The position numbers and the translations under genes were made by a program. Positions 1 to 64,000 of a stretch of DNA of 64,000 bases are shown one piece after another. The stretch lies in contig JAFOEY010000027.1 in the NCBI GenBank assembly GCA_017387565.1, positions 1 to 64,000 on the forward strand, read 5' to 3'. The stretch's first letter is position 1; every line of letters starts with the position of its first letter. The DNA is from Lachnospiraceae bacterium. Lineage in GTDB: Bacteria > Bacillota > Clostridia > Lachnospirales > Lachnospiraceae. The notes beneath the pieces are model-generated. The model saw only the letters and a list, made by a program, of their open reading frames with translations, ran no database searches and was not told the DNA's origin.

Positions 1-141
1 AGTATGACTTTGGGACCCGCAAAACATGAGAAAGTAGCCCGATTAGGGCGGATTTCGATTGTTTACGGATTGCGAGAGCACAAAGTGCGTAGCAATCCGT
101 TGGTATCATGGGGGCAAAATACCTTTTGACCCCAACATCAT
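1..141 (+). repeat. Dispersed four-hairpin element, copy 1 (left part cut by window edge)
   Basis: These 141 bases match 19875-20015 with only three differences that I can see, in the same orientation. The copy contains the inverted pair CGGATTGC/GCAATCCG enclosing GCAC-AAA-GTGC, and the terminal pair GGGGGCAAAA/TTTTGACCCC. It ends in CATCAT nine bases before the stop codon of the mannose-1-phosphate guanylyltransferase gene. Its first 46 bases lie outside the window. Confidence 0.9.
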
Positions 142-149
142 ATCATTCC

Positions 150-1241
150 TTATAAATATTGGTCTTTCCCCTGCTCTTTTAAGGTTTCAACAACCGTCTT
201 TACATCCTGCGCACGGTCTTTGGGACAAATTAAAAGTGCATCCGCAGTCTGTACAATAATCATGTCAGACAGTCCAATGGTTGCAATCATCTTGTCATTA
301 CCATATACAATACAGTCCCTGGTATCTAACAATAATTGTTCACCATATGCCACATTTCCATTCTCATCAGCATCTTTCATGATATTTAACATGTCCAGAC
401 TTCCAATATCATTCCAGCCAAACTCACCGGAAATAACCAATACATTGTCTGCTCTTTCCATGATACCGTAATCGATGGAAATTTTCGGAATAACCGGATA
501 GACTTCTTCAATCACTTTTTTCTCATCCGCTGTATTCATGGCATCGCCAATCTTTACAAGACATGCATATACATCCGGAAGTAATTTTTCCATATAGGAC
601 AAAATGGTAGAAGCTTTCCAGATAAACATACCGCTGTTCCATGAATATCCGCCTTCCGCAAGATATTTTTTGGCTGTTTCCAGATCCGGTTTTTCCACAA
701 ACTCTTCTACCTGAGAATAGGTTTTGTGATTTGCATCTCCGATTTCGGTCACACTGTTGGCCTTTGCTTTGATATAACCATAGCCGGTCGCCGGAAAAGA
801 AGGATTAATTCCAATTGTTACCAGTGCATCCATTTTTTCTGCGGTTTCGATTGCAGCATTGATAATAGAGGTAAACTCGGTTTCATCTTTAATAAAATGA
901 TCCGAAGGCACGATTACCATCACACCGTCGTTATGCTTTTTCACAATCTCCATTGCCGCATATCCGATGCATGCCGCTGTATTTCTGGCTGCAGGCTCTG
1001 AAAGAATATGATCCGGTTTCATTTTGCCGGTTGTCTCTTCTGCCATTAATTTCGCCTGAGTCACATTGGTTACGATAAAAAGATTATCTCTGTCAATGCT
1101 TTTGGCAAGACGGTCTAATGTCTCATTAACCATCAAATCTTTGCCGCTTAAATTCAACAACTGTTTGGGTCTTTCTTTTCTGCTTAAAGGCCAAAAACGG
1201 GTTCCACCGCCTCCTGCCATAACTACTCCGAATTTGTTCAT
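150..1241 (-). CDS. manC: Mannose-1-phosphate guanylyltransferase (GDP-mannose pyrophosphorylase)
   Basis: This cytoplasmic enzyme converts mannose-1-phosphate and GTP to GDP-mannose, the precursor of GDP-fucose. The N-terminal nucleotide-binding signature AGGGGTRFWPLSRKERPKQ is at residues 9-27, and the internal VEKP and WNSGMF blocks are typical of the family. The 363 aa length fits the short form that lacks the C-terminal isomerase domain of bifunctional ManC. I chose the ATG at 1241 because AGAGG lies at the right distance upstream. A start eight codons earlier at 1265 has no such site. The gene follows GDP-fucose synthase on the same strand with a gap of about 115 bp, so the two are probably cotranscribed. 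GDP-mannose 4,6-dehydratase, the step between them, is not in the window. The exact symbol (manC or gmp) is a family-level choice. Confidence 0.88.
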   Translation of the reverse strand: MNKFGVVMAGGGGTRFWPLSRKERPKQLLNLSGKDLMVNETLDRLAKSIDRDNLFIVTNVTQAKLMAEETTGKMKPDHILSEPAARNTAACIGYAAMEIVKKHNDGVMVIVPSDHFIKDETEFTSIINAAIETAEKMDALVTIGINPSFPATGYGYIKAKANSVTEIGDANHKTYSQVEEFVEKPDLETAKKYLAEGGYSWNSGMFIWKASTILSYMEKLLPDVYACLVKIGDAMNTADEKKVIEEVYPVIPKISIDYGIMERADNVLVISGEFGWNDIGSLDMLNIMKDADENGNVAYGEQLLLDTRDCIVYGNDKMIATIGLSDMIIVQTADALLICPKDRAQDVKTVVETLKEQGKDQYL

Positions 1242-1355
1242 TTGTTTTCCTCTATACTTTCTCAATTATATTATGTCTAACAAGCTCTTTATATCATTTA
1301 CCACCGGCAAAGTCTCCTGAATATTGCCAGACAAATTATATTTTTATTCTCCATC

Positions 1356-2306
1356 TTATCTGCCATTCATACGGGCATGATCCACATTTTCTTTAAACCA
1401 TTCGTAGGCAAGTTTTACTCCCTCTTCGAGTTCAACCTTGTGTGTCCATCCTAACTCATGGAGCTTGGTTACATCAGTTAATTTACGTGGAGTACCGTCC
1501 GGCATAGATGAATTCCATACAATTTCACCTTCAAATCCAACTGTCCTTTTGACAAGCTCTGCCAGTTCTTTGATTGTAAGCTCTTTTCCGGTTCCGATAT
1601 TTACATGTTGCTCACCTTCGTAATTTTCCAAAAGGAATACGCAGGCATCTGCCATGTCATCCACATATAAAAACTCACGAAGCGGAGAACCCGTTCCCCA
1701 TAATTCCACACTGGGAGCATTTTGCATCTTTGCTTCATGGAATTTGCGGATCATGGCCGGCAAAACATGCGAGCCTTTTAAATCATAGTTATCATATGGT
1801 CCGTATAAATTCGTAGGCATGCAACTGATAAAATTATCCCCATACTGACGCTTGAAATATTTACACATCTGCATTCCGGAAATCTTGGCAATCGCATAAG
1901 CCTCATTAGTCTGCTCAAGAGGTCCGGTTAACAATGCATCTTCCACAATGGGTTGCGGTGCCATTTTAGGATAAATACAGGTACTTCCTAAAAACAGTAA
2001 TTTTTTAACCTTATAATCATGGCAGCACTTAATCACGTTGCACTGAACCTGCATATTATCCCATGCAAAATCCGCAGGAGCTGTATTATTTGCATTAATT
2101 CCCCCTACCTTTGCGGCTGCAAGAACAACCACATCCGGCTTTTCTTCTTCAAAAAAAGCCCTGACAGCTGCCTGATCTGTCAGTTCTAATTCCTGATGTG
2201 TTCTGCCGACTATATTGGTATAACCCTTGGACTTCAGATTGCGCACAATGGCACTTCCAACCAGCCCTCTGTGTCCGGCCACATAAATTTTGTCTGTTTT
2301 GTTCAT
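1356..2306 (-). CDS. fcl: GDP-L-fucose synthase
   Basis: This extended short-chain dehydrogenase epimerises and reduces GDP-4-keto-6-deoxymannose to GDP-L-fucose. The NADP-binding motif GHRGLVG is at residues 11-17. GSTC is at 107-110, and the catalytic pair of the YAIAK motif is Tyr137 and Lys141. The 316 aa length is normal for the family. A strong AAGGAAGG site precedes the ATG. It is divergent from the AraC regulator at 2561, with 254 bp of shared regulatory region between them. GDP-fucose made here could feed the fucosyltransferase-like protein at 39054-39842. The dehydratase gmd that should supply its substrate is not seen and may lie outside the window. Confidence 0.93.
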
Positions 2307-2387
2307 GTTATCTAACCTTCCTTAATAGAAAATTTTTTCTGATTTCTGTTCACGCATTCTCAATTTTTCTGCGAGCTATATAATGAT

Positions 2388-2421
2388 GATATCAGGATTG
2401 CACCTTTTGCTCCCACATCAT
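2388..2421 (+). repeat. Decayed right end of the dispersed element
   Basis: The stretch ending CACCTTTTGCTCCCACATCAT resembles the element's right end (ACCTTTTGATCCCAACATCAT in copy 2), with a deletion before it. It sits in the divergent fcl/araC intergenic region. Similarity is short, so this is a moderate call. Confidence 0.45.
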
Positions 2422-2442
2422 AATGATGTGAAAAAGCAATCC
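2396..2442. promoter_or_regulatory. Nested palindromes between fcl and araC (candidate operator)
   Basis: A perfect palindrome, CACATCATAATGATGTG (8+1+8), lies at 2414-2430. It is enclosed by a second inverted pair, GGATTGC at 2396-2402 and GCAATCC at 2436-2442. The position in a divergent gap next to a transcriptional regulator suggests an operator or the folded remnant of a mobile repeat. I cannot tell which. Confidence 0.45.
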
Positions 2443-2483
2443 AAACTATAGATTAATTTACTTCTATATCAAATAGAAAGCAA

Positions 2484-2512
2484 TAGACAATTTTGCTACA
2501 AAATAGTAAAAT
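2484..2512 (+). promoter_or_regulatory. Promoter of the AraC regulator gene
   Basis: TAGACA at 2484-2489 and TAAAAT at 2507-2512 are separated by exactly 17 bp, each matching five of six consensus positions. The spacer contains the inverted repeat ATTTTG-CTA-CAAAAT, a possible autoregulatory site. The predicted start is near 2519, giving a leader of about 40 nt. Confidence 0.65.
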
Positions 2513-2560
2513 ATTGCTGTAGCTTTATTTGTAAAGAATTTGCTTATTTTGGGAGTTTTT

Positions 2561-3403
2561 ATGAAAAGAAATCATTCAAATCGTATCATTTCCACACCAT
2601 CCTCCTATGCAAAGGATCATTATCTTTATGTTCAGGAAACCGGAACTTTGCAGAGTCTGGAACCACATATCAGCCGAAGGGAACACCTACAGTCTCTTTT
2701 ATTTTTTATTGTTACGAAGGGCAGCGGTTACTTAACACTGCGTGATAAACGTTTCCATATACAGAGCGGTGATTGTATTTTTATCAACTGTCTGGATGAA
2801 TATTCACACGAAAGCAGTCCGGATGATCCATGGGAGCTTAGCTGGGTACATTTTTACGGAAAAGATGCATCAGAAATATACAGACATTATACGGAGCAGG
2901 ACGGTAATATCATTTTTCATCCCATGGATTCTTCGCCTTTTTTGACATCTCTTCATAATATATATGAAGAATTAAGCATAAAACATACATGTTTTGAGCA
3001 AAAATGTCATAAATATCTGACCGATATTATCACTCTCTGCTATATAGAAAACAGTGATACAACCAAAAACGCACGTGCGTCAAATTTGGACAAGGTGATT
3101 GCAGTCCGTGATTATCTGGACGAAAATTACAGTCGGGATATTGATTTAGACTATCTGGAATCTGCTTTTTTTATCAGCAAATTTCATCTTTCAAGAGAAT
3201 TTAAAAAACTAACGGGTGTCACCATTATCAATTATCTGAATTCTCGTCGTATCAGCGAAGCCAAAAAGATGCTCCGCTTTACCGAGCAGTCAATTGGGGC
3301 CATTGCAATTTCCTGTGGCATTCCGGATGTCAACTATTTCACCAAGGTTTTTGTAAAATACGAATCCATGACGCCCAGCAGCTATCGGAAATTGTGGCAT
3401 TAA
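2561..3403 (+). CDS. AraC-family transcriptional regulator
   Basis: The protein has an N-terminal cupin-like ligand-binding half (about residues 10-150) with the motif SGDCIFINCLDEYS. The C-terminal half is a pair of helix-turn-helix units (about 175-280), including FHLSREFKKLTGVT and the family-typical ending VNYFTKVFVKYESMTPSSYRK. I chose ATG 2561 because GGGAG lies six bases upstream; an in-frame ATG at 2540 lacks a site. Such proteins usually sense a sugar or related ligand and control neighbouring genes. Targets here could be the divergent GDP-fucose genes or the + strand acyl-transfer cluster that begins 0.9 kb downstream. Neither is proven. Confidence 0.9.
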   Translation: MKRNHSNRIISTPSSYAKDHYLYVQETGTLQSLEPHISRREHLQSLLFFIVTKGSGYLTLRDKRFHIQSGDCIFINCLDEYSHESSPDDPWELSWVHFYGKDASEIYRHYTEQDGNIIFHPMDSSPFLTSLHNIYEELSIKHTCFEQKCHKYLTDIITLCYIENSDTTKNARASNLDKVIAVRDYLDENYSRDIDLDYLESAFFISKFHLSREFKKLTGVTIINYLNSRRISEAKKMLRFTEQSIGAIAISCGIPDVNYFTKVFVKYESMTPSSYRKLWH

Positions 3404-3440
3404 TTTGATTCTTTTTTGCTTTTGTTTCCTGTCTTTATTT

Positions 3441-3560
3441 CCGTTATTGTTTTGGTTTCTCCATTTGTATTTCTCATTCCGTTCCTGTTTTGGTTTCTCT
3501 TTTTGGATTTCTTTTTCCGTTCCTGTTTTCATTTTCTCTTTTTCGGCGTCTCTTTTTCTT
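3441..3560. repeat. 38-bp degenerate tandem repeat, about three copies
   Basis: The units start at 3441, 3479 and 3517, a constant 38-bp spacing. They share a core of the type CCGTTCCTGTTTTGGTTTCT. The array fills most of the 244-bp gap between the AraC regulator and the yuiD-like gene, and is strongly pyrimidine-biased on the + strand. Open frames through it code only low-complexity peptide and are not called. Confidence 0.8.
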
Positions 3561-3562
3561 TG

Positions 3563-3591
3563 TTGTAGAAAACGGACGACTTTGCTATAAT
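3563..3591 (+). promoter_or_regulatory. Promoter of the yuiD-like gene
   Basis: TTGTAG (3563-3568) and TATAAT (3586-3591) are 17 bp apart, with an extended TG before the -10. The leader then contains a perfect 7-bp hairpin, TTGCGTT/AACGCAA (3612-3631), directly before the AAGGGGG ribosome site, which could modulate initiation. Confidence 0.75.
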
Positions 3592-3647
3592 GTTTATGGA
3601 AATTTTATAAATTGCGTTCGTTTTAACGCAAAGGGGGCATTAATCCG

Positions 3648-4112
3648 ATGAATATTATTCTTGATATACTTAACAACCCACTTTTTGCCAGCGCCGCACT
3701 GGGGTGGTTTGTAGCTCAGTTTTTAAAAATGATTATATATTTAATTGTCAATAAGGAATTTCGATTTGAACGTTTTCTGGGAAACGGCGGAATGCCCAGT
3801 TCGCATTCGGCAACTGTATGCGCGTTAGCAACCGCTACCGGCCTGCATTATGGTTTTTCAGGATTCGAGTTTCCTATGGTTGCTTTTTTTGCCATCATTG
3901 TTATGAACGATGCTATGGGCGTGCGTCTGGAAACAGGAAAACAGGCAAAAATTATTAACGATATGCTGTTAATGTTTAAAGAAATGCCACAATGGAAGCC
4001 TTCTAAAGCCCATGAACATCTGAAGGAATTTGTGGGACATACTCCCATTCAGATTTTTGTTGGTGCAGTTTTGGGAATCAGCATTGCAATTATTTACTAT
4101 AATGTGATGTAG
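3648..4112 (+). CDS. yuiD: Divergent PAP2-family membrane protein (DUF212, YuiD-like)
   Basis: This 154 aa integral membrane protein has the signature GGMPSSHSAT (about residues 46-55), which marks the DUF212/YuiD family, a divergent acid phosphatase/vanadium haloperoxidase (PAP2) group. Hydrophobic segments lie near residues 10-33, 55-90 and 133-152. The helix between them carries MNDAMGVRLETGKQA. Its substrate is unknown; a lipid or isoprenoid phosphate is reasonable for the fold. It is the first of five consecutive + strand genes and has its own promoter. I infer no firm functional tie to the downstream acyl-transfer cluster, because a decayed repeat separates them. Confidence 0.85.
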   Translation: MNIILDILNNPLFASAALGWFVAQFLKMIIYLIVNKEFRFERFLGNGGMPSSHSATVCALATATGLHYGFSGFEFPMVAFFAIIVMNDAMGVRLETGKQAKIINDMLLMFKEMPQWKPSKAHEHLKEFVGHTPIQIFVGAVLGISIAIIYYNVM

Positions 4113-4151
4113 TTTATTGAAATGTCGCAAGATTGTTGTGGTATTTTTGTC

Positions 4152-4227
4152 AGATGATGTTGGAAAACAACAGATTGCTGCGCACTTTCATGCGATCATG
4201 AAAAGTATGATGACCCCGGTATCATCA
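4152..4227 (-). repeat. Internally deleted copy of the dispersed element, inverted
   Basis: Read on the - strand, the sequence starts like the element's left end (GATGATACCGGGGTCATCATAC...) and includes TTTCATG-ATC-GCATGAAA. It then jumps to a CAGATTGCTGCGCAC-like block and an ATGATGTTGG-like right end. About 110 bp of the 187-bp element is missing. It lies in the gap upstream of the SGNH gene. Confidence 0.7.
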
Positions 4228-4276
4228 GATTACTGTATTTTAAATAATAATAAATTTGCGAAAGAAGAAGCTTTTT

Positions 4277-5428
4277 ATGCAAAGTAAGCCATTAACAAAG
4301 ACAGCTGTCATGAAAACAGCTGTTTTTAGTCTGTTGATTATCATTATTACCTGTTATGTGACCAAACTGGTGGTTCCCAAATTTTTATTGGAAAACTCCA
4401 GCTGGCCATCCACGTCTACCTTTACCCAGTTTTATGAAATGGAAGAAAACACGGTTGATGTTTTATTTGTTGGAAGCAGCTGCATGTCTACAGCCGGTAT
4501 TCCCCAGTACTTGTATGACAAAAACGGAATTGTCAGCTATAATCTGGCATCTCCTGAACAGACCCTGATCACTTCCTATTACTGGTTGGAAGAAGCACTT
4601 CGTTTTCAGTCTCCTTCTGTTGTATTTCTGGATAATCAGATGCTGTTTACCTTTTATGAAGATGAGCCGCTCAATTTTAAAGAGCCGGGACAACGCAAGG
4701 ATTTCGACTACATGAAATGGTCCAAAGTCAAAATGACCGCAGTTCATGACATTTGCTCTTTGGATTCATCCCAGTCCGAATTAAGCTATTATCTTCCTTT
4801 TGTGCGTTATCATGATCGATGGAAAGAACTGGGAAAACCGGACTTTACCTACACTCCCAGTAAACTATATGGGTTTGCACCTCTTTATGGCAGCCTGCAT
4901 GAAGAAGGCGAGGCTGATTTTGTTCCACTGGAAAATACGAATGTAGCTGCTATAGATTTCTCAAATAATTCAAATATCACAAATGTTTCTATATCAACTA
5001 CAGACGAAACCGATTCAAAAACAGTTGTAACCACCGCTACATCAGATGAGAACATCCTGCCCCTGATGCAGGAATATATGGATAAAATCGTAGCCCTTTG
5101 CAAAGAAAAAAATATTCGTCTTGTTCTTGTAACTACGGTTGCTCCCATTCAGACTCAGGCCCGCCACGATTTAACGGCTCAGTACGCAGCCGCTAACAAT
5201 CTGACTTATTTGGATTTCAATACGAAAGAACTATACGAAGCAACGCAGATGGATTATTTCACAGATTGCTACGATACTCATCATATGACCATTTCAGGTG
5301 GCGAGAAAATTTCGGATTATCTGGCCGATTTTGTACTTTCCGAAGGTCTTGCCACTCCGAAAACTTCATCTGATTTCGATAGCACGAAACAATATTACCG
5401 GGATTTTCTGACAGATTTATATCAATAA
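4277..5428 (+). CDS. Membrane-anchored SGNH-fold protein, DltD/AlgX-like
   Basis: The 383 aa protein has one N-terminal membrane segment (about residues 13-33) and a large extracellular domain. Features of the SGNH esterase fold are VLFVGSSCMS (Gly66-Ser67-Ser68), resembling the GSS nucleophile block of DltD, and DTHHMT (Asp333 to His336) near the C-terminus, resembling its Asp-x-x-His. Such proteins work with MBOAT proteins in D-alanylation (DltD) and alginate acetylation (AlgJ/AlgX), moving acyl groups to an extracellular polymer. The next gene is an MBOAT, which supports that role. I prefer ATG 4277, preceded by GAAGAAG; a TTG seven codons upstream has no ribosome site. The region around residues 205-255 is rich in Ser, Thr and Asn and looks like a linker. 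Confidence 0.8.
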   Translation: MQSKPLTKTAVMKTAVFSLLIIIITCYVTKLVVPKFLLENSSWPSTSTFTQFYEMEENTVDVLFVGSSCMSTAGIPQYLYDKNGIVSYNLASPEQTLITSYYWLEEALRFQSPSVVFLDNQMLFTFYEDEPLNFKEPGQRKDFDYMKWSKVKMTAVHDICSLDSSQSELSYYLPFVRYHDRWKELGKPDFTYTPSKLYGFAPLYGSLHEEGEADFVPLENTNVAAIDFSNNSNITNVSISTTDETDSKTVVTTATSDENILPLMQEYMDKIVALCKEKNIRLVLVTTVAPIQTQARHDLTAQYAAANNLTYLDFNTKELYEATQMDYFTDCYDTHHMTISGGEKISDYLADFVLSEGLATPKTSSDFDSTKQYYRDFLTDLYQ

Positions 5429-5458
5429 ACTTACTCAGATACAATCTGCGAAAAGCCA

Positions 5459-5495
5459 CTCTGAAAGAAATTATCTGAAAGAAATTATCTAAAAG
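5459..5495 (+). repeat. Short 15-bp tandem repeat
   Basis: TCTGAAAGAAATTAT occurs twice in tandem, followed by a partial third unit, in the 121-bp gap between the SGNH and MBOAT genes. No terminator is visible in this gap, so readthrough is likely. Confidence 0.6.
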
Positions 5496-5549
5496 TATTT
5501 TCCTTAAAACAGATAAGTAAAGAATAAATAAACACAAAGGAGAAGAACC

Positions 5550-7175
5550 ATGAGCTTAACATCATTTGATTTTTTTATTATGATTGCATGCACCGTTTGT
5601 CTGTATTACCTTCTCCCGCTAAAATTCCGCTTTCTTGCGCTTCTTGTTTCCAATATCTGGTTTATTTTGCAGGCTGATTCTGTTTTTGCCCTTATCTGCA
5701 TGCTGTTCCCGGCTTTTGTCACGTATGCAGCCGCTAACTATATCAGTAAATGTCGTGAGAAAACTACAAATGCCACGGCAATCATATCTGATATTGATTT
5801 GAATGAAACAAATAAAACGAATGAAGCAAATATAGCAAATAGTAATAAGAGAATAAAACTTGTTTTGACATTATCAATCATCTGTATCGCAGGATTTCTG
5901 ATTGTATTAAAGGATTCGAATTTCTTTATTAATACCTGGAATCTGGTGGCAGGAGTTCTTCACATTCCGCTTAGATTTTCTCAGGTCCATCTTGCGGCTC
6001 CTCTCGGAATTTCTTACTATTCCCTTTCCTGGATAGGGTATCTTCTGGATGTATATTGGGGAATTGCGACAGCAGAAAAAAATATCCTGAAGTTTTCCGT
6101 TATTGCCGGATATTTTCCGCTTTTAACTTCCGGTCCTATCATCCGGTACAAGGACTATTCTGCTTCCATTGTCACCGGACACCGCTTTGATTATGAGAAG
6201 TTTTGTTTTGGACTTCAGCGTATTTTATGGGGGCTGATGAAAAAACTTGTTATTTCATCACGTCTCGCAGTCTATATCAATGCCATTTATGACGGAAACG
6301 GTTATAACTGTTTTGTGGGAACTTATGTCTTGCTGGCAATGGTTTTGTTTGTTTTCCAGCTCTATACCGATTTTTCAGGTTGCATCGATATCATCATCGG
6401 TATTTCAGAAATGCTCGGTATCGATTTGCCGGAAAACTTTGACCTTCCTTTTATTTCCCGCAGTCTTTCCGAATTCTGGAGACGTTGGCATATATCCATC
6501 GGTGCTTTTTTAAGAGATTATATTCTGTATTCCATTTTGAAATCAGCACCTTTTCAAAAATTGGGAACATGGTGCAAAAAGAAATTCGGAAAGAAAACCG
6601 GCAAAAAAATTCCTGTCTGGTGTGGTATGTTAATTTCCTGGTTTTTAATCGGTTTCTGGCATGGCGGATATTGGAATTACATCATCGGCGTCGGTCTGTT
6701 TTTCGGCGTTGTGATTATTCTTGGCGAAATGGTTAAGCCTTTTACAGATAAGCTCATTACCGTATTAAAAGTAAATGTCGATTCCTTTGGTTTTCACTTA
6801 TTTCAGTGTATCCGCACATTTTGTCTGTTTACATTTGGCCTGTCTTTTTTCCGCTCCTACGGCGGCTTTCTGGAAGGTCTGAAAATCTGGCGTTCCGCTT
6901 TATTCGAATTCAGTCCCTGGATCTTTTTTGATGGTTCCCTTCTTTCTTTTGGACTGGATGCCAAAGACTGGCAGATTATTATCTTTTATATGTTGGTTTT
7001 AGCCATTGCCGGCATTGTACGCTATGTAAAAAAAGTTCCCATCCGTGTTCTGATTGCCGGTCAGCCGCTTTTATTACGCTGGATTTTATACATTGCACTT
7101 TTTATTAGCGTCATTTTGTTTGGCTGCTATGGGCCCGGATATGATGCACAGGCATTTATTTACCAGCAGTTTTAA
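5550..7175 (+). CDS. MBOAT-family O-acyltransferase (AlgI/DltB/PatA-like)
   Basis: This polytopic membrane enzyme of 541 aa should move an acyl group from a cytoplasmic carrier across the membrane to an acceptor. The family core is present: SEFWRRWHISIGAFLRDYI with His314, and GFWHGGYWNYI with the invariant His371. About ten or more membrane segments are visible. AAAGGAG lies before the ATG. A hydrophilic, Asn/Thr/Glu-rich insert at about residues 68-103 (ETNKTNEANIANSNK) is not typical of the family and looks repeat-derived. The neighbours are a DltD-like protein upstream, and an FkbH-like protein (25 bp) and an acyl carrier protein downstream. The donor is therefore likely an acyl-ACP rather than acyl-CoA. 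This donor assignment is inference. Confidence 0.9.
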   Translation: MSLTSFDFFIMIACTVCLYYLLPLKFRFLALLVSNIWFILQADSVFALICMLFPAFVTYAAANYISKCREKTTNATAIISDIDLNETNKTNEANIANSNKRIKLVLTLSIICIAGFLIVLKDSNFFINTWNLVAGVLHIPLRFSQVHLAAPLGISYYSLSWIGYLLDVYWGIATAEKNILKFSVIAGYFPLLTSGPIIRYKDYSASIVTGHRFDYEKFCFGLQRILWGLMKKLVISSRLAVYINAIYDGNGYNCFVGTYVLLAMVLFVFQLYTDFSGCIDIIIGISEMLGIDLPENFDLPFISRSLSEFWRRWHISIGAFLRDYILYSILKSAPFQKLGTWCKKKFGKKTGKKIPVWCGMLISWFLIGFWHGGYWNYIIGVGLFFGVVIILGEMVKPFTDKLITVLKVNVDSFGFHLFQCIRTFCLFTFGLSFFRSYGGFLEGLKIWRSALFEFSPWIFFDGSLLSFGLDAKDWQIIIFYMLVLAIAGIVRYVKKVPIRVLIAGQPLLLRWILYIALFISVILFGCYGPGYDAQAFIYQQF

Positions 7176-7200
7176 TTTCAGATATGAGGAGCAAAGTCAT

Positions 7201-8988
7201 ATGAAAGAGTTAGAATATCCATTTGATTCTGAATATATTTTAAAAAAGAAAAAAAAGATTCGCCGGGAACTTCTGGATACCGACAGGACGTTTTTAAAGA
7301 AAAAAATTGCCGTACTGGGCGGTTCGACCACAAGTGATATTGTAAAAATTCTGGATTTATTTTTATTAAATTATGGGATCATGGCTGAATTTTACGAATC
7401 CGAATACAATCAGTATTATCAGGACGCCATGTTTGATCCGCAGGAACTTTTAGACTTTGCACCGGATCTGATTTTTATCCATACCACCAATCGCAACATC
7501 CGCTTTTATCCGGAAATATCCGATGACGAAAATGTTGTTTCCGAGAAGTTAGCCAATGTTTACCATGAGTTTGAAGATATGTGGGAGCATCTGTCCGAGC
7601 GCTACCACTGCCCCATTATTCAAAATAATATGGAACTGCCTTCCTATCGTCTGCTCGGCAATGAGGATTGTGCTAATCCGCACGGTCGCACCAATTTCAT
7701 TTTAAAGTTAAATGATTTATTTCATCAATATGCAGATAAGCATGAAAGCTTTTATATTCACGATATTCTGTCTTTATCTGCCGGCTATGGTCTGGATGCC
7801 TGGTCAGATCCATTCTACTGGCATATGTACAAGTATGCTTTGTGCGTTCCTGCCATTCCCACCTTTGCTTATAATCTGTCACATATTATCAAGGCAATTT
7901 ACGGGATGAACAAAAAGGCGTTTGTTCTGGATCTGGACAACACGCTCTGGGGCGGTATCGTTGGCGACGATGGTATGGAAAATCTGGAATTGGGCCAGGA
8001 AACATCCATCGGTCAGGCATATTGTGAATTCCAGTCCTATTTGAAAGCACATAAAGACATGGGTGTATTACTAAATATCAGTTCCAAAAACGAAGAAGAA
8101 AATGCTCTTTCCGGTCTGTCTCATCCGGACAGTATTTTGAAAAAAGAAGATTTTATTGTTATCAAAGCTAACTGGGAACCTAAAAGCATGAATACTGCTG
8201 CTATAGCAAAAGAATTGAACATTTTGGAAAGCAGTCTGGTATTTGTCGATGACAATCCCGCTGAAAGAGAAATTATCCAAAAGCAACTTCCATCTGTTGC
8301 AGTTCCGGAAATTACTTCTGTTGATCAGTATATTCGTCAGATTGACAAACACGGTTATTTTGAAGTTCTAAAATTATCCAAGGATGATCTGAATCGAAGC
8401 AATATGTATAAGGCAAATGCGGAGCGAAATGCTACTATTCAATCATTTGATAATTATGAAGACTATTTAAAATCGCTGGAAATGAAGGCTGTGATTGGTC
8501 CGTTCGAGCCCGTTTATTTATCACGAATCGCACAGCTTACAAACAAAAGCAATCAGTTTAACCTGACTACCCGCAGATATACACAGGATGAAATTGCCCA
8601 AGTTTTAGAAGATCCCACGATGCTTTCATTTTACGGAAAACTGGAAGATAAGTTTGGAGATAATGGTGTGGTAACAGTAGCCATTGGTCGTGTAGATGGT
8701 ACCATCTGCCACATGGAACTCTGGCTGATGAGCTGTCGGGTCTTAAAACGTGACATGGAGCTTGCATTATTGGATGAAATCGTAGATACTTGTATCAGGC
8801 ACGGCATCAAAGAAATTCGCGGCTATTATTATAAAACAGCAAAAAATGCCATGGTAAAAGATTTTTATGGTAATAGTTTGGGATTTGAAAAAATATCCGA
8901 TGACGGAGAAAATTCTGTATGGAGTTTTGTAATTCCAAATCATTATGAAAAGCGCAATTGTGTAATTGAGGTTAATTCGATAGAATAA
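7201..8988 (+). CDS. FkbH-like HAD-IIIC family protein with C-terminal GNAT-like domain
   Basis: The 595 aa protein has three parts. An SGNH-like N-terminal domain (about 30-230) includes VLGGSTTSD. A HAD subfamily IIIC core (about 238-360) includes DLDNTLW with Asp244/Asp246, SSKN at 294-297 and VFVDDNP at 347-353. A GNAT-like C-terminal domain (about 425-580) completes it. FkbH relatives take a glyceryl group from 1,3-bisphosphoglycerate, dephosphorylate it and load it on an acyl carrier protein. The ACP gene downstream and MBOAT upstream fit such a carrier-loading role. Many FkbH proteins have Cys where this one has Ser294 (C-SKN), so glyceryl chemistry is uncertain. ATG 7201 is chosen over an earlier in-frame start at 7054, because TGAGGAGC precedes it and the earlier start would overlap the MBOAT gene. 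Confidence 0.88.
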   Translation: MKELEYPFDSEYILKKKKKIRRELLDTDRTFLKKKIAVLGGSTTSDIVKILDLFLLNYGIMAEFYESEYNQYYQDAMFDPQELLDFAPDLIFIHTTNRNIRFYPEISDDENVVSEKLANVYHEFEDMWEHLSERYHCPIIQNNMELPSYRLLGNEDCANPHGRTNFILKLNDLFHQYADKHESFYIHDILSLSAGYGLDAWSDPFYWHMYKYALCVPAIPTFAYNLSHIIKAIYGMNKKAFVLDLDNTLWGGIVGDDGMENLELGQETSIGQAYCEFQSYLKAHKDMGVLLNISSKNEEENALSGLSHPDSILKKEDFIVIKANWEPKSMNTAAIAKELNILESSLVFVDDNPAEREIIQKQLPSVAVPEITSVDQYIRQIDKHGYFEVLKLSKDDLNRSNMYKANAERNATIQSFDNYEDYLKSLEMKAVIGPFEPVYLSRIAQLTNKSNQFNLTTRRYTQDEIAQVLEDPTMLSFYGKLEDKFGDNGVVTVAIGRVDGTICHMELWLMSCRVLKRDMELALLDEIVDTCIRHGIKEIRGYYYKTAKNAMVKDFYGNSLGFEKISDDGENSVWSFVIPNHYEKRNCVIEVNSIE

Positions 8989-9123
8989 ACAGATGTGATG
9001 CCCGATAATACACAGATAAGCAGCAATTGCGAAAAAAGCAAATCACTAAAAATGATTGCAAAATATGTAATTGCCGATTCGGAACTAAAAATATAGAACA
9101 ATATAATGAAAGAGGAAATGCAT

Positions 9124-9363
9124 ATGACCAGAGAAGAAGTTTTTGAAAAATTAAATGAAGTATTTCAGGATGTTTTCGACGATGAGGAAATTACCGTCAA
9201 CGATGAAACAACGGCAGATGATATTGAGGACTGGGACAGCCTTGAACATATCAATCTGATTGTGGCTGTGGAAAATTGTTTCGGCATCAAGTTCAACATG
9301 GGCGAAGTAACCACCATGAAAAATGTCGGTGCCATGGTTGATTTAATTTTGAGTCGGATTTAA
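9124..9363 (+). CDS. Acyl carrier protein
   Basis: The 79 aa acidic helical protein has the phosphopantetheine attachment motif DWDSLEHI, with Ser39 as the modified residue. It carries the thioester in the cytoplasm. Its place at the end of the SGNH-MBOAT-FkbH run argues for a dedicated carrier, analogous to DltC, rather than the fatty-acid ACP. No fatty-acid genes are nearby. ATG 9124 has AGAGG eight bases upstream; in-frame ATGs at 9106 and 9118 are less well placed. The 135-bp gap before it has no evident terminator. A strong terminator follows. Confidence 0.9.
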   Translation: MTREEVFEKLNEVFQDVFDDEEITVNDETTADDIEDWDSLEHINLIVAVENCFGIKFNMGEVTTMKNVGAMVDLILSRI

Positions 9364-9412
9364 TATATTCCAACGTTGATAACATACACTGCATGAATTT
9401 CATATCTAATTT

Positions 9413-9473
9413 AAGAAATCCCTCCTGCAATTCAGGGCATTTAGCCTTATATACAGGAGGGATTCTTGTTTTT
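9413..9473 (+). terminator. Rho-independent terminator after the ACP gene
   Basis: AAGAAATCCCTCCTG (9413-9427) pairs with CAGGAGGGATTCTT (9454-9467) and is followed by GTTTTTC. It closes the yuiD-to-ACP run of + strand genes. Confidence 0.88.
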
Positions 9474-9749
9474 CTATGCAATCTTTTCCGATACATGCTC
9501 TAACTCATAAAGCATCTCAGGATCGATATCAATACATGTTTGTGTATCTCTATTTCCGGATACATCCCATGCCAATGTATCATTCAATATCGTACAGGAA
9601 TTCATAAAAAAATCCTTATTATTAAGTGGCTCAAATACTTTTTTTGAAAGTAAAGGCTTTACATCATAGCATACAATTTTACCATCTTCAAAATATACAT
9701 ATACTTTATAATCTTCACAAGGAACAACCTGAACTATATTATGAAACAT
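9474..9749 (-). CDS. DUF2442-type small protein
   Basis: The 91 aa protein has the DUF2442 pattern: an N-terminal beta-rich part with EDYKVYVYFEDGKIVCYDVKP, a middle segment containing FEPL and FFMNSC, and a C-terminal DIDPEMLYE. Members are often found next to DUF4160 proteins in toxin-antitoxin-like pairs, but no such partner is adjacent here. A GGTGGT site precedes the ATG. It lies 18 bp downstream of the GT2 gene at 9768-10748 and may be read from the same transcript. Function is unknown. Confidence 0.75.
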   Translation of the reverse strand: MFHNIVQVVPCEDYKVYVYFEDGKIVCYDVKPLLSKKVFEPLNNKDFFMNSCTILNDTLAWDVSGNRDTQTCIDIDPEMLYELEHVSEKIA

Positions 9750-9767
9750 AATACCACCACATTCTCT

Positions 9768-10748
9768 TTAATTATCATTATTTGTTTCTATGCTACTTGC
9801 ACCGGAAGGACCGTCCCCAGCGTCATCTTTCCCCTTGACAACATCAATCAGATACGGCGGTCTGTTTCTGGAGGCATCCAGCGCACGCCAGACATATTCT
9901 CCTAAAATTCCCATCATTAACATCATGCATCCAAAAGAAAACAGCACAACGCACATCAGGGAAGCCCATCCTAAAATAGGCGTACCCACGGTAAATTTCT
10001 CAACCAGTACACAAATCATCCAGATAACCGATGCCACAAAAAACAGTACACCCATTGTGGACATGAAACGGATAGGAAAATAAGAAAAACTGAGCATGGA
10101 ATCCATTGCCAGTTTTATTTTTTTGGACAAGGTCCAACGTGACACGCCGACTTCACGGTCTTTCCGATGAAAATATACATGATCCGTCTGAAATCCTGCC
10201 CACAGAACCTGCAAAGTCAGGGACGAATTCTTTTCATCCAACAGTTCCAAAACCTGAATCACCTGACGGTCCAACAGGTAACAGTCGCATCCTCCAACAG
10301 GCATCTTGTCATTAACCAGTTTATGAATAATATGATAATACATGCTGGCAAAAAACTTTTTAACCGGATTTTCATCACGGGAAGAACGAACCGCCAATAC
10401 AACTTTATTGCCTTTTTTCCAGCTCTCGTACATATCCAGAATGATTTCACTGTCTTCCTGTAAATCCGCCTGCTTAGTCACAGCGCAATCCCCGGTACAA
10501 ACTGACAACCCGGCCAAAAGTGCCGCATGTTCACCAAAATTTCTGGAAAGCTTTACACATTGTGTATGACCATCCATTTCCCTTATCTGATTCATGATTT
10601 CCCATGAATTGTCACCGGAGCCGTCATCCACAAATACCAACTCGTAATCCCCAAGCTTATCAAGGATTTTTTCTTTCATATCCTCATATAAAAGCATCAG
10701 GGTATCTGAATTATAATAAACCGGAACAACGATTGAAATTTTACTCAT
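9768..10748 (-). CDS. GT2 glycosyltransferase, GtrB-like polyprenyl-phosphate sugar synthase
   Basis: The N-terminal GT-A domain (about residues 1-225) has VVPVYYNSD, FVDDGSGDNS and the NFGEHAALLAG block typical of the GtrB/DPM1-like branch. Two membrane helices follow (about 232-258 and 265-292), as in GtrB. These enzymes transfer a sugar from a nucleotide donor to undecaprenyl phosphate at the inner face of the membrane. The start overlaps the FdtA-like gene by 8 bp, so translation is coupled. The transferred sugar may therefore be the 3-amino-3,6-dideoxyhexose made by the FdtA/FdtB-like enzymes, which is an inference from gene order. Confidence 0.88.
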   Translation of the reverse strand: MSKISIVVPVYYNSDTLMLLYEDMKEKILDKLGDYELVFVDDGSGDNSWEIMNQIREMDGHTQCVKLSRNFGEHAALLAGLSVCTGDCAVTKQADLQEDSEIILDMYESWKKGNKVVLAVRSSRDENPVKKFFASMYYHIIHKLVNDKMPVGGCDCYLLDRQVIQVLELLDEKNSSLTLQVLWAGFQTDHVYFHRKDREVGVSRWTLSKKIKLAMDSMLSFSYFPIRFMSTMGVLFFVASVIWMICVLVEKFTVGTPILGWASLMCVVLFSFGCMMLMMGILGEYVWRALDASRNRPPYLIDVVKGKDDAGDGPSGASSIETNNDN

Positions 10749-11163
10749 GTTGTTTTACTTCCTTTATAAATTCTTCGTAATCGCGAATGTACTCTTCCCC
10801 ATCATAATGCTCACTGGCAAGTACCAGTAATACCGAATCCGGTGAAAAATCATACATGTCTTTCCAAACCATCGTCTTGAGATACAGTCCCATACGCGGC
10901 TTGTTCAATTCAATGATTTCTGTCTCATAACCATTGTCAACCTTCACCTTGCTTGTCCCACTGACATTAATCAGTACAAACTCAGTCTTGCGGTTTGCAT
11001 GCTGTCCACGAATCACTTCATCGTCCGAACCATACATGTAAAACACGCGCTTAATGGCAAAAGGCACATCCATGCCATCTCCTTCAGCAACCACCAGATT
11101 GCCTCGTTCATCACCATATTCATTAAAATTAATGATTTCGTATAATTCACTTAGTTTTTTCAT
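10741..11163 (-). CDS. dTDP-4-keto-6-deoxyglucose 3,4-ketoisomerase-like cupin (FdtA/QdtA/WxcM type)
   Basis: This small cupin of 140 aa has the family signature IRGQHANRKTEFVLINVSG (about residues 51-69) and a C-terminal DSVLLVLASEHYDGEEYIRDYEEF. FdtA and QdtA move the keto group of dTDP-4-keto-6-deoxyglucose from C4 to C3. The DegT-type aminotransferase encoded upstream on the same strand would then aminate C3, giving dTDP-Fuc3N or dTDP-Qui3N. The sequence does not let me decide the stereochemistry. The acetyltransferase that usually completes this pathway is not recognisable nearby. Confidence 0.85.
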   Translation of the reverse strand: MKKLSELYEIINFNEYGDERGNLVVAEGDGMDVPFAIKRVFYMYGSDDEVIRGQHANRKTEFVLINVSGTSKVKVDNGYETEIIELNKPRMGLYLKTMVWKDMYDFSPDSVLLVLASEHYDGEEYIRDYEEFIKEVKQHE

Positions 11164-11184
11164 AGATTCTCACTTTTATAAAAA

Positions 11185-11262
11185 ATTATTCAAAATAGTG
11201 TACTATCATCGATATTATTCAAATTACCTGCACTATCATTATTGATATTACTCAAAAATAAT
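11185..11262. repeat. Degenerate tandem repeat of about 30 bp
   Basis: ATTATTCAAA-type blocks start at 11185, 11214 and 11247, each followed by an ACTATCAT...GAT block. The array lies in the 186-bp gap between the aminotransferase and isomerase genes, which are otherwise expected to be cotranscribed. Confidence 0.6.
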
Positions 11263-11349
11263 AAAAAAAGTTTTTAATGTTCGTTTTCATCTGCAATCAT
11301 ATTTGAGCCTTTATCAACTGACAATAACACAAATCATTCATCATAATAA

Positions 11350-12441
11350 CTAAAATGCATTGATCGCATCAATGACGTAATCCTGCTCTTCTTTGGTCAT
11401 CCCATTATACATTGGAATTGACAGAACCTCATTTGCCAAAGTCTCAGTAATCGGAAAATCGCCTTCCCTAAAACCAAGATAACGGTAAGCCTCTGCTAAA
11501 TGCGGCGGAATCGGATAATGGATGATGGTTCCGATTTCTTTTTCATTAAGATATGCAATCAGACGGTCTCTATCTTTACAACGGATCACAAACTGATGAT
11601 ACACATGCGTTGCTCCATCAAGCAACTTCGGTAATGTAATCTTATCGTTGTGCAATTCTGCCAGATAGCGAGCTCCGATTGCCTGTTTCTCAGCAGTCAG
11701 CTCGTCCATATGTGACAAACGCACCCGCAAAAGCCCTGCCTGCAATTCATCCAGTCTGGAATTTGTTCCGACAACTTTGTTGTAATATCTTTTTTCACTA
11801 CCGTAATTGCGGTATATTTTCATATCCTTTGCAATATTCTCATCATTAGTTACAATGGCACCACCATCACCAAATGCTCCAAGATTTTTGGACGGATAAA
11901 AGGAAAAACAACCAATATCCCCGAATGTTCCGGTCATCTGTCCACGATAGCAGGCTCCATGAGACTGTGCACAGTCTTCAACCAATCGCAAATGATATTT
12001 TTTGCACAAGGAAACAATCGGCTCCATATTAGACGCCTGGCCATATAAGTGCACAACCAGAATCGCTTTTGTCTTGTCTGTAATCTTTTCTTCTATTTTA
12101 GCCGGATCAATCTGGTAATAATCATCCGGTTCCACAAAAATGGGAGTTGCACCATTGATGGTAATCCCCATAACGCTGGCGATGTAGGTATTACCCTGCA
12201 CGATAACTTCATCACCCTCGCCTATACCAAGTACGCGAAATGCAAGCCAAAGCGCATCCAATCCGCTTGCCAGACCAACACAGTATTTTGCCCCGGTATA
12301 TGCAGCAAATTCTTCCTCAAAAGAAGAAACTTCCTTTCCGAGTACATACCAACCGCTACGCAATACTTCTAAAGCCTTATTCTCAAATTCATCCTGATAC
12401 TGAAAAAATCCCCGGTCCATCCGGTTTGGCATAATCTTCAT
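11350..12441 (-). CDS. DegT/DnrJ/EryC1-family sugar aminotransferase (FdtB-like)
   Basis: This PLP-dependent aminotransferase of 363 aa is from the family that converts keto-sugar nucleotides to amino sugars. The internal aldimine lysine is Lys185 in SFYPSKNLGAFGDGGA. VEDCAQSHGA (155-164) and GLASGLDALWLA (57-68) are typical cofactor-pocket motifs. GTGAGG precedes the ATG, and a good promoter lies at 12565-12593. Adjacent to an FdtA-like ketoisomerase, it most likely acts at C3 of a dTDP-6-deoxy-3-ketohexose. The product sugar would be used by the GT2 enzyme at the end of this three-gene run. Confidence 0.9.
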   Translation of the reverse strand: MKIMPNRMDRGFFQYQDEFENKALEVLRSGWYVLGKEVSSFEEEFAAYTGAKYCVGLASGLDALWLAFRVLGIGEGDEVIVQGNTYIASVMGITINGATPIFVEPDDYYQIDPAKIEEKITDKTKAILVVHLYGQASNMEPIVSLCKKYHLRLVEDCAQSHGACYRGQMTGTFGDIGCFSFYPSKNLGAFGDGGAIVTNDENIAKDMKIYRNYGSEKRYYNKVVGTNSRLDELQAGLLRVRLSHMDELTAEKQAIGARYLAELHNDKITLPKLLDGATHVYHQFVIRCKDRDRLIAYLNEKEIGTIIHYPIPPHLAEAYRYLGFREGDFPITETLANEVLSIPMYNGMTKEEQDYVIDAINAF

Positions 12442-12564
12442 AATGCATCCTCACTTCGTCCTGCCAAATTATGGTAAATATCTATCATAACTCTATCGTG
12501 AAATACAATTCTTATATTCTTCTTCATACACAAATCACGATGAATGTGCATAAAGTTACCTTCT

Positions 12565-12593
12565 ATTTTACCATTAGAGAAATGACTCGTCAA
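12565..12593 (-). promoter_or_regulatory. Promoter of the amino-sugar operon
   Basis: On the - strand, TTGACG and TAAAAT are 17 bp apart. The predicted start is near 12558, giving a leader of about 115 nt that contains the inverted pair ATCGTGA/TCACGAT. The promoter lies a few bases beyond the stop codon of the ATPase gene. Confidence 0.75.
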
Positions 12594-12596
12594 ACT

Positions 12597-13949
12597 CTAC
12601 AGACACATAGTCATATAAATCGGAATATATAATATTTCATCCTCAAACTTTAGATCTTTTGTATAAATAATATATTTATCCTGAAGTTTAATGGGATATT
12701 TTTTTGCTAAATTATCAAAAGATTTATGCGTCCGATAACCGGAGGATTTTACTTCTATGGGACAAATTTTCTTCTTTTTTATCATCAAAAAATCCAGCTC
12801 ATACTTTTTCTCTTTGACAGTTCCTTCTTCCTGATACATAAACTCATGAAAATATAATTGATGTCCGGATGCGCGAAGCATTTGCGCTACTATATTTTCC
12901 ATAATCATACCCTGATTAATACCTAATCTATCGAAAATCAAAGCCTTGTAAATATCTTCTTCTGTTGTATCCTGATTTCTCATAATCTGCGAAACCAACA
13001 GTCCGGTATCACCCATATACAACTTAAAATTGCTCCGGTCTGCATACAATTCCAATGCAACTTCCGGATACGTTACATTGATACACTCATTTCCAATCAT
13101 AGATTCTGCAATAAAATTAACCGCATCTACGTAATTTTGATACCTCGCATTACGATTCACAAGAGAAAATTTAAAATGTGAATTTTTGTTTTCTAACTGT
13201 TCCGGAATTGTTTTATATATGACAGACGCACTTTCCTTATTTTCATCATCATATTTAGCCAGATCTTCTTCATACAAATCAAGAATTGTCCTTTTTACAA
13301 AATCTATCTGTTCATATGTTTTTCCTTCAACAAACGCTTCCACTGCCTGTGGCATTCCTCCAACCGCGATATAAGTTCGAAACACATTCATCACTTTACG
13401 ATGTACCAAATCTCCCAGGGGGGTCCGCTTGTCAAATGCCTCCCGAATAACATTTCCTGTGATTTCATCTCCGTTTGCCCACAAAAATTCTTCAAAATCC
13501 ATGGGAAACATTTTAATCCGATATTCCTCTGATGGTATCAAGATATCCTTTACATTTTTTCGAATGGATATCAAGGAACCTGTTTCAATATAATCATATC
13601 TGCCATCTGCAACCAGATATTTTATAGCCTGTCTTGCTTGTGGGAAAAATTGCACTTCATCAAAAATAATCAAGCATTTTTTTCCCTTTAAAGACCTTCC
13701 TTTTATCAAAAACAAATTCCGAAAAAATACATCCATATCTCCAATATATTCAATAAAAACATTCTTAACATCCTTGCTCTCTTTTGCAAAATCAAGAATC
13801 ATATAGTCATCGTATTCATTTTTTGCGAATTCCTCAACTATCGTACTTTTTCCAATTCTTCGAGCACCTTCAATTAACAGAGCTGTTTTTCCTTCCGAAA
13901 TATTTTTCCATTCACGTATTTTATTATATATCTTTCTTTTAAAAACCAT
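12597..13949 (-). CDS. AAA-like ATPase with DUF4143 domain
   Basis: The N-terminal P-loop domain has Walker A GARRIGKST (residues 28-36, Lys34) and Walker B CLIIFDEVQ. The C-terminal DUF4143 part includes YELDFLMIKKKKICPIEVKSS, an Asp...Glu-x-Lys pattern like the PD-(D/E)XK nuclease-type fold. These 400-450 aa proteins are common, often horizontally spread and poorly characterised; some are suspected components of defence or toxin-antitoxin-like systems. It has no glycan role that I can support and looks like an insertion between the amino-sugar and flippase genes. The C-terminus ends close to the promoter of the next operon. Confidence 0.88.
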   Translation of the reverse strand: MVFKRKIYNKIREWKNISEGKTALLIEGARRIGKSTIVEEFAKNEYDDYMILDFAKESKDVKNVFIEYIGDMDVFFRNLFLIKGRSLKGKKCLIIFDEVQFFPQARQAIKYLVADGRYDYIETGSLISIRKNVKDILIPSEEYRIKMFPMDFEEFLWANGDEITGNVIREAFDKRTPLGDLVHRKVMNVFRTYIAVGGMPQAVEAFVEGKTYEQIDFVKRTILDLYEEDLAKYDDENKESASVIYKTIPEQLENKNSHFKFSLVNRNARYQNYVDAVNFIAESMIGNECINVTYPEVALELYADRSNFKLYMGDTGLLVSQIMRNQDTTEEDIYKALIFDRLGINQGMIMENIVAQMLRASGHQLYFHEFMYQEEGTVKEKKYELDFLMIKKKKICPIEVKSSGYRTHKSFDNLAKKYPIKLQDKYIIYTKDLKFEDEILYIPIYMTMCL

Positions 13950-14038
13950 ATTTCAAAATCTCTCTTTCTTACAACTGAACAACAACAGGTCACGGTTATA
14001 CTTAATACATAATTTGTTTTTATTATTTCATATTTTTA

Positions 14039-14219
14039 CGAAAATCACAATTGTTTTTGCTTGTTTTTAACGAAAATCACAAATGTTTTGTTCCCGTTTT
14101 TAACGAAAATCAAAAATGTTATGCGCCGGTTTTCCACGAAAATCAAAAAAGTTGTGCATTGGTTCTTCACAAAAATCAAAAAAGTTACACATTGGTTCTT
14201 CACGAAAATCACAAATGTT
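14039..14219. repeat. 33-bp tandem repeat, about six copies
   Basis: The repeated core ACGAAAATCACAAATG (variants with CAAAAA) recurs at 14039, 14071, 14104, 14137, 14170 and 14203, that is at 32-33 bp intervals. It fills most of the 314-bp gap before the flippase gene. It is open in two forward frames, which explains an apparent 71-residue N-terminal extension of the flippase that I do not accept as coding. Confidence 0.85.
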
Positions 14220-14247
14220 TATTTTTATGGAAAGCTCTTTTTCCTTG

Positions 14248-14256
14248 TGCTATACT
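14248..14256 (+). promoter_or_regulatory. Extended -10 promoter of the flippase gene, possibly leaderless
   Basis: TGCTATACT matches the extended -10 consensus TGnTATAAT in eight of nine positions. The flippase ATG lies only eight bases beyond it, so transcription would start at or next to the start codon. There is no Shine-Dalgarno site before this ATG, and no clear -35 hexamer. Confidence 0.55.
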
Positions 14257-14263
14257 TGAAACT

Positions 14264-15817
14264 ATGAAAACAGTAAGCAAGAGCAAACAAATTATGATTA
14301 ATATGGCAGCCAGCATGGTATCCACTCTGGTCAGCCTTGCGATTAGTTTTGTATTATCGCCGATTATCATTGACAAACTGAATTTTGAAGCATATGGGTT
14401 TTGGACTTTGGCCAATGACTTTGTCAGCTATGCCAATATTGCTGCTATGGCATTAAACTCCATGGCAGGTCGTTTTATTACTGTCAGTCTGACAAAGGGA
14501 GATTATGACAACGCCAACAAGTACTTCAATTCCACCATGTACGCCAATATAGCCATTGTGGCATTTATGTTCCTGCCATGCGTTTTTATTGTGACCTTTT
14601 TAGAGCATCTGGTCAACATTTCATCTGCGCTGATACCGGATGTAAAGCTGTTGTTTGCCCTGACCTTTTTAAACTTTATGGTCACCATTATCAGCACGAC
14701 CTTTTCAACCGCAACATTTGCGGCCAACCGCTTGGACTTGCAGGCATTTAGGACCATCGAATCCCAACTGCTTCGTTCCGCTATATTAGTTATTACCTTT
14801 TTCTTTTTACCAATTCATGTAAGTTACATGGCTCTGGCATCTGTCATTGCAACCACTTACATGTTGATTTCGTATATTCATTATACAAAGAAATTAATGC
14901 CGCAAATCGAAATCAGTCGTAAGCATTTTTCCATGAAAAAGGTCATTGAAATTCTTTCTGCCGGAGTTTGGAACACCATCATGAGAGCCGGTCAGACTTT
15001 GACAAACGGATTGGATATTCTGATCACCAACCTAATGATTGGCGGCGAAGAGATGGGATATGTCAGCACATCAAAGACCATCGCTGTCGCAATCAACACG
15101 CTTTATGAAACCATTTCAGCCGTCTTTACTCCTTCGCTTACCATCAGTTATGCGAAAGAAAATAAAGAAGAATTATTGCAGGATTTAACTTCTGCCATGA
15201 AAATGACAGGTTTTTTTGCCAACATTCCGCTATGCTTTGTCATAGCATTTGGGATTCCGTTTTATACACTATGGTTGCCTAGAACCGAAATGGCGTCAGA
15301 CCATTCCGTGATTATTATGATTTATCTGTTGACCGTGCTTACGATGTTTGGAACTATCGTCGGCGGTGTCATCAGCCCTTTGTTTAACGTCTATACCGTG
15401 GTCAACAAATTAAAATGGAATTCTTTGATGACTCTGTACATGGGTATCGCCAATACCATTATCGTGTTTATTTTGTTAAAAACTACCAACTTGTATGTCT
15501 ATGCAGTTGCCGGAACATCTACGGTCCTCGGCATCATTAAAAACCTTACGTTTACACCCATGTATGCCGCACATTGTCTTGGCGTTTCGAAGCGTTCCTT
15601 CTATCCGACCATTATCCGATATGTCGTTGTCAGCATTGCTATGTGCGTTGCTTTCTGCGGTCTGTATCTTGTGTTACCTACAACTAACTGGATGTGGCTC
15701 TTTATTGATATTGTCATCTGTGGTGTGACAGGCTCCGTCATCAACATTTTATTCTTATTTGGTCAAAAAGAGCGTGCCATGCTTTTGGATGTTGTAAAGA
15801 AATATGTGAGAAAATAA
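14264..15817 (+). CDS. Wzx-like polysaccharide flippase (MOP superfamily)
   Basis: The 518 aa integral membrane protein has twelve to fourteen predicted hydrophobic segments in the regular spacing of the oligosaccharide/polysaccharide exporter group. It has the usual N-terminal SKSKQIMINMAASMV start and a central GVWNTIMRAGQTLTNGLDILI block. It is expected to flip undecaprenyl-linked glycan intermediates to the outer face. It is the only flippase-like gene seen in this locus. I start it at 14264, where family similarity begins. The longer frame from 14051 only translates the 33-bp repeat. No ribosome site is visible, which fits the leaderless promoter idea. Confidence 0.85.
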   Translation: MKTVSKSKQIMINMAASMVSTLVSLAISFVLSPIIIDKLNFEAYGFWTLANDFVSYANIAAMALNSMAGRFITVSLTKGDYDNANKYFNSTMYANIAIVAFMFLPCVFIVTFLEHLVNISSALIPDVKLLFALTFLNFMVTIISTTFSTATFAANRLDLQAFRTIESQLLRSAILVITFFFLPIHVSYMALASVIATTYMLISYIHYTKKLMPQIEISRKHFSMKKVIEILSAGVWNTIMRAGQTLTNGLDILITNLMIGGEEMGYVSTSKTIAVAINTLYETISAVFTPSLTISYAKENKEELLQDLTSAMKMTGFFANIPLCFVIAFGIPFYTLWLPRTEMASDHSVIIMIYLLTVLTMFGTIVGGVISPLFNVYTVVNKLKWNSLMTLYMGIANTIIVFILLKTTNLYVYAVAGTSTVLGIIKNLTFTPMYAAHCLGVSKRSFYPTIIRYVVVSIAMCVAFCGLYLVLPTTNWMWLFIDIVICGVTGSVINILFLFGQKERAMLLDVVKKYVRK

Positions 15818-15973
15818 ACAGTATTGTATTAAATGCATGATTGATAATAAGTCAAAACAGCAATTTACTATAATGCAAATTATGATACAAGTTATGATGC
15901 AAATATAGATAGAATCAAATAGAAGACTAAATCTAACAAGAATTTTTTAAAGAACAAATATAAAGGAAATATC

Positions 15974-17050
15974 ATGGCTAAAATCTTAGGTGTTGCCAGC
16001 ACGCCCTATCAGTTGCTGGTTTTCTTATTTATCAAAGATGCATACTTATCTGAAGATGAAGTCGATCTGATGATTACAGACAAAACTGCTTCGATGGAAG
16101 AGCTCTATCAAAGCGGACGTTTGAATTCTTATTTTCATAAGGTCTTTTTCGGCGATGGCAGAAAAATCAAAAATCCATATAAGAATGCTTTCGTTACCTT
16201 TTTTGAAAGCTTTTTTTATAACCGTACAACCGATATCATTTTGGATAAACCTTTGGATTTTTATGACGAAATGTATTTTGCTTCCCCCGGCCTTCCGGAT
16301 GAAATTGTAAAAGAAGTAGCAAAATCTTTGATCAGAAAAAACAAAAAATTGGTTTTTCACCGTTTTGAAGACGGTTTTGCAAGCTACACCAAAATGCCCG
16401 CCCATGTAATCAATACGGATTTGGGTATCAAAATGTACAAAACCATCTGGCACTATGATGTGGAAAAGATGGAAAGAGATATGTGGTTGTTTGAGCCGGA
16501 TATGGCTGAAAAAAATGTCACTTTTGAAAAGAAACAAATCGAAAAAACACCTGAACGTATCGAAAAAATCATTTCCATGGCAAAGGATATTTTTCAATTT
16601 CAGGTACAGGTTCCAGATGAGAAATATATCTTTTTAGGTCAGGGAACCGAAAACGGAATGCAAAATTCCAAGACTTATCAGCGTTTAATTCGACAATTCC
16701 GGGATATTGCAGGTGATGACAATTTCATCTTAAAGCCCCATCCCAGAGGCGAACATGATGATTTTCACGGCGAAATGAAGATTTATAAAGACAGCTGCCC
16801 TTTTGAGTTAGCCATCGCTTCCGGTAAATTTGAAGACAAAACACTTATTTCTTTTTATTCTACCGCCTGCGTTTCCGGCAAACTCTTATTCAAAAGCAAA
16901 TGCCGCATTATCTTTTTATATCCGCTTTCCGAGGATTCATTTAATGAAAAGTGCGACTACGAAGATTATTTTTCTGCTTTCTCATCACTTTGCGACAATG
17001 TATTTATCGCAAGGAGCTGGGATGATGTCAAAAGGCTTTGCCAGAACTAA
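15974..17050 (+). CDS. GT52-like glycosyltransferase (sialyltransferase-related fold)
   Basis: The 358 aa soluble protein begins with STPYQLLVFLFIK and contains FILKPHPRGE (about residues 254-263) and SFYSTACVSGKLLF (about 295-308). These three blocks together resemble CAZy family GT52, known from bacterial alpha-2,3-sialyltransferases and related enzymes. AAAGGA precedes the ATG. No CMP-sialic acid synthase or sialic acid synthase occurs in the window, so the donor is unknown and may not be a sialic acid. It converges with the GT-C gene at 17058, with only 7 bp between stop codons and no obvious terminator. Confidence 0.65.
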   Translation: MAKILGVASTPYQLLVFLFIKDAYLSEDEVDLMITDKTASMEELYQSGRLNSYFHKVFFGDGRKIKNPYKNAFVTFFESFFYNRTTDIILDKPLDFYDEMYFASPGLPDEIVKEVAKSLIRKNKKLVFHRFEDGFASYTKMPAHVINTDLGIKMYKTIWHYDVEKMERDMWLFEPDMAEKNVTFEKKQIEKTPERIEKIISMAKDIFQFQVQVPDEKYIFLGQGTENGMQNSKTYQRLIRQFRDIAGDDNFILKPHPRGEHDDFHGEMKIYKDSCPFELAIASGKFEDKTLISFYSTACVSGKLLFKSKCRIIFLYPLSEDSFNEKCDYEDYFSAFSSLCDNVFIARSWDDVKRLCQN

Positions 17051-17057
17051 ATATTTC

Positions 17058-19268
17058 TTATTCGTTTTTTTCGAGATAACAGTCTCCGGAAGTATCATTT
17101 TTATATGCGCAGGTATAGACAACACCCGCATATTCAAATGTTTCTCCTACTTCCAACACGTCACGCTCAATCATAAAAATACAATCCGGAGTTTTTTGTG
17201 TAACATCGGATGCATTTTCTTTTATCAGGTGTCTCAATTTTGCCTCCGGATAATCCTTTCTCAGCATAAGCCACAACGGATAATCATATCCGTCACCGGA
17301 AATAATCAGTCCGATATCTTTGGCCTGATCGTTTTGTGCCAATTCAATCATTTTCGCATAACCATCTTCCCTATGATTAGATTTGAAATATTGATTGATG
17401 CGATTTTGACAACCGCCTTTTACAAATTCTACGGCAGGCTGCAGATTATAGGACACAGAAGGCACTGCAAGCATCGTTGCCAAAACAATTAATATGCCCA
17501 ATACTGCTGCCGTAACAGGCTTTTTCCAACGTCTCATAAGACAGTAAAGCATATTAACACTCATGATAACCGTCACTGCCAGTGCGGGATACATCAGTCT
17601 GGTTCCCCACGGCTGCCAACGAAGCAATGCCATAATAAATCCTAACGACAACCATGCTGATATGGCAAAGCCAATGGATACGAATTCTTGATTTTCAGTA
17701 GTTTCTTCATATTCTTTATTTTCAACATTAACTGCGTTTTCTGTGATTTTTTTATTTGATATTTCTTGGATTTTTCTATGAGCTAATCTCTTGAAGACGG
17801 CTACCACAATCATACCAATCAGAATCACTCCCGCAATGACAGCAAGATATGCCACAAAAGCACTTGGTGTCTTATCATGCGAATACATATCATCGCCCAT
17901 GTTCATATGATGCAGAAAATCAAAACCATGAAAGGCAATCGCTTCATGATTGACTTCAACCTGTAATTTCTCTCCGGCTCCGATTGCAATCCGATAGATA
18001 AAACCATTTAATGGCCGATAATAATTCTGCGTAATCAGCATAGAGAAGTTTTTCAGAATATTCACAATAATATATTTTACATTTTTTGTAGCAACCATGA
18101 TATTTCCGCTGGCAGTACTTGTCATCAGACTGCCACTGGAAAGAAAAGTGCGAATCAGCGTTTCTGAAATAGTCACAACAATACCGGCAAGCGCAATCCC
18201 CACACTGCCAATCAATTTCTTGAAATCATCTTTTTTTCTAAGCCGGGCAATTAAGAGCCAGGGCATAAACATAACCATGGAGGCACACACACTTGTTTTT
18301 GCAAGGTAAGCATATCCTACCAGTAATCCCAGCATGACAATATCCAAAGTCTGCTCCGCATTCAAAATGATTTTGTCATAGCAGATTACATCCAATAGTT
18401 TGTATACAAAAAGAATAAAAATCAAAGCGGCGAATAAATCATTTTGCGTAGTAATGCTCTGCGAAATTGTCAGCGGCATCAACATAAAAATGAACGCCCC
18501 AAAGAGAGCAAAAAGCCGGTTCACTCCAAGTTTTTGCGCACATTTATAAATAAAGTAAGCGGCTGCAAACATACAAAAATACTGAAAAAAATTCAAAAAG
18601 GTATCATTTCCGGACAGTAACATCATATGCAAAAGATTGTATTCCGCAAGAACCGGCGAGTACACCTGTCTGTCAATATTGGTAATGTAATGTGCAACAC
18701 TTTTATGGTCGATCCAGTATCCGATACGGGCCAGATGATATGTCATGGAATCATAATTGTATGGAACAGTAAAAATTGCTCCAAACAGCAATACCAAAGA
18801 TAAAATGCCAAGAATAGCAAGCATAATCCAAATAAGTGCTTTTTCGGATTTGCTTTTTTCGGATGCGCTTTTTTTACCGGCATTTTTGAGAAATGAATCA
18901 TCACTATTTAAGAACAATTTGTCATTACCATTTTTTTTCAATTGAATAACTGCATTTTTCGAATATGGATTTGCTACGTTTTGAAATACTTTTACAACAG
19001 AAATCGTCTCAAGCGTTCGGTCATATTTATTTTTCCCATATAAAAAAGCAAATATAATTGTAATGACTAACCATGCTACAAAATCTACAGCACGTGTCAT
19101 AATATGCAGGATACTCAATAGATTAGTCAGAATCAAAACAATAGCTTCAAACAATACAATTGTCCGAAACCAAACCTCTGCTCGTTGCATTCTTCCATAA
19201 CCGGCATTTACTTTGCAGCTTACATATTGAAAAATCATATAAAAAGAAATGATGAATACTATTATCAT
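17058..19268 (-). CDS. GT-C-type integral membrane glycosyltransferase
   Basis: The 736 aa polytopic protein has about twelve or more membrane segments. After the early helices comes an extracellular loop with NYDSMTYHLARIGYWID; the acidic residue of such a loop is the usual GT-C catalytic site. A soluble C-terminal part (about 640-736) follows. Enzymes of this fold use polyprenyl-phosphate sugars as donors outside the cell. The candidate donors come from the GT2 enzymes at 9768, 30940 and 32353. A charged low-complexity insert (about residues 502-528, ENAVNVENKEYEETTENQE) lies between helices. The promoter at 19402-19429 matches consensus perfectly, and the leader contains a decayed copy of the dispersed element. 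Confidence 0.75.
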   Translation of the reverse strand: MIIVFIISFYMIFQYVSCKVNAGYGRMQRAEVWFRTIVLFEAIVLILTNLLSILHIMTRAVDFVAWLVITIIFAFLYGKNKYDRTLETISVVKVFQNVANPYSKNAVIQLKKNGNDKLFLNSDDSFLKNAGKKSASEKSKSEKALIWIMLAILGILSLVLLFGAIFTVPYNYDSMTYHLARIGYWIDHKSVAHYITNIDRQVYSPVLAEYNLLHMMLLSGNDTFLNFFQYFCMFAAAYFIYKCAQKLGVNRLFALFGAFIFMLMPLTISQSITTQNDLFAALIFILFVYKLLDVICYDKIILNAEQTLDIVMLGLLVGYAYLAKTSVCASMVMFMPWLLIARLRKKDDFKKLIGSVGIALAGIVVTISETLIRTFLSSGSLMTSTASGNIMVATKNVKYIIVNILKNFSMLITQNYYRPLNGFIYRIAIGAGEKLQVEVNHEAIAFHGFDFLHHMNMGDDMYSHDKTPSAFVAYLAVIAGVILIGMIVVAVFKRLAHRKIQEISNKKITENAVNVENKEYEETTENQEFVSIGFAISAWLSLGFIMALLRWQPWGTRLMYPALAVTVIMSVNMLYCLMRRWKKPVTAAVLGILIVLATMLAVPSVSYNLQPAVEFVKGGCQNRINQYFKSNHREDGYAKMIELAQNDQAKDIGLIISGDGYDYPLWLMLRKDYPEAKLRHLIKENASDVTQKTPDCIFMIERDVLEVGETFEYAGVVYTCAYKNDTSGDCYLEKNE

Positions 19269-19310
19269 TTTTGTTTCCTCAAGTTTGAATTATTATTTTG
19301 GCTATATATT

Positions 19311-19379
19311 CGGGCCATTTTCTCATGATTTGCGAATTTCCACAAATCATACTTTTGTTTAAGCACAAATAGTATGATC
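19311..19379 (-). repeat. Decayed left half of the dispersed element in the leader of the GT-C gene
   Basis: On the - strand it reads GATCATACTATTTGTGC... then CGCAAATCATGAGAAA and GGCCCGA, in register with the left half of copy 2. The first hairpin is kept although its arms changed: TTTCATGC/GCATGAAA in copy 2 corresponds to TTTGT/ACAAA here, still inside CATACT/AGTATG. Confidence 0.75.
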
Positions 19380-19401
19380 TTTTAATCTTGTATCTTTTTT
19401 A

Positions 19402-19429
19402 ATTATATAGTGGTACAAATTTTTGTCAA
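19402..19429 (-). promoter_or_regulatory. Consensus promoter of the GT-C gene at 17058-19268
   Basis: On the - strand, TTGACA and TATAAT are separated by 16 bp, with both hexamers perfect. The predicted start near 19395 gives a 125-nt leader that includes the decayed repeat at 19311-19379. Confidence 0.85.
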
Positions 19430-19481
19430 TTTGTTCTCTCAGTCGGAATGCGCACCTTTTTTCTTGCTAGATTCGTTTCCT

Positions 19482-19670
19482 GGGGCATACTTTTTCTTTT
19501 GCCCGATCTCTTGGGTATGCCCCTTTCTTGCCAGTTTCAATTCCCAGGGCATACTTTTTCTCTTGCTCGCTCTCTCTGGTATGCCCTTTTCGGGTTTCTT
19601 GCTTATTTTTCTTGCCAAATTTGCTTCCCGAAGCATACTTTTCCCTTTACTTGCCCTCTCAGGTATGCCT
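19482..19670. repeat. Three tandem hairpin units (GGGCATAC...GTATGCCC)
   Basis: Three units each carry an inverted pair: GGGGCATAC/GTATGCCCC (19482-19523), GGGCATAC/GTATGCCC (19547-19586) and AAGCATAC/GTATGCCT (19631-19670). Each has a pyrimidine-rich loop of about 24 bp. Spacers contain TTTCTTGCC-type sequence. With the dispersed element at 19829, this accounts for most of the 834-bp gap between 19268 and 20103. I see no gene in the gap. Confidence 0.8.
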
Positions 19671-19775
19671 CTTGCGAAATTCTTTACGTTAATTGGCGTT
19701 AATTGACATACTTTGGCACATCAATGGCATCCTGCTATCCATTTTTACATGGTAGATTTCAATTTCAAACTAATG

Positions 19776-19781
19776 TATAAT
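19776..19781 (+). promoter_or_regulatory. Possible -10 element upstream of the dispersed element
   Basis: TATAAT at 19776-19781 is preceded at 17 bp by the weak hexamer TAGATT. If used, the transcript would run through the 187-bp element before reaching the membrane protein gene at 20103. Confidence 0.35.
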
Positions 19782-19828
19782 ATTCCAAAGGAATAACCCA
19801 TTTTATATAGTACATGGAGTTATATTAA

Positions 19829-20015
19829 ATGATACCAGGGTCAAAAGGTCATACTTTTCATGCTCGCATGAAAAAGTATGACTTTGGGCCCCGCAAAACA
19901 TGAGAAAGTAGCCCGATTAGGGCGGATTTCGATTGTTTACGGATTGCGAGAGCACAAAGTGCGTAGCAATCCGTTGGTATCATGGGGTCAAAATACCTTT
20001 TGATCCCAACATCAT
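19829..20015 (+). repeat. Dispersed four-hairpin element, complete copy 2 (187 bp)
   Basis: The imperfect terminal inverted repeats are ATGATACCAGGGTCAAAAGG at the left and, read inverted, ATGATGTTGGGATCAAAAGG at the right. Internal hairpins are CATACTTTTCATGC/GCATGAAAAAGTATG (19850-19880), GCCC/GGGC around 19910-19922, CGGATTGC/GCAATCCG with inner GCAC/GTGC (19940-19973), and GGGTCAAAA/TTTTGATCCC (19985-20007). No open frame of note is present. It is MITE-like in size and ends, but a structured RNA is also possible. Confidence 0.88.
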
Positions 20016-20102
20016 TAAATAAAGAATAAAGAAATTATTGATTGTATGCCCTCACTGCCTCCCAAGAAAGAGAGCGAAAGGGCGAATTTAATAGGAACAA
20101 AG

Positions 20103-21812
20103 ATGAATAACATAATCAAAACTGACAAAACCAACACAAGCAATTATATATTTGGACGCAAACGCATCCTGATCATCGGCATCCTGTCTCTTATCTGGTG
20201 GGCACTTACTTTTATCACGGACAAAAAAATTTTTACCGCTGATCCTCTCAATATGAGTAGCCTCCCCATTGATACCGATGCTGTTTTTTTGATGCATATT
20301 CTTTCCAAAATTGTATTGCTTGGAACGATTGTGGGGATTCTTTGCTTTATCTCTTATGGCATCCGTCATCGCAAGCTATTATTTGCTTTTGTCATTTATT
20401 TTGCTCTATATCTGGGAATTCTTCTTCTGAATTATCCCGGTTATTTCATGAGTGACGACACCATCATTTTCGGTTATGCCACCCGCTATTATCCGGTCTA
20501 TTGGCATAATTATCTGACCAGTATTTATTATATGACCGGGCTTTCTTTGTTTCCGGCTTCCACAGGTCCTATCATCTTAAATGATTTGATTTTGGCTATG
20601 GTTTTTTCCTATATTTTCTATGAAACCGATCGTTTATATACTTCAAAAATAAAATATGTTATTGCTATCGTCGGTCTTTTTCCTTTTGTGCTATTATCTG
20701 CTGCCATGTGTTTTCGACCGGTATTGTATGCTCCCTTTTTCCTGTTTTTCTTTGCTTTTCTATTCTTTGAAAAACAGAAAAAAGCTTCTTTTAGCATACC
20801 AAAAAGCATTATGCTTTCTCTCTTAACCGCTTTGCTTTGCTTCTGGCGTAGCGAAGGGATTGTTCTGATTTTATTCTGTTTTGTGTTGATTCCTACCGTT
20901 TATGGATTGCCGAAAAAAACAAGTCAAAATGACCGAACCGACCGCCGGACCGACCGTTTTCAATGGAAACAGGCACTCTGTTTTTTACTGGTATTTATCA
21001 TCTCGTTTTCTTTAATTAAAATCCCCCAGTCTAATGGGGAAAAGAAATATTACGGAAGTGACTATCTGATTATTTCCACCATCCGTCCGCTTTCCCTGAT
21101 TATTCACAGGGAGCAGACCTATCCGGGCGCCGAGGAAGATCTTGCAAATATCGATGCCGTTATTGACTTGGATTATATCAGCTACGAAACCCTTTCATGC
21201 AGTTCTTATAACCGCTATAATTCCGATCACAACAGCGGACATTTTACTGAAACCGGAGCAGATGCCGACGCACAGAAAGCATTTTTAAAGAGTGCTGTCA
21301 GACTAATCTGGAACAATCTGGATTTATATATTGCAGAACGTCTTCAACTGTTAGCTGTGACTAACGGTTACTATGACTATAATCCTGCTATGGTAATGAA
21401 TTTAAAACCAGTTACTACATCTGAGTTTTTATCCTTCCAGGCTGATCGGGAATATGGAAAAGAACTGGTAAATGGCAATGCCAGATGGCATTATGAAAGC
21501 CGTCAGGATATATTGCTGTTTTTGTTTGAACATGGTGGCGAAGCTTATCTGATTATTTTGTTTTTTGCCGCAATCTTTATGTTGTATACGTTATCAGAGA
21601 AAAAACTTTTTTATTTCTTTGCGTTTGCTTCCCTGATAGCAAGAGAAGCAGTCATTTTTCTGACTGCTCCCGCTTCTTTTATCCAATATAATTATCCGAT
21701 GATGTTTGTTACGGTATTTCTACTTCTTGTGATGTTTGTTTCTTCCTGCGAGGACGGATTTTTCCGAAGCATAAGAAATCAGTTATCCAAAGCTGCTTCA
21801 AAGCAGAAATAA
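20103..21812 (+). CDS. Polytopic membrane protein, GT-C-like (possible DUF6020 relative)
   Basis: The 569 aa protein has about eleven or twelve membrane segments. The first large outer loop carries GYFMSDDTIIFGYATRYYP, with adjacent acidic residues as in GT-C enzymes. A later CFWRSEGIVLILFCF resembles a conserved Arg block of the DUF6020 group. A soluble stretch (about 300-430) lies between helices. I choose ATG 20103, which has AGGAAC upstream; an ATG at 20046 would add 19 hydrophilic residues without a better site. A glycan-assembly role is inferred from context only. Its 3' end overlaps the convergent acyltransferase gene by 104 bp. Confidence 0.7.
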   Translation: MNNIIKTDKTNTSNYIFGRKRILIIGILSLIWWALTFITDKKIFTADPLNMSSLPIDTDAVFLMHILSKIVLLGTIVGILCFISYGIRHRKLLFAFVIYFALYLGILLLNYPGYFMSDDTIIFGYATRYYPVYWHNYLTSIYYMTGLSLFPASTGPIILNDLILAMVFSYIFYETDRLYTSKIKYVIAIVGLFPFVLLSAAMCFRPVLYAPFFLFFFAFLFFEKQKKASFSIPKSIMLSLLTALLCFWRSEGIVLILFCFVLIPTVYGLPKKTSQNDRTDRRTDRFQWKQALCFLLVFIISFSLIKIPQSNGEKKYYGSDYLIISTIRPLSLIIHREQTYPGAEEDLANIDAVIDLDYISYETLSCSSYNRYNSDHNSGHFTETGADADAQKAFLKSAVRLIWNNLDLYIAERLQLLAVTNGYYDYNPAMVMNLKPVTTSEFLSFQADREYGKELVNGNARWHYESRQDILLFLFEHGGEAYLIILFFAAIFMLYTLSEKKLFYFFAFASLIAREAVIFLTAPASFIQYNYPMMFVTVFLLLVMFVSSCEDGFFRSIRNQLSKAASKQK

Positions 21813-23190
21813 AGAGTGCTGTCAAAATACTCATAAGCACAAATGATGCGAGTATCCATAAAATGGTATCCACATGAAAAGGAGTCAGATTTTTCTCGGA
21901 AAGTCCCAGGATTCTTGCAAAACGGAAATGCAGAACGTAGATTTCCAGAGTATACTGACCAATATATGCCAGAGCCCTTTGCAACCAGCCTTTACAAAAA
22001 TGTGCCACGCCGTAAAAGCAGGCAAAAACACCTAAAAAAGAGGCTGTCATCTGGATGATGAGCGAGGTTGTATCCGTTACCACAACCATGTCATAGGCAC
22101 ATACCAGATAAATGAAAATAAGAGTGCACAACATACAAAAGATATTACTAACTATGTGATTATTCCTAATGGATTTTATTTTTGGGTCCCCATCTTCTCT
22201 GCCCTTCATACTAGTATCATCACATTTTATTTTGTCTAATTCATCTACTTTGTTTTGCCTAATTGTATACTGCTCTTGTCCATCATCCAATCCATGAGTT
22301 TTCCTTTTTTGTAAATACGGAACAACATGATAAGCCACCAGATAAGCTACAACATAAAATGGTAAATATCGAACCGTCAAACTGGGACTTAAAAAAGTAT
22401 TTCCGCTTCGAGCCTGTAAAAAGAAACCAACATAGCAGATAAAAATAACTAGACAATATACAAAAAATCGCATTGCTTTTTCCTTGCGACCTACTTCATA
22501 AGAGCCATGGCAATCACTTTTTTCCATTTCATCTTGACTGCCAATCGTTTTAGTTTTAGATTCACTTTCAATTGTATACTGTTTATCCACAACATCATGC
22601 ATAGTATCAGTTTCATTTTCAACCGTACTTTTTGAAACCACAGCACTTTGCGAATCCACAACACCATGCATAGTATCATTTTCACTTCCAACCATATACT
22701 GCGAATCAAAGGCACCATTCTTACTTATGGCATATGCAGAATAATCGGCAAGATATGACGCTATCATATGAACAAGTGTGATAATCCAAAGTGTCGCCAA
22801 AAACCAGAGTCCATAATCTAAATGAAACAACTCTGTTTTCAGCTCCTTCAAACAATGTGGAAACGAAACAATTATCATCCATGTAAAAAAGGGAACCAGA
22901 TATGCCACACTTCTCTTTCCAAAAGTTTTGGCACTTCTTTTTAAATCAGGCTTTTGTCCCGGCTCACCATGTTTTTGTCCTGCAAGATATCCGCTCACTG
23001 CTATAAACAACGGCATCTGAACCGCTGCAATAGCATCATATAAGTAAGGGTCTGCTAACCCATTTAACACAATGCAATGACCCAACATAACCAGTAGAAT
23101 GGCAAATCCCTTAACGGCATCTAAAGAAATATCTCTATTCAGTTTTGTAAATTCTGCATTTACTTTGACATTTCCTGTCATGCTTTTCAT
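21709..23190 (-). CDS. Acyltransferase-3 family membrane protein
   Basis: The family N-terminal block is visible: RDISLDAVKGFAILLVMLGH, then PLFIAVSGYLAG. This is typical of integral acyltransferases that O-acetylate surface glycans. About ten membrane segments are present in 493 aa, longer than the usual 330-380. The extra length is a hydrophilic insert (about residues 155-235) with 23-residue repeats containing DTMHGVVDSQ / DTMHDVVDKQ. A second charged loop is near 290-330. The start codon follows directly on the stop codon of the upstream gene (TAAATG), so translation is coupled. The last 35 or so codons overlap, in antisense, the end of the gene at 20103-21812. Confidence 0.85.
   Translation of the reverse strand: MKSMTGNVKVNAEFTKLNRDISLDAVKGFAILLVMLGHCIVLNGLADPYLYDAIAAVQMPLFIAVSGYLAGQKHGEPGQKPDLKRSAKTFGKRSVAYLVPFFTWMIIVSFPHCLKELKTELFHLDYGLWFLATLWIITLVHMIASYLADYSAYAISKNGAFDSQYMVGSENDTMHGVVDSQSAVVSKSTVENETDTMHDVVDKQYTIESESKTKTIGSQDEMEKSDCHGSYEVGRKEKAMRFFVYCLVIFICYVGFFLQARSGNTFLSPSLTVRYLPFYVVAYLVAYHVVPYLQKRKTHGLDDGQEQYTIRQNKVDELDKIKCDDTSMKGREDGDPKIKSIRNNHIVSNIFCMLCTLIFIYLVCAYDMVVVTDTTSLIIQMTASFLGVFACFYGVAHFCKGWLQRALAYIGQYTLEIYVLHFRFARILGLSEKNLTPFHVDTILWILASFVLMSILTALFISALKQLWITDFLCFGKIRPRRKKQTSQEVEIP
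22580..22710 (-). repeat. Intragenic 69-bp repeat in an acyltransferase loop
   Basis: CATGCATAGTATCA-containing units occur at about 22596 and 22665, with a partial third. The period of 69 bp preserves the frame (23 residues). The insert lies between predicted membrane segments. Confidence 0.7.
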
Positions 23191-25563
23191 TTACTCTTCC
23201 TCCCGGTCATAAACCTCGAATAACAAATCCGCAAGCTCGCCTTCAATCATTGGTCCTGTCATCTTTCCTTTTTGATAGGTATCGTAGTGTCCGGTATCAT
23301 AATATAAGAAAATCAAATCATCCTCACCGGATTCTTTTTCAATCTGTATTTCATATTTTGTAACCTCAGGCACATTTTGAAAACAGAGAGGACAAAATCC
23401 GTAGTCCGTCGTCTCAGAACCAATCAACTGCTGTTTCTGTAAACAATTTCCATTCTGATCACATAATGAAATCATGTAAACACTATCATTATATGCTCCC
23501 GTCAGGTTACGTACCTGAAACGATATGATAGAAAAATCTTTTTCACTCTCAAAGGTCTGTGTAATGCATTGTCCATAGGATAATGCCGGATATTCCTGTG
23601 CCTGAAATAAAAATTGGTCGACACTGACACTGACCTCAACATAATCCGTTTTCGCTAATTTTCCGACTAGAATGCCCAAACCAAGAATTCCAAATAATAT
23701 AACACAAAGATTAAATACTTTTCTATAGTCTTTTTTGCATTCCCTATTTTTTCCAAAAATATTTGCAGAAAATAACTTTTCTGCAGGATGTTTCATTTTC
23801 CACATCGGTAAGCCTAAGGCAACCACACATCCATTTAAATACATCGTCCCGATGCTATAAATCGTTGCAGATTCCCAAATCATCTGAAACAGATAACTTC
23901 CTGTTAATAAAAGCAGTAAAACAAATCCTTCGACCGGCAATCTTTTCTGAAAGAAAGAAACAATAGCAAAAATGCTGCATAAAAGCGACATCAAATAAAA
24001 TATCTGGGTCCATAAAAGAACCGGATCTCTGTGAACTCCATAGACAATCTGCCAAATCAGACCATAGTCACTGCTGATATTCAACTCCGAATGGTAACCA
24101 CCCGCACCATCCGCATAGGTATTGGACAACTTTCGCATATACAGCTTTGCAATACCCAAAGCTCCCAGTTCGTCTGCTCGGTCCTTCAGCAGAGAAACAG
24201 TCGCATCTTTTTTCTCTTTCGCAGTAGGATAATTCATGGTCCTTTGTTCATCATTTGCATTAAAAGAACCATCTCCTAATTCGTTCAATCCCATAGCAAT
24301 CCAATGTGTCAAAGGAAATGCCGTGTCTGTTTCATCAAATGCCAGATAGTGATCTTCCACTGCACCATAAATGATTTTTGTACCTCCAAATGAGATACAA
24401 AACAATAGAAGAACAAGGATAAAGCTTTTTCGATTTATCCGTTTCCCCCTGCAATACAGGCCGATGACAGCAGCAATCAGTGCGATGGCCACCGTTGCAC
24501 GAAGCTTATAACCAAAATAGAAAAAAATACCGGCTAATATAGTGTAGAGTATTCGTTTTATATTATTATGTTTTTGTTGTATGATACCATTATCTGTTTC
24601 TATGGTTTCTCCCGTTTTTGTTTCTGATTGTTCTACGTTTTCTCCGGTTGCTGCAACTTGAATTTCTGATTGTTCTACATTTTCTTCGATTGCTGCAACT
24701 TGAATTTCTGATTGCTCTACATTTTCTTCGATTGCTACTTTTTGCTTCTCTGCTTGCTGTATGGTTTCTCCGATTGCCGCTTTATGTTTTTTTGCTTGCT
24801 TTGCTATTTTATCATTTTTCTCACATATTAAGTCATAAATCGCATATAAAAGATAAATCCCCCAGATAGCAAAGGCCATGGAGCAGGTATTGGTATAGTA
24901 AAACGGAAGCCAGACATAGCTTAAAGGATTAAAGACCATATAAAGTAAAAACAAGACAGCCTTTGCTTTTGAAAAATATTTATTTAAAAAAGCATAACAA
25001 CCGGCAAATGCAGCATCTACAAACAGCACATTGATAAACTGCAGAACAATGACCGCATTGGAAAAATCCTGTCTAATCAGACCAATCATACGAAATAGTT
25101 TAATAAACCAGTGTGTCATGATCGTCATGGCATAGTTATTGGCATAACGGGCAAAATATCCCTCCAAATCCGTTTCCTGTATTCCCGGCTGACTGAAAAG
25201 AGCAATGGCTTCATCTACTACTTTTAACGAATCATAGCGTATTCCGGCTTTCGCAAGCATTACAAATACCATCTGCAGTACAAACAAGCATGCACCTGTC
25301 ATCAAGGCAATCTGTTTTAGTTTCTGCTTTGGTAAAGAAACAAGCTTTTTTCCCACGATACGATATACCATGGTTAAAAGCATGACTGACAGCAACATAC
25401 AGATTCCACGCAGAATAACCGGCATCTGCTCAAAAGCACTGCAGCCACCATTAAACCATACAAATGCTCCCATAATCAGCAAGTATATGGAAAAAATAGC
25501 AAAAACTGCCATCGATATGGAAAAAATAAAAAATCGGCTTCCCCGATAAAACTTTGTCTGCAT
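23191..25563 (-). CDS. GT-C-like membrane glycosyltransferase with repeat loop and C-terminal outer domain (paralogue A)
   Basis: The 790 aa polytopic protein is a paralogue of the one at 35044-37635. The first outer loop has RYDSLKVVDEAI and YFARYANNYAMT, matching WDSGFV and YLSVYPNQN in the paralogue. Both share GYKLRATVAIALIAA / GYELRATAIIFAIAA and a DETDTAFPLTHWIAMGL-type block. After the last helix (about 645) comes a beta-rich outer domain with NDSVYMISLCDQNGN. Between helices, at about residues 255-320, are four 14-residue repeats of the type VEQSEIQVAAIEEN. It should use a polyprenyl-phosphate sugar. It is coupled to the downstream acyltransferase. Confidence 0.75.
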   Translation of the reverse strand: MQTKFYRGSRFFIFSISMAVFAIFSIYLLIMGAFVWFNGGCSAFEQMPVILRGICMLLSVMLLTMVYRIVGKKLVSLPKQKLKQIALMTGACLFVLQMVFVMLAKAGIRYDSLKVVDEAIALFSQPGIQETDLEGYFARYANNYAMTIMTHWFIKLFRMIGLIRQDFSNAVIVLQFINVLFVDAAFAGCYAFLNKYFSKAKAVLFLLYMVFNPLSYVWLPFYYTNTCSMAFAIWGIYLLYAIYDLICEKNDKIAKQAKKHKAAIGETIQQAEKQKVAIEENVEQSEIQVAAIEENVEQSEIQVAATGENVEQSETKTGETIETDNGIIQQKHNNIKRILYTILAGIFFYFGYKLRATVAIALIAAVIGLYCRGKRINRKSFILVLLLFCISFGGTKIIYGAVEDHYLAFDETDTAFPLTHWIAMGLNELGDGSFNANDEQRTMNYPTAKEKKDATVSLLKDRADELGALGIAKLYMRKLSNTYADGAGGYHSELNISSDYGLIWQIVYGVHRDPVLLWTQIFYLMSLLCSIFAIVSFFQKRLPVEGFVLLLLLTGSYLFQMIWESATIYSIGTMYLNGCVVALGLPMWKMKHPAEKLFSANIFGKNRECKKDYRKVFNLCVILFGILGLGILVGKLAKTDYVEVSVSVDQFLFQAQEYPALSYGQCITQTFESEKDFSIISFQVRNLTGAYNDSVYMISLCDQNGNCLQKQQLIGSETTDYGFCPLCFQNVPEVTKYEIQIEKESGEDDLIFLYYDTGHYDTYQKGKMTGPMIEGELADLLFEVYDREEE
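24600..24800 (-). repeat. Intragenic 42-bp tandem repeat, about four copies
   Basis: CTGATTGTTCTAC-type blocks at 24624, 24666 and 24708 give a 42-bp period (14 codons), with degenerate flanking units. The encoded segment is a charged Glu/Gln-rich loop of the membrane protein. Confidence 0.88.
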
Positions 25564-25647
25564 ATAATATATTCTTTCCGTTCTTTTTTGTATTTCTATA
25601 GTTCTCAGATTTCTGTTTTCTGTTCTATATTTCTCTGTTTTTGTCTT

Positions 25648-25828
25648 CTACGCCCCGCCGGTTACTTGCCGCGGGGTATAGCCTTCTCATTTTTATTTCT
25701 CACGCCCCGCTATGCGTTTGTCGCGGGGTACAGCCTTCTCATTTTTATTTTTCACGCCCCGCTATGCGTTTGTCGCGGGGTATTGTCTTCTCATTTTTAT
25801 CTCTCATGCCCCGCCGGTTACTTGTTAC
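25648..25828. repeat. Array of four CCCCGC...GCGGGG hairpin units
   Basis: Units of roughly 54-58 bp contain CGCCCCGC, a 12-base loop and GCGGGGTA, followed by TTCTCATTTTTAT. The middle two are nearly identical and the fourth has lost its right arm. The array fills the 254-bp gap between the acyltransferase (25818-27041) and paralogue A on the - strand, so the hairpins should be in the intercistronic RNA. GC content is locally far above the surroundings. Confidence 0.85.
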
Positions 25829-27041
25829 GGAATATATTCCTCTTAATTCCATCTATCATCACACAAGCAGCAATTGAAACAACGATGGCTACCAACTTTT
25901 CAACAGCAAAAAGCATTTGTAAAACCCAGTCCGGATACTGCATGATCCAATTCATAAGATAATTGTCTAAAAATCCGAGAACCATCATTACCATAACCAG
26001 AATAAAATAATGATAACACAAAATAGTTAGCGTATGCTTACCAAATTTCGCTAAAATGGAGCAAATTTTTTCTGCTTTTTTATCCAGTAAGTTCATGATT
26101 AGCATTAATAAAATAGAAGAACTGATTGCCGCCGTACACATCAATGTAACACTCTTTCCGGTATCGCTCAGCGATAAATTATAGGAACCGTTAAACAGAC
26201 CTGAAACGATACAGATGATAAAAAGGAGCACAATGACAACACGCCTTATTTCAGGAGAAATCTTGCTCATATGCTCTGTCGCTCTCCCTTGAGATAATTT
26301 AGTTTGAAATGATTTATCTTGAGATAATTTAACTTGAGATTTCTTTTGAGATATTTCCTCTTGAAATAATTCATCTTGATAGGTATTCGCCAAAATTTTC
26401 TCACTATTTTCATTAAAAAAATCAATTTTTTTGAGCAGATTTCCGACTAACATCATCAAAAGAAAAAACGGCATGATATCAAGGCACCAGGGTAAAAGAA
26501 CCGGCACGAAATAATGATATCCGGTTGCAAAAAGCGCATAAACAACTACAATCAACACTACTTTTTTTTCATTTCCTTTACATAAACGATAAAAGCCTTC
26601 CAACATGATCAACGCTACAAATAATGCCGGCAAAAACCAGGTCGGTGCATTGAGATTAATCATCAGATTCGAATGATAATCTGAGCTTATAAAAATCTGA
26701 TTTCGACCATATAGAATTCCTAAGAGTGACCTGACAACAAAATCCGAAGGCAAATTATGTGTTAAAACCCTTTTTATTAAAAAGAACAGAAATAAAAAAA
26801 GATTGGCCACCAGATAAGGAATTATCAGACGTTTTGCTTTCTTTTTTACATAGTCAATATACGTCCCATTATCCGGATGATAGGTGTAACCGGACAATAG
26901 GAAAAAGGCCGGCACAAAAAACATGCCGCCCCAAAAATTTACGCCGGGTATTCGAAGTTCGCTATGATTTAATACTACAATGAACATGGCAACGGCCTTT
27001 GCGGCATCAATCCAGTTCTTGCGCAAAACATTTTCTTTCAT
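25818..27041 (-). CDS. Acyltransferase-3 family membrane protein
   Basis: The 407 aa protein has the family start KNWIDAAKAVAMFIVVLNH and FFVPAFFLLSGYTYHP, followed by about ten membrane segments. It probably transfers an acetyl or other short acyl group to a surface sugar. A hydrophilic loop at about residues 215-255 has Ser/Gln/Lys repeats (KSQVKLSQDKSFQTKLSQ) and is not part of the family core. It lies 5 bp downstream of another acyltransferase gene on the same strand, so the two are surely cotranscribed. Confidence 0.88.
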   Translation of the reverse strand: MKENVLRKNWIDAAKAVAMFIVVLNHSELRIPGVNFWGGMFFVPAFFLLSGYTYHPDNGTYIDYVKKKAKRLIIPYLVANLFLFLFFLIKRVLTHNLPSDFVVRSLLGILYGRNQIFISSDYHSNLMINLNAPTWFLPALFVALIMLEGFYRLCKGNEKKVVLIVVVYALFATGYHYFVPVLLPWCLDIMPFFLLMMLVGNLLKKIDFFNENSEKILANTYQDELFQEEISQKKSQVKLSQDKSFQTKLSQGRATEHMSKISPEIRRVVIVLLFIICIVSGLFNGSYNLSLSDTGKSVTLMCTAAISSSILLMLIMNLLDKKAEKICSILAKFGKHTLTILCYHYFILVMVMMVLGFLDNYLMNWIMQYPDWVLQMLFAVEKLVAIVVSIAACVMIDGIKRNIFRNK

Positions 27042-27046
27042 ATCTT

Positions 27047-28303
27047 CTACAATGCTTCCTGCTTTTGTTGTTTACTGCCATCGACTTCTGTCTCAGCCTT
27101 ATCTAACTCTGTTCTTTCTGACTCAGTTTTTTCTGTCTCAGCTTTTTCTTCCCCGGTATTACCTTCAAATAATTCCACAACCATATTCGCTATTTTAATG
27201 CCTGGTTTTTCAACAAATTTATGCATCAATACAGCCAGAACTGAAATCAGTAAAACCGTTAGAAGAACATTAATTAATGCCAGTAAATGATAATTTATTT
27301 TTCCATACCATGCGATAAACAATCCACACGAAAAGGTACATAGGATTGGAAAATGCAGCAAATAAAAACAATAAGTATATTTGGTAAACCAGGTCAGCGG
27401 CTTGATGTCCAAAGCCTTCGGCACAGTTTTCAAATGTAACAGCGCATATAAAATCATAGGTGCAGCCACATTATAATAAAACATAACTTTGATGGGAAAG
27501 AACTGATAAATAGTTCCTTCATAATGTTCACCGATTGGCGGAAATGAGCCTAAGAAAAGTCCGCATGCCAAAAGCAATCCCATAAGCCACCGCTTCGTTG
27601 AAAACTTTGCAAGCCATTTAGGCTCACAATAGGTCAGATCACAGACTACCATGCCCAAAATCATGGAAAGGAAATCCGAACGGATAAAGGCAATTGTCGC
27701 AACCGCATAAATGATATAGCGCCATTTTTTTTCTCCGAACAGTAATATGATGACAGCAATCATCAGAGTTCCGAAAAACTCATAAAAGATAAACCAGATA
27801 GGTCCGTTATACTGATTAGATCCATTGATAAAACAACCGATAAAAGCCTCTTTCAAGGCTCCTCCCAAACTAGGTGCAAAGGTATTGTAATTACCCGAAA
27901 AAACCTCCGAATGCGCCAAAACAGATGCCTCTGCATTTTGGTACAAGGAAAGCTTCATCAGGATATAGACCAAAAGATTGGCAGCCACAATCGGAAATAC
28001 CAGTCGGAAATACTTTTTAATGGCTCCGGATTTTAACGACTCTTTATCTTTCGTCAAAAAGAAACGGTATCCGACAAAAAAGCCACTCAGTGCCAGAAAA
28101 ATACGCACTGCAAACTTTGCTCCGCACAGAATATTGAGAGGCGTGGAACCGATAAAATATTCTACTTTCGGTGCATGATAATACTCCGGTAAAAGACAAT
28201 ATTCACCGGGATAAAACAGATTTACAAAATGAAAATTAAAGACCATAAAACAGGCAATAACTTTGAGCCCGTCCAAATAGCCAAGTTTTTTTGCTTCCTG
28301 CAT
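27047..28303 (-). CDS. Acyltransferase-3 family membrane protein
   Basis: The 418 aa protein starts GYLDGLKVIACFMVFNFHFVN, a variant of the acyltransferase-3 entry motif. It has FLALSGFFVGYRFFLTKDKE and about ten membrane helices. GPIWFIFYEFFG and YTYCFYLLHFPIL are further family blocks. The C-terminal tail (about 385-418) is a low-complexity run of Glu, Thr and Lys (TEKTESERTELDKAETE) that looks repeat-derived. It is first of an acyltransferase pair. The acceptor and acyl group are unknown. Confidence 0.87.
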   Translation of the reverse strand: MQEAKKLGYLDGLKVIACFMVFNFHFVNLFYPGEYCLLPEYYHAPKVEYFIGSTPLNILCGAKFAVRIFLALSGFFVGYRFFLTKDKESLKSGAIKKYFRLVFPIVAANLLVYILMKLSLYQNAEASVLAHSEVFSGNYNTFAPSLGGALKEAFIGCFINGSNQYNGPIWFIFYEFFGTLMIAVIILLFGEKKWRYIIYAVATIAFIRSDFLSMILGMVVCDLTYCEPKWLAKFSTKRWLMGLLLACGLFLGSFPPIGEHYEGTIYQFFPIKVMFYYNVAAPMILYALLHLKTVPKALDIKPLTWFTKYTYCFYLLHFPILCTFSCGLFIAWYGKINYHLLALINVLLTVLLISVLAVLMHKFVEKPGIKIANMVVELFEGNTGEEKAETEKTESERTELDKAETEVDGSKQQKQEAL

Positions 28304-28341
28304 TTTTATCTCTTTCTATTAATTTTTCTATCAAAAATCAT

Positions 28342-28367
28342 ATGATGTTGGGGTCAAAAGGTATTTT
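28342..28367 (-). repeat. Right-end fragment of the dispersed element, inverted
   Basis: ATGATGTTGGGGTCAAAAGG followed by TATTTT is the exact reverse complement of the last 26 bases of copy 1. It lies in the 87-bp gap between the SDR and acyltransferase genes. The rest of the element is absent. Confidence 0.85.
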
Positions 28368-28390
28368 ACATACCAGTTATCACGAAAAAA

Positions 28391-29224
28391 TTACCAGATA
28401 GTACGTCCGCCATCCAAAATAACGGTTGCCCCTGTCATATAGGAGCTTGCCTCAGACAGCATATAGAGCACAGTAGCCGGATATTCATCCGGTCTGGACA
28501 TTCTTCCCATGGGAATTAATTCACTAATTTTCTGAACAAATTCTTCATTTTGTCCGTTTGAAAGAGATGCGGGGCAAAGCGTATTCACACGCACTCCGCA
28601 TTTTGCCCAATAGGTTGCCAGATATTTGGTCAGTCCCATGATTCCATGTTTTACGACCGAATAGGAAACAGGCTTTACCGTCTGCTCTTCTTCCGGCACG
28701 CCTTCTTTTTTATAGATATTCTGATTGGGTGAAATGACACCATAATCCGAAGAAATATTGATGATAACACCCTTTTTCTGTTTTTCCATTTCATAACCAA
28801 AGACCTGACAGCAAAGAAATGCTCCCGTCAGACCAACGCGCATATCATCTTCCCAGATATCCAAAGGCAGATTATGAAAGCGCATAGCTCCGAGATTTTT
28901 GGATCCGCCCTCTACTTTCGGATTGTTTGCGGCATTGTTAATCAAACCGTCAATATGTCCGTATTTTTTAAGTAAGTCATCCCGGATTGCTTCTAAGCAG
29001 GAACGGTTGGTAATATCCGCAACATAGGTTTCGATTGTACGGTCCGGATACTGTTGTAAAAATTCCGCTTTCACCTTTTTAAGCGGCTCTTCAAATATAT
29101 CTAAGAGAACCGGAATTCCTTCGCCTTCTAAAACCGCTTCTGCATGTCTTCTTCCGATTAATCCGGCTCCTCCCGTAATGATGATTACCTGATCTTTGAT
29201 TTTAAACTGGTCAAATATTGACAT
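28391..29224 (-). CDS. Short-chain dehydrogenase/reductase
   Basis: This cytoplasmic NAD(P)-dependent oxidoreductase of 277 aa has ITGGAGLIGRRHA for the cofactor, NISSD for the catalytic serine, and YSVVKHG with Tyr188 and Lys192. It ends with the classical SYMTGATVILDGGRTIW. The ATG at 29224 has GGGGGA upstream and overlaps the end of the Gfo/Idh/MocA gene by 14 bp; a TTG two codons earlier is less likely. Paired oxidoreductases of these two families occur in nonulosonic and other unusual sugar clusters, but the substrate cannot be read from the sequence. Confidence 0.88.
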   Translation of the reverse strand: MSIFDQFKIKDQVIIITGGAGLIGRRHAEAVLEGEGIPVLLDIFEEPLKKVKAEFLQQYPDRTIETYVADITNRSCLEAIRDDLLKKYGHIDGLINNAANNPKVEGGSKNLGAMRFHNLPLDIWEDDMRVGLTGAFLCCQVFGYEMEKQKKGVIINISSDYGVISPNQNIYKKEGVPEEEQTVKPVSYSVVKHGIMGLTKYLATYWAKCGVRVNTLCPASLSNGQNEEFVQKISELIPMGRMSRPDEYPATVLYMLSEASSYMTGATVILDGGRTIW

Positions 29225-30248
29225 GTACAATTTCCCCCGTTTTCATGGATTCTTTGATTGCCAAAGCCATCTTCAGACTGACAATTCCGTCTTCTAAAGT
29301 GATAGCTTCGGGTGTATGATTTCTGATGCTTTCAAAAAACAATTTTAATTCCTCGATAAACATATCGTTACGTGAAAAGTCCAGAAACTCTGTTGTTTTG
29401 GTTTCATCCTTCACGGTTTTGGTAACTGTGTTCTTAATTAAATCAGCCCGGATTTTTCCATGCTCGCCGACTACTTTGATAAAACGGGAAGGAGGACTTT
29501 GATAAAAATCCGCATGCACTCTGGCTCCCAAAATCTGTCCATCATAATCCAAAGTAAAGATACCATCACAATTATCTTCGACATCTATAGATAAATCGCC
29601 CTGAGTACCACCAAATGCGTAAACCGTAAGTGGCTTTCCAAATAAGTAATACAGATAATCCATCTCGTGAACAAGCTGGTTGGTTACTACTCCACCACCC
29701 ATATCTTTTCGTGCCATGTAAGTTTCTTTATAATCTTCGTATGTGTGCATCGTGGTAAGTCTTTCTCCCACAACCGCCTCTACGGATAAAATACGGCCAA
29801 GTTCTTTCTTTTGAAGTGTCTCTTTCACGGCACGGATCCCGGGATGAAAACGATTCTGATAACCAACAAATACTTTGATGTTATTTTCTCGAATTGCCTC
29901 TTTTAATTCATCCATACCTGTCATGTCATCCGAAATCGGCTTTTCTAAAAACAGATGACATCCGGCTTTTGCACAGGCTGTCGCACATGCAATATGGAGA
30001 TTGGTTGGATTGGTAATAAAAGCTACCTCCGGTTTCTCATCCAATGCTTCTTCCAGAGTAGAAAAAGAAGTAATATGAAATTCCTCTTCCAGACTGACAT
30101 TTTCCCGAATTTGCATCGTGTCAGAAAAGGTTCGCTGCAGACCTCTGACACGATATGCAATGATTTCTGCCTCGTCTCCTAAAACTCTTTTTATATTTCT
30201 CAAATGGCGCTGGCCGATACTGCCAAGGCCAATCATTAATATTTTCAT
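29211..30248 (-). CDS. Gfo/Idh/MocA-family oxidoreductase
   Basis: The 345 aa protein has an N-terminal Rossmann motif IGLGSIGQRHLRNI (about residues 6-19) and FLEKPISDD with the family catalytic-region Lys in EKP. A C-terminal alpha/beta dimerisation domain includes GGGVVTNQLVHEMDYL. It probably oxidises or reduces a sugar or sugar nucleotide. It overlaps the DUF2304 gene by 4 bp (ATGA) and the SDR gene by 14 bp, so all three are translationally coupled. That suggests modification of the same sugar that the neighbouring GT2-DUF2304 pair loads. Confidence 0.9.
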   Translation of the reverse strand: MKILMIGLGSIGQRHLRNIKRVLGDEAEIIAYRVRGLQRTFSDTMQIRENVSLEEEFHITSFSTLEEALDEKPEVAFITNPTNLHIACATACAKAGCHLFLEKPISDDMTGMDELKEAIRENNIKVFVGYQNRFHPGIRAVKETLQKKELGRILSVEAVVGERLTTMHTYEDYKETYMARKDMGGGVVTNQLVHEMDYLYYLFGKPLTVYAFGGTQGDLSIDVEDNCDGIFTLDYDGQILGARVHADFYQSPPSRFIKVVGEHGKIRADLIKNTVTKTVKDETKTTEFLDFSRNDMFIEELKLFFESIRNHTPEAITLEDGIVSLKMALAIKESMKTGEIVHVNI

Positions 30249-30646
30249 GATTTTACCTTCTTTTCATCATTTTCTTTCTCAGCAATTTGTTCTTCTTTGA
30301 ATTGCAGTTTTTCTATCATTTCTTCCTGAATGGCTAAGGCCTGGGATAATTTCTTCATACGCTCTGACATCCGCGACATGCTTACCGTCAGTCCAAAGAT
30401 AATAACCAGTGAAAAACAAAATCCCAGGAAAAAGATCATATTCACCGGCGCCCAGATACCCAGCGCATAGGACAACTTTGTCAAAAGCACAGGAAAACAA
30501 TCTAAGATCAGCACAAAGAAAATCGCAATCAGCCAGGATAACGCATACTTTAGTTCCAACTGACGCTTGCGAATCATATTTATAATAACCGCCAGGGCAA
30601 TCACCAAGAACACTGCAATAATAATCTGAATTTTTAACGTCATCAT
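30245..30646 (-). CDS. DUF2304 small membrane protein (GacJ-like), copy 1
   Basis: This small protein has three or four hydrophobic segments (about residues 3-22, 32-52 and 65-95) and a charged, coiled-coil-prone C-terminus (SQALAIQEEMIEKLQFKEEQ). This is the DUF2304 pattern. In streptococci, the DUF2304 protein GacJ binds the GT2 enzyme GacI and stimulates formation of its undecaprenyl-phosphate sugar. The likely partner is the GT2 gene at 30940-31635, from which it is separated by a 39-bp tandem array. The start is ambiguous: ATG 30646 has AAGGGG upstream, while ATG 30667 would add seven residues. Confidence 0.83.
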   Translation of the reverse strand: MMTLKIQIIIAVFLVIALAVIINMIRKRQLELKYALSWLIAIFFVLILDCFPVLLTKLSYALGIWAPVNMIFFLGFCFSLVIIFGLTVSMSRMSERMKKLSQALAIQEEMIEKLQFKEEQIAEKENDEKKVKS

Positions 30647-30722
30647 ATTCTGCCTGTCCCCTTTCATTTTACCTTTTCAATTTTATTTCTCATTTTATCT
30701 TCATTATTCATGCGATTATATT

Positions 30723-30930
30723 TCACAATATATCTTATCCATTTGTTCATTTGGTTTTATCCCCAAATATGTCTTATCTGTTTATTCATTTGGTTTTATT
30801 CCACAATATGTCTTATCCGTTTGTTCATTTGGTTTTATTCCACAATATGTCTTATCCGTTTGTTCATTTGGTTTTATTCCACAATAGTCTTATCCGTTTA
30901 TTCATTTGGTTTTATTCCATAATTATCCGG
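30723..30930. repeat. 39-bp tandem repeat, about five copies
   Basis: The unit runs from CACAATATGTCTTATCCG to GGTTTTATTC and is 39 bp. The copies at 30802-30840 and 30841-30879 are identical, and flanking copies are diverged. It occupies the gap between a GT2 gene and its DUF2304 partner. Because 39 is a multiple of three, an open frame of 70 codons exists on the + strand. I do not regard it as a gene. Confidence 0.9.
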
Positions 30931-30939
30931 TTTCATTTC

Positions 30940-31635
30940 TTATTTTCTAAGCATCTCGAAAAAGATCGCAAGGCTAACCTTAATCATGTAATAAATACTC
31001 TTAAGTGGCGAAATAGAAGATGTTCCTTCCATACGCTTTCTCATAATAACCGGATATTCCATCACTTTTTTTCCGGAATTGATAATGGCCACTACACTTT
31101 CCGGCTCCGGATAATCCTTGGGATAGGATTCACTGTACATAGCAAGAATGTCCCGGTTTATCATACGCATACCGGAAGTCGGATCGGTAATTTTCTGTCC
31201 TGTCAAAAGCTTGATCAATGCCGAAAAATAGCGAATTCCAAATCGCCGCATTCCGGTGGACTGAAACCCTTCTTTTTCTAAAAAACGGGAACCAATCAGC
31301 ATATCGGCATTTTGTTCTATCATATAATCACGCATTTCTTGCAGGTATCTTGCATCATGCTGTCCATCTCCGTCGAACTGGATAGCATAGTCATATCCAT
31401 TTTTATATGCATATAAAAAACCGGTCTGCACAGCTCCGCCAATTCCTAAATTAACCGGCAAATTCAGTACCTGAAGATGATGTTCTCTGCAAACGGAAAG
31501 TGTATGATCCGTAGAGCAATCATTGATGATCACATAATCAAATTCCGGTGCATGCTCACAGATATCCTGCACGGTTTTTACAATGCTCTTTTCTTCATTG
31601 TATGCCGGAATAATGACAATACTTTTTATTTCCAT
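30940..31635 (-). CDS. GT2 glycosyltransferase, GacI/DPM1-like, copy 1
   Basis: This single GT-A domain enzyme of 231 aa has VIIPAYNEEKSI, INDCSTDHT, FDGDGQHD (metal-binding DxD region) and ITDPTSGMRMINRDI. The C-terminal region is short and hydrophobic. The compact size and motif set match enzymes that make polyprenyl-phosphate sugars and depend on a DUF2304 partner. It is a close paralogue of 32353-33045, and the two gene pairs are in tandem. The nucleotide-sugar donor is unknown; GacI itself uses UDP-GlcNAc. Confidence 0.88.
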   Translation of the reverse strand: MEIKSIVIIPAYNEEKSIVKTVQDICEHAPEFDYVIINDCSTDHTLSVCREHHLQVLNLPVNLGIGGAVQTGFLYAYKNGYDYAIQFDGDGQHDARYLQEMRDYMIEQNADMLIGSRFLEKEGFQSTGMRRFGIRYFSALIKLLTGQKITDPTSGMRMINRDILAMYSESYPKDYPEPESVVAIINSGKKVMEYPVIMRKRMEGTSSISPLKSIYYMIKVSLAIFFEMLRK

Positions 31636-31659
31636 AGTTTCTGATACTTTCTATATGTC

Positions 31660-31880
31660 GTTTTCTTATTTTTACAATTACGTTACCGCGAAATTTCTTT
31701 TTCTTATTTTTACAATTGCGTTACCGAGAAATTTCTTTTTCCTATTTTTAAAATTGCGTTACCGTGAAATTTCTTTTTCCTAATTTTACAATTGTGTTAC
31801 CGCGAAATTTCTTTTTCCTATTTTTAAAATTGCGTTCCCACGAAATTTTTCCAATTTTGCAATTATGTTCCCGCCAAATT
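31660..31880. repeat. 38-bp tandem repeat, about six copies
   Basis: CGTTACC-type blocks recur at 31681, 31719, 31757, 31795 and 31833, a strict 38-bp period, each followed by GCGAAATTTCTTTTTC. A diverged sixth copy follows at about 31866. The array fills most of the 333-bp gap between DUF2304 copy 2 and GT2 copy 1. No gene is seen in the gap. Confidence 0.9.
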
Positions 31881-31968
31881 TGCATAGTCTAACACTGATG
31901 CATGCTCATTTGGATAACAACGTAACAATACTAATATAGCTGTTTATTAACCGGACTTTATTGCTTGT

Positions 31969-32349
31969 CTATTTCTTGGTTGCATCATCAGCATTCATTT
32001 TGCCTGCATCGTTTTCTTCCGCCTTCTTTTTCATGATAGCTGATTCCTGAGCCAGAATACCAATTTTATATTCCATCTGGGAAATCTTGATGGACTGGGA
32101 AAACACTTTGACTAAAAGCAAAAAAATCATAGCCAGATAAATCAGATTAACCGGCGATTCGATGCCCAGAATACGTGCCAAAATCATGGCAAGCTCAGGG
32201 AAAATACTCAATACTACAACGATCAGGATAAACATAAACCAATAAATGGCGTTTTCAATTTTCATCTGTGATTTTCGAATCTGATGAACCGCATAAACGG
32301 CTGCCAGAAAAGACATCACAATCAATAATATTCTTAAGTATAAAGACAT
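31969..32349 (-). CDS. DUF2304 small membrane protein (GacJ-like), copy 2
   Basis: The 126 aa protein has the DUF2304 layout: hydrophobic segments near residues 4-22, 33-58 and 66-88, then a charged tail rich in Lys, Ala and Asp. It begins 3 bp after the stop codon of the GT2 gene at 32353-33045, so the pair is clearly a unit. By analogy with GacI-GacJ it should be a membrane partner that raises the activity of that GT2. Confidence 0.87.
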   Translation of the reverse strand: MSLYLRILLIVMSFLAAVYAVHQIRKSQMKIENAIYWFMFILIVVVLSIFPELAMILARILGIESPVNLIYLAMIFLLLVKVFSQSIKISQMEYKIGILAQESAIMKKKAEENDAGKMNADDATKK

Positions 32350-32352
32350 CGT

Positions 32353-33045
32353 TTACCTCTTTCTAAATCCCTGAATGAAAAGAATGGAGAAACTCATCAA
32401 AATCATATATTTCATGGATCTGGTAAAATTAAGATAGCTTTCTCCTGCCACTCTTTCATCCATCTGTACCTGTACTTCTTTTACCCGGACACCTTTTTTA
32501 ATCAGGTAGGAAATGGTATCGGGCTCCGGTCCGTAATTAATATTCAAAGCAAATTCTTTGATGATATCCCTGTTAAACATGCGCATACCGGAGGTCGGGT
32601 CATTCAATCGGAATCCGGTGGACAATTTGATAAAAGCGGAAATCACATTACTGCCAAGCATTCGCAAAGAATGCGGTTTCTTTTGGGTTACAAAACGGGA
32701 ACCGATAACAATCTGCGCGTTATCCTTGCCTAACTCTTCTGCAAGCTTTTCGATAAACTCCGGGCGATGCTGTCCGTCTCCGTCAATCTGGATGGCAGCA
32801 TCATAACCGTTCTGCCATGCGTATCGCATGCCAGCCTGTACTGCACCGGACAGGCCGAGATTAATCGGTAAATCAATCAGATGAAAACCTTTTTCTCTGC
32901 AGATTTTTGCCGTATCATCCTTCGAACCGTCATTGATTACCACATAGTCATATTGTGGATAATTCTCAATCAGATTATTTACGACACGTTCTATATTCAG
33001 TTCTTCATTATAAGCGGGTATCATAATGAGTATTTTCATTTTCAT
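32353..33045 (-). CDS. GT2 glycosyltransferase, GacI/DPM1-like, copy 2
   Basis: The 230 aa GT-A enzyme has IMIPAYNEELNI, VVINDGSKDDT, IQIDGDGQHRPEF and LNDPTSGMRMFNRDII, closely parallel to the copy at 30940. It is expected to charge undecaprenyl phosphate with a sugar at the inner membrane face. Two such pairs imply two distinct lipid-linked donor sugars, or one duplicated function. The 222-bp upstream gap contains a two-copy 38/40-bp repeat. Confidence 0.88.
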   Translation of the reverse strand: MKMKILIMIPAYNEELNIERVVNNLIENYPQYDYVVINDGSKDDTAKICREKGFHLIDLPINLGLSGAVQAGMRYAWQNGYDAAIQIDGDGQHRPEFIEKLAEELGKDNAQIVIGSRFVTQKKPHSLRMLGSNVISAFIKLSTGFRLNDPTSGMRMFNRDIIKEFALNINYGPEPDTISYLIKKGVRVKEVQVQMDERVAGESYLNFTRSMKYMILMSFSILFIQGFRKR

Positions 33046-33062
33046 CCTCTTACAGTTTTATC

Positions 33063-33140
33063 ATTATTCTCAATCACGATATATCAATTCTGTATTTATC
33101 ATTATTCTCAATCGCGATATATATCAATTCTGTATTTATC
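33063..33140. repeat. Two-copy 38/40-bp tandem repeat
   Basis: ATTATTCTCAATC(A/G)CGATATA...TCAATTCTGTATTTATC occurs at 33063-33100 and 33101-33140. The second copy carries a two-base TA insertion. Confidence 0.9.
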
Positions 33141-33267
33141 TAATTTTGTTTCATTTCAAATAATTATTATCCAATTTTACTATTTTCTAATTAATTGGAA
33201 CACACAATTTCTGACTGTTCATCATTCGAACATTCCAAACATTTTTACAAACAGATTTTGCAGACAG

Positions 33268-34041
33268 TTATCCGAGTTTTGCCTTCACAAATTGCATCAG
33301 CACAATCAGGGTTCTTTTTACTGTGATGAAAAAAGCACCTTTCATCTGATTTTCTTCCAGAGCCCTCTTTCCCTCCTGAAAGGACAGAATGTAATTTTTC
33401 AGTCCTCCGGAACTGGTTCCTCCATAAAACATGTGTACCAAAACCTCGGGGATATAGGAAAGTCTGACTTGATTATCTTTTAAAATCCGAATCATGAACT
33501 CATAATCTGCCGCAATCCTATAATCCGTCTTATAAACACCAAATTTGTCATAGACTTCTTTTTTTAAATAAAGTGTAGGATGTGCCGGCATCCAACCGTC
33601 GCGAATGGTCTTTGTGTTGCCCATTTTCCATTCTCTTACGGGGTTGTCCAGTTCATCCACATAATATAAATCTCCGTGAACTCCATCAGTTCCTTCTTTT
33701 TCCATAACAGAAACCATATCGGACAAAACATGTGGATTGGAAAATTTATCAAACATCGTGCCTATGATATCACCGGTTGCCATGCGGATTCCTTTGTTCA
33801 GTGCATCATAAATACCGTTATCTTTTTCCGATATCCACTTCACTTCCCGTTCCGGCCATCCATAAGAAAAATCCTTTTCCAGTTCCTTAAGATATTCTAC
33901 CGTTCCATCCGTGGAACCACCGTCCACAATGATATACTCCAGTCTGGGATAGTCCTGATTTTTAATACCTTCCACCACTTTTTTCAGATGTCTGACATCC
34001 TGGTAGGTGGTTGTAATAATTGAAATTTTTTTATCACTCAT
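33268..34041 (-). CDS. GT2 glycosyltransferase (WcaE-like)
   Basis: The 257 aa GT-A enzyme has ISIITTTYQDVRHLKKVV, IIVDGGSTDGTVEYL and WISEKDNGIYDALNKGIRMATGD (split across about residues 68-92). This pattern is typical of the colanic-acid WcaE branch that adds sugars from nucleotide donors in the cytoplasm. It has no membrane segment of note. It overlaps the upstream anchored-protein gene by 8 bp, so translation is coupled. Donor and acceptor cannot be determined. Confidence 0.87.
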   Translation of the reverse strand: MSDKKISIITTTYQDVRHLKKVVEGIKNQDYPRLEYIIVDGGSTDGTVEYLKELEKDFSYGWPEREVKWISEKDNGIYDALNKGIRMATGDIIGTMFDKFSNPHVLSDMVSVMEKEGTDGVHGDLYYVDELDNPVREWKMGNTKTIRDGWMPAHPTLYLKKEVYDKFGVYKTDYRIAADYEFMIRILKDNQVRLSYIPEVLVHMFYGGTSSGGLKNYILSFQEGKRALEENQMKGAFFITVKRTLIVLMQFVKAKLG

Positions 34042-35023
34042 CTGTCTTTATCCTTTGCTCCGAAATCAAATGACATAAAATACCGCAAATGGCATTTTCC
34101 ACTTTCTGAGGGCTGTTTTCGGATTTTGTCATCAGGGCATTGGGCACAATCCACACATTATCATCATCAATATAGGTTTTCTCAAGATCGGAAACCAGAT
34201 GAAATACCATGGTTTTTTCCGCATAGGCCCATCTTTGAATCTGATGTCCTTCTTCATCTATCTGCGCTTCTTCTTCCACATTGCTTCCCGGATAAGACGG
34301 TTCCACAATCAAAATGGGAATTTCCCCATACAACTCTTTAATCTGAGGAGTTAGCTTGGTAATATGTTCCATGGTTGCATCCAAATCGGAATAAACCTCA
34401 TAGGAAGAAGGAAATACCAGAACCGCATTGGGCTGTTGTTCTCCTTCGGGATTGATGCGGATCCGTTTGATTTTATCAGGCACTTCCTCTTCATTTTCAG
34501 AATATACCACCGGGTGAATCATGCCAATTGCTTCCAAAGCTTTATCATCACCAAGATAATCCGGAACAATATGAAGCATGGTTGTCTTTGATGCCAGTTC
34601 ATCGAGTGAAAGATCATAAATATATAAGGTCACTTCATAATCACCGGGGTTTGAATTTGCCGGAATTTCAAAACGATCGTTACGGCTGTTTCCAATCGGA
34701 GCATCCCAGTGAAATGCATAATTGTTATGGTTGATGCCATAAACCACCGAACTATTATAAATATCGGTCCCCTGCGATTCACATACATAGATATCATCCG
34801 GCAGATAAAAACGGATCAACGGCTCATCCGCTTTTTTGGATAATGTTTCATTTACACTGTCCAATTGCTCACTCTGGGCATCAACTGTTTTTTGTATCGA
34901 ATCAATTTCTTCTTTTAGCTTTGCATTATCACTTTGTAGCATTTTGATAAAAAATGCCTCCGTCACACAACATATGACAAGTAAAACAGCAAGGATTACC
35001 GTAAAGATTCTCTTTTTAATCAT
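34034..35023 (-). CDS. Membrane-anchored extracellular protein, SGNH-like remnant possible
   Basis: The 329 aa protein has one N-terminal anchor (about residues 6-28) and a short coiled coil (about 32-64, NAKLKEEIDSIQKTVDAQ). A beta-sandwich-like section follows (about 75-150, including NSNPGDYEVTLYIYDLSLD), then an alpha/beta C-terminal domain. The order resembles secreted Lachnospiraceae SGNH-type hydrolases, but I see no GDS nucleophile block, so it may be a non-catalytic relative. It sits between paralogue B and a GT2 gene in a coupled run. Function is unknown; a role in glycan modification or binding outside the cell is an inference. Confidence 0.6.
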   Translation of the reverse strand: MIKKRIFTVILAVLLVICCVTEAFFIKMLQSDNAKLKEEIDSIQKTVDAQSEQLDSVNETLSKKADEPLIRFYLPDDIYVCESQGTDIYNSSVVYGINHNNYAFHWDAPIGNSRNDRFEIPANSNPGDYEVTLYIYDLSLDELASKTTMLHIVPDYLGDDKALEAIGMIHPVVYSENEEEVPDKIKRIRINPEGEQQPNAVLVFPSSYEVYSDLDATMEHITKLTPQIKELYGEIPILIVEPSYPGSNVEEEAQIDEEGHQIQRWAYAEKTMVFHLVSDLEKTYIDDDNVWIVPNALMTKSENSPQKVENAICGILCHLISEQRIKTDE

Positions 35024-35043
35024 ATCGCTACCTCGTATAGGAT

Positions 35044-37635
35044 TTATTCATTTTGAAAGAAACCCATTACTTCTAGTTTACAACAAATTCCCATAAATAG
35101 GAAGATAAGGAATAAACAAGTCACAAAAAAGATATAACCGACAGGTGTCGCATAGCTTTTTTCTGTTTCATTTGACAAAAGGAACAACAAAGAAGAATCT
35201 GTCTTTGTGGTCTCAGAATCTTTGACGATTTCCAGGCTGCCACCCGGATAAGGGGTGTAGCCGTACATATGATATCGTACAAATTGCAGATCACTATCCG
35301 GACTTCCTGCTACTTTCTTTATGGAAATCACAGTTTCTTTTTTCGGTGTTACCGTCTCGAAATCATAGATTCCGGCTCCATTATAACCACTTTGTGCCGC
35401 AACAATCTGCTCTTTAAAATAGATTTCCTGTCCGTCTCTGCTACCAAAAACAATCTCATAGACCGAATCATTTTCTTCGCCCAAAGGATTTCGCCACTGG
35501 ATTACCAGATGATTACAAGAGCCATCCAAGGTCAGATTTTGGATTAAGGTCTCCCCGTCATCCACCCAAAACGGTTCATTGGCTAAAATCTGTGTTGCCA
35601 CTGTTTGTGACTGATGAAAGGGGTGATTTACAAAAACAGAATATCTGCAGATACTCCATGCGGCAAATGCAAAAGCTGCAGATAACCCCAAAATCCAGAG
35701 GCATCTATTCCGATTTCTAAATGCATTTACTCGTTTTGATTGTCCAAAAAGTATATTATTTTCCTTCTTTATGCATCCATCATCTTCCATTTGTATAGCG
35801 AATTGACCGATACATCCATCTTCTTTTTTCTGCATGTCGGCTTTCCCGAAGCATCCATCTTCCTTCATCTGCATGTCGGATTGCCCAATACATCCATCTT
35901 CCATCATCTGCATACCGGAAAGTCCCAAAAACAGCATAATCGGCATAAACGGAACACTATACTGCTCGGATGCTTCCCATAAAACATAAAACAGGATGGC
36001 TCCAAGCAACACAAGAAGAAAATAGAAAAGCTCACGATACTGCGATACATGAAATACGTCTTTATTAAAACCGGCTTTGAGCATCACCCCAACGGATATC
36101 AAAATACCTAACATCAGAAACAGATAATACCCCTGATGCCAAAGAATGAACAAATCCTTGTGGTTTCCAAAAAGCGCATCATACAATTTTCCGGTTTTGT
36201 ATCCGTCTGAAAGAAAGGTCGTGTAACCGTTCATCCCATCCCCAAAGGTTCGTCTTACCTTTATCAAAACCAATTCTGCATATCCTTTTATTCCCATCGT
36301 CTGCAGTTTTTCACGCATCCGCTTTGAAACCGCAGCCTTTTTTTCCTCTTTCGTTGCAAAAGAAGCTGTAAATTCTTCGTCCTCCGCATTATGTCCGCCG
36401 GGCGGTGTCAGTGACATCATAATCCAGTGTGTTGTAGGAAAAGCAGTATTGGTTGTATCAATTCCCACAAATTTTTCTGTTGATGCATGCATAAGCTGTG
36501 ATGATAAAACAGCAACCAATGCGATTATAATGGCCTTCGCTGCCAGTCTCTTTTTCTTCGCCTCTCCGGTAAGTAAGCGAATGATAACCAGTATCAGGGC
36601 TGCAATAGCAAAAATAATGGCTGTTGCACGCAGTTCATAACCGATGCCGAGCAAAAGCCCTGCAATGCCCCATCTTATGATTGTTTGAACTTTTTTTGTT
36701 TTCTTCTTTGTCTGTGTCTCTTCCTGCTTTTTTGCCTTTACTTCCTCTTCGCTTATTTCAGATTTTGTTTCTTTTTTTGTTTTTTCTCCTGTTTCTCCTC
36801 TTGTTTCATCTCTTGTTTCTGCTATGATTTCTTCTATTTTTTCCCCTTTTTCTGTATTATCTTTTCCTTTAAGTAAAAGTACCAGAAACCCCATCGTAAA
36901 AATCCACGACAGCGTTATCGTATAGTAATAGGATACCCCCAGATAAAGAAAAGGATTACAAAACAGCAGAAAACGCATTCGACAAAGAAGCGCTTCTCTT
37001 TCCTGCTCTGACCTTATTTCTTTCCCAAACAGGGATTCTTTATGAAATTTTTTCAAAATAGAAATCAAAAGAATAAGAGATAAATCCATCAAAATCGTAT
37101 TAAATGTGTTAAACAGAAGCGGCCTGTCCGCAACCGGAATGTTGAAAAGATTTGCCAAGCGAACCAGAACTGCCGTCAGAAACACAAACAGATTTTGATT
37201 GGGATATACCGACAGATAATAATACGCCTCTTCTGCAACACTGTTTTGTTCTGCAAGGGAAGCAGCCGCACCAATGACAAATCCGCTGTCCCACTTATAA
37301 TAGCTACGGATATAAAACAGAAAAAAAGCCTGTATCAATACAAAGACAATCCACATCCCCAGATTGATATATTTAATACTTTTTTGCGTACACTTTTTTA
37401 AAAAAAGCCCCAGGATATGAAAAAGGAATCCAAAAAAGAGCAGAGCAAATCCCGCCAAAAAGATACGCTCTGCCTTATTCGCAAATGAATAGATAAATCC
37501 GGCATCTGAATAAGAATCAAAACCGTTTACAAACAGAAAAAACAGTACGACAAAAAGGACTGCCATTATCACAATGACAGACATTCTGATCACTTTTTCT
37601 GTAACTGTTTTAACTGTGTTTGCTTTCATACTCAT
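35044..37635 (-). CDS. GT-C-like membrane glycosyltransferase with repeat loops and C-terminal outer domain (paralogue B)
   Basis: The 863 aa paralogue of 23191-25563 has the same order of conserved blocks: WDSGFVIGAA and YLSVYPNQN in the first outer loop, GYELRATAIIFAIAA, TNTAFPTTHWIMMSL and a C-terminal beta-rich outer domain (NDSVYEIVFGSRDGQ). Two repeat inserts are present. A Glu/Lys/Thr-rich loop lies at about residues 255-315, at the same position as the insert in paralogue A. Four 13-residue repeats with EDGCIGQSDMQMK lie at about 575-630. Donor sugars are probably polyprenyl-linked. It follows the GT4 gene by 15 bp. No strong ribosome site is visible, and ATG 37629 is an alternative start. 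Confidence 0.75.
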   Translation of the reverse strand: MSMKANTVKTVTEKVIRMSVIVIMAVLFVVLFFLFVNGFDSYSDAGFIYSFANKAERIFLAGFALLFFGFLFHILGLFLKKCTQKSIKYINLGMWIVFVLIQAFFLFYIRSYYKWDSGFVIGAAASLAEQNSVAEEAYYYLSVYPNQNLFVFLTAVLVRLANLFNIPVADRPLLFNTFNTILMDLSLILLISILKKFHKESLFGKEIRSEQEREALLCRMRFLLFCNPFLYLGVSYYYTITLSWIFTMGFLVLLLKGKDNTEKGEKIEEIIAETRDETRGETGEKTKKETKSEISEEEVKAKKQEETQTKKKTKKVQTIIRWGIAGLLLGIGYELRATAIIFAIAALILVIIRLLTGEAKKKRLAAKAIIIALVAVLSSQLMHASTEKFVGIDTTNTAFPTTHWIMMSLTPPGGHNAEDEEFTASFATKEEKKAAVSKRMREKLQTMGIKGYAELVLIKVRRTFGDGMNGYTTFLSDGYKTGKLYDALFGNHKDLFILWHQGYYLFLMLGILISVGVMLKAGFNKDVFHVSQYRELFYFLLVLLGAILFYVLWEASEQYSVPFMPIMLFLGLSGMQMMEDGCIGQSDMQMKEDGCFGKADMQKKEDGCIGQFAIQMEDDGCIKKENNILFGQSKRVNAFRNRNRCLWILGLSAAFAFAAWSICRYSVFVNHPFHQSQTVATQILANEPFWVDDGETLIQNLTLDGSCNHLVIQWRNPLGEENDSVYEIVFGSRDGQEIYFKEQIVAAQSGYNGAGIYDFETVTPKKETVISIKKVAGSPDSDLQFVRYHMYGYTPYPGGSLEIVKDSETTKTDSSLLFLLSNETEKSYATPVGYIFFVTCLFLIFLFMGICCKLEVMGFFQNE
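35774..35912 (-). repeat. Intragenic 39-bp tandem repeat, four copies
   Basis: CATCCAT blocks at 35774, 35813, 35852 and 35891 define an exact 39-bp period (13 codons). The encoded loop contains a Cys in each unit (DGCIGQ), unusual for a tandem-repeat linker. Confidence 0.88.
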
Positions 37636-37650
37636 TTACGTTTTTTCAGG

Positions 37651-38886
37651 TTATTTTTCCTGTGAATGGCCAGCTTGTTGCAATACTTTTTTATATAATT
37701 CCAGATATTCCTGATATCGCGTGTGCTTATCGTAGTTTAATGCCTGTTTACGGCAGTCGTCCTGTGAAAAAGTCTTCGTACCATCCAAAACATCCTTTAC
37801 TGCCTGCAACAGACCATCATAGGAAGCTCTGTAAACAACGATTCCGCTCTTCTCAGAAACCGATTCGCCGCTACCTCCCGTCTGATACGTAATGACCGGC
37901 GTTCCGCATGCCATAGCCTCTAAATTTGTGGTTGGAAAATTATCCTCTAACGTCGCATTTACAAAAACAGTTGCCTCCTGATAAGCTTTGGCTAACTCAG
38001 CTTGTCCGTTGGTATGAGGCGTCAAAATCATCTTGTCACCGAATTCCTTTGACAGTTCTTTGATCTGCTTTTTGTTGACACCAATCAGATGAATTTTGCA
38101 ATTATCCGGCAAATCCCTTGCAAGCTTTTTAAAATAATTCAATCCTTTCCGGTGTTCCCAAACATTGGCAACTCCCAAAACAATCGGATAAGGTTGCTTT
38201 GCTTTGATATCAGGATCTTCAGATGGTTTGAAAATATCCAGATCAATTCCGTTGTATATTACCTCTACGGGATATTCCTTTAAAAAGGATTCGGAAAGCT
38301 GTCCTTTCAGCCATTTGCTGGGAGTAACAATCGTAAGATTCTTTACGCCACAAAAAGCTTTTCTTTTTCGATTGTAAGAAATAACAGAGTTATCCTTCAA
38401 CAACGCATAGGGATAGACCTTTGCATGATGAATACAGTTGTTACAGCCTGTCTTCCACTTGTCACAGGCAGCATAATCATAAAAAGCACAGTGTCCCGTA
38501 TAAGGCCAGCAGTCATGCAGCGTCCAGACTACGGGGATATTTCTTTTTTTAATGTAGGCAAACAGGCGCTCTATCTGGATATAGAATCCGTGTATGTTTT
38601 GTAAATGAATTAAATCCGGTTTTTCTTCATCAACCCATTTTAAAAACTGTGCCGTTACTGCATCGGAACCAAATCCGGCCTCGCCCTGTACAAAGTTTTT
38701 CATGACGTGGACATAAAAATCTCCCTTGTTGCCAATCAATTTTCCTTTGTAGGAATCATCCCAGGGTTCCCTGCCAATGCCAAGAATAGCCTCATTGCCG
38801 GATGCTTCAATTTCCCGATACAAATCTGCCGTAATTCTTCCGACACTTCCCCGGTTGATTACCGTATTCACCAATAGAATCTTCAT
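37651..38886 (-). CDS. GT4-family glycosyltransferase
   Basis: The 411 aa GT-B enzyme has an N-terminal KILLVNTVINRGSVGRI. The C-terminal donor-binding domain has VIYNGIDLDIFKPSE, GVANVWEHRKGLNYF, LEDNFPTTNLEAMACGTPVI (the E-x7-E region of GT4) and GGSGESV. The Cys-rich central stretch WTLHDCWPYTGHCAFYD to CNNCIHH is characteristic of a GT4 subgroup found in capsule clusters. It is cytoplasmic and uses a nucleotide sugar. The divergent + strand neighbour is the fucosyltransferase-like gene. Confidence 0.9.
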   Translation of the reverse strand: MKILLVNTVINRGSVGRITADLYREIEASGNEAILGIGREPWDDSYKGKLIGNKGDFYVHVMKNFVQGEAGFGSDAVTAQFLKWVDEEKPDLIHLQNIHGFYIQIERLFAYIKKRNIPVVWTLHDCWPYTGHCAFYDYAACDKWKTGCNNCIHHAKVYPYALLKDNSVISYNRKRKAFCGVKNLTIVTPSKWLKGQLSESFLKEYPVEVIYNGIDLDIFKPSEDPDIKAKQPYPIVLGVANVWEHRKGLNYFKKLARDLPDNCKIHLIGVNKKQIKELSKEFGDKMILTPHTNGQAELAKAYQEATVFVNATLEDNFPTTNLEAMACGTPVITYQTGGSGESVSEKSGIVVYRASYDGLLQAVKDVLDGTKTFSQDDCRKQALNYDKHTRYQEYLELYKKVLQQAGHSQEK

Positions 38887-38924
38887 TTATTTCTACTCTT
38901 TTCATTTCTTAAATTTGTGAAGTC

Positions 38925-38933
38925 TGCTATAAT
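38925..38933 (+). promoter_or_regulatory. Extended -10 promoter of the fucosyltransferase-like gene
   Basis: TGCTATAAT is a perfect extended -10 element. No strong -35 hexamer is visible. Predicted transcription start is near 38940, with a leader of about 114 nt. Confidence 0.65.
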
Positions 38934-39053
38934 GATATCAACGTCTGTCGTTATGTCATCCTATAAATAACCCTTGTTCTCCAAAAAGAATTTAATATCT
39001 TTTCTCCGGTCAAAAGAACAGGAATAAAATGCTCAGACAGAAAGGACACACTT

Positions 39054-39842
39054 ATGTTAATAATACAACCTGTAGGCGGTTTGTGCAACCGCATGAGATC
39101 CATAAATTCTGCGCGTATATTAGCCCATAAACGAGGTGAAAAGCTGACTGTAGTCTGGTTTGTCAATTCAGAGCTCGGCTGTCCGTTTGAACGTATTTTT
39201 GAACCCACCGATGCTTTTAAAGTCATCAACATTCGCTCCAAATGGGATATCCGAAAAATGTTTCTTCAAATATCTGCCATGCTGTTTGGCTCCTTTGCTG
39301 ATAATCCGGTTATCCGCAAACATAAGGGAGACGGCAATCTGGATGAGGCATTTGAAGCATCTTTGAAAAAATTGACCTATATCGCTACGGAAGAGCATTT
39401 CTATGAGTGCCATGATTACACGCCTTTTGTTCCGGCAAAAGAGATTGCCGAAAAAATCAGGCAAAAACAGGCAGAGCTTGGTGACCATGCCATCGGCGTC
39501 CACATCCGCCGGACGGATAATAAACCCGCAATTGGGAAAAGCTCCACTGACGCATTTTGTAAATCCATGAAAGAAGCGTTGGCAAGCGATCCCGAAACCA
39601 TGTTTTATCTGGCAACGGATGACCTATCAGAGGAAGAACATCTACGTAGTGAATTTCCCGGCAAAATCATATCCAATCAAAACCGCGACTTATCCCGGGA
39701 TAGTATTGCCGGAATTCAGGATGCCATGCTGGATTTGTATTGTCTGGCAGCCACAAATCAGATTATCGGTAGTTTCTTTTCATCATTCACCGATATCGCC
39801 GCCGATATGCATCAAATTCCCAAAAAGATAGCCGGAGAATAA
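39054..39842 (+). CDS. Fucosyltransferase-like protein (alpha-1,2 type, HxRRxD motif)
   Basis: The 262 aa cytoplasmic protein has the N-terminal QPVGGLCNRMRSINSARIL, like the GGLGNxM start of alpha-1,2-fucosyltransferases. HIRRTD at residues 150-155 is the HxRRxD GDP-fucose-binding motif, and LDLYCLAATNQIIGS lies near the C-terminus. It is shorter than typical GT11 enzymes (about 290 aa), and the match is at motif level, so a related GDP-sugar transferase is possible. GDP-fucose could come from the genes at 150-2306. It is a single + strand gene among - strand neighbours, with its own promoter and terminator. Confidence 0.7.
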   Translation: MLIIQPVGGLCNRMRSINSARILAHKRGEKLTVVWFVNSELGCPFERIFEPTDAFKVINIRSKWDIRKMFLQISAMLFGSFADNPVIRKHKGDGNLDEAFEASLKKLTYIATEEHFYECHDYTPFVPAKEIAEKIRQKQAELGDHAIGVHIRRTDNKPAIGKSSTDAFCKSMKEALASDPETMFYLATDDLSEEEHLRSEFPGKIISNQNRDLSRDSIAGIQDAMLDLYCLAATNQIIGSFFSSFTDIAADMHQIPKKIAGE

Positions 39843-39859
39843 TCTCCGGCTTATTTTTA
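39826..39859. terminator. Bidirectional terminator between convergent genes
   Basis: AGCCGGAGA (39830-39838) pairs with TCTCCGGCT (39843-39851). The four-base loop contains the stop codon of the fucosyltransferase gene. T-rich tracts lie on both sides, so it can end both the + strand gene and the - strand fusion gene at 39860. Confidence 0.9.
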
Positions 39860-42610
39860 TCAGGGAATTATCTCCACTGCCACATATTCTCCGCGTCGTC
39901 CGATTACCTGCATATTGACATCATACTCCATATTGCTCATATAAAAATCATACAACTGCGTTGTCGTAAACAGGATATCCGAAACAGGAGCCAGATCACG
40001 GGAAACGGAATTAAATATCATACCTTCAAATCCACCGTCATCACAATGATATTCACCATAAGCTTCTGCCACAAAAACATCCTGCTGCGCCCATTTACTG
40101 TCAATGGGATGATTGGGATCATCTGTCGGAAGTGCACGGTATACCGCTGTATAGAAATCCCCTGAATCCTGAACGGCAGCTACATCCTGTATCAGAAGTT
40201 GAAAATCATTGGTCATATATCCGTCTTTACCATAGGATTCAAATGTCTGAAACAACGAATAACTAAAATGGCATGCTGTCACAACGGTTGCCAAACCGAT
40301 TCCCAAGCGGAAAAGCAGGGGGATTTGTTTCTTTTCACAAACAATACCGGTTACAATTCCGGTCACAATCAACAATGCCGTCACCGACGGGTATTGATAC
40401 CACAACAGCTTTGTCCGAACCAGTGAAAAAGCCAGCGTAGGGACCAATATCCACAGGATCATTCCAATCACATCACGCTGAAACAAGCATCCTTTCAAAT
40501 GTTTGAAAAATGGTACATCTTTCTTTGCATCTGTCTGTTTTTTTGCATCTGCCACCTTCACAATTAATAAGATACCTGCTGCCAGCAAAAGCAAAACCAA
40601 AGCCACCCGATATACGGGCACGCTCTTTGTCATGTTTCCGATATAGTATGAAAAATAATAAGAAAATCCTGCTTCATTGCTGCCAAATCCGCTTTTCGAT
40701 CTTCCCATGACATCTGTAAGCCACATTTCTTTTAAAAAGGCTGTGCCATCCACGCAGATCCTGCCAAAAACCCACAAACAAAGCGGGATCGCAAAGGAAG
40801 CAAAGAATTTCAGATATTCCCGAACCTTAATCCTTTTTAATTCTCCGGTCAATAACAGATACAATCCGCCAATTACCACAATCACGCCGGCATGAAAGCT
40901 CTTCGTCAGGAATGCAAGTGCAAAGAAAAATCCACACCAATACAATTTTTGATGATTTTCCCGAATCTGAAGCATGCAGAGCATGGCAAGCGAAAACAGC
41001 AGAACATAAAGACTGTCTGCATCTCCAGCCCGCACCATATGGGCAATAAAGGGAGTTGTGTTAGCAGCCAGTAACATCAGACTAAACAAAGCCGCTGTTT
41101 TTCCATAACGCCTTCTTGCAAAGCACACAACAGCCAGAGCCAGTATCAGATAACACAAAACCGATGCAAATCGGAGACTGAATACACTTTTTCCAAAAAT
41201 CAGCATGGAAAGCATAATACTCCACATACTAAGCGGCGGTTTTAAATTGTAATAATCTGTTTCATAACGGTATGTGCTTTCTATCAGGTTTCCCTGCTTT
41301 AACATCTCGTAAGCATTCACTCCGTGTCTTGCTTCATCCCAGGGATCTACATATTTTACATCCAGCTTATAAAAACACAGAAAAGTCAGCCATGCAAACA
41401 GGATGATACATAGGATTTGAAATACTCTCTCCTTCTTATCCCGGTCTATGTTGGTTATCAACCGATAGAGTGGCGCAGAAAGAGAAAAGATCAAATAGCC
41501 CGGTCGTCTTTCATTTTTCCACTCTTGATAAACATATTTCTTTAATCTCTTTGCTGCATCCCTTTCCATGGGAAGCTCATCCTTTAACGGGTAATAATAA
41601 TGAATTGCCGCATCCGCTCTTGCCCGTTTGGCACAGGTAATCTGGTCTTGCAAAAAATCAAGCTCTTCTATATTCTGTTCTTCTATATTCTGGTCTTCTA
41701 TATTCTGGTCTTCTGCATTCTTCTCTTCGGTATCTTTCTCTAATTGTTCCTTCTCTTTTGTTAACTCCGCTTTTTCCTGAATTGTAACTTGTTTGCTCTC
41801 TTTCCAGTTTCCATTAATAAGATCAGAATATTTTTTTGTTTTATTTTGAGATTCGGTTAGCTTATTCTCAAAATATGCAATTCTGTCATCCAGCGCATCC
41901 ATCCACTGTAATCTTTTGATATTGAATTTAGCTCTGGTAATGCTGTCCGGTGCGGAAAAATATCCGTAAAGCGGCTTATGAAGATAGATCCCCTTCTTGG
42001 CACGGTCATAAATTTTGTAAGTGGTCGCTTCATCTTCATGGATTTTTCCCTTCGGGAACCGAATTCCGTCCCACAGAGAAGCTTTGTAAATCTTATTCCA
42101 GGAAACAATAAAATACGTAGCATCCCTGTGATTTGCATCGTAAAGATTGGAAAGAAGCTTTCGCCTGTCACAGATTTCTACGCTGCCGTCATATTCGTGC
42201 CCGTCAGATTTCAGCCAAATGCTTTCATCATATTCTGTACTGTCCGTAACGGCATAAGAACACATCGAAACATCCGCATCATGCCCTGTCAGACATTTTA
42301 ACAGAGTTTCTACACAATCAGGTGCAATATAATCATCGCTGTCCACAAACATAATAAAATCACCGCTGGCAACATCCAGACCGGCATTACGAGCATCGGA
42401 CAATCCACCATTTTCTTTGTGAATAACCACTATTCGATTGTCTGCCTTAGCGTAATCGTCACAGATTTTGCCGCACTGATCCTTGGACCCATCATCGACC
42501 AGAATAATTTCCAGATTTTGATAGGTTTGATTTCGGATTGAATCCACGGCACGTTTCAGATATGGTTCTACCATATATATTGGGACAATTACGGAAACAC
42601 ATTGTTCCAT
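39860..42610 (-). CDS. Fused GT2 (GT-A) and GT-C membrane glycosyltransferase
   Basis: Residues about 1-235 are a GT2 domain with VIVPIYMVEPYLKRAV, ILVDDGSKDQCGKIC, GLSDARNAGLD and FVDSDDYI. After a linker (about 245-385) comes a polytopic GT-C domain of the ArnT/PMT type. It has YVDPWDEARHGVNAYEML in the first outer loop, with Asp-Glu as the catalytic-region acids, followed by about ten membrane segments. A soluble outer C-terminal domain ends the 916 aa protein. The linker carries 5-residue repeats (EDQNI) from a 15-bp array. One polypeptide would thus hold a cytoplasmic transferase and an outer-face transferase. GAGG precedes the ATG. Confidence 0.82.
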   Translation of the reverse strand: MEQCVSVIVPIYMVEPYLKRAVDSIRNQTYQNLEIILVDDGSKDQCGKICDDYAKADNRIVVIHKENGGLSDARNAGLDVASGDFIMFVDSDDYIAPDCVETLLKCLTGHDADVSMCSYAVTDSTEYDESIWLKSDGHEYDGSVEICDRRKLLSNLYDANHRDATYFIVSWNKIYKASLWDGIRFPKGKIHEDEATTYKIYDRAKKGIYLHKPLYGYFSAPDSITRAKFNIKRLQWMDALDDRIAYFENKLTESQNKTKKYSDLINGNWKESKQVTIQEKAELTKEKEQLEKDTEEKNAEDQNIEDQNIEEQNIEELDFLQDQITCAKRARADAAIHYYYPLKDELPMERDAAKRLKKYVYQEWKNERRPGYLIFSLSAPLYRLITNIDRDKKERVFQILCIILFAWLTFLCFYKLDVKYVDPWDEARHGVNAYEMLKQGNLIESTYRYETDYYNLKPPLSMWSIMLSMLIFGKSVFSLRFASVLCYLILALAVVCFARRRYGKTAALFSLMLLAANTTPFIAHMVRAGDADSLYVLLFSLAMLCMLQIRENHQKLYWCGFFFALAFLTKSFHAGVIVVIGGLYLLLTGELKRIKVREYLKFFASFAIPLCLWVFGRICVDGTAFLKEMWLTDVMGRSKSGFGSNEAGFSYYFSYYIGNMTKSVPVYRVALVLLLLAAGILLIVKVADAKKQTDAKKDVPFFKHLKGCLFQRDVIGMILWILVPTLAFSLVRTKLLWYQYPSVTALLIVTGIVTGIVCEKKQIPLLFRLGIGLATVVTACHFSYSLFQTFESYGKDGYMTNDFQLLIQDVAAVQDSGDFYTAVYRALPTDDPNHPIDSKWAQQDVFVAEAYGEYHCDDGGFEGMIFNSVSRDLAPVSDILFTTTQLYDFYMSNMEYDVNMQVIGRRGEYVAVEIIP
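41650..41730 (-). repeat. Intragenic 15-bp tandem repeat in the fusion linker
   Basis: TTCTATATTCTGGTC recurs about four times with small changes, encoding NIEDQ-type units between the GT2 and GT-C domains. Confidence 0.85.
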
Positions 42611-42660
42611 AGATACCTCTTTTCTTCGCTCTATCTGTACTTCTTTACTCTATCTGCAAT

Positions 42661-43671
42661 TTATCCACGCTTTTTCAACAGTTTCACAATGAAACCTCGA
42701 ATTGCAACCAAAAAGTATACCGTTGAGGTAGAGTTTTTCTTATAGAAATGATAGATAATCTTATAGTCAAGCTGTTCCAGCGATATCTTTTTATGTGCAG
42801 CGTCCAATGTTCTCAGCGCTTCTTCATAGACATGAATCATTTCTGTCTTTTTCTGTCTGCTCATCTCTTTATCATATGCCAGACCTTCCAAATCATCCAA
42901 AAACTCCATCACAACCTTGGTCGCCGGTATATCTTTATCCGGAATGGAAAGTGCTTGAAAAAAGCGGGTGCTTTCTTCATAAAGCCGGAGAGCAATCGGA
43001 ATCTTATCCATCCGCTTTTTGGTTGACAACGTAGTCCCCCTGTCATCCTGAATATAATTGCACACCGGAGCAGTCACACTCACACACTTTTTACACTGCA
43101 AAACATAAGCCTGATTAAACAGCAAATCTTCTCCCAGATTCAAATCAGTGGGAAATCCTTCCTGTATCAATTCCTTTTTATAGAGCTTGTTCCAAGGCAT
43201 ATTTAAAAAGCCCTTTTTATATAAATCCAGAAATTCTCTTCTGTCCTCGTCTGACATGGAATCAAACTCATAGCATCCTGTCTTGGGTAGTTTTACAATA
43301 TCTCTCCCAAAATATAAATGATGATAGCCTGCAATCACAAAATCCGCATCCGTTGTCTGCATTGCCTGCAACAGGATTTCGTTGGAATCCGCATCCACAT
43401 AATCATCACTGTCTACAAACCGGATATATTCACCCCTGGCCTCTGTAATCCCTCTGTTACGTGCTTTGGAAACCCCCTGGTTTTCCTGATTGATTACCCT
43501 GATACGGGAATCGGTCTTAGCAAGTTGCTCGCACAAAACTCCGGAATTGTCCGGAGGTCCATCCACAATCAAAAGGATTTCAAAATCCCTGTTTGTTTGT
43601 ACCAACAGACTTTCTACGCAGCGCTGTAATGTTTTTTCACTTTTATAAACCGGAACAATGACACTGATCAT
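42661..43671 (-). CDS. GT2 glycosyltransferase (EpsJ-like)
   Basis: The 336 aa protein has an N-terminal GT-A domain with SVIVPVYKSEKTLQRCV, LLIVDGPPDNSGVLC, GVSKARNRGI and IRFVDSDDYVD. A long helical C-terminal part follows, and the basic tail IRGFIVKLLKKRG may touch the membrane. This is the common capsule/exopolysaccharide GT2 type using nucleotide sugars in the cytoplasm. It lies about 50 bp upstream of the fusion gene and 12 bp downstream of the DUF2142 gene on the same strand, in one likely operon. Confidence 0.9.
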   Translation of the reverse strand: MISVIVPVYKSEKTLQRCVESLLVQTNRDFEILLIVDGPPDNSGVLCEQLAKTDSRIRVINQENQGVSKARNRGITEARGEYIRFVDSDDYVDADSNEILLQAMQTTDADFVIAGYHHLYFGRDIVKLPKTGCYEFDSMSDEDRREFLDLYKKGFLNMPWNKLYKKELIQEGFPTDLNLGEDLLFNQAYVLQCKKCVSVTAPVCNYIQDDRGTTLSTKKRMDKIPIALRLYEESTRFFQALSIPDKDIPATKVVMEFLDDLEGLAYDKEMSRQKKTEMIHVYEEALRTLDAAHKKISLEQLDYKIIYHFYKKNSTSTVYFLVAIRGFIVKLLKKRG

Positions 43672-43683
43672 AGCTTTCTCACT

Positions 43684-45804
43684 TTATACATTAATCGTCA
43701 GAATAATTAAATGGTAAGTCATCCACAAACTGACTACCATCATGACACCGAAAACCACTCTTTCATAAACCGCCGGCAGAGCAGACAATCTCTGTCTGCA
43801 TTTCACAATTAATCCTTTTTGATCTGTCTTCTCGTATTTTCTGATTCCCCAGCCTAAGAAACAGCTTAAGAACGGTAAGAACAAAGGAATTACATATCTG
43901 CCCTGAACGCCCAGTATTTTGGGATTTCCGACCGGTGTATAAGAAATATACATGGATGAAAATACAATTGCAACAACACCAAAATTCATTAGATGCGTCA
44001 ACGCTCCCATGGTCTTCCCCATCGACGTTTTTACATTTGCAAACAAGGCTGCAAATAGTCCCAATATCACCATAACCCAGTTGATCAGATAATTTGCACT
44101 TCCCATGTAGGCATATGTGATGTAAGGCTGTTTATTAACTGTATAGTCAGCCAGCATTGAGACCATGGAATTCAGTAAAGTCTTTGTGTACGTCAGTGGA
44201 TTCTCCAATACATATTTTAACTGTCCCATAGTACTCGTACCGATATTTCTTTTATCACCGGCATAGGCATTATTGGTTACCAGTGCATAATCTCCTCCTG
44301 CGACCGGAGTTGGGAAAAAAATATTGTATAGCATAAATCCGTTTAGTCCTATCAGTGCCAACTTAAACACGACCTCGGATATCCTGTTTTGGAATTTCTT
44401 TTTCGGCAAAAACAGAAGCATCAGCGACATGATGATATAGACCGGTTTTGAGAGACATCCGACCATAAATGCAAATAGCATCAAAAATGCATTGGAAGGC
44501 TTTATCTTTTCATCCGGTGTCAGTATTTCATTGATCAAAAGCACATATCCCAAAAGCAGGCAGGCATTGACCAACATATCATACGACAGTGAAGATGCCA
44601 CAAAAATATTGTTTGGAAGTAAACCGATTGCAGCCACTAACATCTGATAGCCTTTTGCTTTTTTTACCGCAAAAAAGACAATAAAGATATAGCACAACAG
44701 ATTCCCCAGTCTGGCAAGCTCCATCATATCTGCAAATCCGACATGAAGAACTCTGCCCAGATAGAATCCTGCTGCCATAGGATAGTATACTCTCGTCTCC
44801 GTACGGGGCAGGCGGGTCTGATGCCCGATATCCGGTGCAATATAGTCCGGATTATTAACCATATCTTCATAAGCTTCTATCAATTCCCTTTCCTCGGGAT
44901 TGTTGAAATAAGGCAGTGTATTTCCAACCATCTGCATGGCAGCTTCCGTCGTCTCAATGGTTGTACCAAAAGATAATTTATATGCGCTTTTTGCATGGGC
45001 ATACTCATCATAGCTGACCATATTAGTTCCAAGGCCCCCAATAATCAATCCGCCAAGCATAAGTGCAAAAATTGCAAAAAACCATTCCGGTTTTTTATGC
45101 AGTATAGACCATATTTCTTTTCCCGCAAAAAACAGAACATAGGTTGCGAATAAAAGAACGGCAAAAAAAGATGCTCTTAACAGACTAAATTTTACCTGTG
45201 CTGATATTTCAATCCGAATATCATCCTGCGTCAGGCTTTCTTCTGAAGATAATACAATTTTCAATCGGTCAGCATGGCATCCCACATACATAACTCCGGC
45301 ATCAATTTTCGGATCCACACTACAATACATATTATCTTTTACAAGCTGATCATCCCGATATGCCTCTACTAAAAAACCACCAAACGTATCCAGACCGGCT
45401 TCCAGTTTCAGCTTTTTAATGTAGTAGTCTCCACCTAAATCAAGCGAAATATCCATCTGCTTAAATTTACGAGAGAGGGTTCCATCATCACCAACCACAA
45501 TATTTTCATCGTAGACAGGTTTGTATTCTTCCCCCCTGTATTCCGCCAGAATTCTCTCATTGTCCTGGCGCACTTTTATTTCATTGGTCTCTTCTTCCGT
45601 CAATGGCGACAGATAATCCACCACTTCGGTTTGCATCGTATAACCGGAAGCAGCATGTGTCTGATCTTCGTTATCTGCAACATTGAAACGCAAAAATGTA
45701 TAAGGACTGTTTATAACATCCCTGTTAAAAACCACAATTTCCAGCAATGATGCCAAAACTATAATCAAAAAAACGGCAATGATATGTCTTTTATTTTTCT
45801 TCAT
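43684..45804 (-). CDS. DUF2142-family polytopic membrane protein (GT-C-like)
   Basis: The 706 aa protein has one N-terminal helix and an outer beta-rich domain (about 30-205, including ISLDLGGDYYIKKLKL). About eleven membrane segments follow. NMVSYDEYAHAKSAYKLS in the first outer loop and GNPKILGVQGRYVIPLFLPFL near the end are DUF2142 signatures. DUF2142 proteins sit in polysaccharide clusters and have a GT-C-like topology, so an outer-face sugar transfer role is plausible. GGAGG lies upstream of its ATG, which overlaps the previous gene by 14 bp. Confidence 0.85.
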   Translation of the reverse strand: MKKNKRHIIAVFLIIVLASLLEIVVFNRDVINSPYTFLRFNVADNEDQTHAASGYTMQTEVVDYLSPLTEEETNEIKVRQDNERILAEYRGEEYKPVYDENIVVGDDGTLSRKFKQMDISLDLGGDYYIKKLKLEAGLDTFGGFLVEAYRDDQLVKDNMYCSVDPKIDAGVMYVGCHADRLKIVLSSEESLTQDDIRIEISAQVKFSLLRASFFAVLLFATYVLFFAGKEIWSILHKKPEWFFAIFALMLGGLIIGGLGTNMVSYDEYAHAKSAYKLSFGTTIETTEAAMQMVGNTLPYFNNPEERELIEAYEDMVNNPDYIAPDIGHQTRLPRTETRVYYPMAAGFYLGRVLHVGFADMMELARLGNLLCYIFIVFFAVKKAKGYQMLVAAIGLLPNNIFVASSLSYDMLVNACLLLGYVLLINEILTPDEKIKPSNAFLMLFAFMVGCLSKPVYIIMSLMLLFLPKKKFQNRISEVVFKLALIGLNGFMLYNIFFPTPVAGGDYALVTNNAYAGDKRNIGTSTMGQLKYVLENPLTYTKTLLNSMVSMLADYTVNKQPYITYAYMGSANYLINWVMVILGLFAALFANVKTSMGKTMGALTHLMNFGVVAIVFSSMYISYTPVGNPKILGVQGRYVIPLFLPFLSCFLGWGIRKYEKTDQKGLIVKCRQRLSALPAVYERVVFGVMMVVSLWMTYHLIILTINV

Positions 45805-46651
45805 CCGACTTCGTTACCTCCTTCTTTTTTGAATAGGCAGGAAACGCAACGCAGGCGGTTGCCGCCAGAAAAATACACAGCATTACCCTGCTGTCATAAA
45901 GGAATGGATAGGTATCATGCGTGTAAATATAGTAACATTTCAGATTGCCATCCATCTTTTTACCGTCAACATAGGTGGCAACATGCAGAATTTCACTATG
46001 GTTCATAAAGATGCCCGGAGCCGGCTCAGTATTGCCATTGGCATGATATGTCAGAGTAATATAGATTTTTCCGGTGCATAATTCATTACCAAACGGCAGA
46101 TATGGATACTGTCCGTCCATACACTCACCCAGATCATATATTTCTTCATCCAATAGTGTCATGGAGGATATATCAACTTCTTTGGCTAAATATTCATCAA
46201 TTTCTGAAACATTATTGTTCCCCGATGATTCTTCATTAGACGATTCTTCATTTGATAATTCTTCATTTGACGATTCTACGTTTGATAATTCTTCATTTGA
46301 TAAATTACCGTCTGCCAATTCCTGATTGCGGTTATTCTCGCTCAGTGCATAAACGCGATAAACCAATTCGGTTCCTTCCAGAGCCTGTCCGTTTTTGGAT
46401 ATCCCAATCTGGAATCCTTTCATGGCTCTTCCATCAGTTTCCATGATGTAACCGATTTCATTTTCTACTCCGGTAAAATACTGCACAAACTCCGTATCTC
46501 CTTCTTCTTCGGCAACGTTGACTTTGTACGTATCTAAAACTTCATTCGGAAATAAATAACTGCCAATAAACCCTGCTAAACATAGCAGGGTACCTATTGG
46601 CAGAAAAATGTATGCATATTTTGATAAAAACTGTTTGAATTTGTTTAGCAT
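45791..46651 (-). CDS. Two-helix membrane protein with Ser/Asn/Glu repeat outer domain
   Basis: The 286 aa protein has an N-terminal helix (about residues 13-36) and a C-terminal helix (about 253-272). These enclose an outer domain of about 215 residues. In the middle (about 110-150) is a low-complexity run of NEESS/LSNEE units from a 15-bp array. I do not recognise the family. ATG 46651 is preceded by GAGGGAGG; a TTG five codons earlier is less likely. It is coupled to the DUF2142 gene and lies only 49 bp after leuA, with at best a weak hairpin between, so some readthrough from leuA is possible. Confidence 0.65.
   Translation of the reverse strand: MLNKFKQFLSKYAYIFLPIGTLLCLAGFIGSYLFPNEVLDTYKVNVAEEEGDTEFVQYFTGVENEIGYIMETDGRAMKGFQIGISKNGQALEGTELVYRVYALSENNRNQELADGNLSNEELSNVESSNEELSNEESSNEESSGNNNVSEIDEYLAKEVDISSMTLLDEEIYDLGECMDGQYPYLPFGNELCTGKIYITLTYHANGNTEPAPGIFMNHSEILHVATYVDGKKMDGNLKCYYIYTHDTYPFLYDSRVMLCIFLAATACVAFPAYSKKKEVTKSDEEK
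46200..46320 (-). repeat. Intragenic 15-bp tandem repeat, about eight units
   Basis: GATNATTCTTCATTT-type units repeat in frame and encode a Ser/Asn/Glu-rich stretch predicted to be outside the cell. Confidence 0.85.
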
Positions 46652-46700
46652 AAGCCTCCCTCTCAAACGCGCATTGAATTAGCTTTTGCTAACTGCAGGT

Positions 46701-48380
46701 TTATTTTTCACCGAGCCCGAGACGATTAATTGCTGAAAAAATAGCTCTCACACTGGCTCTTGTAATATTACTTGAAACACCGACACCATATGTTACTTTA
46801 CCGCTTTCAGAATCCAACATATGAATATATGCGGCTGCCTGGGAATTGGAACCGCTCTGTAATGCATGCTCCTCATAATCCAATACCTTGATACGGATAT
46901 CCAGTTCTTCCTGGAGACCTCTCTGAACTGCATCAATCGGACCATTACCGACAGCTTCAAACACTTTTTCAACACCGGCATCTGTATATGTTACTTTAAC
47001 ACGGGTATCAAATTCACTGTCAATGGTATCACTTAAATCATCGACCTTTAACTGACGGAAGTGAATTGGCTCTTTTTTATTCAGATATTCCTCACGGAAT
47101 TTATCCATAATCAGATCCGGTGATACCTCACCCTGCTTTTCGGAAATCTTCTGAATGACATCCGCAAATTCGCGATGCATTCCTTTCGGCAGCTTAAAGC
47201 CGAAATAAGTATCCATAACAAAAGCAACTCCGCCTTTTCCGGACTGGGAATTAATACGGACAATCGGCTCGTATTCCCTTCCGATGTCGGCAGGATCAAT
47301 CGGCAGATACGGCACTTCCCAATACTCGTTGTTGCGCTCTTTCATAGCTGCAACACCTTTGTTGATGGCATCCTGATGAGAACCGGAGAATGCGGTAAAT
47401 ACTAACTTGCCGGCATAAGGATGTCTGGGATGGATGGGAAGCTTGGTGCATCTTTCATAAATTTCAATAATGTCATTGATACGTTCAATGTTTAATTCGG
47501 GATTGATACCCTGTGAAAACATATTGTATCCGATATTCATGATATCAACATTACCGGTTCTTTCTCCATTTCCAAACAGAGTACCTTCGATACGCTCTGC
47601 ACCTGCAAGTAATGCCAGTTCGGCACTGGCCACACCGGTACCACGGTCATTGTGGGGATGAACAGATAATATAATACTTTCTCTGTTTTCAAAATGTTTA
47701 TTCATCCATTCAATCTGATCCGCATAAACATTGGGCGTTGTCATCTCAACGGTCGACGGCAGGTTGATAATAATCGGATTTTCTTTGGTTGCCCCCCAGG
47801 TCTTCTGGACTGCTGTACAAATCTCTAAAGCATAATCCAACTCGGTTCCGGTAAAGCTTTCCGGAGAGTATTCCAGAATAATCTTGCCCGGAAAATCCTT
47901 GGCACGTTCTTTTACCATATTGGTTCCGTCAATAGCAATCTGTGTAATCTCATCTTTATCCTTGTTGAATACAACATCACGCTGTAAGGTAGATGTTGAA
48001 TTGTAAATATGGACAATCGCCTGTTTACATCCTTCAATCGCTTCAAACGTCCGGTCGATCAGTTCTTTTCTGCACTGTGTCAGAACCTGAACACATACAT
48101 CGTCCGGAATCATCTTACGTTCAATCAGCTGACGCAAAAAATCGAATTCAATCTGACTTGCTGCCGGAAAACCAATCTCGATTTCCTTAAATCCCAATTT
48201 AATCAGAAACTGAAAGAACTCAATTTTTTCTTCTACAATCATGGGATCAATCAGCGCCTGATTACCATCTCTTAAATCCACACTGCACCAGATGGGGGCT
48301 TTTTCAATTTCCTTGTTGGGCCATTCCCTTTCCGGATAATATACCACCGGATTTCTACGATATCTCTTATAGTTTAACAT
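46701..48380 (-). CDS. leuA: 2-isopropylmalate synthase
   Basis: This is the first enzyme of leucine biosynthesis, condensing 2-oxoisovalerate with acetyl-CoA. The catalytic barrel has SVDLRDGNQAL (residues 33-43) with the metal-binding Asp, EYSPESFTGTELDYALEIC and LSVHPHNDRGTG with the metal-binding His pair. The C-terminal regulatory domain (about 430-555) has the HALQSGSNSQAAAYI stretch for leucine feedback. Its 559 aa length fits the second IPMS type. AGGAG precedes the ATG. No T-box leader is visible; the upstream 60 bp run straight into a deleted copy of the dispersed element. It marks the border between glycan locus and housekeeping genes. Confidence 0.95.
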   Translation of the reverse strand: MLNYKRYRRNPVVYYPEREWPNKEIEKAPIWCSVDLRDGNQALIDPMIVEEKIEFFQFLIKLGFKEIEIGFPAASQIEFDFLRQLIERKMIPDDVCVQVLTQCRKELIDRTFEAIEGCKQAIVHIYNSTSTLQRDVVFNKDKDEITQIAIDGTNMVKERAKDFPGKIILEYSPESFTGTELDYALEICTAVQKTWGATKENPIIINLPSTVEMTTPNVYADQIEWMNKHFENRESIILSVHPHNDRGTGVASAELALLAGAERIEGTLFGNGERTGNVDIMNIGYNMFSQGINPELNIERINDIIEIYERCTKLPIHPRHPYAGKLVFTAFSGSHQDAINKGVAAMKERNNEYWEVPYLPIDPADIGREYEPIVRINSQSGKGGVAFVMDTYFGFKLPKGMHREFADVIQKISEKQGEVSPDLIMDKFREEYLNKKEPIHFRQLKVDDLSDTIDSEFDTRVKVTYTDAGVEKVFEAVGNGPIDAVQRGLQEELDIRIKVLDYEEHALQSGSNSQAAAYIHMLDSESGKVTYGVGVSSNITRASVRAIFSAINRLGLGEK

Positions 48381-48436
48381 TTATGTACTCCTTCCGTACT
48401 ATTTACTCTGGTAAAATAATCATTATTCAAGTATAT

Positions 48437-48513
48437 GTGATACCAGGGGCAAAAAATCATACTTTTCATGCTCGCATGAAAAAGTTTGACTTTGGACCTC
48501 GTTGGTACCATTG
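48437..48513 (+). repeat. Internally deleted copy of the dispersed element upstream of leuA
   Basis: It retains the left end (GTGATACCAGGGGCAAAA), the complete first hairpin CATACTTTTCATGC/GCATGAAAAAGT and TGACTTTGGACC. It then joins directly to the CGTTGGTACCAT block near the right end. It lies between the HPr terminator and the leuA start. Confidence 0.85.
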
Positions 48514-48520
48514 ATTATTC

Positions 48521-48551
48521 AAAAAAACGGCTCATCACAAAGATGAGCCGT
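48521..48551 (-). terminator. Rho-independent terminator of the HPr gene
   Basis: On the - strand, ACGGCTCATC pairs with GATGAGCCGT around a five-base loop and is followed by seven T residues. It ends about 14 bp beyond the HPr stop codon. Confidence 0.95.
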
Positions 48552-48564
48552 CATATGCCGATTG

Positions 48565-48828
48565 TTATTCACCTAATCCATTTTCGATTGCTGTGACCAG
48601 TGCTTTTAAAGCTTCTTCTTCATCTTCGCCTTCACAAACAAATTCTACTTCGTCTCCGCATTTTACACATGCGCCCAGGACACTCAATACACTCTTGGCA
48701 TTTGCCGTGCTATCTCTGAATGAGAATGTTATTAACGATTTAAACTGCATGGCTTCCTTGCATAGGATGCCGGCCGGTCTTAGATGCAATCCCGTAGGAT
48801 TTTTTATTACTACCTTTTGACTAACCAT
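48565..48828 (-). CDS. ptsH: HPr-family phosphocarrier protein
   Basis: The 87 aa protein has TGLHLRPAG with the phosphorylatable His15, and NAKSVLSVL with the regulatory Ser46, both at canonical positions. It carries phosphate from enzyme I to sugar-specific PTS enzymes and, in Firmicutes, Ser46 phosphorylation controls catabolite repression through CcpA. Leu16 replaces the usual Ala next to His15. It has its own promoter and terminator and no adjacent ptsI, so a second HPr-like role cannot be excluded. GGAGGG precedes the ATG. Confidence 0.92.
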   Translation of the reverse strand: MVSQKVVIKNPTGLHLRPAGILCKEAMQFKSLITFSFRDSTANAKSVLSVLGACVKCGDEVEFVCEGEDEEEALKALVTAIENGLGE

Positions 48829-48860
48829 TTTCTAACCCTCCAATTGTCATACCCAAGAAT

Positions 48861-48889
48861 ACTATAACACTTTTTGATTCTTTCTACAA
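48861..48889 (-). promoter_or_regulatory. Promoter of the HPr gene
   Basis: On the - strand, TTGTAG and TATAGT are 17 bp apart. The predicted start is near 48854, giving a short leader with GGAGGG before the start codon. Confidence 0.75.
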
Positions 48890-48965
48890 GCCTTATAAAA
48901 ACTGAAAGTCATACTCTCAGACAGTTCGATATAAAAATACAAAACAACGGTTATATCACAATTGT

Positions 48966-50315
48966 TTATGCCATGACTTTTTCAATCAACGCCGCAAGTA
49001 CCTTGGCTTCCTTATCAATCTGCTCCTGATTTTTTCCTTCGATCATAACCCTGACTAAAGGCTCAGTTCCGGAAGGTCTGATTAACACTCTGCCTTCATC
49101 TTTGAACTTCTCCGACAATTCTTTAATTGCGCCTTCCACTTCAGTATAATCCATATAATTGTATTTTTTGCTGTTTGCAACCTTTGCGTTTACCAATGCC
49201 TGCGGCAATACTTCCATAATGCCGGCAAGCTCTGACAAGGGCTTTTTGGTATCCACCAACACCTTTAGTAAAAAGAGTGCACTAAGCAACCCGTCTCCTG
49301 TCGTGTTTTCATCCAACAGGATGATGTGTCCGGATTGCTCTCCTCCGAGATTGGCATGAATTTCTTTCATGCGTTCCAGTACATAACGGTCTCCGACCTT
49401 GGTCTGTTCTACATGAATTCCTTGTTTTTCTCCCATTAGGAAAAAGCCAAGATTACTCATTACAGTTGCAACAATCGTATCACCTTTTAGTTTACCCTGT
49501 TCCTTCATGTGATTGCCGATAATCGCCATAATCTGGTCGCCATCGACTTTCACACCGTTTTCATCAACCGCAAGCAGCCTGTCGGCATCTCCGTCAAAGG
49601 CAAGACCGATATCCGCTTTGTGCTCCTTTACAGCTTCCTGCAGCGATTCCATATGCGTAGAACCACATTTGTCATTAATATTGGTTCCATCCGGCTGATT
49701 ATGAATGGCAATGACATCAGCACCAAGCTCTGAAATTGCTTTCACAGATGTTTCAAACGATGCTCCCTGTGCACAATCCAGTACAATCTTTAGTCCGGTA
49801 AGATCAACATCTGCTGCTTCTTTTGCGTGTCTGATGTAATCCTCTTTTGCATCCATGGCATATGTAATGTTACCGACACCCGTGCCGGTGGGAAATTCTA
49901 TGCCCTGCATATCATTTTTGATAAGCGCCTCAATTTCATCCTCCAAAGCATCCGGGAGCTTAAATCCATCGGCATCAAAAAATTTAATTCCGTTAAATTC
50001 TACCGGATTGTGAGAGGCTGAAATCACAACGCCTGCATCCATATGATAAGCTCGTGTCAAATATGCAACTGCCGGGGTCGGCACCACACCAACATAACAA
50101 ACATCAGCTCCAACCGAACATGCACCTGCCATCAGTGCATTTGCCAACATTCCTCCGGAAATACGGGTATCGCACCCTACCATAATGGTAGGCTTATGCC
50201 GGTTACCTTTTGTAAGAACTGCCGCTCCCGCCTGTCCTAGTTTCATGGCAAGCGTTACCGTCAATTCTTCATTTGCTATTCCTCTTACACCATCTGTCCC
50301 AAATAATCTGGCCAT
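48966..50315 (-). CDS. glmM: Phosphoglucosamine mutase
   Basis: This cytoplasmic enzyme converts glucosamine-6-phosphate to glucosamine-1-phosphate for UDP-GlcNAc and peptidoglycan synthesis. The N-terminal MARLFGTDGVRG, the active-site phosphoserine Ser101 in ISASHNP, the metal loop DGDADR and the C-terminal RPSGTEPLVRVM are all present in 449 aa. It is last in the cdaA-cdaR-glmM order known from Bacillus and relatives, where GlmM also binds and inhibits CdaA. GAGG precedes the ATG. Confidence 0.97.
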   Translation of the reverse strand: MARLFGTDGVRGIANEELTVTLAMKLGQAGAAVLTKGNRHKPTIMVGCDTRISGGMLANALMAGACSVGADVCYVGVVPTPAVAYLTRAYHMDAGVVISASHNPVEFNGIKFFDADGFKLPDALEDEIEALIKNDMQGIEFPTGTGVGNITYAMDAKEDYIRHAKEAADVDLTGLKIVLDCAQGASFETSVKAISELGADVIAIHNQPDGTNINDKCGSTHMESLQEAVKEHKADIGLAFDGDADRLLAVDENGVKVDGDQIMAIIGNHMKEQGKLKGDTIVATVMSNLGFFLMGEKQGIHVEQTKVGDRYVLERMKEIHANLGGEQSGHIILLDENTTGDGLLSALFLLKVLVDTKKPLSELAGIMEVLPQALVNAKVANSKKYNYMDYTEVEGAIKELSEKFKDEGRVLIRPSGTEPLVRVMIEGKNQEQIDKEAKVLAALIEKVMA

Positions 50316-50423
50316 CCGTTTATCCTCGACTCATATCTTATACTTTTATCTATTTTTTCTCTTATATTTTATCTTTTCGTTTTTCTTCTGTATATTTACT
50401 TTTATGATTCGCATACATGATTG

Positions 50424-51701
50424 TTATTCCAGATCTCTCACCCGACACTCAATTGTATTCTTTCCTTTTGTGGCAACAATACCACTCGGAAGTTCAAATT
50501 GTATCGGAAGATTATATGTTCCTGCCTTTAAACGGGTAAGTCCGTTATTGTCAAGATATTCTTCAATGGATACCACACCTTTGATGGAATCCTTCTTTAC
50601 ATCCGACAAATCTGAAGACAATCCCTTGATTCCCAAAACATAATCTCCTCCCATAAGAGTGATGCTCTGTTTTTCAGAATCATATCCCGTAACGGAAATA
50701 TTGGATTTAGAAACCGTAATATCTTTGGTTTCCATTTTTTCAATCGGAACCGTAACCGTAATTTTCCCATCAAAATCGTTATCAACCAGACTGACATTGT
50801 CGGGAAGATATTTCGTAACATCCAAAGTTATGGTAAAAGTATCTTTTTTTCCTTCCAGATCAATTGCAGCCGCCGGAATGGTAATAGCCGAAATACCGGA
50901 TAAAACATTCGATTTACCCGCAACTGTAACCTCATCAATATCAGAAGTAATATCTCCCGAAAGGCTATAATCATTTGCCAGATTACCGGAAGTATAAAAA
51001 CGAAAACCGAGTGACTTGGTACTCAGAATATCCACCTTTAAGTTGACAGAAGAAATATTTCCACTGAGTCTGGACGAATCAAGTACATTCCCCTTTTCAT
51101 CATAATACCGAATTGTGGAAGTGGTACTGATGCTTGCAGTCATACCTGCAACAGATGCCTCTACCACCGCTTTATCAATCTTGGAAACAATAGATTCGGG
51201 TCCTTGAACCGTTACTACATTTTGATCTAAAACGGTATCACCAATCACATAACCGTCAACCGGATCTCCATTCACCTGGGAGGTAATCGCAAACTGTTTT
51301 TTCTGAAGATTTTCAATTGCGATTTCCAAGGTATCCGTCTTTCCTTTGATACTCTCTATCTTATCATTATATTTATTAGTTTCCAATTTTATGCGGACAG
51401 TTCCTTTTTCCATATCCAGATTGGACAAATCCGCTGTTGCCCTGATATTATCTCTTCCGAGCAAATCGTTGATAGAGCGTTTGGCAGATATCGTAACCGT
51501 AATATTGTCCGTATCATTTAATACTTCATAGGTTTTGTTCTGTTTGGAAATGGCATCTGTATTCACAATTTCAACCGGAATCCCTGAATACGTACTGTCA
51601 ATAATGGGATCACTTACATTGACTACAATAATCCAGATTAAAATTGCAATTACAACAGCAAGAACACGCATGCCAAGATTATTTGTCAGCTTGTTTTTCA
51701 T
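50424..51701 (-). CDS. cdaR: YbbR-domain protein, regulator of diadenylate cyclase (CdaR)
   Basis: The 425 aa protein has one N-terminal membrane anchor (about residues 11-28, VLAVVIAILIWIIVVNV) and three or four YbbR domains outside the membrane, each around 85-95 residues and beta-rich. A TVQGPESIVSKI-type unit is near the middle. CdaR modulates the membrane cyclase CdaA. Its start overlaps the end of cdaA by 23 bp, indicating translational coupling. The gap to glmM is about 108 bp. Confidence 0.93.
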   Translation of the reverse strand: MKNKLTNNLGMRVLAVVIAILIWIIVVNVSDPIIDSTYSGIPVEIVNTDAISKQNKTYEVLNDTDNITVTISAKRSINDLLGRDNIRATADLSNLDMEKGTVRIKLETNKYNDKIESIKGKTDTLEIAIENLQKKQFAITSQVNGDPVDGYVIGDTVLDQNVVTVQGPESIVSKIDKAVVEASVAGMTASISTTSTIRYYDEKGNVLDSSRLSGNISSVNLKVDILSTKSLGFRFYTSGNLANDYSLSGDITSDIDEVTVAGKSNVLSGISAITIPAAAIDLEGKKDTFTITLDVTKYLPDNVSLVDNDFDGKITVTVPIEKMETKDITVSKSNISVTGYDSEKQSITLMGGDYVLGIKGLSSDLSDVKKDSIKGVVSIEEYLDNNGLTRLKAGTYNLPIQFELPSGIVATKGKNTIECRVRDLE

Positions 51702-52569
51702 CGCGTTTCAACCTGCCTTTCCAGCCCTTGCGCTGTTTTTCTTCATCCGTTGTCTTATTTTGAACAGATACAAGCATAGAACGCAATTTGTCAGCATTCA
51801 CGTTGCGGATAAGCTTTCCTTCGTATGCTACGGAAACCTTTCCTGTCTCCTCCGAAACAATAATGGTAATGGAATCTGTCATTTCAGATACGCCCACACC
51901 GGCACGGTGTCTGGTTCCCAAATCTTTGGATAATCTGGTGCTGTCAGACAGAGGCAGATAACAGGTTGCCGAAACAACACGATTTCCACGTATCAATACA
52001 GCTCCGTCATGAAGAGGAGTATTGTGTTCAAAAATATTAATCAAAAGCTGGCTGGTCACAACCGCATCAATTTCAATACCGGTTCTTTCATATTCGGACA
52101 AAACCTGGTTTTGTTCAATTACAATCAATGCTCCTGTCTTGACCTTCCCCATTTCGAAACTGGCTTTGACAATCTCGTTGAGTGTCTTATCGGAAAACCT
52201 TCCATTTTCAGATTTGTTCAAGTCAAACGGCATCAGTCCCGCTAAAAAACTTTTTTGTCCAAGCTGTTCTAAAGCCCTTCGAAGCTCCGGCTGCAGCACA
52301 ATGACAATCGCGATAATCGCCACTGAAAAAATCTTCTCCGCAATCCATAAAATCGTACTGAGATTCAACACGGCAGCAAATAACAAAAATACAATGATTA
52401 CAATAATCCCTTTTAACAAATTCCATGCTTTTGTATCCCGAATCCATATTAGAATCTGATACACCAAAAAGGAGATAATAACTATCTCCACAATATCGGT
52501 CCATACAATTCTGGTAGGAAAATGAATGGTAGTCAGATATTTATTTATAAATGCTGAAATCGTTTCCAT
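51679..52569 (-). CDS. cdaA: Membrane diadenylate cyclase
   Basis: The 296 aa enzyme makes cyclic di-AMP from two ATP. Three N-terminal membrane helices (about residues 24-95) precede the DAC domain, with the catalytic DGA motif at 188-190 and RHR at 220-222. It controls potassium and osmotic balance and wall homeostasis in Firmicutes. The order cdaA-cdaR-glmM is conserved. A short charged C-terminal tail (KQRKGWKGRLKRDEKQ) overlaps the start of cdaR. Confidence 0.97.
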   Translation of the reverse strand: METISAFINKYLTTIHFPTRIVWTDIVEIVIISFLVYQILIWIRDTKAWNLLKGIIVIIVFLLFAAVLNLSTILWIAEKIFSVAIIAIVIVLQPELRRALEQLGQKSFLAGLMPFDLNKSENGRFSDKTLNEIVKASFEMGKVKTGALIVIEQNQVLSEYERTGIEIDAVVTSQLLINIFEHNTPLHDGAVLIRGNRVVSATCYLPLSDSTRLSKDLGTRHRAGVGVSEMTDSITIIVSEETGKVSVAYEGKLIRNVNADKLRSMLVSVQNKTTDEEKQRKGWKGRLKRDEKQADK

Positions 52570-52619
52570 GAAAATCCATTCCCCTTTATTTTATGGCCAC
52601 AACGCAAATTTATTCTCTC

Positions 52620-53543
52620 TTAATGTATTTTTTTTACTTTCACTTTTGTCTGGGGTACAGAATTTTTAGGCACCGCCTTGACATAATAATAATACTCATC
52701 ATCTTCAAACTGCACATACTCTGTTCGGGAATAGTCCACATTGAAAACAAAAAATTGTAATCCCACCGCAAGTAAAAGCGATACAATCATTCCTAAAATT
52801 AGGGAAAGCAATGAAATGTGCGTATCAAAAGACAAATCACCAATCAGCAGAATCGTCGCTCCCAAAACACCGCCGACACATATACCGATCGTCCAGGAAT
52901 GGTCGATAGACAGCATACGTATTACATACACAGTAATCACAATTACTGAAAAAGCAATGAGAACAATGATAATTTCCTGATTCCCAAGCAATCCGTCAAT
53001 GACAAACCGGAATTTTCCAATTGCCTCTTCTGTTTCCAGATCACTGATTGTCTGGGCATTTTCTTTGATAAATAAAATCAAATAATATGTTATGGTTCCA
53101 CATGCCACGGACACAACGGACAATGGTGTACACAACAGCCCTACCGCAATCGGAATAATATATGGGATCTTGAGCATAAACATCAGCGGAAGCAATGCAA
53201 CCACAATCGTATCCTTTGATGAAAACCGGAAATAGAGGATAAACATCAATAAGAAAACGGCCAATGCAACAATACCGCATTCCATGGATACTGCATAAGA
53301 ATTCAGGCATATAAAAAGTGAGCCAAACAATACAATGAAATTCATCGGTAAAAAAGAGCACATCAGTGCCGCAATCAGCGGAATGATAATATTGCCGGCT
53401 ATCCGATCCATATACCCTATATTGGCATTAATACTTAGTAAAACAACAAGCGCCAATAAGAATTTGAAGAGAGGTGTTAAATATACTTCGCCTTTACTGT
53501 ATATATCACGAAGCTTTTCTCTCATTTCCAGCAAAGCAGACAT
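52620..53543 (-). CDS. Polytopic membrane protein of unknown function upstream of cdaA
   Basis: The 307 aa protein has about eight hydrophobic segments and a short charged C-terminal tail with the tyrosine-rich EDDEYYYYVKAVP. I do not recognise the family. AAAGGA precedes the ATG. It lies 50 bp upstream of cdaA on the same strand and 49 bp downstream of another small membrane protein, so the three are probably cotranscribed. Its position suggests a link to c-di-AMP or envelope functions, but nothing in the sequence shows one. Confidence 0.75.
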   Translation of the reverse strand: MSALLEMREKLRDIYSKGEVYLTPLFKFLLALVVLLSINANIGYMDRIAGNIIIPLIAALMCSFLPMNFIVLFGSLFICLNSYAVSMECGIVALAVFLLMFILYFRFSSKDTIVVALLPLMFMLKIPYIIPIAVGLLCTPLSVVSVACGTITYYLILFIKENAQTISDLETEEAIGKFRFVIDGLLGNQEIIIVLIAFSVIVITVYVIRMLSIDHSWTIGICVGGVLGATILLIGDLSFDTHISLLSLILGMIVSLLLAVGLQFFVFNVDYSRTEYVQFEDDEYYYYVKAVPKNSVPQTKVKVKKIH

Positions 53544-53592
53544 ATTGTTTTCCTTTCTTGGTTTAATAGATTATTTAAATAAAAAAGATATC

Positions 53593-53994
53593 TTAACTTT
53601 TTCTTTTTTCCAAATCATACATGGCTGACAGCTGTTTCAACCGATTGTAATACTTTTTGAGACTTTTTTTCGCTTTGTAATAACGAATCGAATAAACAAT
53701 GTAGCAAATCAGACTATATGCAACAACAAAAATCACATAATAAAGCAGGGCACTTTTACCAAATGCCATCAGGTCCATTTTATAGATATCCTGCATAAAT
53801 GTCTCAAAATCATAATAAATAAACAAGCCAAAAATAATCAGATAAGCAATGGTACCACAAATGATTGATTTAATTATCTGTAATCCCATGTAATCACTTC
53901 TGAAATAGCTTGCAATTGCCATATTTTTTTTACCTTCATCGGCTTCATATGCAGCCATTTTTGTCATAAGACGTAAACGATCCTGATTAATCAT
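53593..53994 (-). CDS. Small membrane protein of unknown function
   Basis: The 133 aa protein has a soluble N-terminal stretch of about 38 residues (MINQDRLRLMTKMAAYEADEG...), two membrane segments (about 40-60 and 78-102) and a basic, coiled-coil-like C-terminus with many Lys and Tyr. GGAG precedes the ATG. It lies between the yvyF-like gene (16 bp) and the polytopic protein. The family is not recognised; conserved position next to flagellar and c-di-AMP genes would be worth testing. Confidence 0.75.
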   Translation of the reverse strand: MINQDRLRLMTKMAAYEADEGKKNMAIASYFRSDYMGLQIIKSIICGTIAYLIIFGLFIYYDFETFMQDIYKMDLMAFGKSALLYYVIFVVAYSLICYIVYSIRYYKAKKSLKKYYNRLKQLSAMYDLEKRKS

Positions 53995-54010
53995 GAATAG
54001 TTCTCCATAG

Positions 54011-54424
54011 TTAGTCTGTTAAAAAACGCATCCTGTTTTTAGTGTCAGGTTTCCGGTGTGATTCATTTTTTAACTGTTCAACATTTTTTGTCAGCATATT
54101 GTTGAGATTACGACTCATATTCTCACGGCATTGTGGACAGAATTTGCCACTTCCGATCATCTTGCCACAACTTTCACAGGCAACTTTAATCGGCGAATCA
54201 TCCGAAAACTGCAATCTCTCCTGTCGAATCCATATCTGGATCTGTTGCGGCTCAACATCGCATTCTTCACATACCTCAGTCATACTGCAGTGACCATGCT
54301 GCTGAATATATTTCTTTACTTCCTGAAACTTTTGCTCACTAAGCTCCTTGCACATGGGGCAAATCTTGTTACCTGCAATATAATTAAATAACTTCCCGCA
54401 TCTTCGGCAATTTATAACATTCAT
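54011..54424 (-). CDS. yvyF: YvyF-like flagellar-operon zinc-ribbon protein
   Basis: The 137 aa protein has an N-terminal zinc ribbon (CRRCGKLF...CPMC), then a helix-turn-helix-like middle (about residues 35-75, MTEVCEECDVEPQQIQIWIRQERLQF). A second Cys-x2-Cys pair set (CESCGK...CPQC) follows. This is the pattern of the flagellar-operon protein YvyF, found next to comFC in Bacillus subtilis, as here. ATG 54424 has GGGAGG upstream; an earlier in-frame ATG at 54445 overlaps comFC. A regulatory role in flagellar expression is suspected for the family. Confidence 0.83.
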   Translation of the reverse strand: MNVINCRRCGKLFNYIAGNKICPMCKELSEQKFQEVKKYIQQHGHCSMTEVCEECDVEPQQIQIWIRQERLQFSDDSPIKVACESCGKMIGSGKFCPQCRENMSRNLNNMLTKNVEQLKNESHRKPDTKNRMRFLTD

Positions 54425-54441
54425 CTGCGAACCTCCCAAGA

Positions 54442-55161
54442 TCAATCATCTCCAATGGCAACTGTCAAAAAGTACACCTTGTGCACGCCTGCCTCTTTTA
54501 AGACCTCTGCCAGGGCATCTATGGTACTGCCTGTTGTATAGATGTCATCTATAACTATAGATACTTTCAATTTTACATCATTTTTGCCTATTTTAAAAGC
54601 CTTTTTCAAATTATTTTGGCGTTCCGGCCTGCTCATACTTTTTAATGGTTTGGTATCTTTGACGCGCTCCACATAATGCTTATAGAATGGAATCCCGGAA
54701 TGCATACAAAAGGATTTTGCCAAAAGTTCTGCCTGATTATAACCGCGTTTTCTGATACGTTTTTCATGTAATGGAACTGCAACCACTCCCTCGGCTCCTG
54801 CTCTTTTCAAAGCTGTAGCAAAGGAATCTGCCAGAAGTTTGCCAAGCGCATTGGCATATTCACTCCGGTTTCCATACTTTAACCGATAAATCATATCACG
54901 AAGTGCATCATCGTAGGTACATAGTGCAAGCCCTTTGTCATATATATGTGCCAATCCGTATTTTAAACAGTCAGAACAGTACTCTTTTTCCAAATCGCTT
55001 AACGCGCGCCCACATTTACAGCAGCGCTTTCCCCTGATTATGGGGAGCTTTCCCAAACACGTGGCACAAAATCCGTCGTGACTTTCTTTTTGCAAAACCG
55101 GTTTATCGCAAACCGGACATCTGGGTGGATATAAATAATCCAGAATATTTATCTTTTTCAA
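54442..55161 (-). CDS. comFC: ComF-family protein (amidophosphoribosyltransferase-like)
   Basis: The 239 aa protein has an N-terminal zinc-binding region (CPVCDKPV, CATC, CCKCGRAL, CSDC). The C-terminal phosphoribosyltransferase domain has VVAVPLHEKRIRKRGYNQAE and the PRPP motif VIDDIYTTGSTID. ComFC is needed for DNA uptake in competent Bacillus and is related to GntX. The start is a TTG that overlaps the recD2 stop codon (TTGA), with AGGAG six bases upstream, so translation is coupled. yvyF follows directly. Confidence 0.9.
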   Translation of the reverse strand: MKKINILDYLYPPRCPVCDKPVLQKESHDGFCATCLGKLPIIRGKRCCKCGRALSDLEKEYCSDCLKYGLAHIYDKGLALCTYDDALRDMIYRLKYGNRSEYANALGKLLADSFATALKRAGAEGVVAVPLHEKRIRKRGYNQAELLAKSFCMHSGIPFYKHYVERVKDTKPLKSMSRPERQNNLKKAFKIGKNDVKLKVSIVIDDIYTTGSTIDALAEVLKEAGVHKVYFLTVAIGDD

Positions 55162-57440
55162 TCATGCTCCTGTCTGCATAATCTCTCCCGTTCTTTTATG
55201 CGGTAATATAGCCCCGAATACCGCTTCTGTTTGTTTTCATTGGCAATCATCTGATTCATGATATTCTTACTACCCAGTAATGTTACACAGTTTTTAGCTC
55301 TTGTTACACCTGTATAAAGCAGGTTTCGATAAACTAAAAGTCCGGGAACACCAAACAAAGGAATCACGACTGCCGGATATTCGCTTCCCTGAGATTTGTG
55401 AATAGTGATAGCATATGCTAACTCCAATTCATCCAGCGATTCATATGGGTATTGCACAATTTTGCCATCATCAAATGCGATTATCATAAAGGAAGCATAA
55501 TCATTGATTTCTTTTATAATGCCGACATCTCCATTAAAAATTCCCATTCCGTTTTTTATGGGAAGGTTATAGTTGCCACGAATTTCCCATTCCAGTTTAT
55601 AGTTATTTTTGGTCTGCATCACTTTATCGCCTTCACGAAACAGAATATCTCCGTAAGCATGCTCTCTTTTAGATAAATCGGCAGGATTGAGATATTTTTG
55701 TAAAATCACATTTAACTCTTCCACACCCAGCGGACCTTTCCGCATCGGAGTAAGAACCTGCACGTCCATGACATCTACCCCAAAATTGCGTGGCAGCATA
55801 TCCGAAACAAGTTTAATAATGTTGGTATAAATTTCCATCGGATTACTGCGTTCCAGAAAATAAAAATCTTTACTTTCCTTGTTGTTAATTAACAATTCTT
55901 TACCGTCCTGAATCCGATGGGCATTCATGACAATTTCGCTTTCCGCAGCCTGACGGAAAATATTTTGAAGGGCAACTGTCGCAAAGCATTCACTGTCAAT
56001 CATATCCTTTAATACACAGCCCGGTCCCACACTCGGAAGCTGATCAACGTCACCAACCATGATCAGATGTACTCCCTGAGGAATCGCTGATAACAGTGCC
56101 CGGAACAAAAAGATATCCACCATAGACATTTCATCAACAATAACCACATCTGCATCCAACGGATAATCTTCGTTTCTTGCAAAGCTTCCGCCCCCGCTTT
56201 CCTCACCGCCTCCATTTACCTCCAACAGGCGGTGAATGGTTCTTGCTTCCATGCCACAGGCTTCTGTCATACGTTTTGCCGCCCTTCCGGTCGGTGCTGC
56301 AAGCGCTATTTCCATCTGTTCTTTTTCAAAGTACCGCAGCATAATATGAATGGTGGTCGTCTTACCGGTTCCCGGTCCGCCTGTCAAAATCATGACTCCA
56401 TGCTGAATGGCATTCTGCACAGCTTCCCGCTGCATTTCATCCAGAACAATCCCACATTCATCCTCTATTGCAGCTATTTTATCGCGAATCAGGCTTTCCT
56501 GTTTGGTCATGCAATCTTTTCCACTTTCAAAAAAAGAAACATCCAGATTGCTTAACATATAGGCACACTCATTCTCGGCACGAAAAGCTGAGGGGCTATA
56601 AATATATACCGGACCGTTTTCCTCTTCCTGTCGCATGGTAATCCTGTGTTCTACGATCAGATTCGAAATTTCTGTATCAATCTCTTCATCTTTCACCCCA
56701 AGCAGTTTTGCTGCTTCCTGTATCAGTTCAGTCTTGGGAAGACAGGTATGTCCTGCAGACATAGCCTGCGTCAACGCATATACAATACCGCACCGTATCC
56801 GGTATTCGGAATTAATCAAAATACCGGAAGAAAGTGCAATTTCATCCGCAGTCTTGAAACCAACCCCGTCAATTTCTTCCGCCAGCCGGTAAGGGTTTAA
56901 CTTTAATACATCATAAATGGCATCCCCGTAGTATTCATAGATTTTTACTGCAAGCCGGTCACTCATCCCATAATCCTGCAAAAACAGCATAGCACGTCGC
57001 ATATCCTTTTTTTCAGAGACCTGTATGGCAATCTGCTGAGCTATTCTTTCACTAATGCCTTTCACTTCAACCAGTCTGTGCGGTTCCTCTTCGATAATCC
57101 GGAAAGTATCTTCCCCAAATTTTTTCACAATTCTATCTGCAAGCTTTTCTCCGATACCCTTGATGGCTCCGGAACCCAGATAACGTCTGATACTGCTAGA
57201 ATCATCCGGTGGTATGATTTCAAATTGTTCCATACGTATCTGCATACCGAAGTTCGGATGTTCCTCTTCCCGACCTTCAATGTACAAATAATCACCCTGG
57301 CTCACCCCATGAAAAATTCCCACAACCTTTTCATCAGTTTTCTCACATGTAAGTGCCAGAACCTTATAATGATTTTCTTTGTTTTCAAAAATGATATGAT
57401 CCACATATCCCTTTATCACAACTTTGTTTTCTGATTCCAT
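55158..57440 (-). CDS. recD2: RecD2-type ATP-dependent DNA helicase
   Basis: This SF1B 5'-3' helicase of 760 aa has an N-terminal OB-like part and helix-hairpin-helix repeats (about residues 85-200, including GSGAIKGIGEKLADRIV and EEIDGVGFKTADEIA). Walker A is GGPGTGKTTT with Lys360, Walker B is VVIVDEMSMVD, and the C-terminal motif is YAITIHKSQGSEYPAV. RecD2 acts in replication-fork and repair processes in bacteria lacking RecBC. A GAGAG-type site precedes the ATG. It is first in a run leading through comFC and yvyF to the cdaA operon. Confidence 0.94.
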   Translation of the reverse strand: MESENKVVIKGYVDHIIFENKENHYKVLALTCEKTDEKVVGIFHGVSQGDYLYIEGREEEHPNFGMQIRMEQFEIIPPDDSSSIRRYLGSGAIKGIGEKLADRIVKKFGEDTFRIIEEEPHRLVEVKGISERIAQQIAIQVSEKKDMRRAMLFLQDYGMSDRLAVKIYEYYGDAIYDVLKLNPYRLAEEIDGVGFKTADEIALSSGILINSEYRIRCGIVYALTQAMSAGHTCLPKTELIQEAAKLLGVKDEEIDTEISNLIVEHRITMRQEEENGPVYIYSPSAFRAENECAYMLSNLDVSFFESGKDCMTKQESLIRDKIAAIEDECGIVLDEMQREAVQNAIQHGVMILTGGPGTGKTTTIHIMLRYFEKEQMEIALAAPTGRAAKRMTEACGMEARTIHRLLEVNGGGEESGGGSFARNEDYPLDADVVIVDEMSMVDIFLFRALLSAIPQGVHLIMVGDVDQLPSVGPGCVLKDMIDSECFATVALQNIFRQAAESEIVMNAHRIQDGKELLINNKESKDFYFLERSNPMEIYTNIIKLVSDMLPRNFGVDVMDVQVLTPMRKGPLGVEELNVILQKYLNPADLSKREHAYGDILFREGDKVMQTKNNYKLEWEIRGNYNLPIKNGMGIFNGDVGIIKEINDYASFMIIAFDDGKIVQYPYESLDELELAYAITIHKSQGSEYPAVVIPLFGVPGLLVYRNLLYTGVTRAKNCVTLLGSKNIMNQMIANENKQKRYSGLYYRIKERERLCRQEHD

Positions 57441-57611
57441 GTAGGTTTTCTCTCTTTTAATTTCTATGCTTCGTGATTTGTGTTCGTCTTCGAACAGTTG
57501 AAACCGGTCATTACTTTTGTTCGCTCATGACGCTAAGAAAGACACGAAACCTCGTAAAAGCCGGCGATAAAGATATAGAATGGGAACACAAATTCGAAAA
57601 GGGAATAATTT
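57441..57611. other. Intergenic leader upstream of recD2 with inverted repeats
   Basis: TTTGTGTTC at about 57477-57485 can pair with GAACACAAA at about 57583-57591, closing a loop of about 100 nt. Inside lies TGTTCG-TCTT-CGAACA. No gene is seen. It may be the structured leader of recD2 or an unrelated small RNA. Confidence 0.35.
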
Positions 57612-57642
57612 AAAGAGGCTGTCGCGTTCTGCAACAGCCCCG
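57612..57642 (-). terminator. Terminator after the flgJ-like gene
   Basis: On the - strand, GGGCTGTTGC pairs with GCGACAGCCT around a five-base loop and is followed by CTTTAAATTATT. The hairpin is strong but the T-tract is poor. Confidence 0.7.
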
Positions 57643-57644
57643 TT

Positions 57645-57998
57645 TTATATTTCATAGTTGCGTTTCATCTGCTCAAACAACATCTGTGCCAATCCCAGAC
57701 TGTTTTGTTCTGTCGACTGGCTTGCCAGATCTTCAATCGTCGAATCTTTGAAGAAATCGACCAGTTTGGCTGACGAATCGCTATCTTCCTCTCCAAAAAG
57801 ATTGGTCGTCTTTTCCATTTCTTTAAAAACCTGCTCTAAGAAATAGGACTCAAACTGCTTGCAGACATCCATCAGCTCTTCATCAGTTGCGCTCTCCAAA
57901 TCGCTCTGTGACAGCTTTGAAATCCGACCGGTGGTCTTACTTGTCTGCTGTGTCGATTGATATTGATCCATATAGTTGTTTATACTACCTATGTCCAT
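57645..57998 (-). CDS. flgJ: Rod-binding protein, FlgJ N-terminal-domain type
   Basis: The 117 aa protein matches the rod-binding domain: LMDVCKQFESYFLEQVFKEMEKT (across about residues 42-64) and a C-terminal NSLGLAQMLFEQMKRNYEI. It lacks the muramidase domain of the enteric FlgJ. It should help assemble the flagellar rod through the wall. It is last of the mreB-flgF-flgG-flgJ run, 12 bp after flgG, with GAGG before the ATG. Confidence 0.87.
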   Translation of the reverse strand: MDIGSINNYMDQYQSTQQTSKTTGRISKLSQSDLESATDEELMDVCKQFESYFLEQVFKEMEKTTNLFGEEDSDSSAKLVDFFKDSTIEDLASQSTEQNSLGLAQMLFEQMKRNYEI

Positions 57999-58010
57999 TT
58001 ATATTTCCTC

Positions 58011-58829
58011 TTATCGTCTTAATTGGTTGGCCTGCTGCATCATATCGTCCGATGCCTGAATGACTTTGGAATTCATTTCGTAGGCACGCTGTGCAATAAT
58101 CAGATTTACCATTTCATCTGCCACCTGTACGTTGGAGCCTTCCAGATAACCCTGTACAATTCCACTCTTTTTAATGTTGAGATTGGTGGTGTATTCGTTA
58201 ATAGCGCCACCACTTGCAGCGGTTGCACTGTATAAACTGGAACTTGTCTTTTCCAATCCTGCAGGATTTTGGAACTGATACAATCCGATATAAATTCCAA
58301 GTCCCTGCGCATTATTATTGGCATCGGGATAACAAAGCTCTCCCTGACCGGACAGAGTGATATTGGATGTCACATAATTGCCGGGAACCGCAATGGGTTT
58401 TCCTGTAGAATCAAGCACCTGATACCCTTCGGATGTTGTTAAATTTAATCCGTTATTGCCGATTGCCCATGTAAAATTACCGTTTCGTGTATACTGTACT
58501 TCCCCGCTTCCGTCCCGGACAGCAAAAAATCCATCGCCATCAATGGCAAAAGCACTGGGACTTTCCGAATCGAGGAAACTTCCCTCGGTAAAAATAGAAG
58601 TAATGGAAGAATTCCGGACACCAAGACCAACCTGGGCACTGATAGGCTTTTGCTCACCGTTAGCCGTCGTTGTCTTTGTCTGTAATGTCTGATACAGGAG
58701 GCTCTTAAACTCTGCACGCTCTGTTTTATATCCTGTCGTATTGACATTTGCCAGGTTATTGGCAATTGTATCAACATTTGTCTGCTGGGCAATCATGCCG
58801 GTTGCACCCGACCAGAGAGATCTAACCAT
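58011..58829 (-). CDS. flgG: Flagellar basal-body rod protein FlgG
   Basis: The 272 aa distal rod protein has the N-terminal MVRSLWSGATGMIAQQ and NNLANVNTTGYKTERAEF of the rod/hook family. The C-terminal LEGSNVQVADEMVNLIIAQRAYEMNSK is the coiled assembly segment. A Ser/Thr-rich central domain (about 75-190) lies between. It is homologous to FlhP/FlgG in Bacillus, where flhO and flhP follow mbl. AGGAGG precedes the ATG. Confidence 0.93.
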   Translation of the reverse strand: MVRSLWSGATGMIAQQTNVDTIANNLANVNTTGYKTERAEFKSLLYQTLQTKTTTANGEQKPISAQVGLGVRNSSITSIFTEGSFLDSESPSAFAIDGDGFFAVRDGSGEVQYTRNGNFTWAIGNNGLNLTTSEGYQVLDSTGKPIAVPGNYVTSNITLSGQGELCYPDANNNAQGLGIYIGLYQFQNPAGLEKTSSSLYSATAASGGAINEYTTNLNIKKSGIVQGYLEGSNVQVADEMVNLIIAQRAYEMNSKVIQASDDMMQQANQLRR

Positions 58830-58841
58830 ACCTTATTCCTC

Positions 58842-59615
58842 CTATACTTTTCCAAGCTGATTAACTGCTTTATCCAATGTTTCATCTATTGTCTGAATGA
58901 CTTTCTGATTGCTTTCATAAGTCCTGGTCGCACTAATCAACTCAACCATTTCACTGACAACCTGCACATTGGAAGCTTCCAGATAACCTTCAAATACTTT
59001 GGCACTTGCTTCAGTCATCGTCGCACCTTCTACAGGCTGATAATAGTTTTCGCCATAATGCTCCAGATAATTATAATCTTCAAAATCCTCGAGTCCAATT
59101 GTAGTCACTCTTTGATCATTTTGAAAAATCGTACCATTTTCATCGATTCTGGCATCTGAAAGCGGGTCCAGCTTAATATGCTTACCCTCCTCATCCAAAA
59201 CATAGTCTCCGTCTTTGGTAACCAGATAACCATCCACATTGAGCGTAAAGGAACCATCCCTCGTATACTTCGTACTCGTTTCACCGGATTTATTCGTAAA
59301 TTCCACACAGAAAAAACCTTTTCCCGACAATGCCAGGTCATAGGTATTGTTGGTCGTTTCAAATGCTCCCTGGCTGTAATCGACATAGTTTTCGCCAATC
59401 TTAACGCCGAGATTCATTGTCCCGATTTTTTTCCCTCTGAAAGCAGAAGTCTGGTCTTTGATCTTGTATGCCAAAACCGCATCAAAAGCCTCACTTGTAG
59501 ACCCCTCTTTTTTAAAACCGGTTGTTGCCGCATTTGCCAGATTGTTGGCAATGACATCTACCTTATTTTGTTGGTTCAGCATACCCGTATAAGCGGTATA
59601 TAGACCTTTTACCAT
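58842..59615 (-). CDS. flgF: Flagellar basal-body rod protein FlgF-like (FlhO type)
   Basis: The 257 aa protein has the N-terminal MVKGLYTAYTGMLNQQ and NNLANAATTGFKKEG, then a beta-rich middle with LALSGKGFFCVEF. The C-terminal LEASNVQVVSEMVELISATRTYESNQK is the assembly helix. It is a paralogue of the following flgG gene. Its start codon abuts the mreB stop codon (TAAATG), with AAAGGAG upstream, so it is translationally coupled to the cell-shape gene, as in the Bacillus mbl-flhO-flhP order. Confidence 0.88.
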   Translation of the reverse strand: MVKGLYTAYTGMLNQQNKVDVIANNLANAATTGFKKEGSTSEAFDAVLAYKIKDQTSAFRGKKIGTMNLGVKIGENYVDYSQGAFETTNNTYDLALSGKGFFCVEFTNKSGETSTKYTRDGSFTLNVDGYLVTKDGDYVLDEEGKHIKLDPLSDARIDENGTIFQNDQRVTTIGLEDFEDYNYLEHYGENYYQPVEGATMTEASAKVFEGYLEASNVQVVSEMVELISATRTYESNQKVIQTIDETLDKAVNQLGKV

Positions 59616-60614
59616 TTAGAAATCTCCTTTGTAATCTGCAAGGATTTCAACATATTTTCCTGTTCCAACCGCTACGCAGGTCATCGGATCTTCTGCCGTC
59701 ATGGTATGAATTCCGGTCTTGGCTTCAATTAAATCTTCCAGTCCGCGAAGCAGAGCACCGCCACCTGTTAAAACAATTCCTCTGTCGGCAATATCCGCTG
59801 CCAGCTCCGGAGGCGTCTGTTCCAATACACTGTGTATGGTCTCAATAATCTGCGCCGTCGTTTCTTTTAAAGCTTCTTCCGTTTCTTCACTTGTCACCGT
59901 AACGGTCTTAGGAAGACCTGTTACTAAATCCCTGCCTCTGACATCCAGAACATCTACCTCAGGACGTCTGTATGCGGTTCCGATTTTAATCTTTAAATCC
60001 TCGGCAGTTCTTTCACCGATTAATAAGTTGTGTTTTTTTCTCATATAACGAACCAATGCTTCATCAAAATCATCACCTGCGACTTTGATGGATGCACTGA
60101 TTACCGTACCCTTTAAGGAAATTACCGCAATATCGGAAGTACCACCACCGATATCTACAATCATATTTCCACAAGGCTTTGAAATATCAATTCCCGCACC
60201 GATTGCAGCAGCAATTGGTTCTTCGATCAGTTTTACATCTCTTGCTCCTGCTGAATAGGTAGCATCTTCAACTGCTTTTTTCTCAACTTCTGTAACACCA
60301 CTGGGTACACAGACAACTACGCGCGGCTTTTTAAAGGACTTTCTTCCTAATGCTTTCTGGATGAAGTATTTCATCATCTTTTCGGTAACGGTATAATCCG
60401 AAATAACACCCTGTCGAAGCGGTCTGACCGCTGTAATATTGCCGGGAGTTCTACCAAGCATCAGTCTGGCATCTTCTCCGATGGCTTTTATCTTATTGGT
60501 ATCTCTGTCAAAAGCAACTACGCTGGGCTCCTTTAAAACAACACCCTTGCCTCTGATGTAAACCAGTATACTGGCTGTTCCTAAATCAATTCCGATATCG
60601 GTATCTCTCATCAT
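59616..60614 (-). CDS. mreB: Rod shape-determining protein, MreB/Mbl family
   Basis: The bacterial actin of about 332 aa has DIGIDLGTASILVYIRGKG (phosphate 1), VGDDFDEAL-type and IVDIGGGTSDIAVISL (phosphate 2) and ADIADRGIVLTGGGALLRGL (adenosine). It organises lateral wall synthesis. Linkage to flagellar rod genes favours the Mbl branch. I start at ATG 60614, with AAGGG upstream; 60611 is an adjacent alternative, and the ATG at 60638 has no better site. Confidence 0.93.
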   Translation of the reverse strand: MMRDTDIGIDLGTASILVYIRGKGVVLKEPSVVAFDRDTNKIKAIGEDARLMLGRTPGNITAVRPLRQGVISDYTVTEKMMKYFIQKALGRKSFKKPRVVVCVPSGVTEVEKKAVEDATYSAGARDVKLIEEPIAAAIGAGIDISKPCGNMIVDIGGGTSDIAVISLKGTVISASIKVAGDDFDEALVRYMRKKHNLLIGERTAEDLKIKIGTAYRRPEVDVLDVRGRDLVTGLPKTVTVTSEETEEALKETTAQIIETIHSVLEQTPPELAADIADRGIVLTGGGALLRGLEDLIEAKTGIHTMTAEDPMTCVAVGTGKYVEILADYKGDF

Positions 60615-60662
60615 GATTCCATATCCCTTTCTATACATTCTGCTTATATGAAAACCTTATTC

Positions 60663-60704
60663 CGCAAAGAAACTTCTTTCTTTCATAAATCTCGTTTCTT
60701 TGCG
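60663..60704 (-). promoter_or_regulatory. Leader hairpin upstream of mreB
   Basis: CGCAAAGAAAC (60663-60673) and GTTTCTTTGCG (60694-60704) form a perfect 11-bp stem with a 20-base loop inside the predicted mreB leader. No T-tract follows on the - strand, so it is not a terminator. Confidence 0.6.
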
Positions 60705-60741
60705 ACAATACGGCTATTATCAAAAATACACATATAGATGA

Positions 60742-60770
60742 ATTATAACGCACTCCATACAGTTTTTCAA
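60742..60770 (-). promoter_or_regulatory. Promoter of the mreB-flagellar rod operon
   Basis: On the - strand, TTGAAA and TATAAT are 17 bp apart. The predicted start is near 60735, with a leader of about 120 nt. Confidence 0.85.
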
Positions 60771-60800
60771 AGGGTTTTGCGGAATTTCATGTTTTTTTAT

Positions 60801-60851
60801 AAAAAATGCACAGAAAAGTAATCAGCATCCTCCTGATTTCTTTTTTGTGCA
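60801..60851 (-). terminator. Terminator of uvrA
   Basis: A 19-bp stem with one mismatch and one wobble pair runs from 60807 to 60851 around a seven-base loop. On the - strand it is followed by six T residues (60801-60806). It lies about 68 bp past the uvrA stop and just upstream of the mreB promoter. Confidence 0.88.
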
Positions 60852-60918
60852 TCCATGCTATTTTTTATATCGACATAGGTTGTAAAAAACTTTATGGTCG
60901 GCCCAAAGAAATAAAAAT

Positions 60919-63753
60919 TTATTTTTTCAGCATCTTGTCCACATAAATACCGGTATAAGACTTGGGATTTTTTGCGATTTCTTCCGGTGTGCCTGTTGCG
61001 ACAACCGTTCCACCGCCATCTCCGCCTTCCGGTCCCATGTCAATGATATAATCCGCCGCTTTAATGACATCCAGGTTGTGTTCAATAACCACAACTGTAT
61101 TGCCGCCTTCTGCAAGTCGGTGCAGAATATCCACAAGCTTATGGACATCTGCAAAATGAAGGCCTGTCGTCGGTTCATCCAGAATATAGATGGTTTTACC
61201 CGTACTTTTTCTGGAGAGCTCCGTTGCAAGCTTGATTCGCTGTGCTTCACCACCTGATAAGGTCGTAGATGGCTGTCCCAGTTTCACATAGGATAATCCC
61301 ACGTCATATAGTGTCTGAATCTTGTTGCGAATCGAAGGTACGTGTTCGAAGAACTTAACCGCTTCTTCCACCGTCATATCCAGCACATCATAAATATTCT
61401 TGCCTTTGTAAAGACATTCCAGCGTCTCACGATTGTATCTCTTTCCGCCACATACCTCACATGGAACATAAACGTCCGGCAGAAAATGCATCTCAATCTT
61501 GATAATACCGTCGCCACTGCAGGCTTCACAACGCCCACCCTTAACATTAAAACTGAAACGACCTTTCTGATAGCCTCTCTCTTTTGCATCTGTTGTACCC
61601 GCAAACAGATCACGGATCATATCAAATACACCGGTATAGGTTGCCGGATTGGATCTGGGCGTCCGTCCAATCGGTGACTGGTCAATGGCAATCACTTTAT
61701 CCAGATTTTCAATTCCTGTTATGGATTTGTATCTACCCGGAACAGTATGTGCCCGGTTTAGCTTTTTAGCCAGTGCCTTATAAAGAATTTCATTGATCAA
61801 AGAGGATTTTCCGGAACCGGAAACACCGGTCACACAGGTAAATACTCCAAGCGGAATATCCACATTGATATTCTTCAGATTGTGCTCGGCCGCACCTTTG
61901 ATATGAAGAAATCCCTTTGGTGTTCTTCTGACTGCAGGAATCGGAATTTGCAGTTTTCCGCTTAAATACTGACCGGTAATGGATTCTTCGACCTGCATGA
62001 TTTCCTGTGCCGTTCCGCATGCAACGACTTCTCCGCCGTGACTTCCTGCTCCCGGTCCGATATCCACCACGTAATCAGCAGCAAGCATGGTATCCTCATC
62101 ATGTTCTACCACAATCAGGGTATTACCCAGATCTCTCAGATTTTTAAGTGCCGCAAGCAGTCTGTCATTATCTCTCTGATGCAACCCGATACTGGGCTCA
62201 TCCAAAATATAGCAGACTCCAACCAAGCCGGATCCAATTTGTGTCGCCAGGCGAATACGCTGCGCCTCTCCACCGGATAATGAAGCCGTACCTCTGGAAA
62301 GAGAAAGATATTCCAGTCCGACATCCTTTAAAAATCCGATGCGCGCACGAATTTCTTTTAATATACGCTCACCAATCAGCTCCTGCTGCTTTGTTAACGT
62401 CATATTCTGTAAAAATGTATATAAATCTCCAATGGAATAGGATGTCATGTCATAAATATTTTTATCACAGATGGTAACTGCCAATGACTCTTTTTTCAAA
62501 CGACGGCCGCCACACGTCGGGCACGGGGTAATACGCATATAGGCTTCATATTCTGCCTTTGTTGTCTCCGAACCGGTTTCACGGTATTTTCTCTGGACAT
62601 TTTGGGTCAGGCCTTCAAAAGCAATCGGATAGACGCCTTTTCCACGCTGTCCTTCGTACTCCACCATGACCTTTTTGCCATTGGTTCCGTTAATTAAGAT
62701 ATCATGAACCGAATCGGGATATTCTTCAAACGGAGTATCCAGATCAAAACCGTATTCTTTGCATAATGCCTGTAACAACGCGTTGGTAAAACTTCCTTTG
62801 GTGTTGCAAGACTGCCATCCCATAACGGCGATGGCTCCCTGATTAATGGAAAGACTTTTATCCGGAATCATAAGCTCCTCATCAAACTCCATCCGATATC
62901 CCAAACCGAAACAATCAGGACATGCTCCGAAAGGGTTGTTAAAAGAAAAACTACGGGGCTCTATCTCATCAATACTGACTCCACAATCAGGACACGAAAA
63001 GCTCTCCGAGAAGGTCATTTCTTCCTGACCGACAACATCAACCAGCAAAATCCCCTCTGCAATTGCCAGCGCATTTTCTGCAGAATCCGTCAATCTCTTT
63101 TCGATTCCTTCTTTTACAACCAGACGGTCAATAACAATTTCTATATTGTGCTTGAGATTCTTTTCCAGCTTAATATCATCAGAAAGATCATAGAGATTGC
63201 CATCTACACGTACTCTGACATAACCACTCTTTTTCGCACGCTCGAAGACTTTTACATGCTCACCTTTTCGTCCGCGAACAACAGGTGCCAGAATCTGAAT
63301 CCGAGTTCCCGGTTCCAGTTTCATGATCTGATCCACCATCTGATCTACTGTCTGTCTGGAAATCTCACGTCCGCAGACCGGACAGTGCGGCACGCCGATT
63401 CGTGCAAATAGCAGACGGAAATAGTCATATACTTCCGTCACGGTACCGACCGTCGATCTCGGATTCCGGTTGGTAGACTTCTGGTCAATGGAGATAGCCG
63501 GTGATAACCCTTCTATCTTTTCGACATTTGGTTTTTCCATCTGTCCCAAAAACTGTCTTGCATAAGAAGACAGCGATTCCATATAACGCCTCTGACCTTC
63601 TGCATAAATTGTATCAAATGCCAAAGATGACTTTCCCGATCCGGAAAGCCCGGTAAATACAATCATCTCATTTCTCGGTATATCGAGGTCAATATTTTTC
63701 AGATTGTGCTCTTTGGCTCCTCTGATTTTTATAAATTCCTGTTCTCTTGCCAT
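60919..63753 (-). CDS. uvrA: UvrABC excision nuclease subunit A
   Basis: The 944 aa damage-recognition ATPase has two ABC modules. The first Walker A is GLSGSGKSS (about residues 34-42), with zinc-finger cysteines CPVCG and, later, CPDC...[23 protein letters not shown] is the first signature. The second module has [17 protein letters not shown]...CEVCGGKRY and [15 protein letters not shown]. Length and order are standard. GAGG precedes the ATG. It follows uvrB, whose end is at the window edge, giving the usual uvrB-uvrA order. Confidence 0.98.
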
Positions 63754-63925
63754 GTTTCTGCCTCTGTTTTACATTTCATTACCATCATTCGTGATTCTAC
63801 CATCCATAATACACCAATTATTTTTATACTATCCAAAATCACAAATAATGTCTTATCTATATTTTTCCCATCATTTTACCTAAAATACTAATCTTTATTC
63901 CTTCTCGGATTAATATATGGCTCCA

Positions 63926-64000
63926 TCATTCATCTATCTTTTCCAGATATTTTTTGAGTTCTACCATCTTGTCACGAAGCTCTGCGGCCGCCTCAAAATT
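63926..64000 (-). CDS. uvrB: UvrB, C-terminal end only (5' part beyond the window)
   Basis: The last 24 codons read NFEAAAELRDKMVELKKYLE then KIDE and stop. This is the UVR-motif helix that closes UvrB and binds UvrC. The gene runs off the window edge. The 172-bp gap to uvrA has no clear terminator, so the two are probably in one operon. Confidence 0.9.
   Translation of the reverse strand, partial: NFEAAAELRDKMVELKKYLEKIDE

What the first reader, a model, noticed from the sequence alone, without database searches (positions are those of the whole stretch)
4277..9363. Dlt-like acyl-transfer cluster with FkbH in place of DltA
Four consecutive genes encode a DltD-like SGNH protein, a DltB-like MBOAT, an FkbH-like HAD-IIIC protein and a carrier protein with DWDSLEHI. 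They are followed by a terminator. The layout mirrors dltABCD, where DltA charges DltC, DltB exports and DltD transfers. FkbH enzymes are known to load glyceryl from 1,3-bisphosphoglycerate on ACP, but for polyketide starter or extender units. Here no polyketide genes are present, and the MBOAT suggests export to a surface glycan. I propose a glycolysis-derived acyl (glyceryl or similar) ester on the wall polysaccharide. The function is inference; the gene content is seen.
Basis: partly seen in the sequence, partly recalled or inferred. Interest (0 to 1): 0.85.

Follow-up and report, generated by a model that had tools for sequence, protein, structure and literature searches.

The report
FkbH-charged Dlt-like surface acylation cassette
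This four-gene bacterial machine resembles the one that puts D-alanine on the cell wall, but its loading enzyme is replaced by one that elsewhere loads glycerate from a sugar-breakdown intermediate, so it probably decorates a surface sugar polymer with glycerate.

Summary
They encode a membrane-anchored SGNH protein, a DltB-related MBOAT, an FkbH protein and a carrier protein. "FkbH in place of DltA" survives a comparison that did not start from FkbH: of 80 loci found with the MBOAT, 39 have an adenylating ligase beside it, 13 have FkbH, none both. The window's MBOAT lies in a well-supported clade of 25; 14 of these came from that MBOAT scan, and 13 of the 14 hold FkbH. Two features fit a carrier-fed MBOAT. 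The segment between its histidines (where DltC docks on DltB) is long, as in carrier-linked relatives and unlike eight other MBOATs of this genome. Its C-end is FIYQQF, the acyl-shuttle motif that Dlt keeps on a separate peptide, DltX. The genome has no ligase near an MBOAT, no second FkbH and no polyketide synthase. I infer that FkbH charges the carrier (most likely glyceryl from 1,3-bisphosphoglycerate), the MBOAT moves the acyl group across the membrane, and the SGNH protein esterifies a surface glycan. Acyl group and acceptor are not shown. New variant of a known kind.

The parts
4277..5428 (+). SGNH acyltransferase, DltD-like in layout, one N-terminal membrane helix (residues 8-31); presumed triad Ser68, Asp333, His336
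   Evidence: G66, D330, H336 invariant and D333 at least 90% in 28 sequences; pLDDT 82.9, pTM 0.84
5550..7175 (+). DltB-related MBOAT; His314 and His371 with 56 residues between them; C-terminal acyl-shuttle motif FIYQQF (residues 536-541)
7201..8988 (+). FkbH: N-terminal domain and HAD phosphatase domain (D244-x-D246) as in 3slr, GNAT-fold C-terminal domain with Cys512 in the SCR motif
   Evidence: (pLDDT 83.3, pTM 0.63)
9106..9363 (+). Acyl/peptidyl carrier protein, phosphopantetheine Ser45 in DWDSLEHI
9417..9464 (+). Intrinsic terminator hairpin of the operon, followed by a T-rich tail

Best explanation
A Dlt-like transmembrane acylation cassette in which FkbH replaces DltA. Steps: (1, inferred from family) FkbH takes the acyl phosphate of a glycolytic intermediate, most likely 1,3-bisphosphoglycerate, removes the distal phosphate with its HAD domain and passes D-glyceryl to the carrier's phosphopantetheine, perhaps via the invariant SCR cysteine. 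(2, inferred, supported by anatomy) The charged carrier docks on the cytoplasmic face of the MBOAT at the long, basic segment between its two histidines, and the acyl group goes to the tyrosine of the MBOAT's own C-terminal FIYQQF shuttle. (3, inferred by analogy with PatA/PatB and DltX/DltD) The shuttle hands it to Ser68 of the membrane-anchored SGNH protein, which esterifies hydroxyls of a surface glycan.
For: Loader exclusivity: of 80 MBOAT-anchored loci, 39 have an adenylating-ligase motif gene within 6 kb on the same strand, 13 FkbH, 0 both, 28 neither (Fisher p 8e-5, ignoring relatedness). 5 of 7 ligases sampled score best as amino-acid adenylation domains with DltA next (below DltA cut-offs), 2 of 7 as acyl-CoA-ligase-like. 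MBOAT tree: window in a 25-row clade, SH-aLRT 100; 24 rows with 99 under a mixture model, L170 left out for length. FkbH lies in the fetched stretch of 24 of 25; 11 of the 25 (window included) were fetched because of FkbH, so the independent count is 13 of the 14 from the MBOAT scan. His-His segment of 50 or more in 24 of 25 clade members (one truncated), 40 of 41 ligase-linked and 9 of 9 carrier-only rows, but 0 of 8 other own-genome MBOATs tested. The shuttle motif is present (mechanism in passages of PMC12148441; DltC docking on DltB in passages of PMC11035591). Own genome: 1 FkbH, 1 AMP-binding gene on a contig that holds none of the 11 MBOATs, 1 full ketosynthase. The window FkbH keeps the HAD motifs; the SCR cysteine is in 59 of 59 FkbH frames and in the three long-frame FkbH domains aligned with it.
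Against: No biochemistry. FkbH with carrier but no labelled MBOAT is commoner in the order than with both (31 against 16 of 58), so this FkbH could feed another pathway. 9 of 31 FkbH-linked MBOATs in the tree fall outside the clade, 5 of the 9 with short segments, so some linkage is incidental. 28 of 80 MBOAT loci showed neither loader, some at contig ends. On the MBOAT strand 9 of 25 clade loci carry a MaoC, 6 an SDR and 3 a transketolase pair: there the final acyl group is probably not plain glyceryl. The SGNH proteins of the clade are very divergent, and no SGNH was labelled in several loci; the fold match to DltD is weak by TM-score. The acceptor is unknown.
Confidence: 0.66

Rival explanations
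1. Same carrier-MBOAT-SGNH machine, but the exported acyl group is not glyceryl (3-phosphoglyceryl, lactyl, or another hydroxyacyl that FkbH or later enzymes make).
For: Some clade relatives add MaoC, SDR, transketolase halves or asparagine-synthase-like genes; FkbH substrate residues were not modelled.
Against: The window cassette has none of these tailoring genes, and none was labelled on the MBOAT strand in 11 of the other 24 clade loci, though some of those stretches are short and the label search was a single-sequence one. The window FkbH keeps the motifs shared across the family.
Confidence: 0.2
2. FkbH and the carrier make a glyceryl-type precursor for a sugar or a flagellar/capsular glycan in the cytoplasm, and the MBOAT-SGNH pair next door is an ordinary acetyl-CoA O-acetyltransferase.
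For: FkbH with carrier and without a labelled MBOAT is common (31 of 58 stretches); C. jejuni has an fkbH-domain gene, cj1302, among the flagellar-glycan genes compared in PMC7099621 (passage), and its flagellin carries di-O-methyl-glyceric acid (passages of PMC3068675; that paper does not name FkbH); the C-terminal shuttle motif is typical of CoA-type MBOATs.
Against: The FkbH-linked MBOAT clade, loader exclusivity and long docking segment.
Confidence: 0.1
3. The carrier is charged by fatty-acid synthesis enzymes and FkbH is unrelated.
For: The carrier scores best with fatty-acid-type ACP models, all below their cut-offs.
Against: FkbH-carrier linkage (a labelled carrier in 47 of 58 FkbH stretches); the genome has three other carriers.
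Confidence: 0.04

Closest known systems
Dlt D-alanylation pathway (DltA-DltC-DltB-DltX-DltD)
   Same: Carrier protein, DltB-related MBOAT with both histidines, membrane-anchored SGNH protein, one operon.
   Different: No DltA: FkbH instead. The shuttle motif, on DltX in Dlt, is here the MBOAT's own C-end. The DltB and DltC models score far below their curated cut-offs.
Ligase-carrier-MBOAT-SGNH loci, mostly of Clostridia by record title (39 of 80 loci with a ligase, 38 of these with a labelled carrier); no description found in my paper searches
   Same: Nearest relatives: same MBOAT group, long docking segment, carrier and usually an SGNH protein.
   Different: Charged by an adenylating ligase, not FkbH.
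PatA/PatB-type MBOAT-SGNH O-acetyltransferases (also alginate and cellulose systems)
   Same: C-terminal FxYxxF shuttle on the MBOAT, SGNH partner.
   Different: These take acyl-CoA and lack a carrier (PMC12148441 passages); the window system has a carrier and a longer docking segment.
FkbH-type glyceryl loaders of polyketide and tetronate pathways
   Same: FkbH family over cut-off, paired with a stand-alone carrier (compare Mad7/Mad8, PMC7489565 passages).
   Different: No polyketide synthase found in the genome; the product is inferred to leave through an MBOAT.
FkbH plus MBOAT in aeruginosin/suomilide clusters
   Same: Both families in one gene cluster (PMC10143770 passages).
   Different: There FkbH is an NRPS loading domain and the MBOAT is thought to acylate the peptide product; no carrier-fed surface transfer is described in those passages.

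Membership tests
Dlt D-alanylation pathway | DltA adenylating ligase with the cassette | tested here: not met
   No ligase in the cassette; the only AMP-binding match in the assembly is on contig 51, which holds none of the 11 MBOATs
Dlt D-alanylation pathway | DltB equivalog | tested here: not met
   TIGR04091 135.2 bits against a cut-off of 375; a relative, not the equivalog
Dlt D-alanylation pathway | DltC equivalog carrier | tested here: not met
   DltC model 15.5 bits against 68
Dlt D-alanylation pathway | Membrane-anchored SGNH protein | tested here: met
   SGNH fold with an N-terminal helix 8-31
Dlt D-alanylation pathway | That SGNH protein is DltD rather than another SGNH family | tested here: inconclusive
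Dlt D-alanylation pathway | Separate DltX shuttle peptide | tested here: inconclusive
   The FxYxxF motif is fused to the MBOAT C-end; I did not search for a separate small DltX frame
Dlt D-alanylation pathway | D-alanine as the acyl group | not testable with these tools
   needs chemistry
FkbH family | TIGR01686 over curated cut-off | tested here: met
   278.5 against 146.65 bits
FkbH family | HAD nucleophile motif DxDNT and the SCR cysteine found invariant here | tested here: met
   D244/D246 and C512 in the window; Cys in 59 of 59 frames
FkbH family | Loads glyceryl from 1,3-bisphosphoglycerate on a carrier | not testable with these tools
   family knowledge only
MBOAT-SGNH O-acetyltransferases (PatA type) | C-terminal acyl-shuttle motif | tested here: met
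   FIYQQF
MBOAT-SGNH O-acetyltransferases (PatA type) | Acyl-CoA donor, no carrier | tested here: inconclusive
   A carrier gene is present and the docking segment is of the carrier-linked length; the donor was not assayed
Polyketide methoxymalonyl or tetronate pathway | Polyketide synthase | tested here: not met
   One full ketosynthase match plus one 40-position match in the assembly

The most novel reading that the evidence does not exclude
A glycolysis-powered surface acylation system: the acyl-phosphate of 1,3-bisphosphoglycerate, not ATP, energises the acyl group that is exported by an MBOAT carrying its own shuttle and placed as a glycerate ester on cell-surface glycan, so that the surface decoration follows glycolytic flux.
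Probability: 0.5. Interest if true: 0.78.

Novelty: new variant of a known kind. Interest (0 to 1): 0.66.

Why it matters
It would show that the Dlt architecture is modular in its loading enzyme: one export and transfer chassis fed by amino-acid ligases, acyl ligases or FkbH. It would add a third arrangement to the two described for MBOAT-SGNH pairs: a carrier-fed MBOAT with a built-in shuttle. It would also put FkbH chemistry, known from polyketides, on the bacterial surface. It gives a direct test: read the mass on the carrier.

Tried and rejected
Considered and set aside: a PKS pathway; chance adjacency (FkbH is single-copy in the assembly, and 13 of the 14 clade loci that came from the MBOAT scan hold it); the CSKN cysteine as the catalytic thiol (the window has S there and the column is not conserved, whereas the SCR cysteine is invariant).

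Led nowhere: viral-contig search with the SGNH protein (nothing); PDB sequence search with the SGNH protein (one match at E 0.25, an aminotransferase); paper searches for FkbH with MBOAT or polysaccharide, for Dlt-like or FkbH systems (with 30 of 53 papers listed, 45, 63), for gellan glyceryl transferase and for glyceroylated glycans. I saw their listings, and passages of six papers (PMC7099621, PMC7489565, PMC12148441, PMC11035591, PMC3068675, PMC10143770); no description of this cassette turned up. That is a statement about those searches of open-licence full text only.

Limits: family labels come from HMMs that I seeded with the window proteins, so distant SGNH and carrier proteins are under-called. 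Ligases were called by one P-loop-like motif, around the best-scoring MBOAT of each locus. The clade of 25 was named after seeing the tree, and 10 of its rows plus the window come from stretches chosen because they hold FkbH. Only 8 of the other 10 own-genome MBOATs were in the tree and the segment count, and one of them (own_L004) also appears as L098 among the rows with no loader. The assembly has 69 contigs, so an absence in it is not proof.
Full report

Own genome. The 2.9 Mb assembly (69 contigs, 99.5% complete by the tool) has 11 MBOATs, one FkbH, one AMP-binding enzyme, which lies on a contig without an MBOAT (by my reading an acyl-CoA ligase, not family-scanned), four carrier proteins, and one full ketosynthase match plus one 40-position partial match. 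So no polyketide synthase and no ligase near an MBOAT was found.

FkbH in the order. 60 of 295 genomes drawn from the order have a match and 49 of 295 are over the cut-off, with 60 matches over it. I fetched 58 stretches: 54 of those 60, leaving out four FkbH domains inside very long frames, one on a 3.2 kb contig and the window's own, plus four matches below the cut-off. Of the 58, 47 have a labelled carrier and 17 a labelled MBOAT, 16 of these with both; 31 have the carrier without an MBOAT. So the FkbH-carrier pair is used more widely than with MBOATs.

The direction that does not start from FkbH. I scanned one genome per species with an alignment of the window MBOAT and 11 FkbH-locus MBOATs and kept the best 80 loci. 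Around the best-scoring MBOAT of each, within 6 kb on the same strand, 39 of 80 have an adenylating-ligase motif gene, 13 FkbH, none both, and 28 neither. Of 7 ligases scanned, 5 score best as amino-acid adenylation domains with DltA next (261-317 bits, below the DltA cut-off of 476), and 2 as acyl-CoA-ligase-like. In the tree of 121 MBOATs the window falls in a clade of 25 with support 100: 22 labelled FkbH-linked and 3 not. Of these 3, L043 has FkbH on the other strand, L103 has it just beyond 6 kb, and L104 is a 9.5 kb contig without one. Eleven of the 25 (the window and ten FkbH-anchored stretches) hold FkbH by choice; of the 14 that came from the MBOAT scan, 13 hold it. In the 80-row group around this clade, 40 of the other 55 rows are ligase-linked. 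A mixture-model tree of 114 rows keeps the clade (24 rows, support 99, L170 left out as too short). 9 further FkbH-linked MBOATs lie outside it, 5 of them with short segments.

Anatomy of a carrier-fed MBOAT. On DltB the carrier DltC docks on the HC helix; its contacts (residues 302-317) lie between His289 and His336 (PMC11035591, passages). In the window the two histidines are His314 and His371, with 56 residues between them. The segment is 50 or more in 24 of 25 clade rows (the other is truncated), 40 of 41 ligase-linked and 9 of 9 carrier-only rows, but in 0 of 8 of the other own-genome MBOATs tested and 6 of 29 rows with no loader or carrier nearby. In DltB itself it is 46 (my count on the alignment), that is, between the two groups. 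The window MBOAT ends in FIYQQF. This is the FxYxxF shuttle whose tyrosine is acylated in PatA, and which Dlt carries on DltX (PMC12148441, passages). That paper states that other MBOAT-SGNH pathways lack a carrier and use acyl-CoA. This system has both a carrier and a built-in shuttle; the exact motif ends 26 of 31 FkbH-linked and 33 of 41 ligase-linked MBOATs, and also the 8 own-genome MBOATs tested, so the motif alone does not mark carrier feeding.

What FkbH loads. The window FkbH matches 3slr over its N-terminal and HAD domains and its model (pLDDT 83.3, pTM 0.63) matches 3slr and then GNAT folds. A cysteine in an SCR motif is invariant in 59 of 59 FkbH frames, shown again in 15 of 15 frames of the second set, and is shared by three FkbH domains of long frames. 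That the family loads glyceryl from 1,3-bisphosphoglycerate on a carrier is taken from polyketide pathways (PMC7489565, passages); a covalent cysteine intermediate is my recollection and inference, from no call. The window cassette has no tailoring enzyme. On the MBOAT strand of the 25 clade loci, 9 have a MaoC-like, 6 an SDR-like, 3 a transketolase pair and 5 asparagine-synthase-like genes. A MaoC fits a beta-hydroxyacyl thioester such as glyceryl, which is a weak hint.

Acceptor. The flanks, mostly on the other strand, hold a mannose-1-phosphate guanylyltransferase-like and an epimerase gene (150-2306), a GT2 enzyme, an FdtA-like protein and a DegT aminotransferase (9768-12441), a flippase-like protein and a polysialyltransferase-like protein. 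A surface glycan is the natural guess; it is inference.

Verdict. The glyceryl identity and the acceptor remain to be shown. It works like Dlt but is not a member: DltA is absent, and the DltB and DltC equivalog tests are not met.

Noticed in passing
L107, L108, L110, L113, L115, L122, L126, L129, L144, L149, L150, L151, L158, L163, L173 (SGNH genes near the MBOAT): 15 of 85 SGNH-labelled frames have GDCE where the nucleophile motif GDS/GSS is expected, i.e. a cysteine in place of the presumed catalytic serine. They come from exactly the 15 loci whose MBOATs form one subclade (support 100), 13 of them ligase-linked. A thiol DltD-like transferase?
   Followed up: partly
L044, L054, L080, L099, L109, L112, L119, L121, L178: FkbH-MBOAT relatives with MaoC, some with SDR or split-transketolase genes on the same strand: possible remodelling of the carrier-bound acyl group, for example glyceryl to lactyl, before export.
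   Followed up: partly
L177 (record titled Candidatus Doudnabacteria), 7602-11488: FkbH, carrier, a 143-aa gene and an MBOAT in a candidate-phylum record; the MBOAT is outside the clade and has a short His-His segment.
   Followed up: no
L099, L139, L143: Three to five SGNH-labelled frames in one locus around one MBOAT, in L099 and L139 mostly in a row, as if one exporter served several transferases.
   Followed up: no
window 14051-15817, 15974-17050, 21709-23190: Flippase-like (PF01943), polysialyltransferase-like (PF07388) and acyltransferase-3 (PF01757) genes near the cassette: a surface-glycan region with a second, unrelated acylation enzyme.
   Followed up: partly
window 3648-4112: DUF212/PAP2-like membrane protein just upstream on the same strand; whether it travels with the cassette was not tested.
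   Followed up: no
own genome, 11 MBOAT loci: Eleven MBOATs in a 2.9 Mb genome; the eight others examined all end in FxYxxF and have short His-His segments, as expected for acyl-CoA-type O-acyltransferases.
   Followed up: partly
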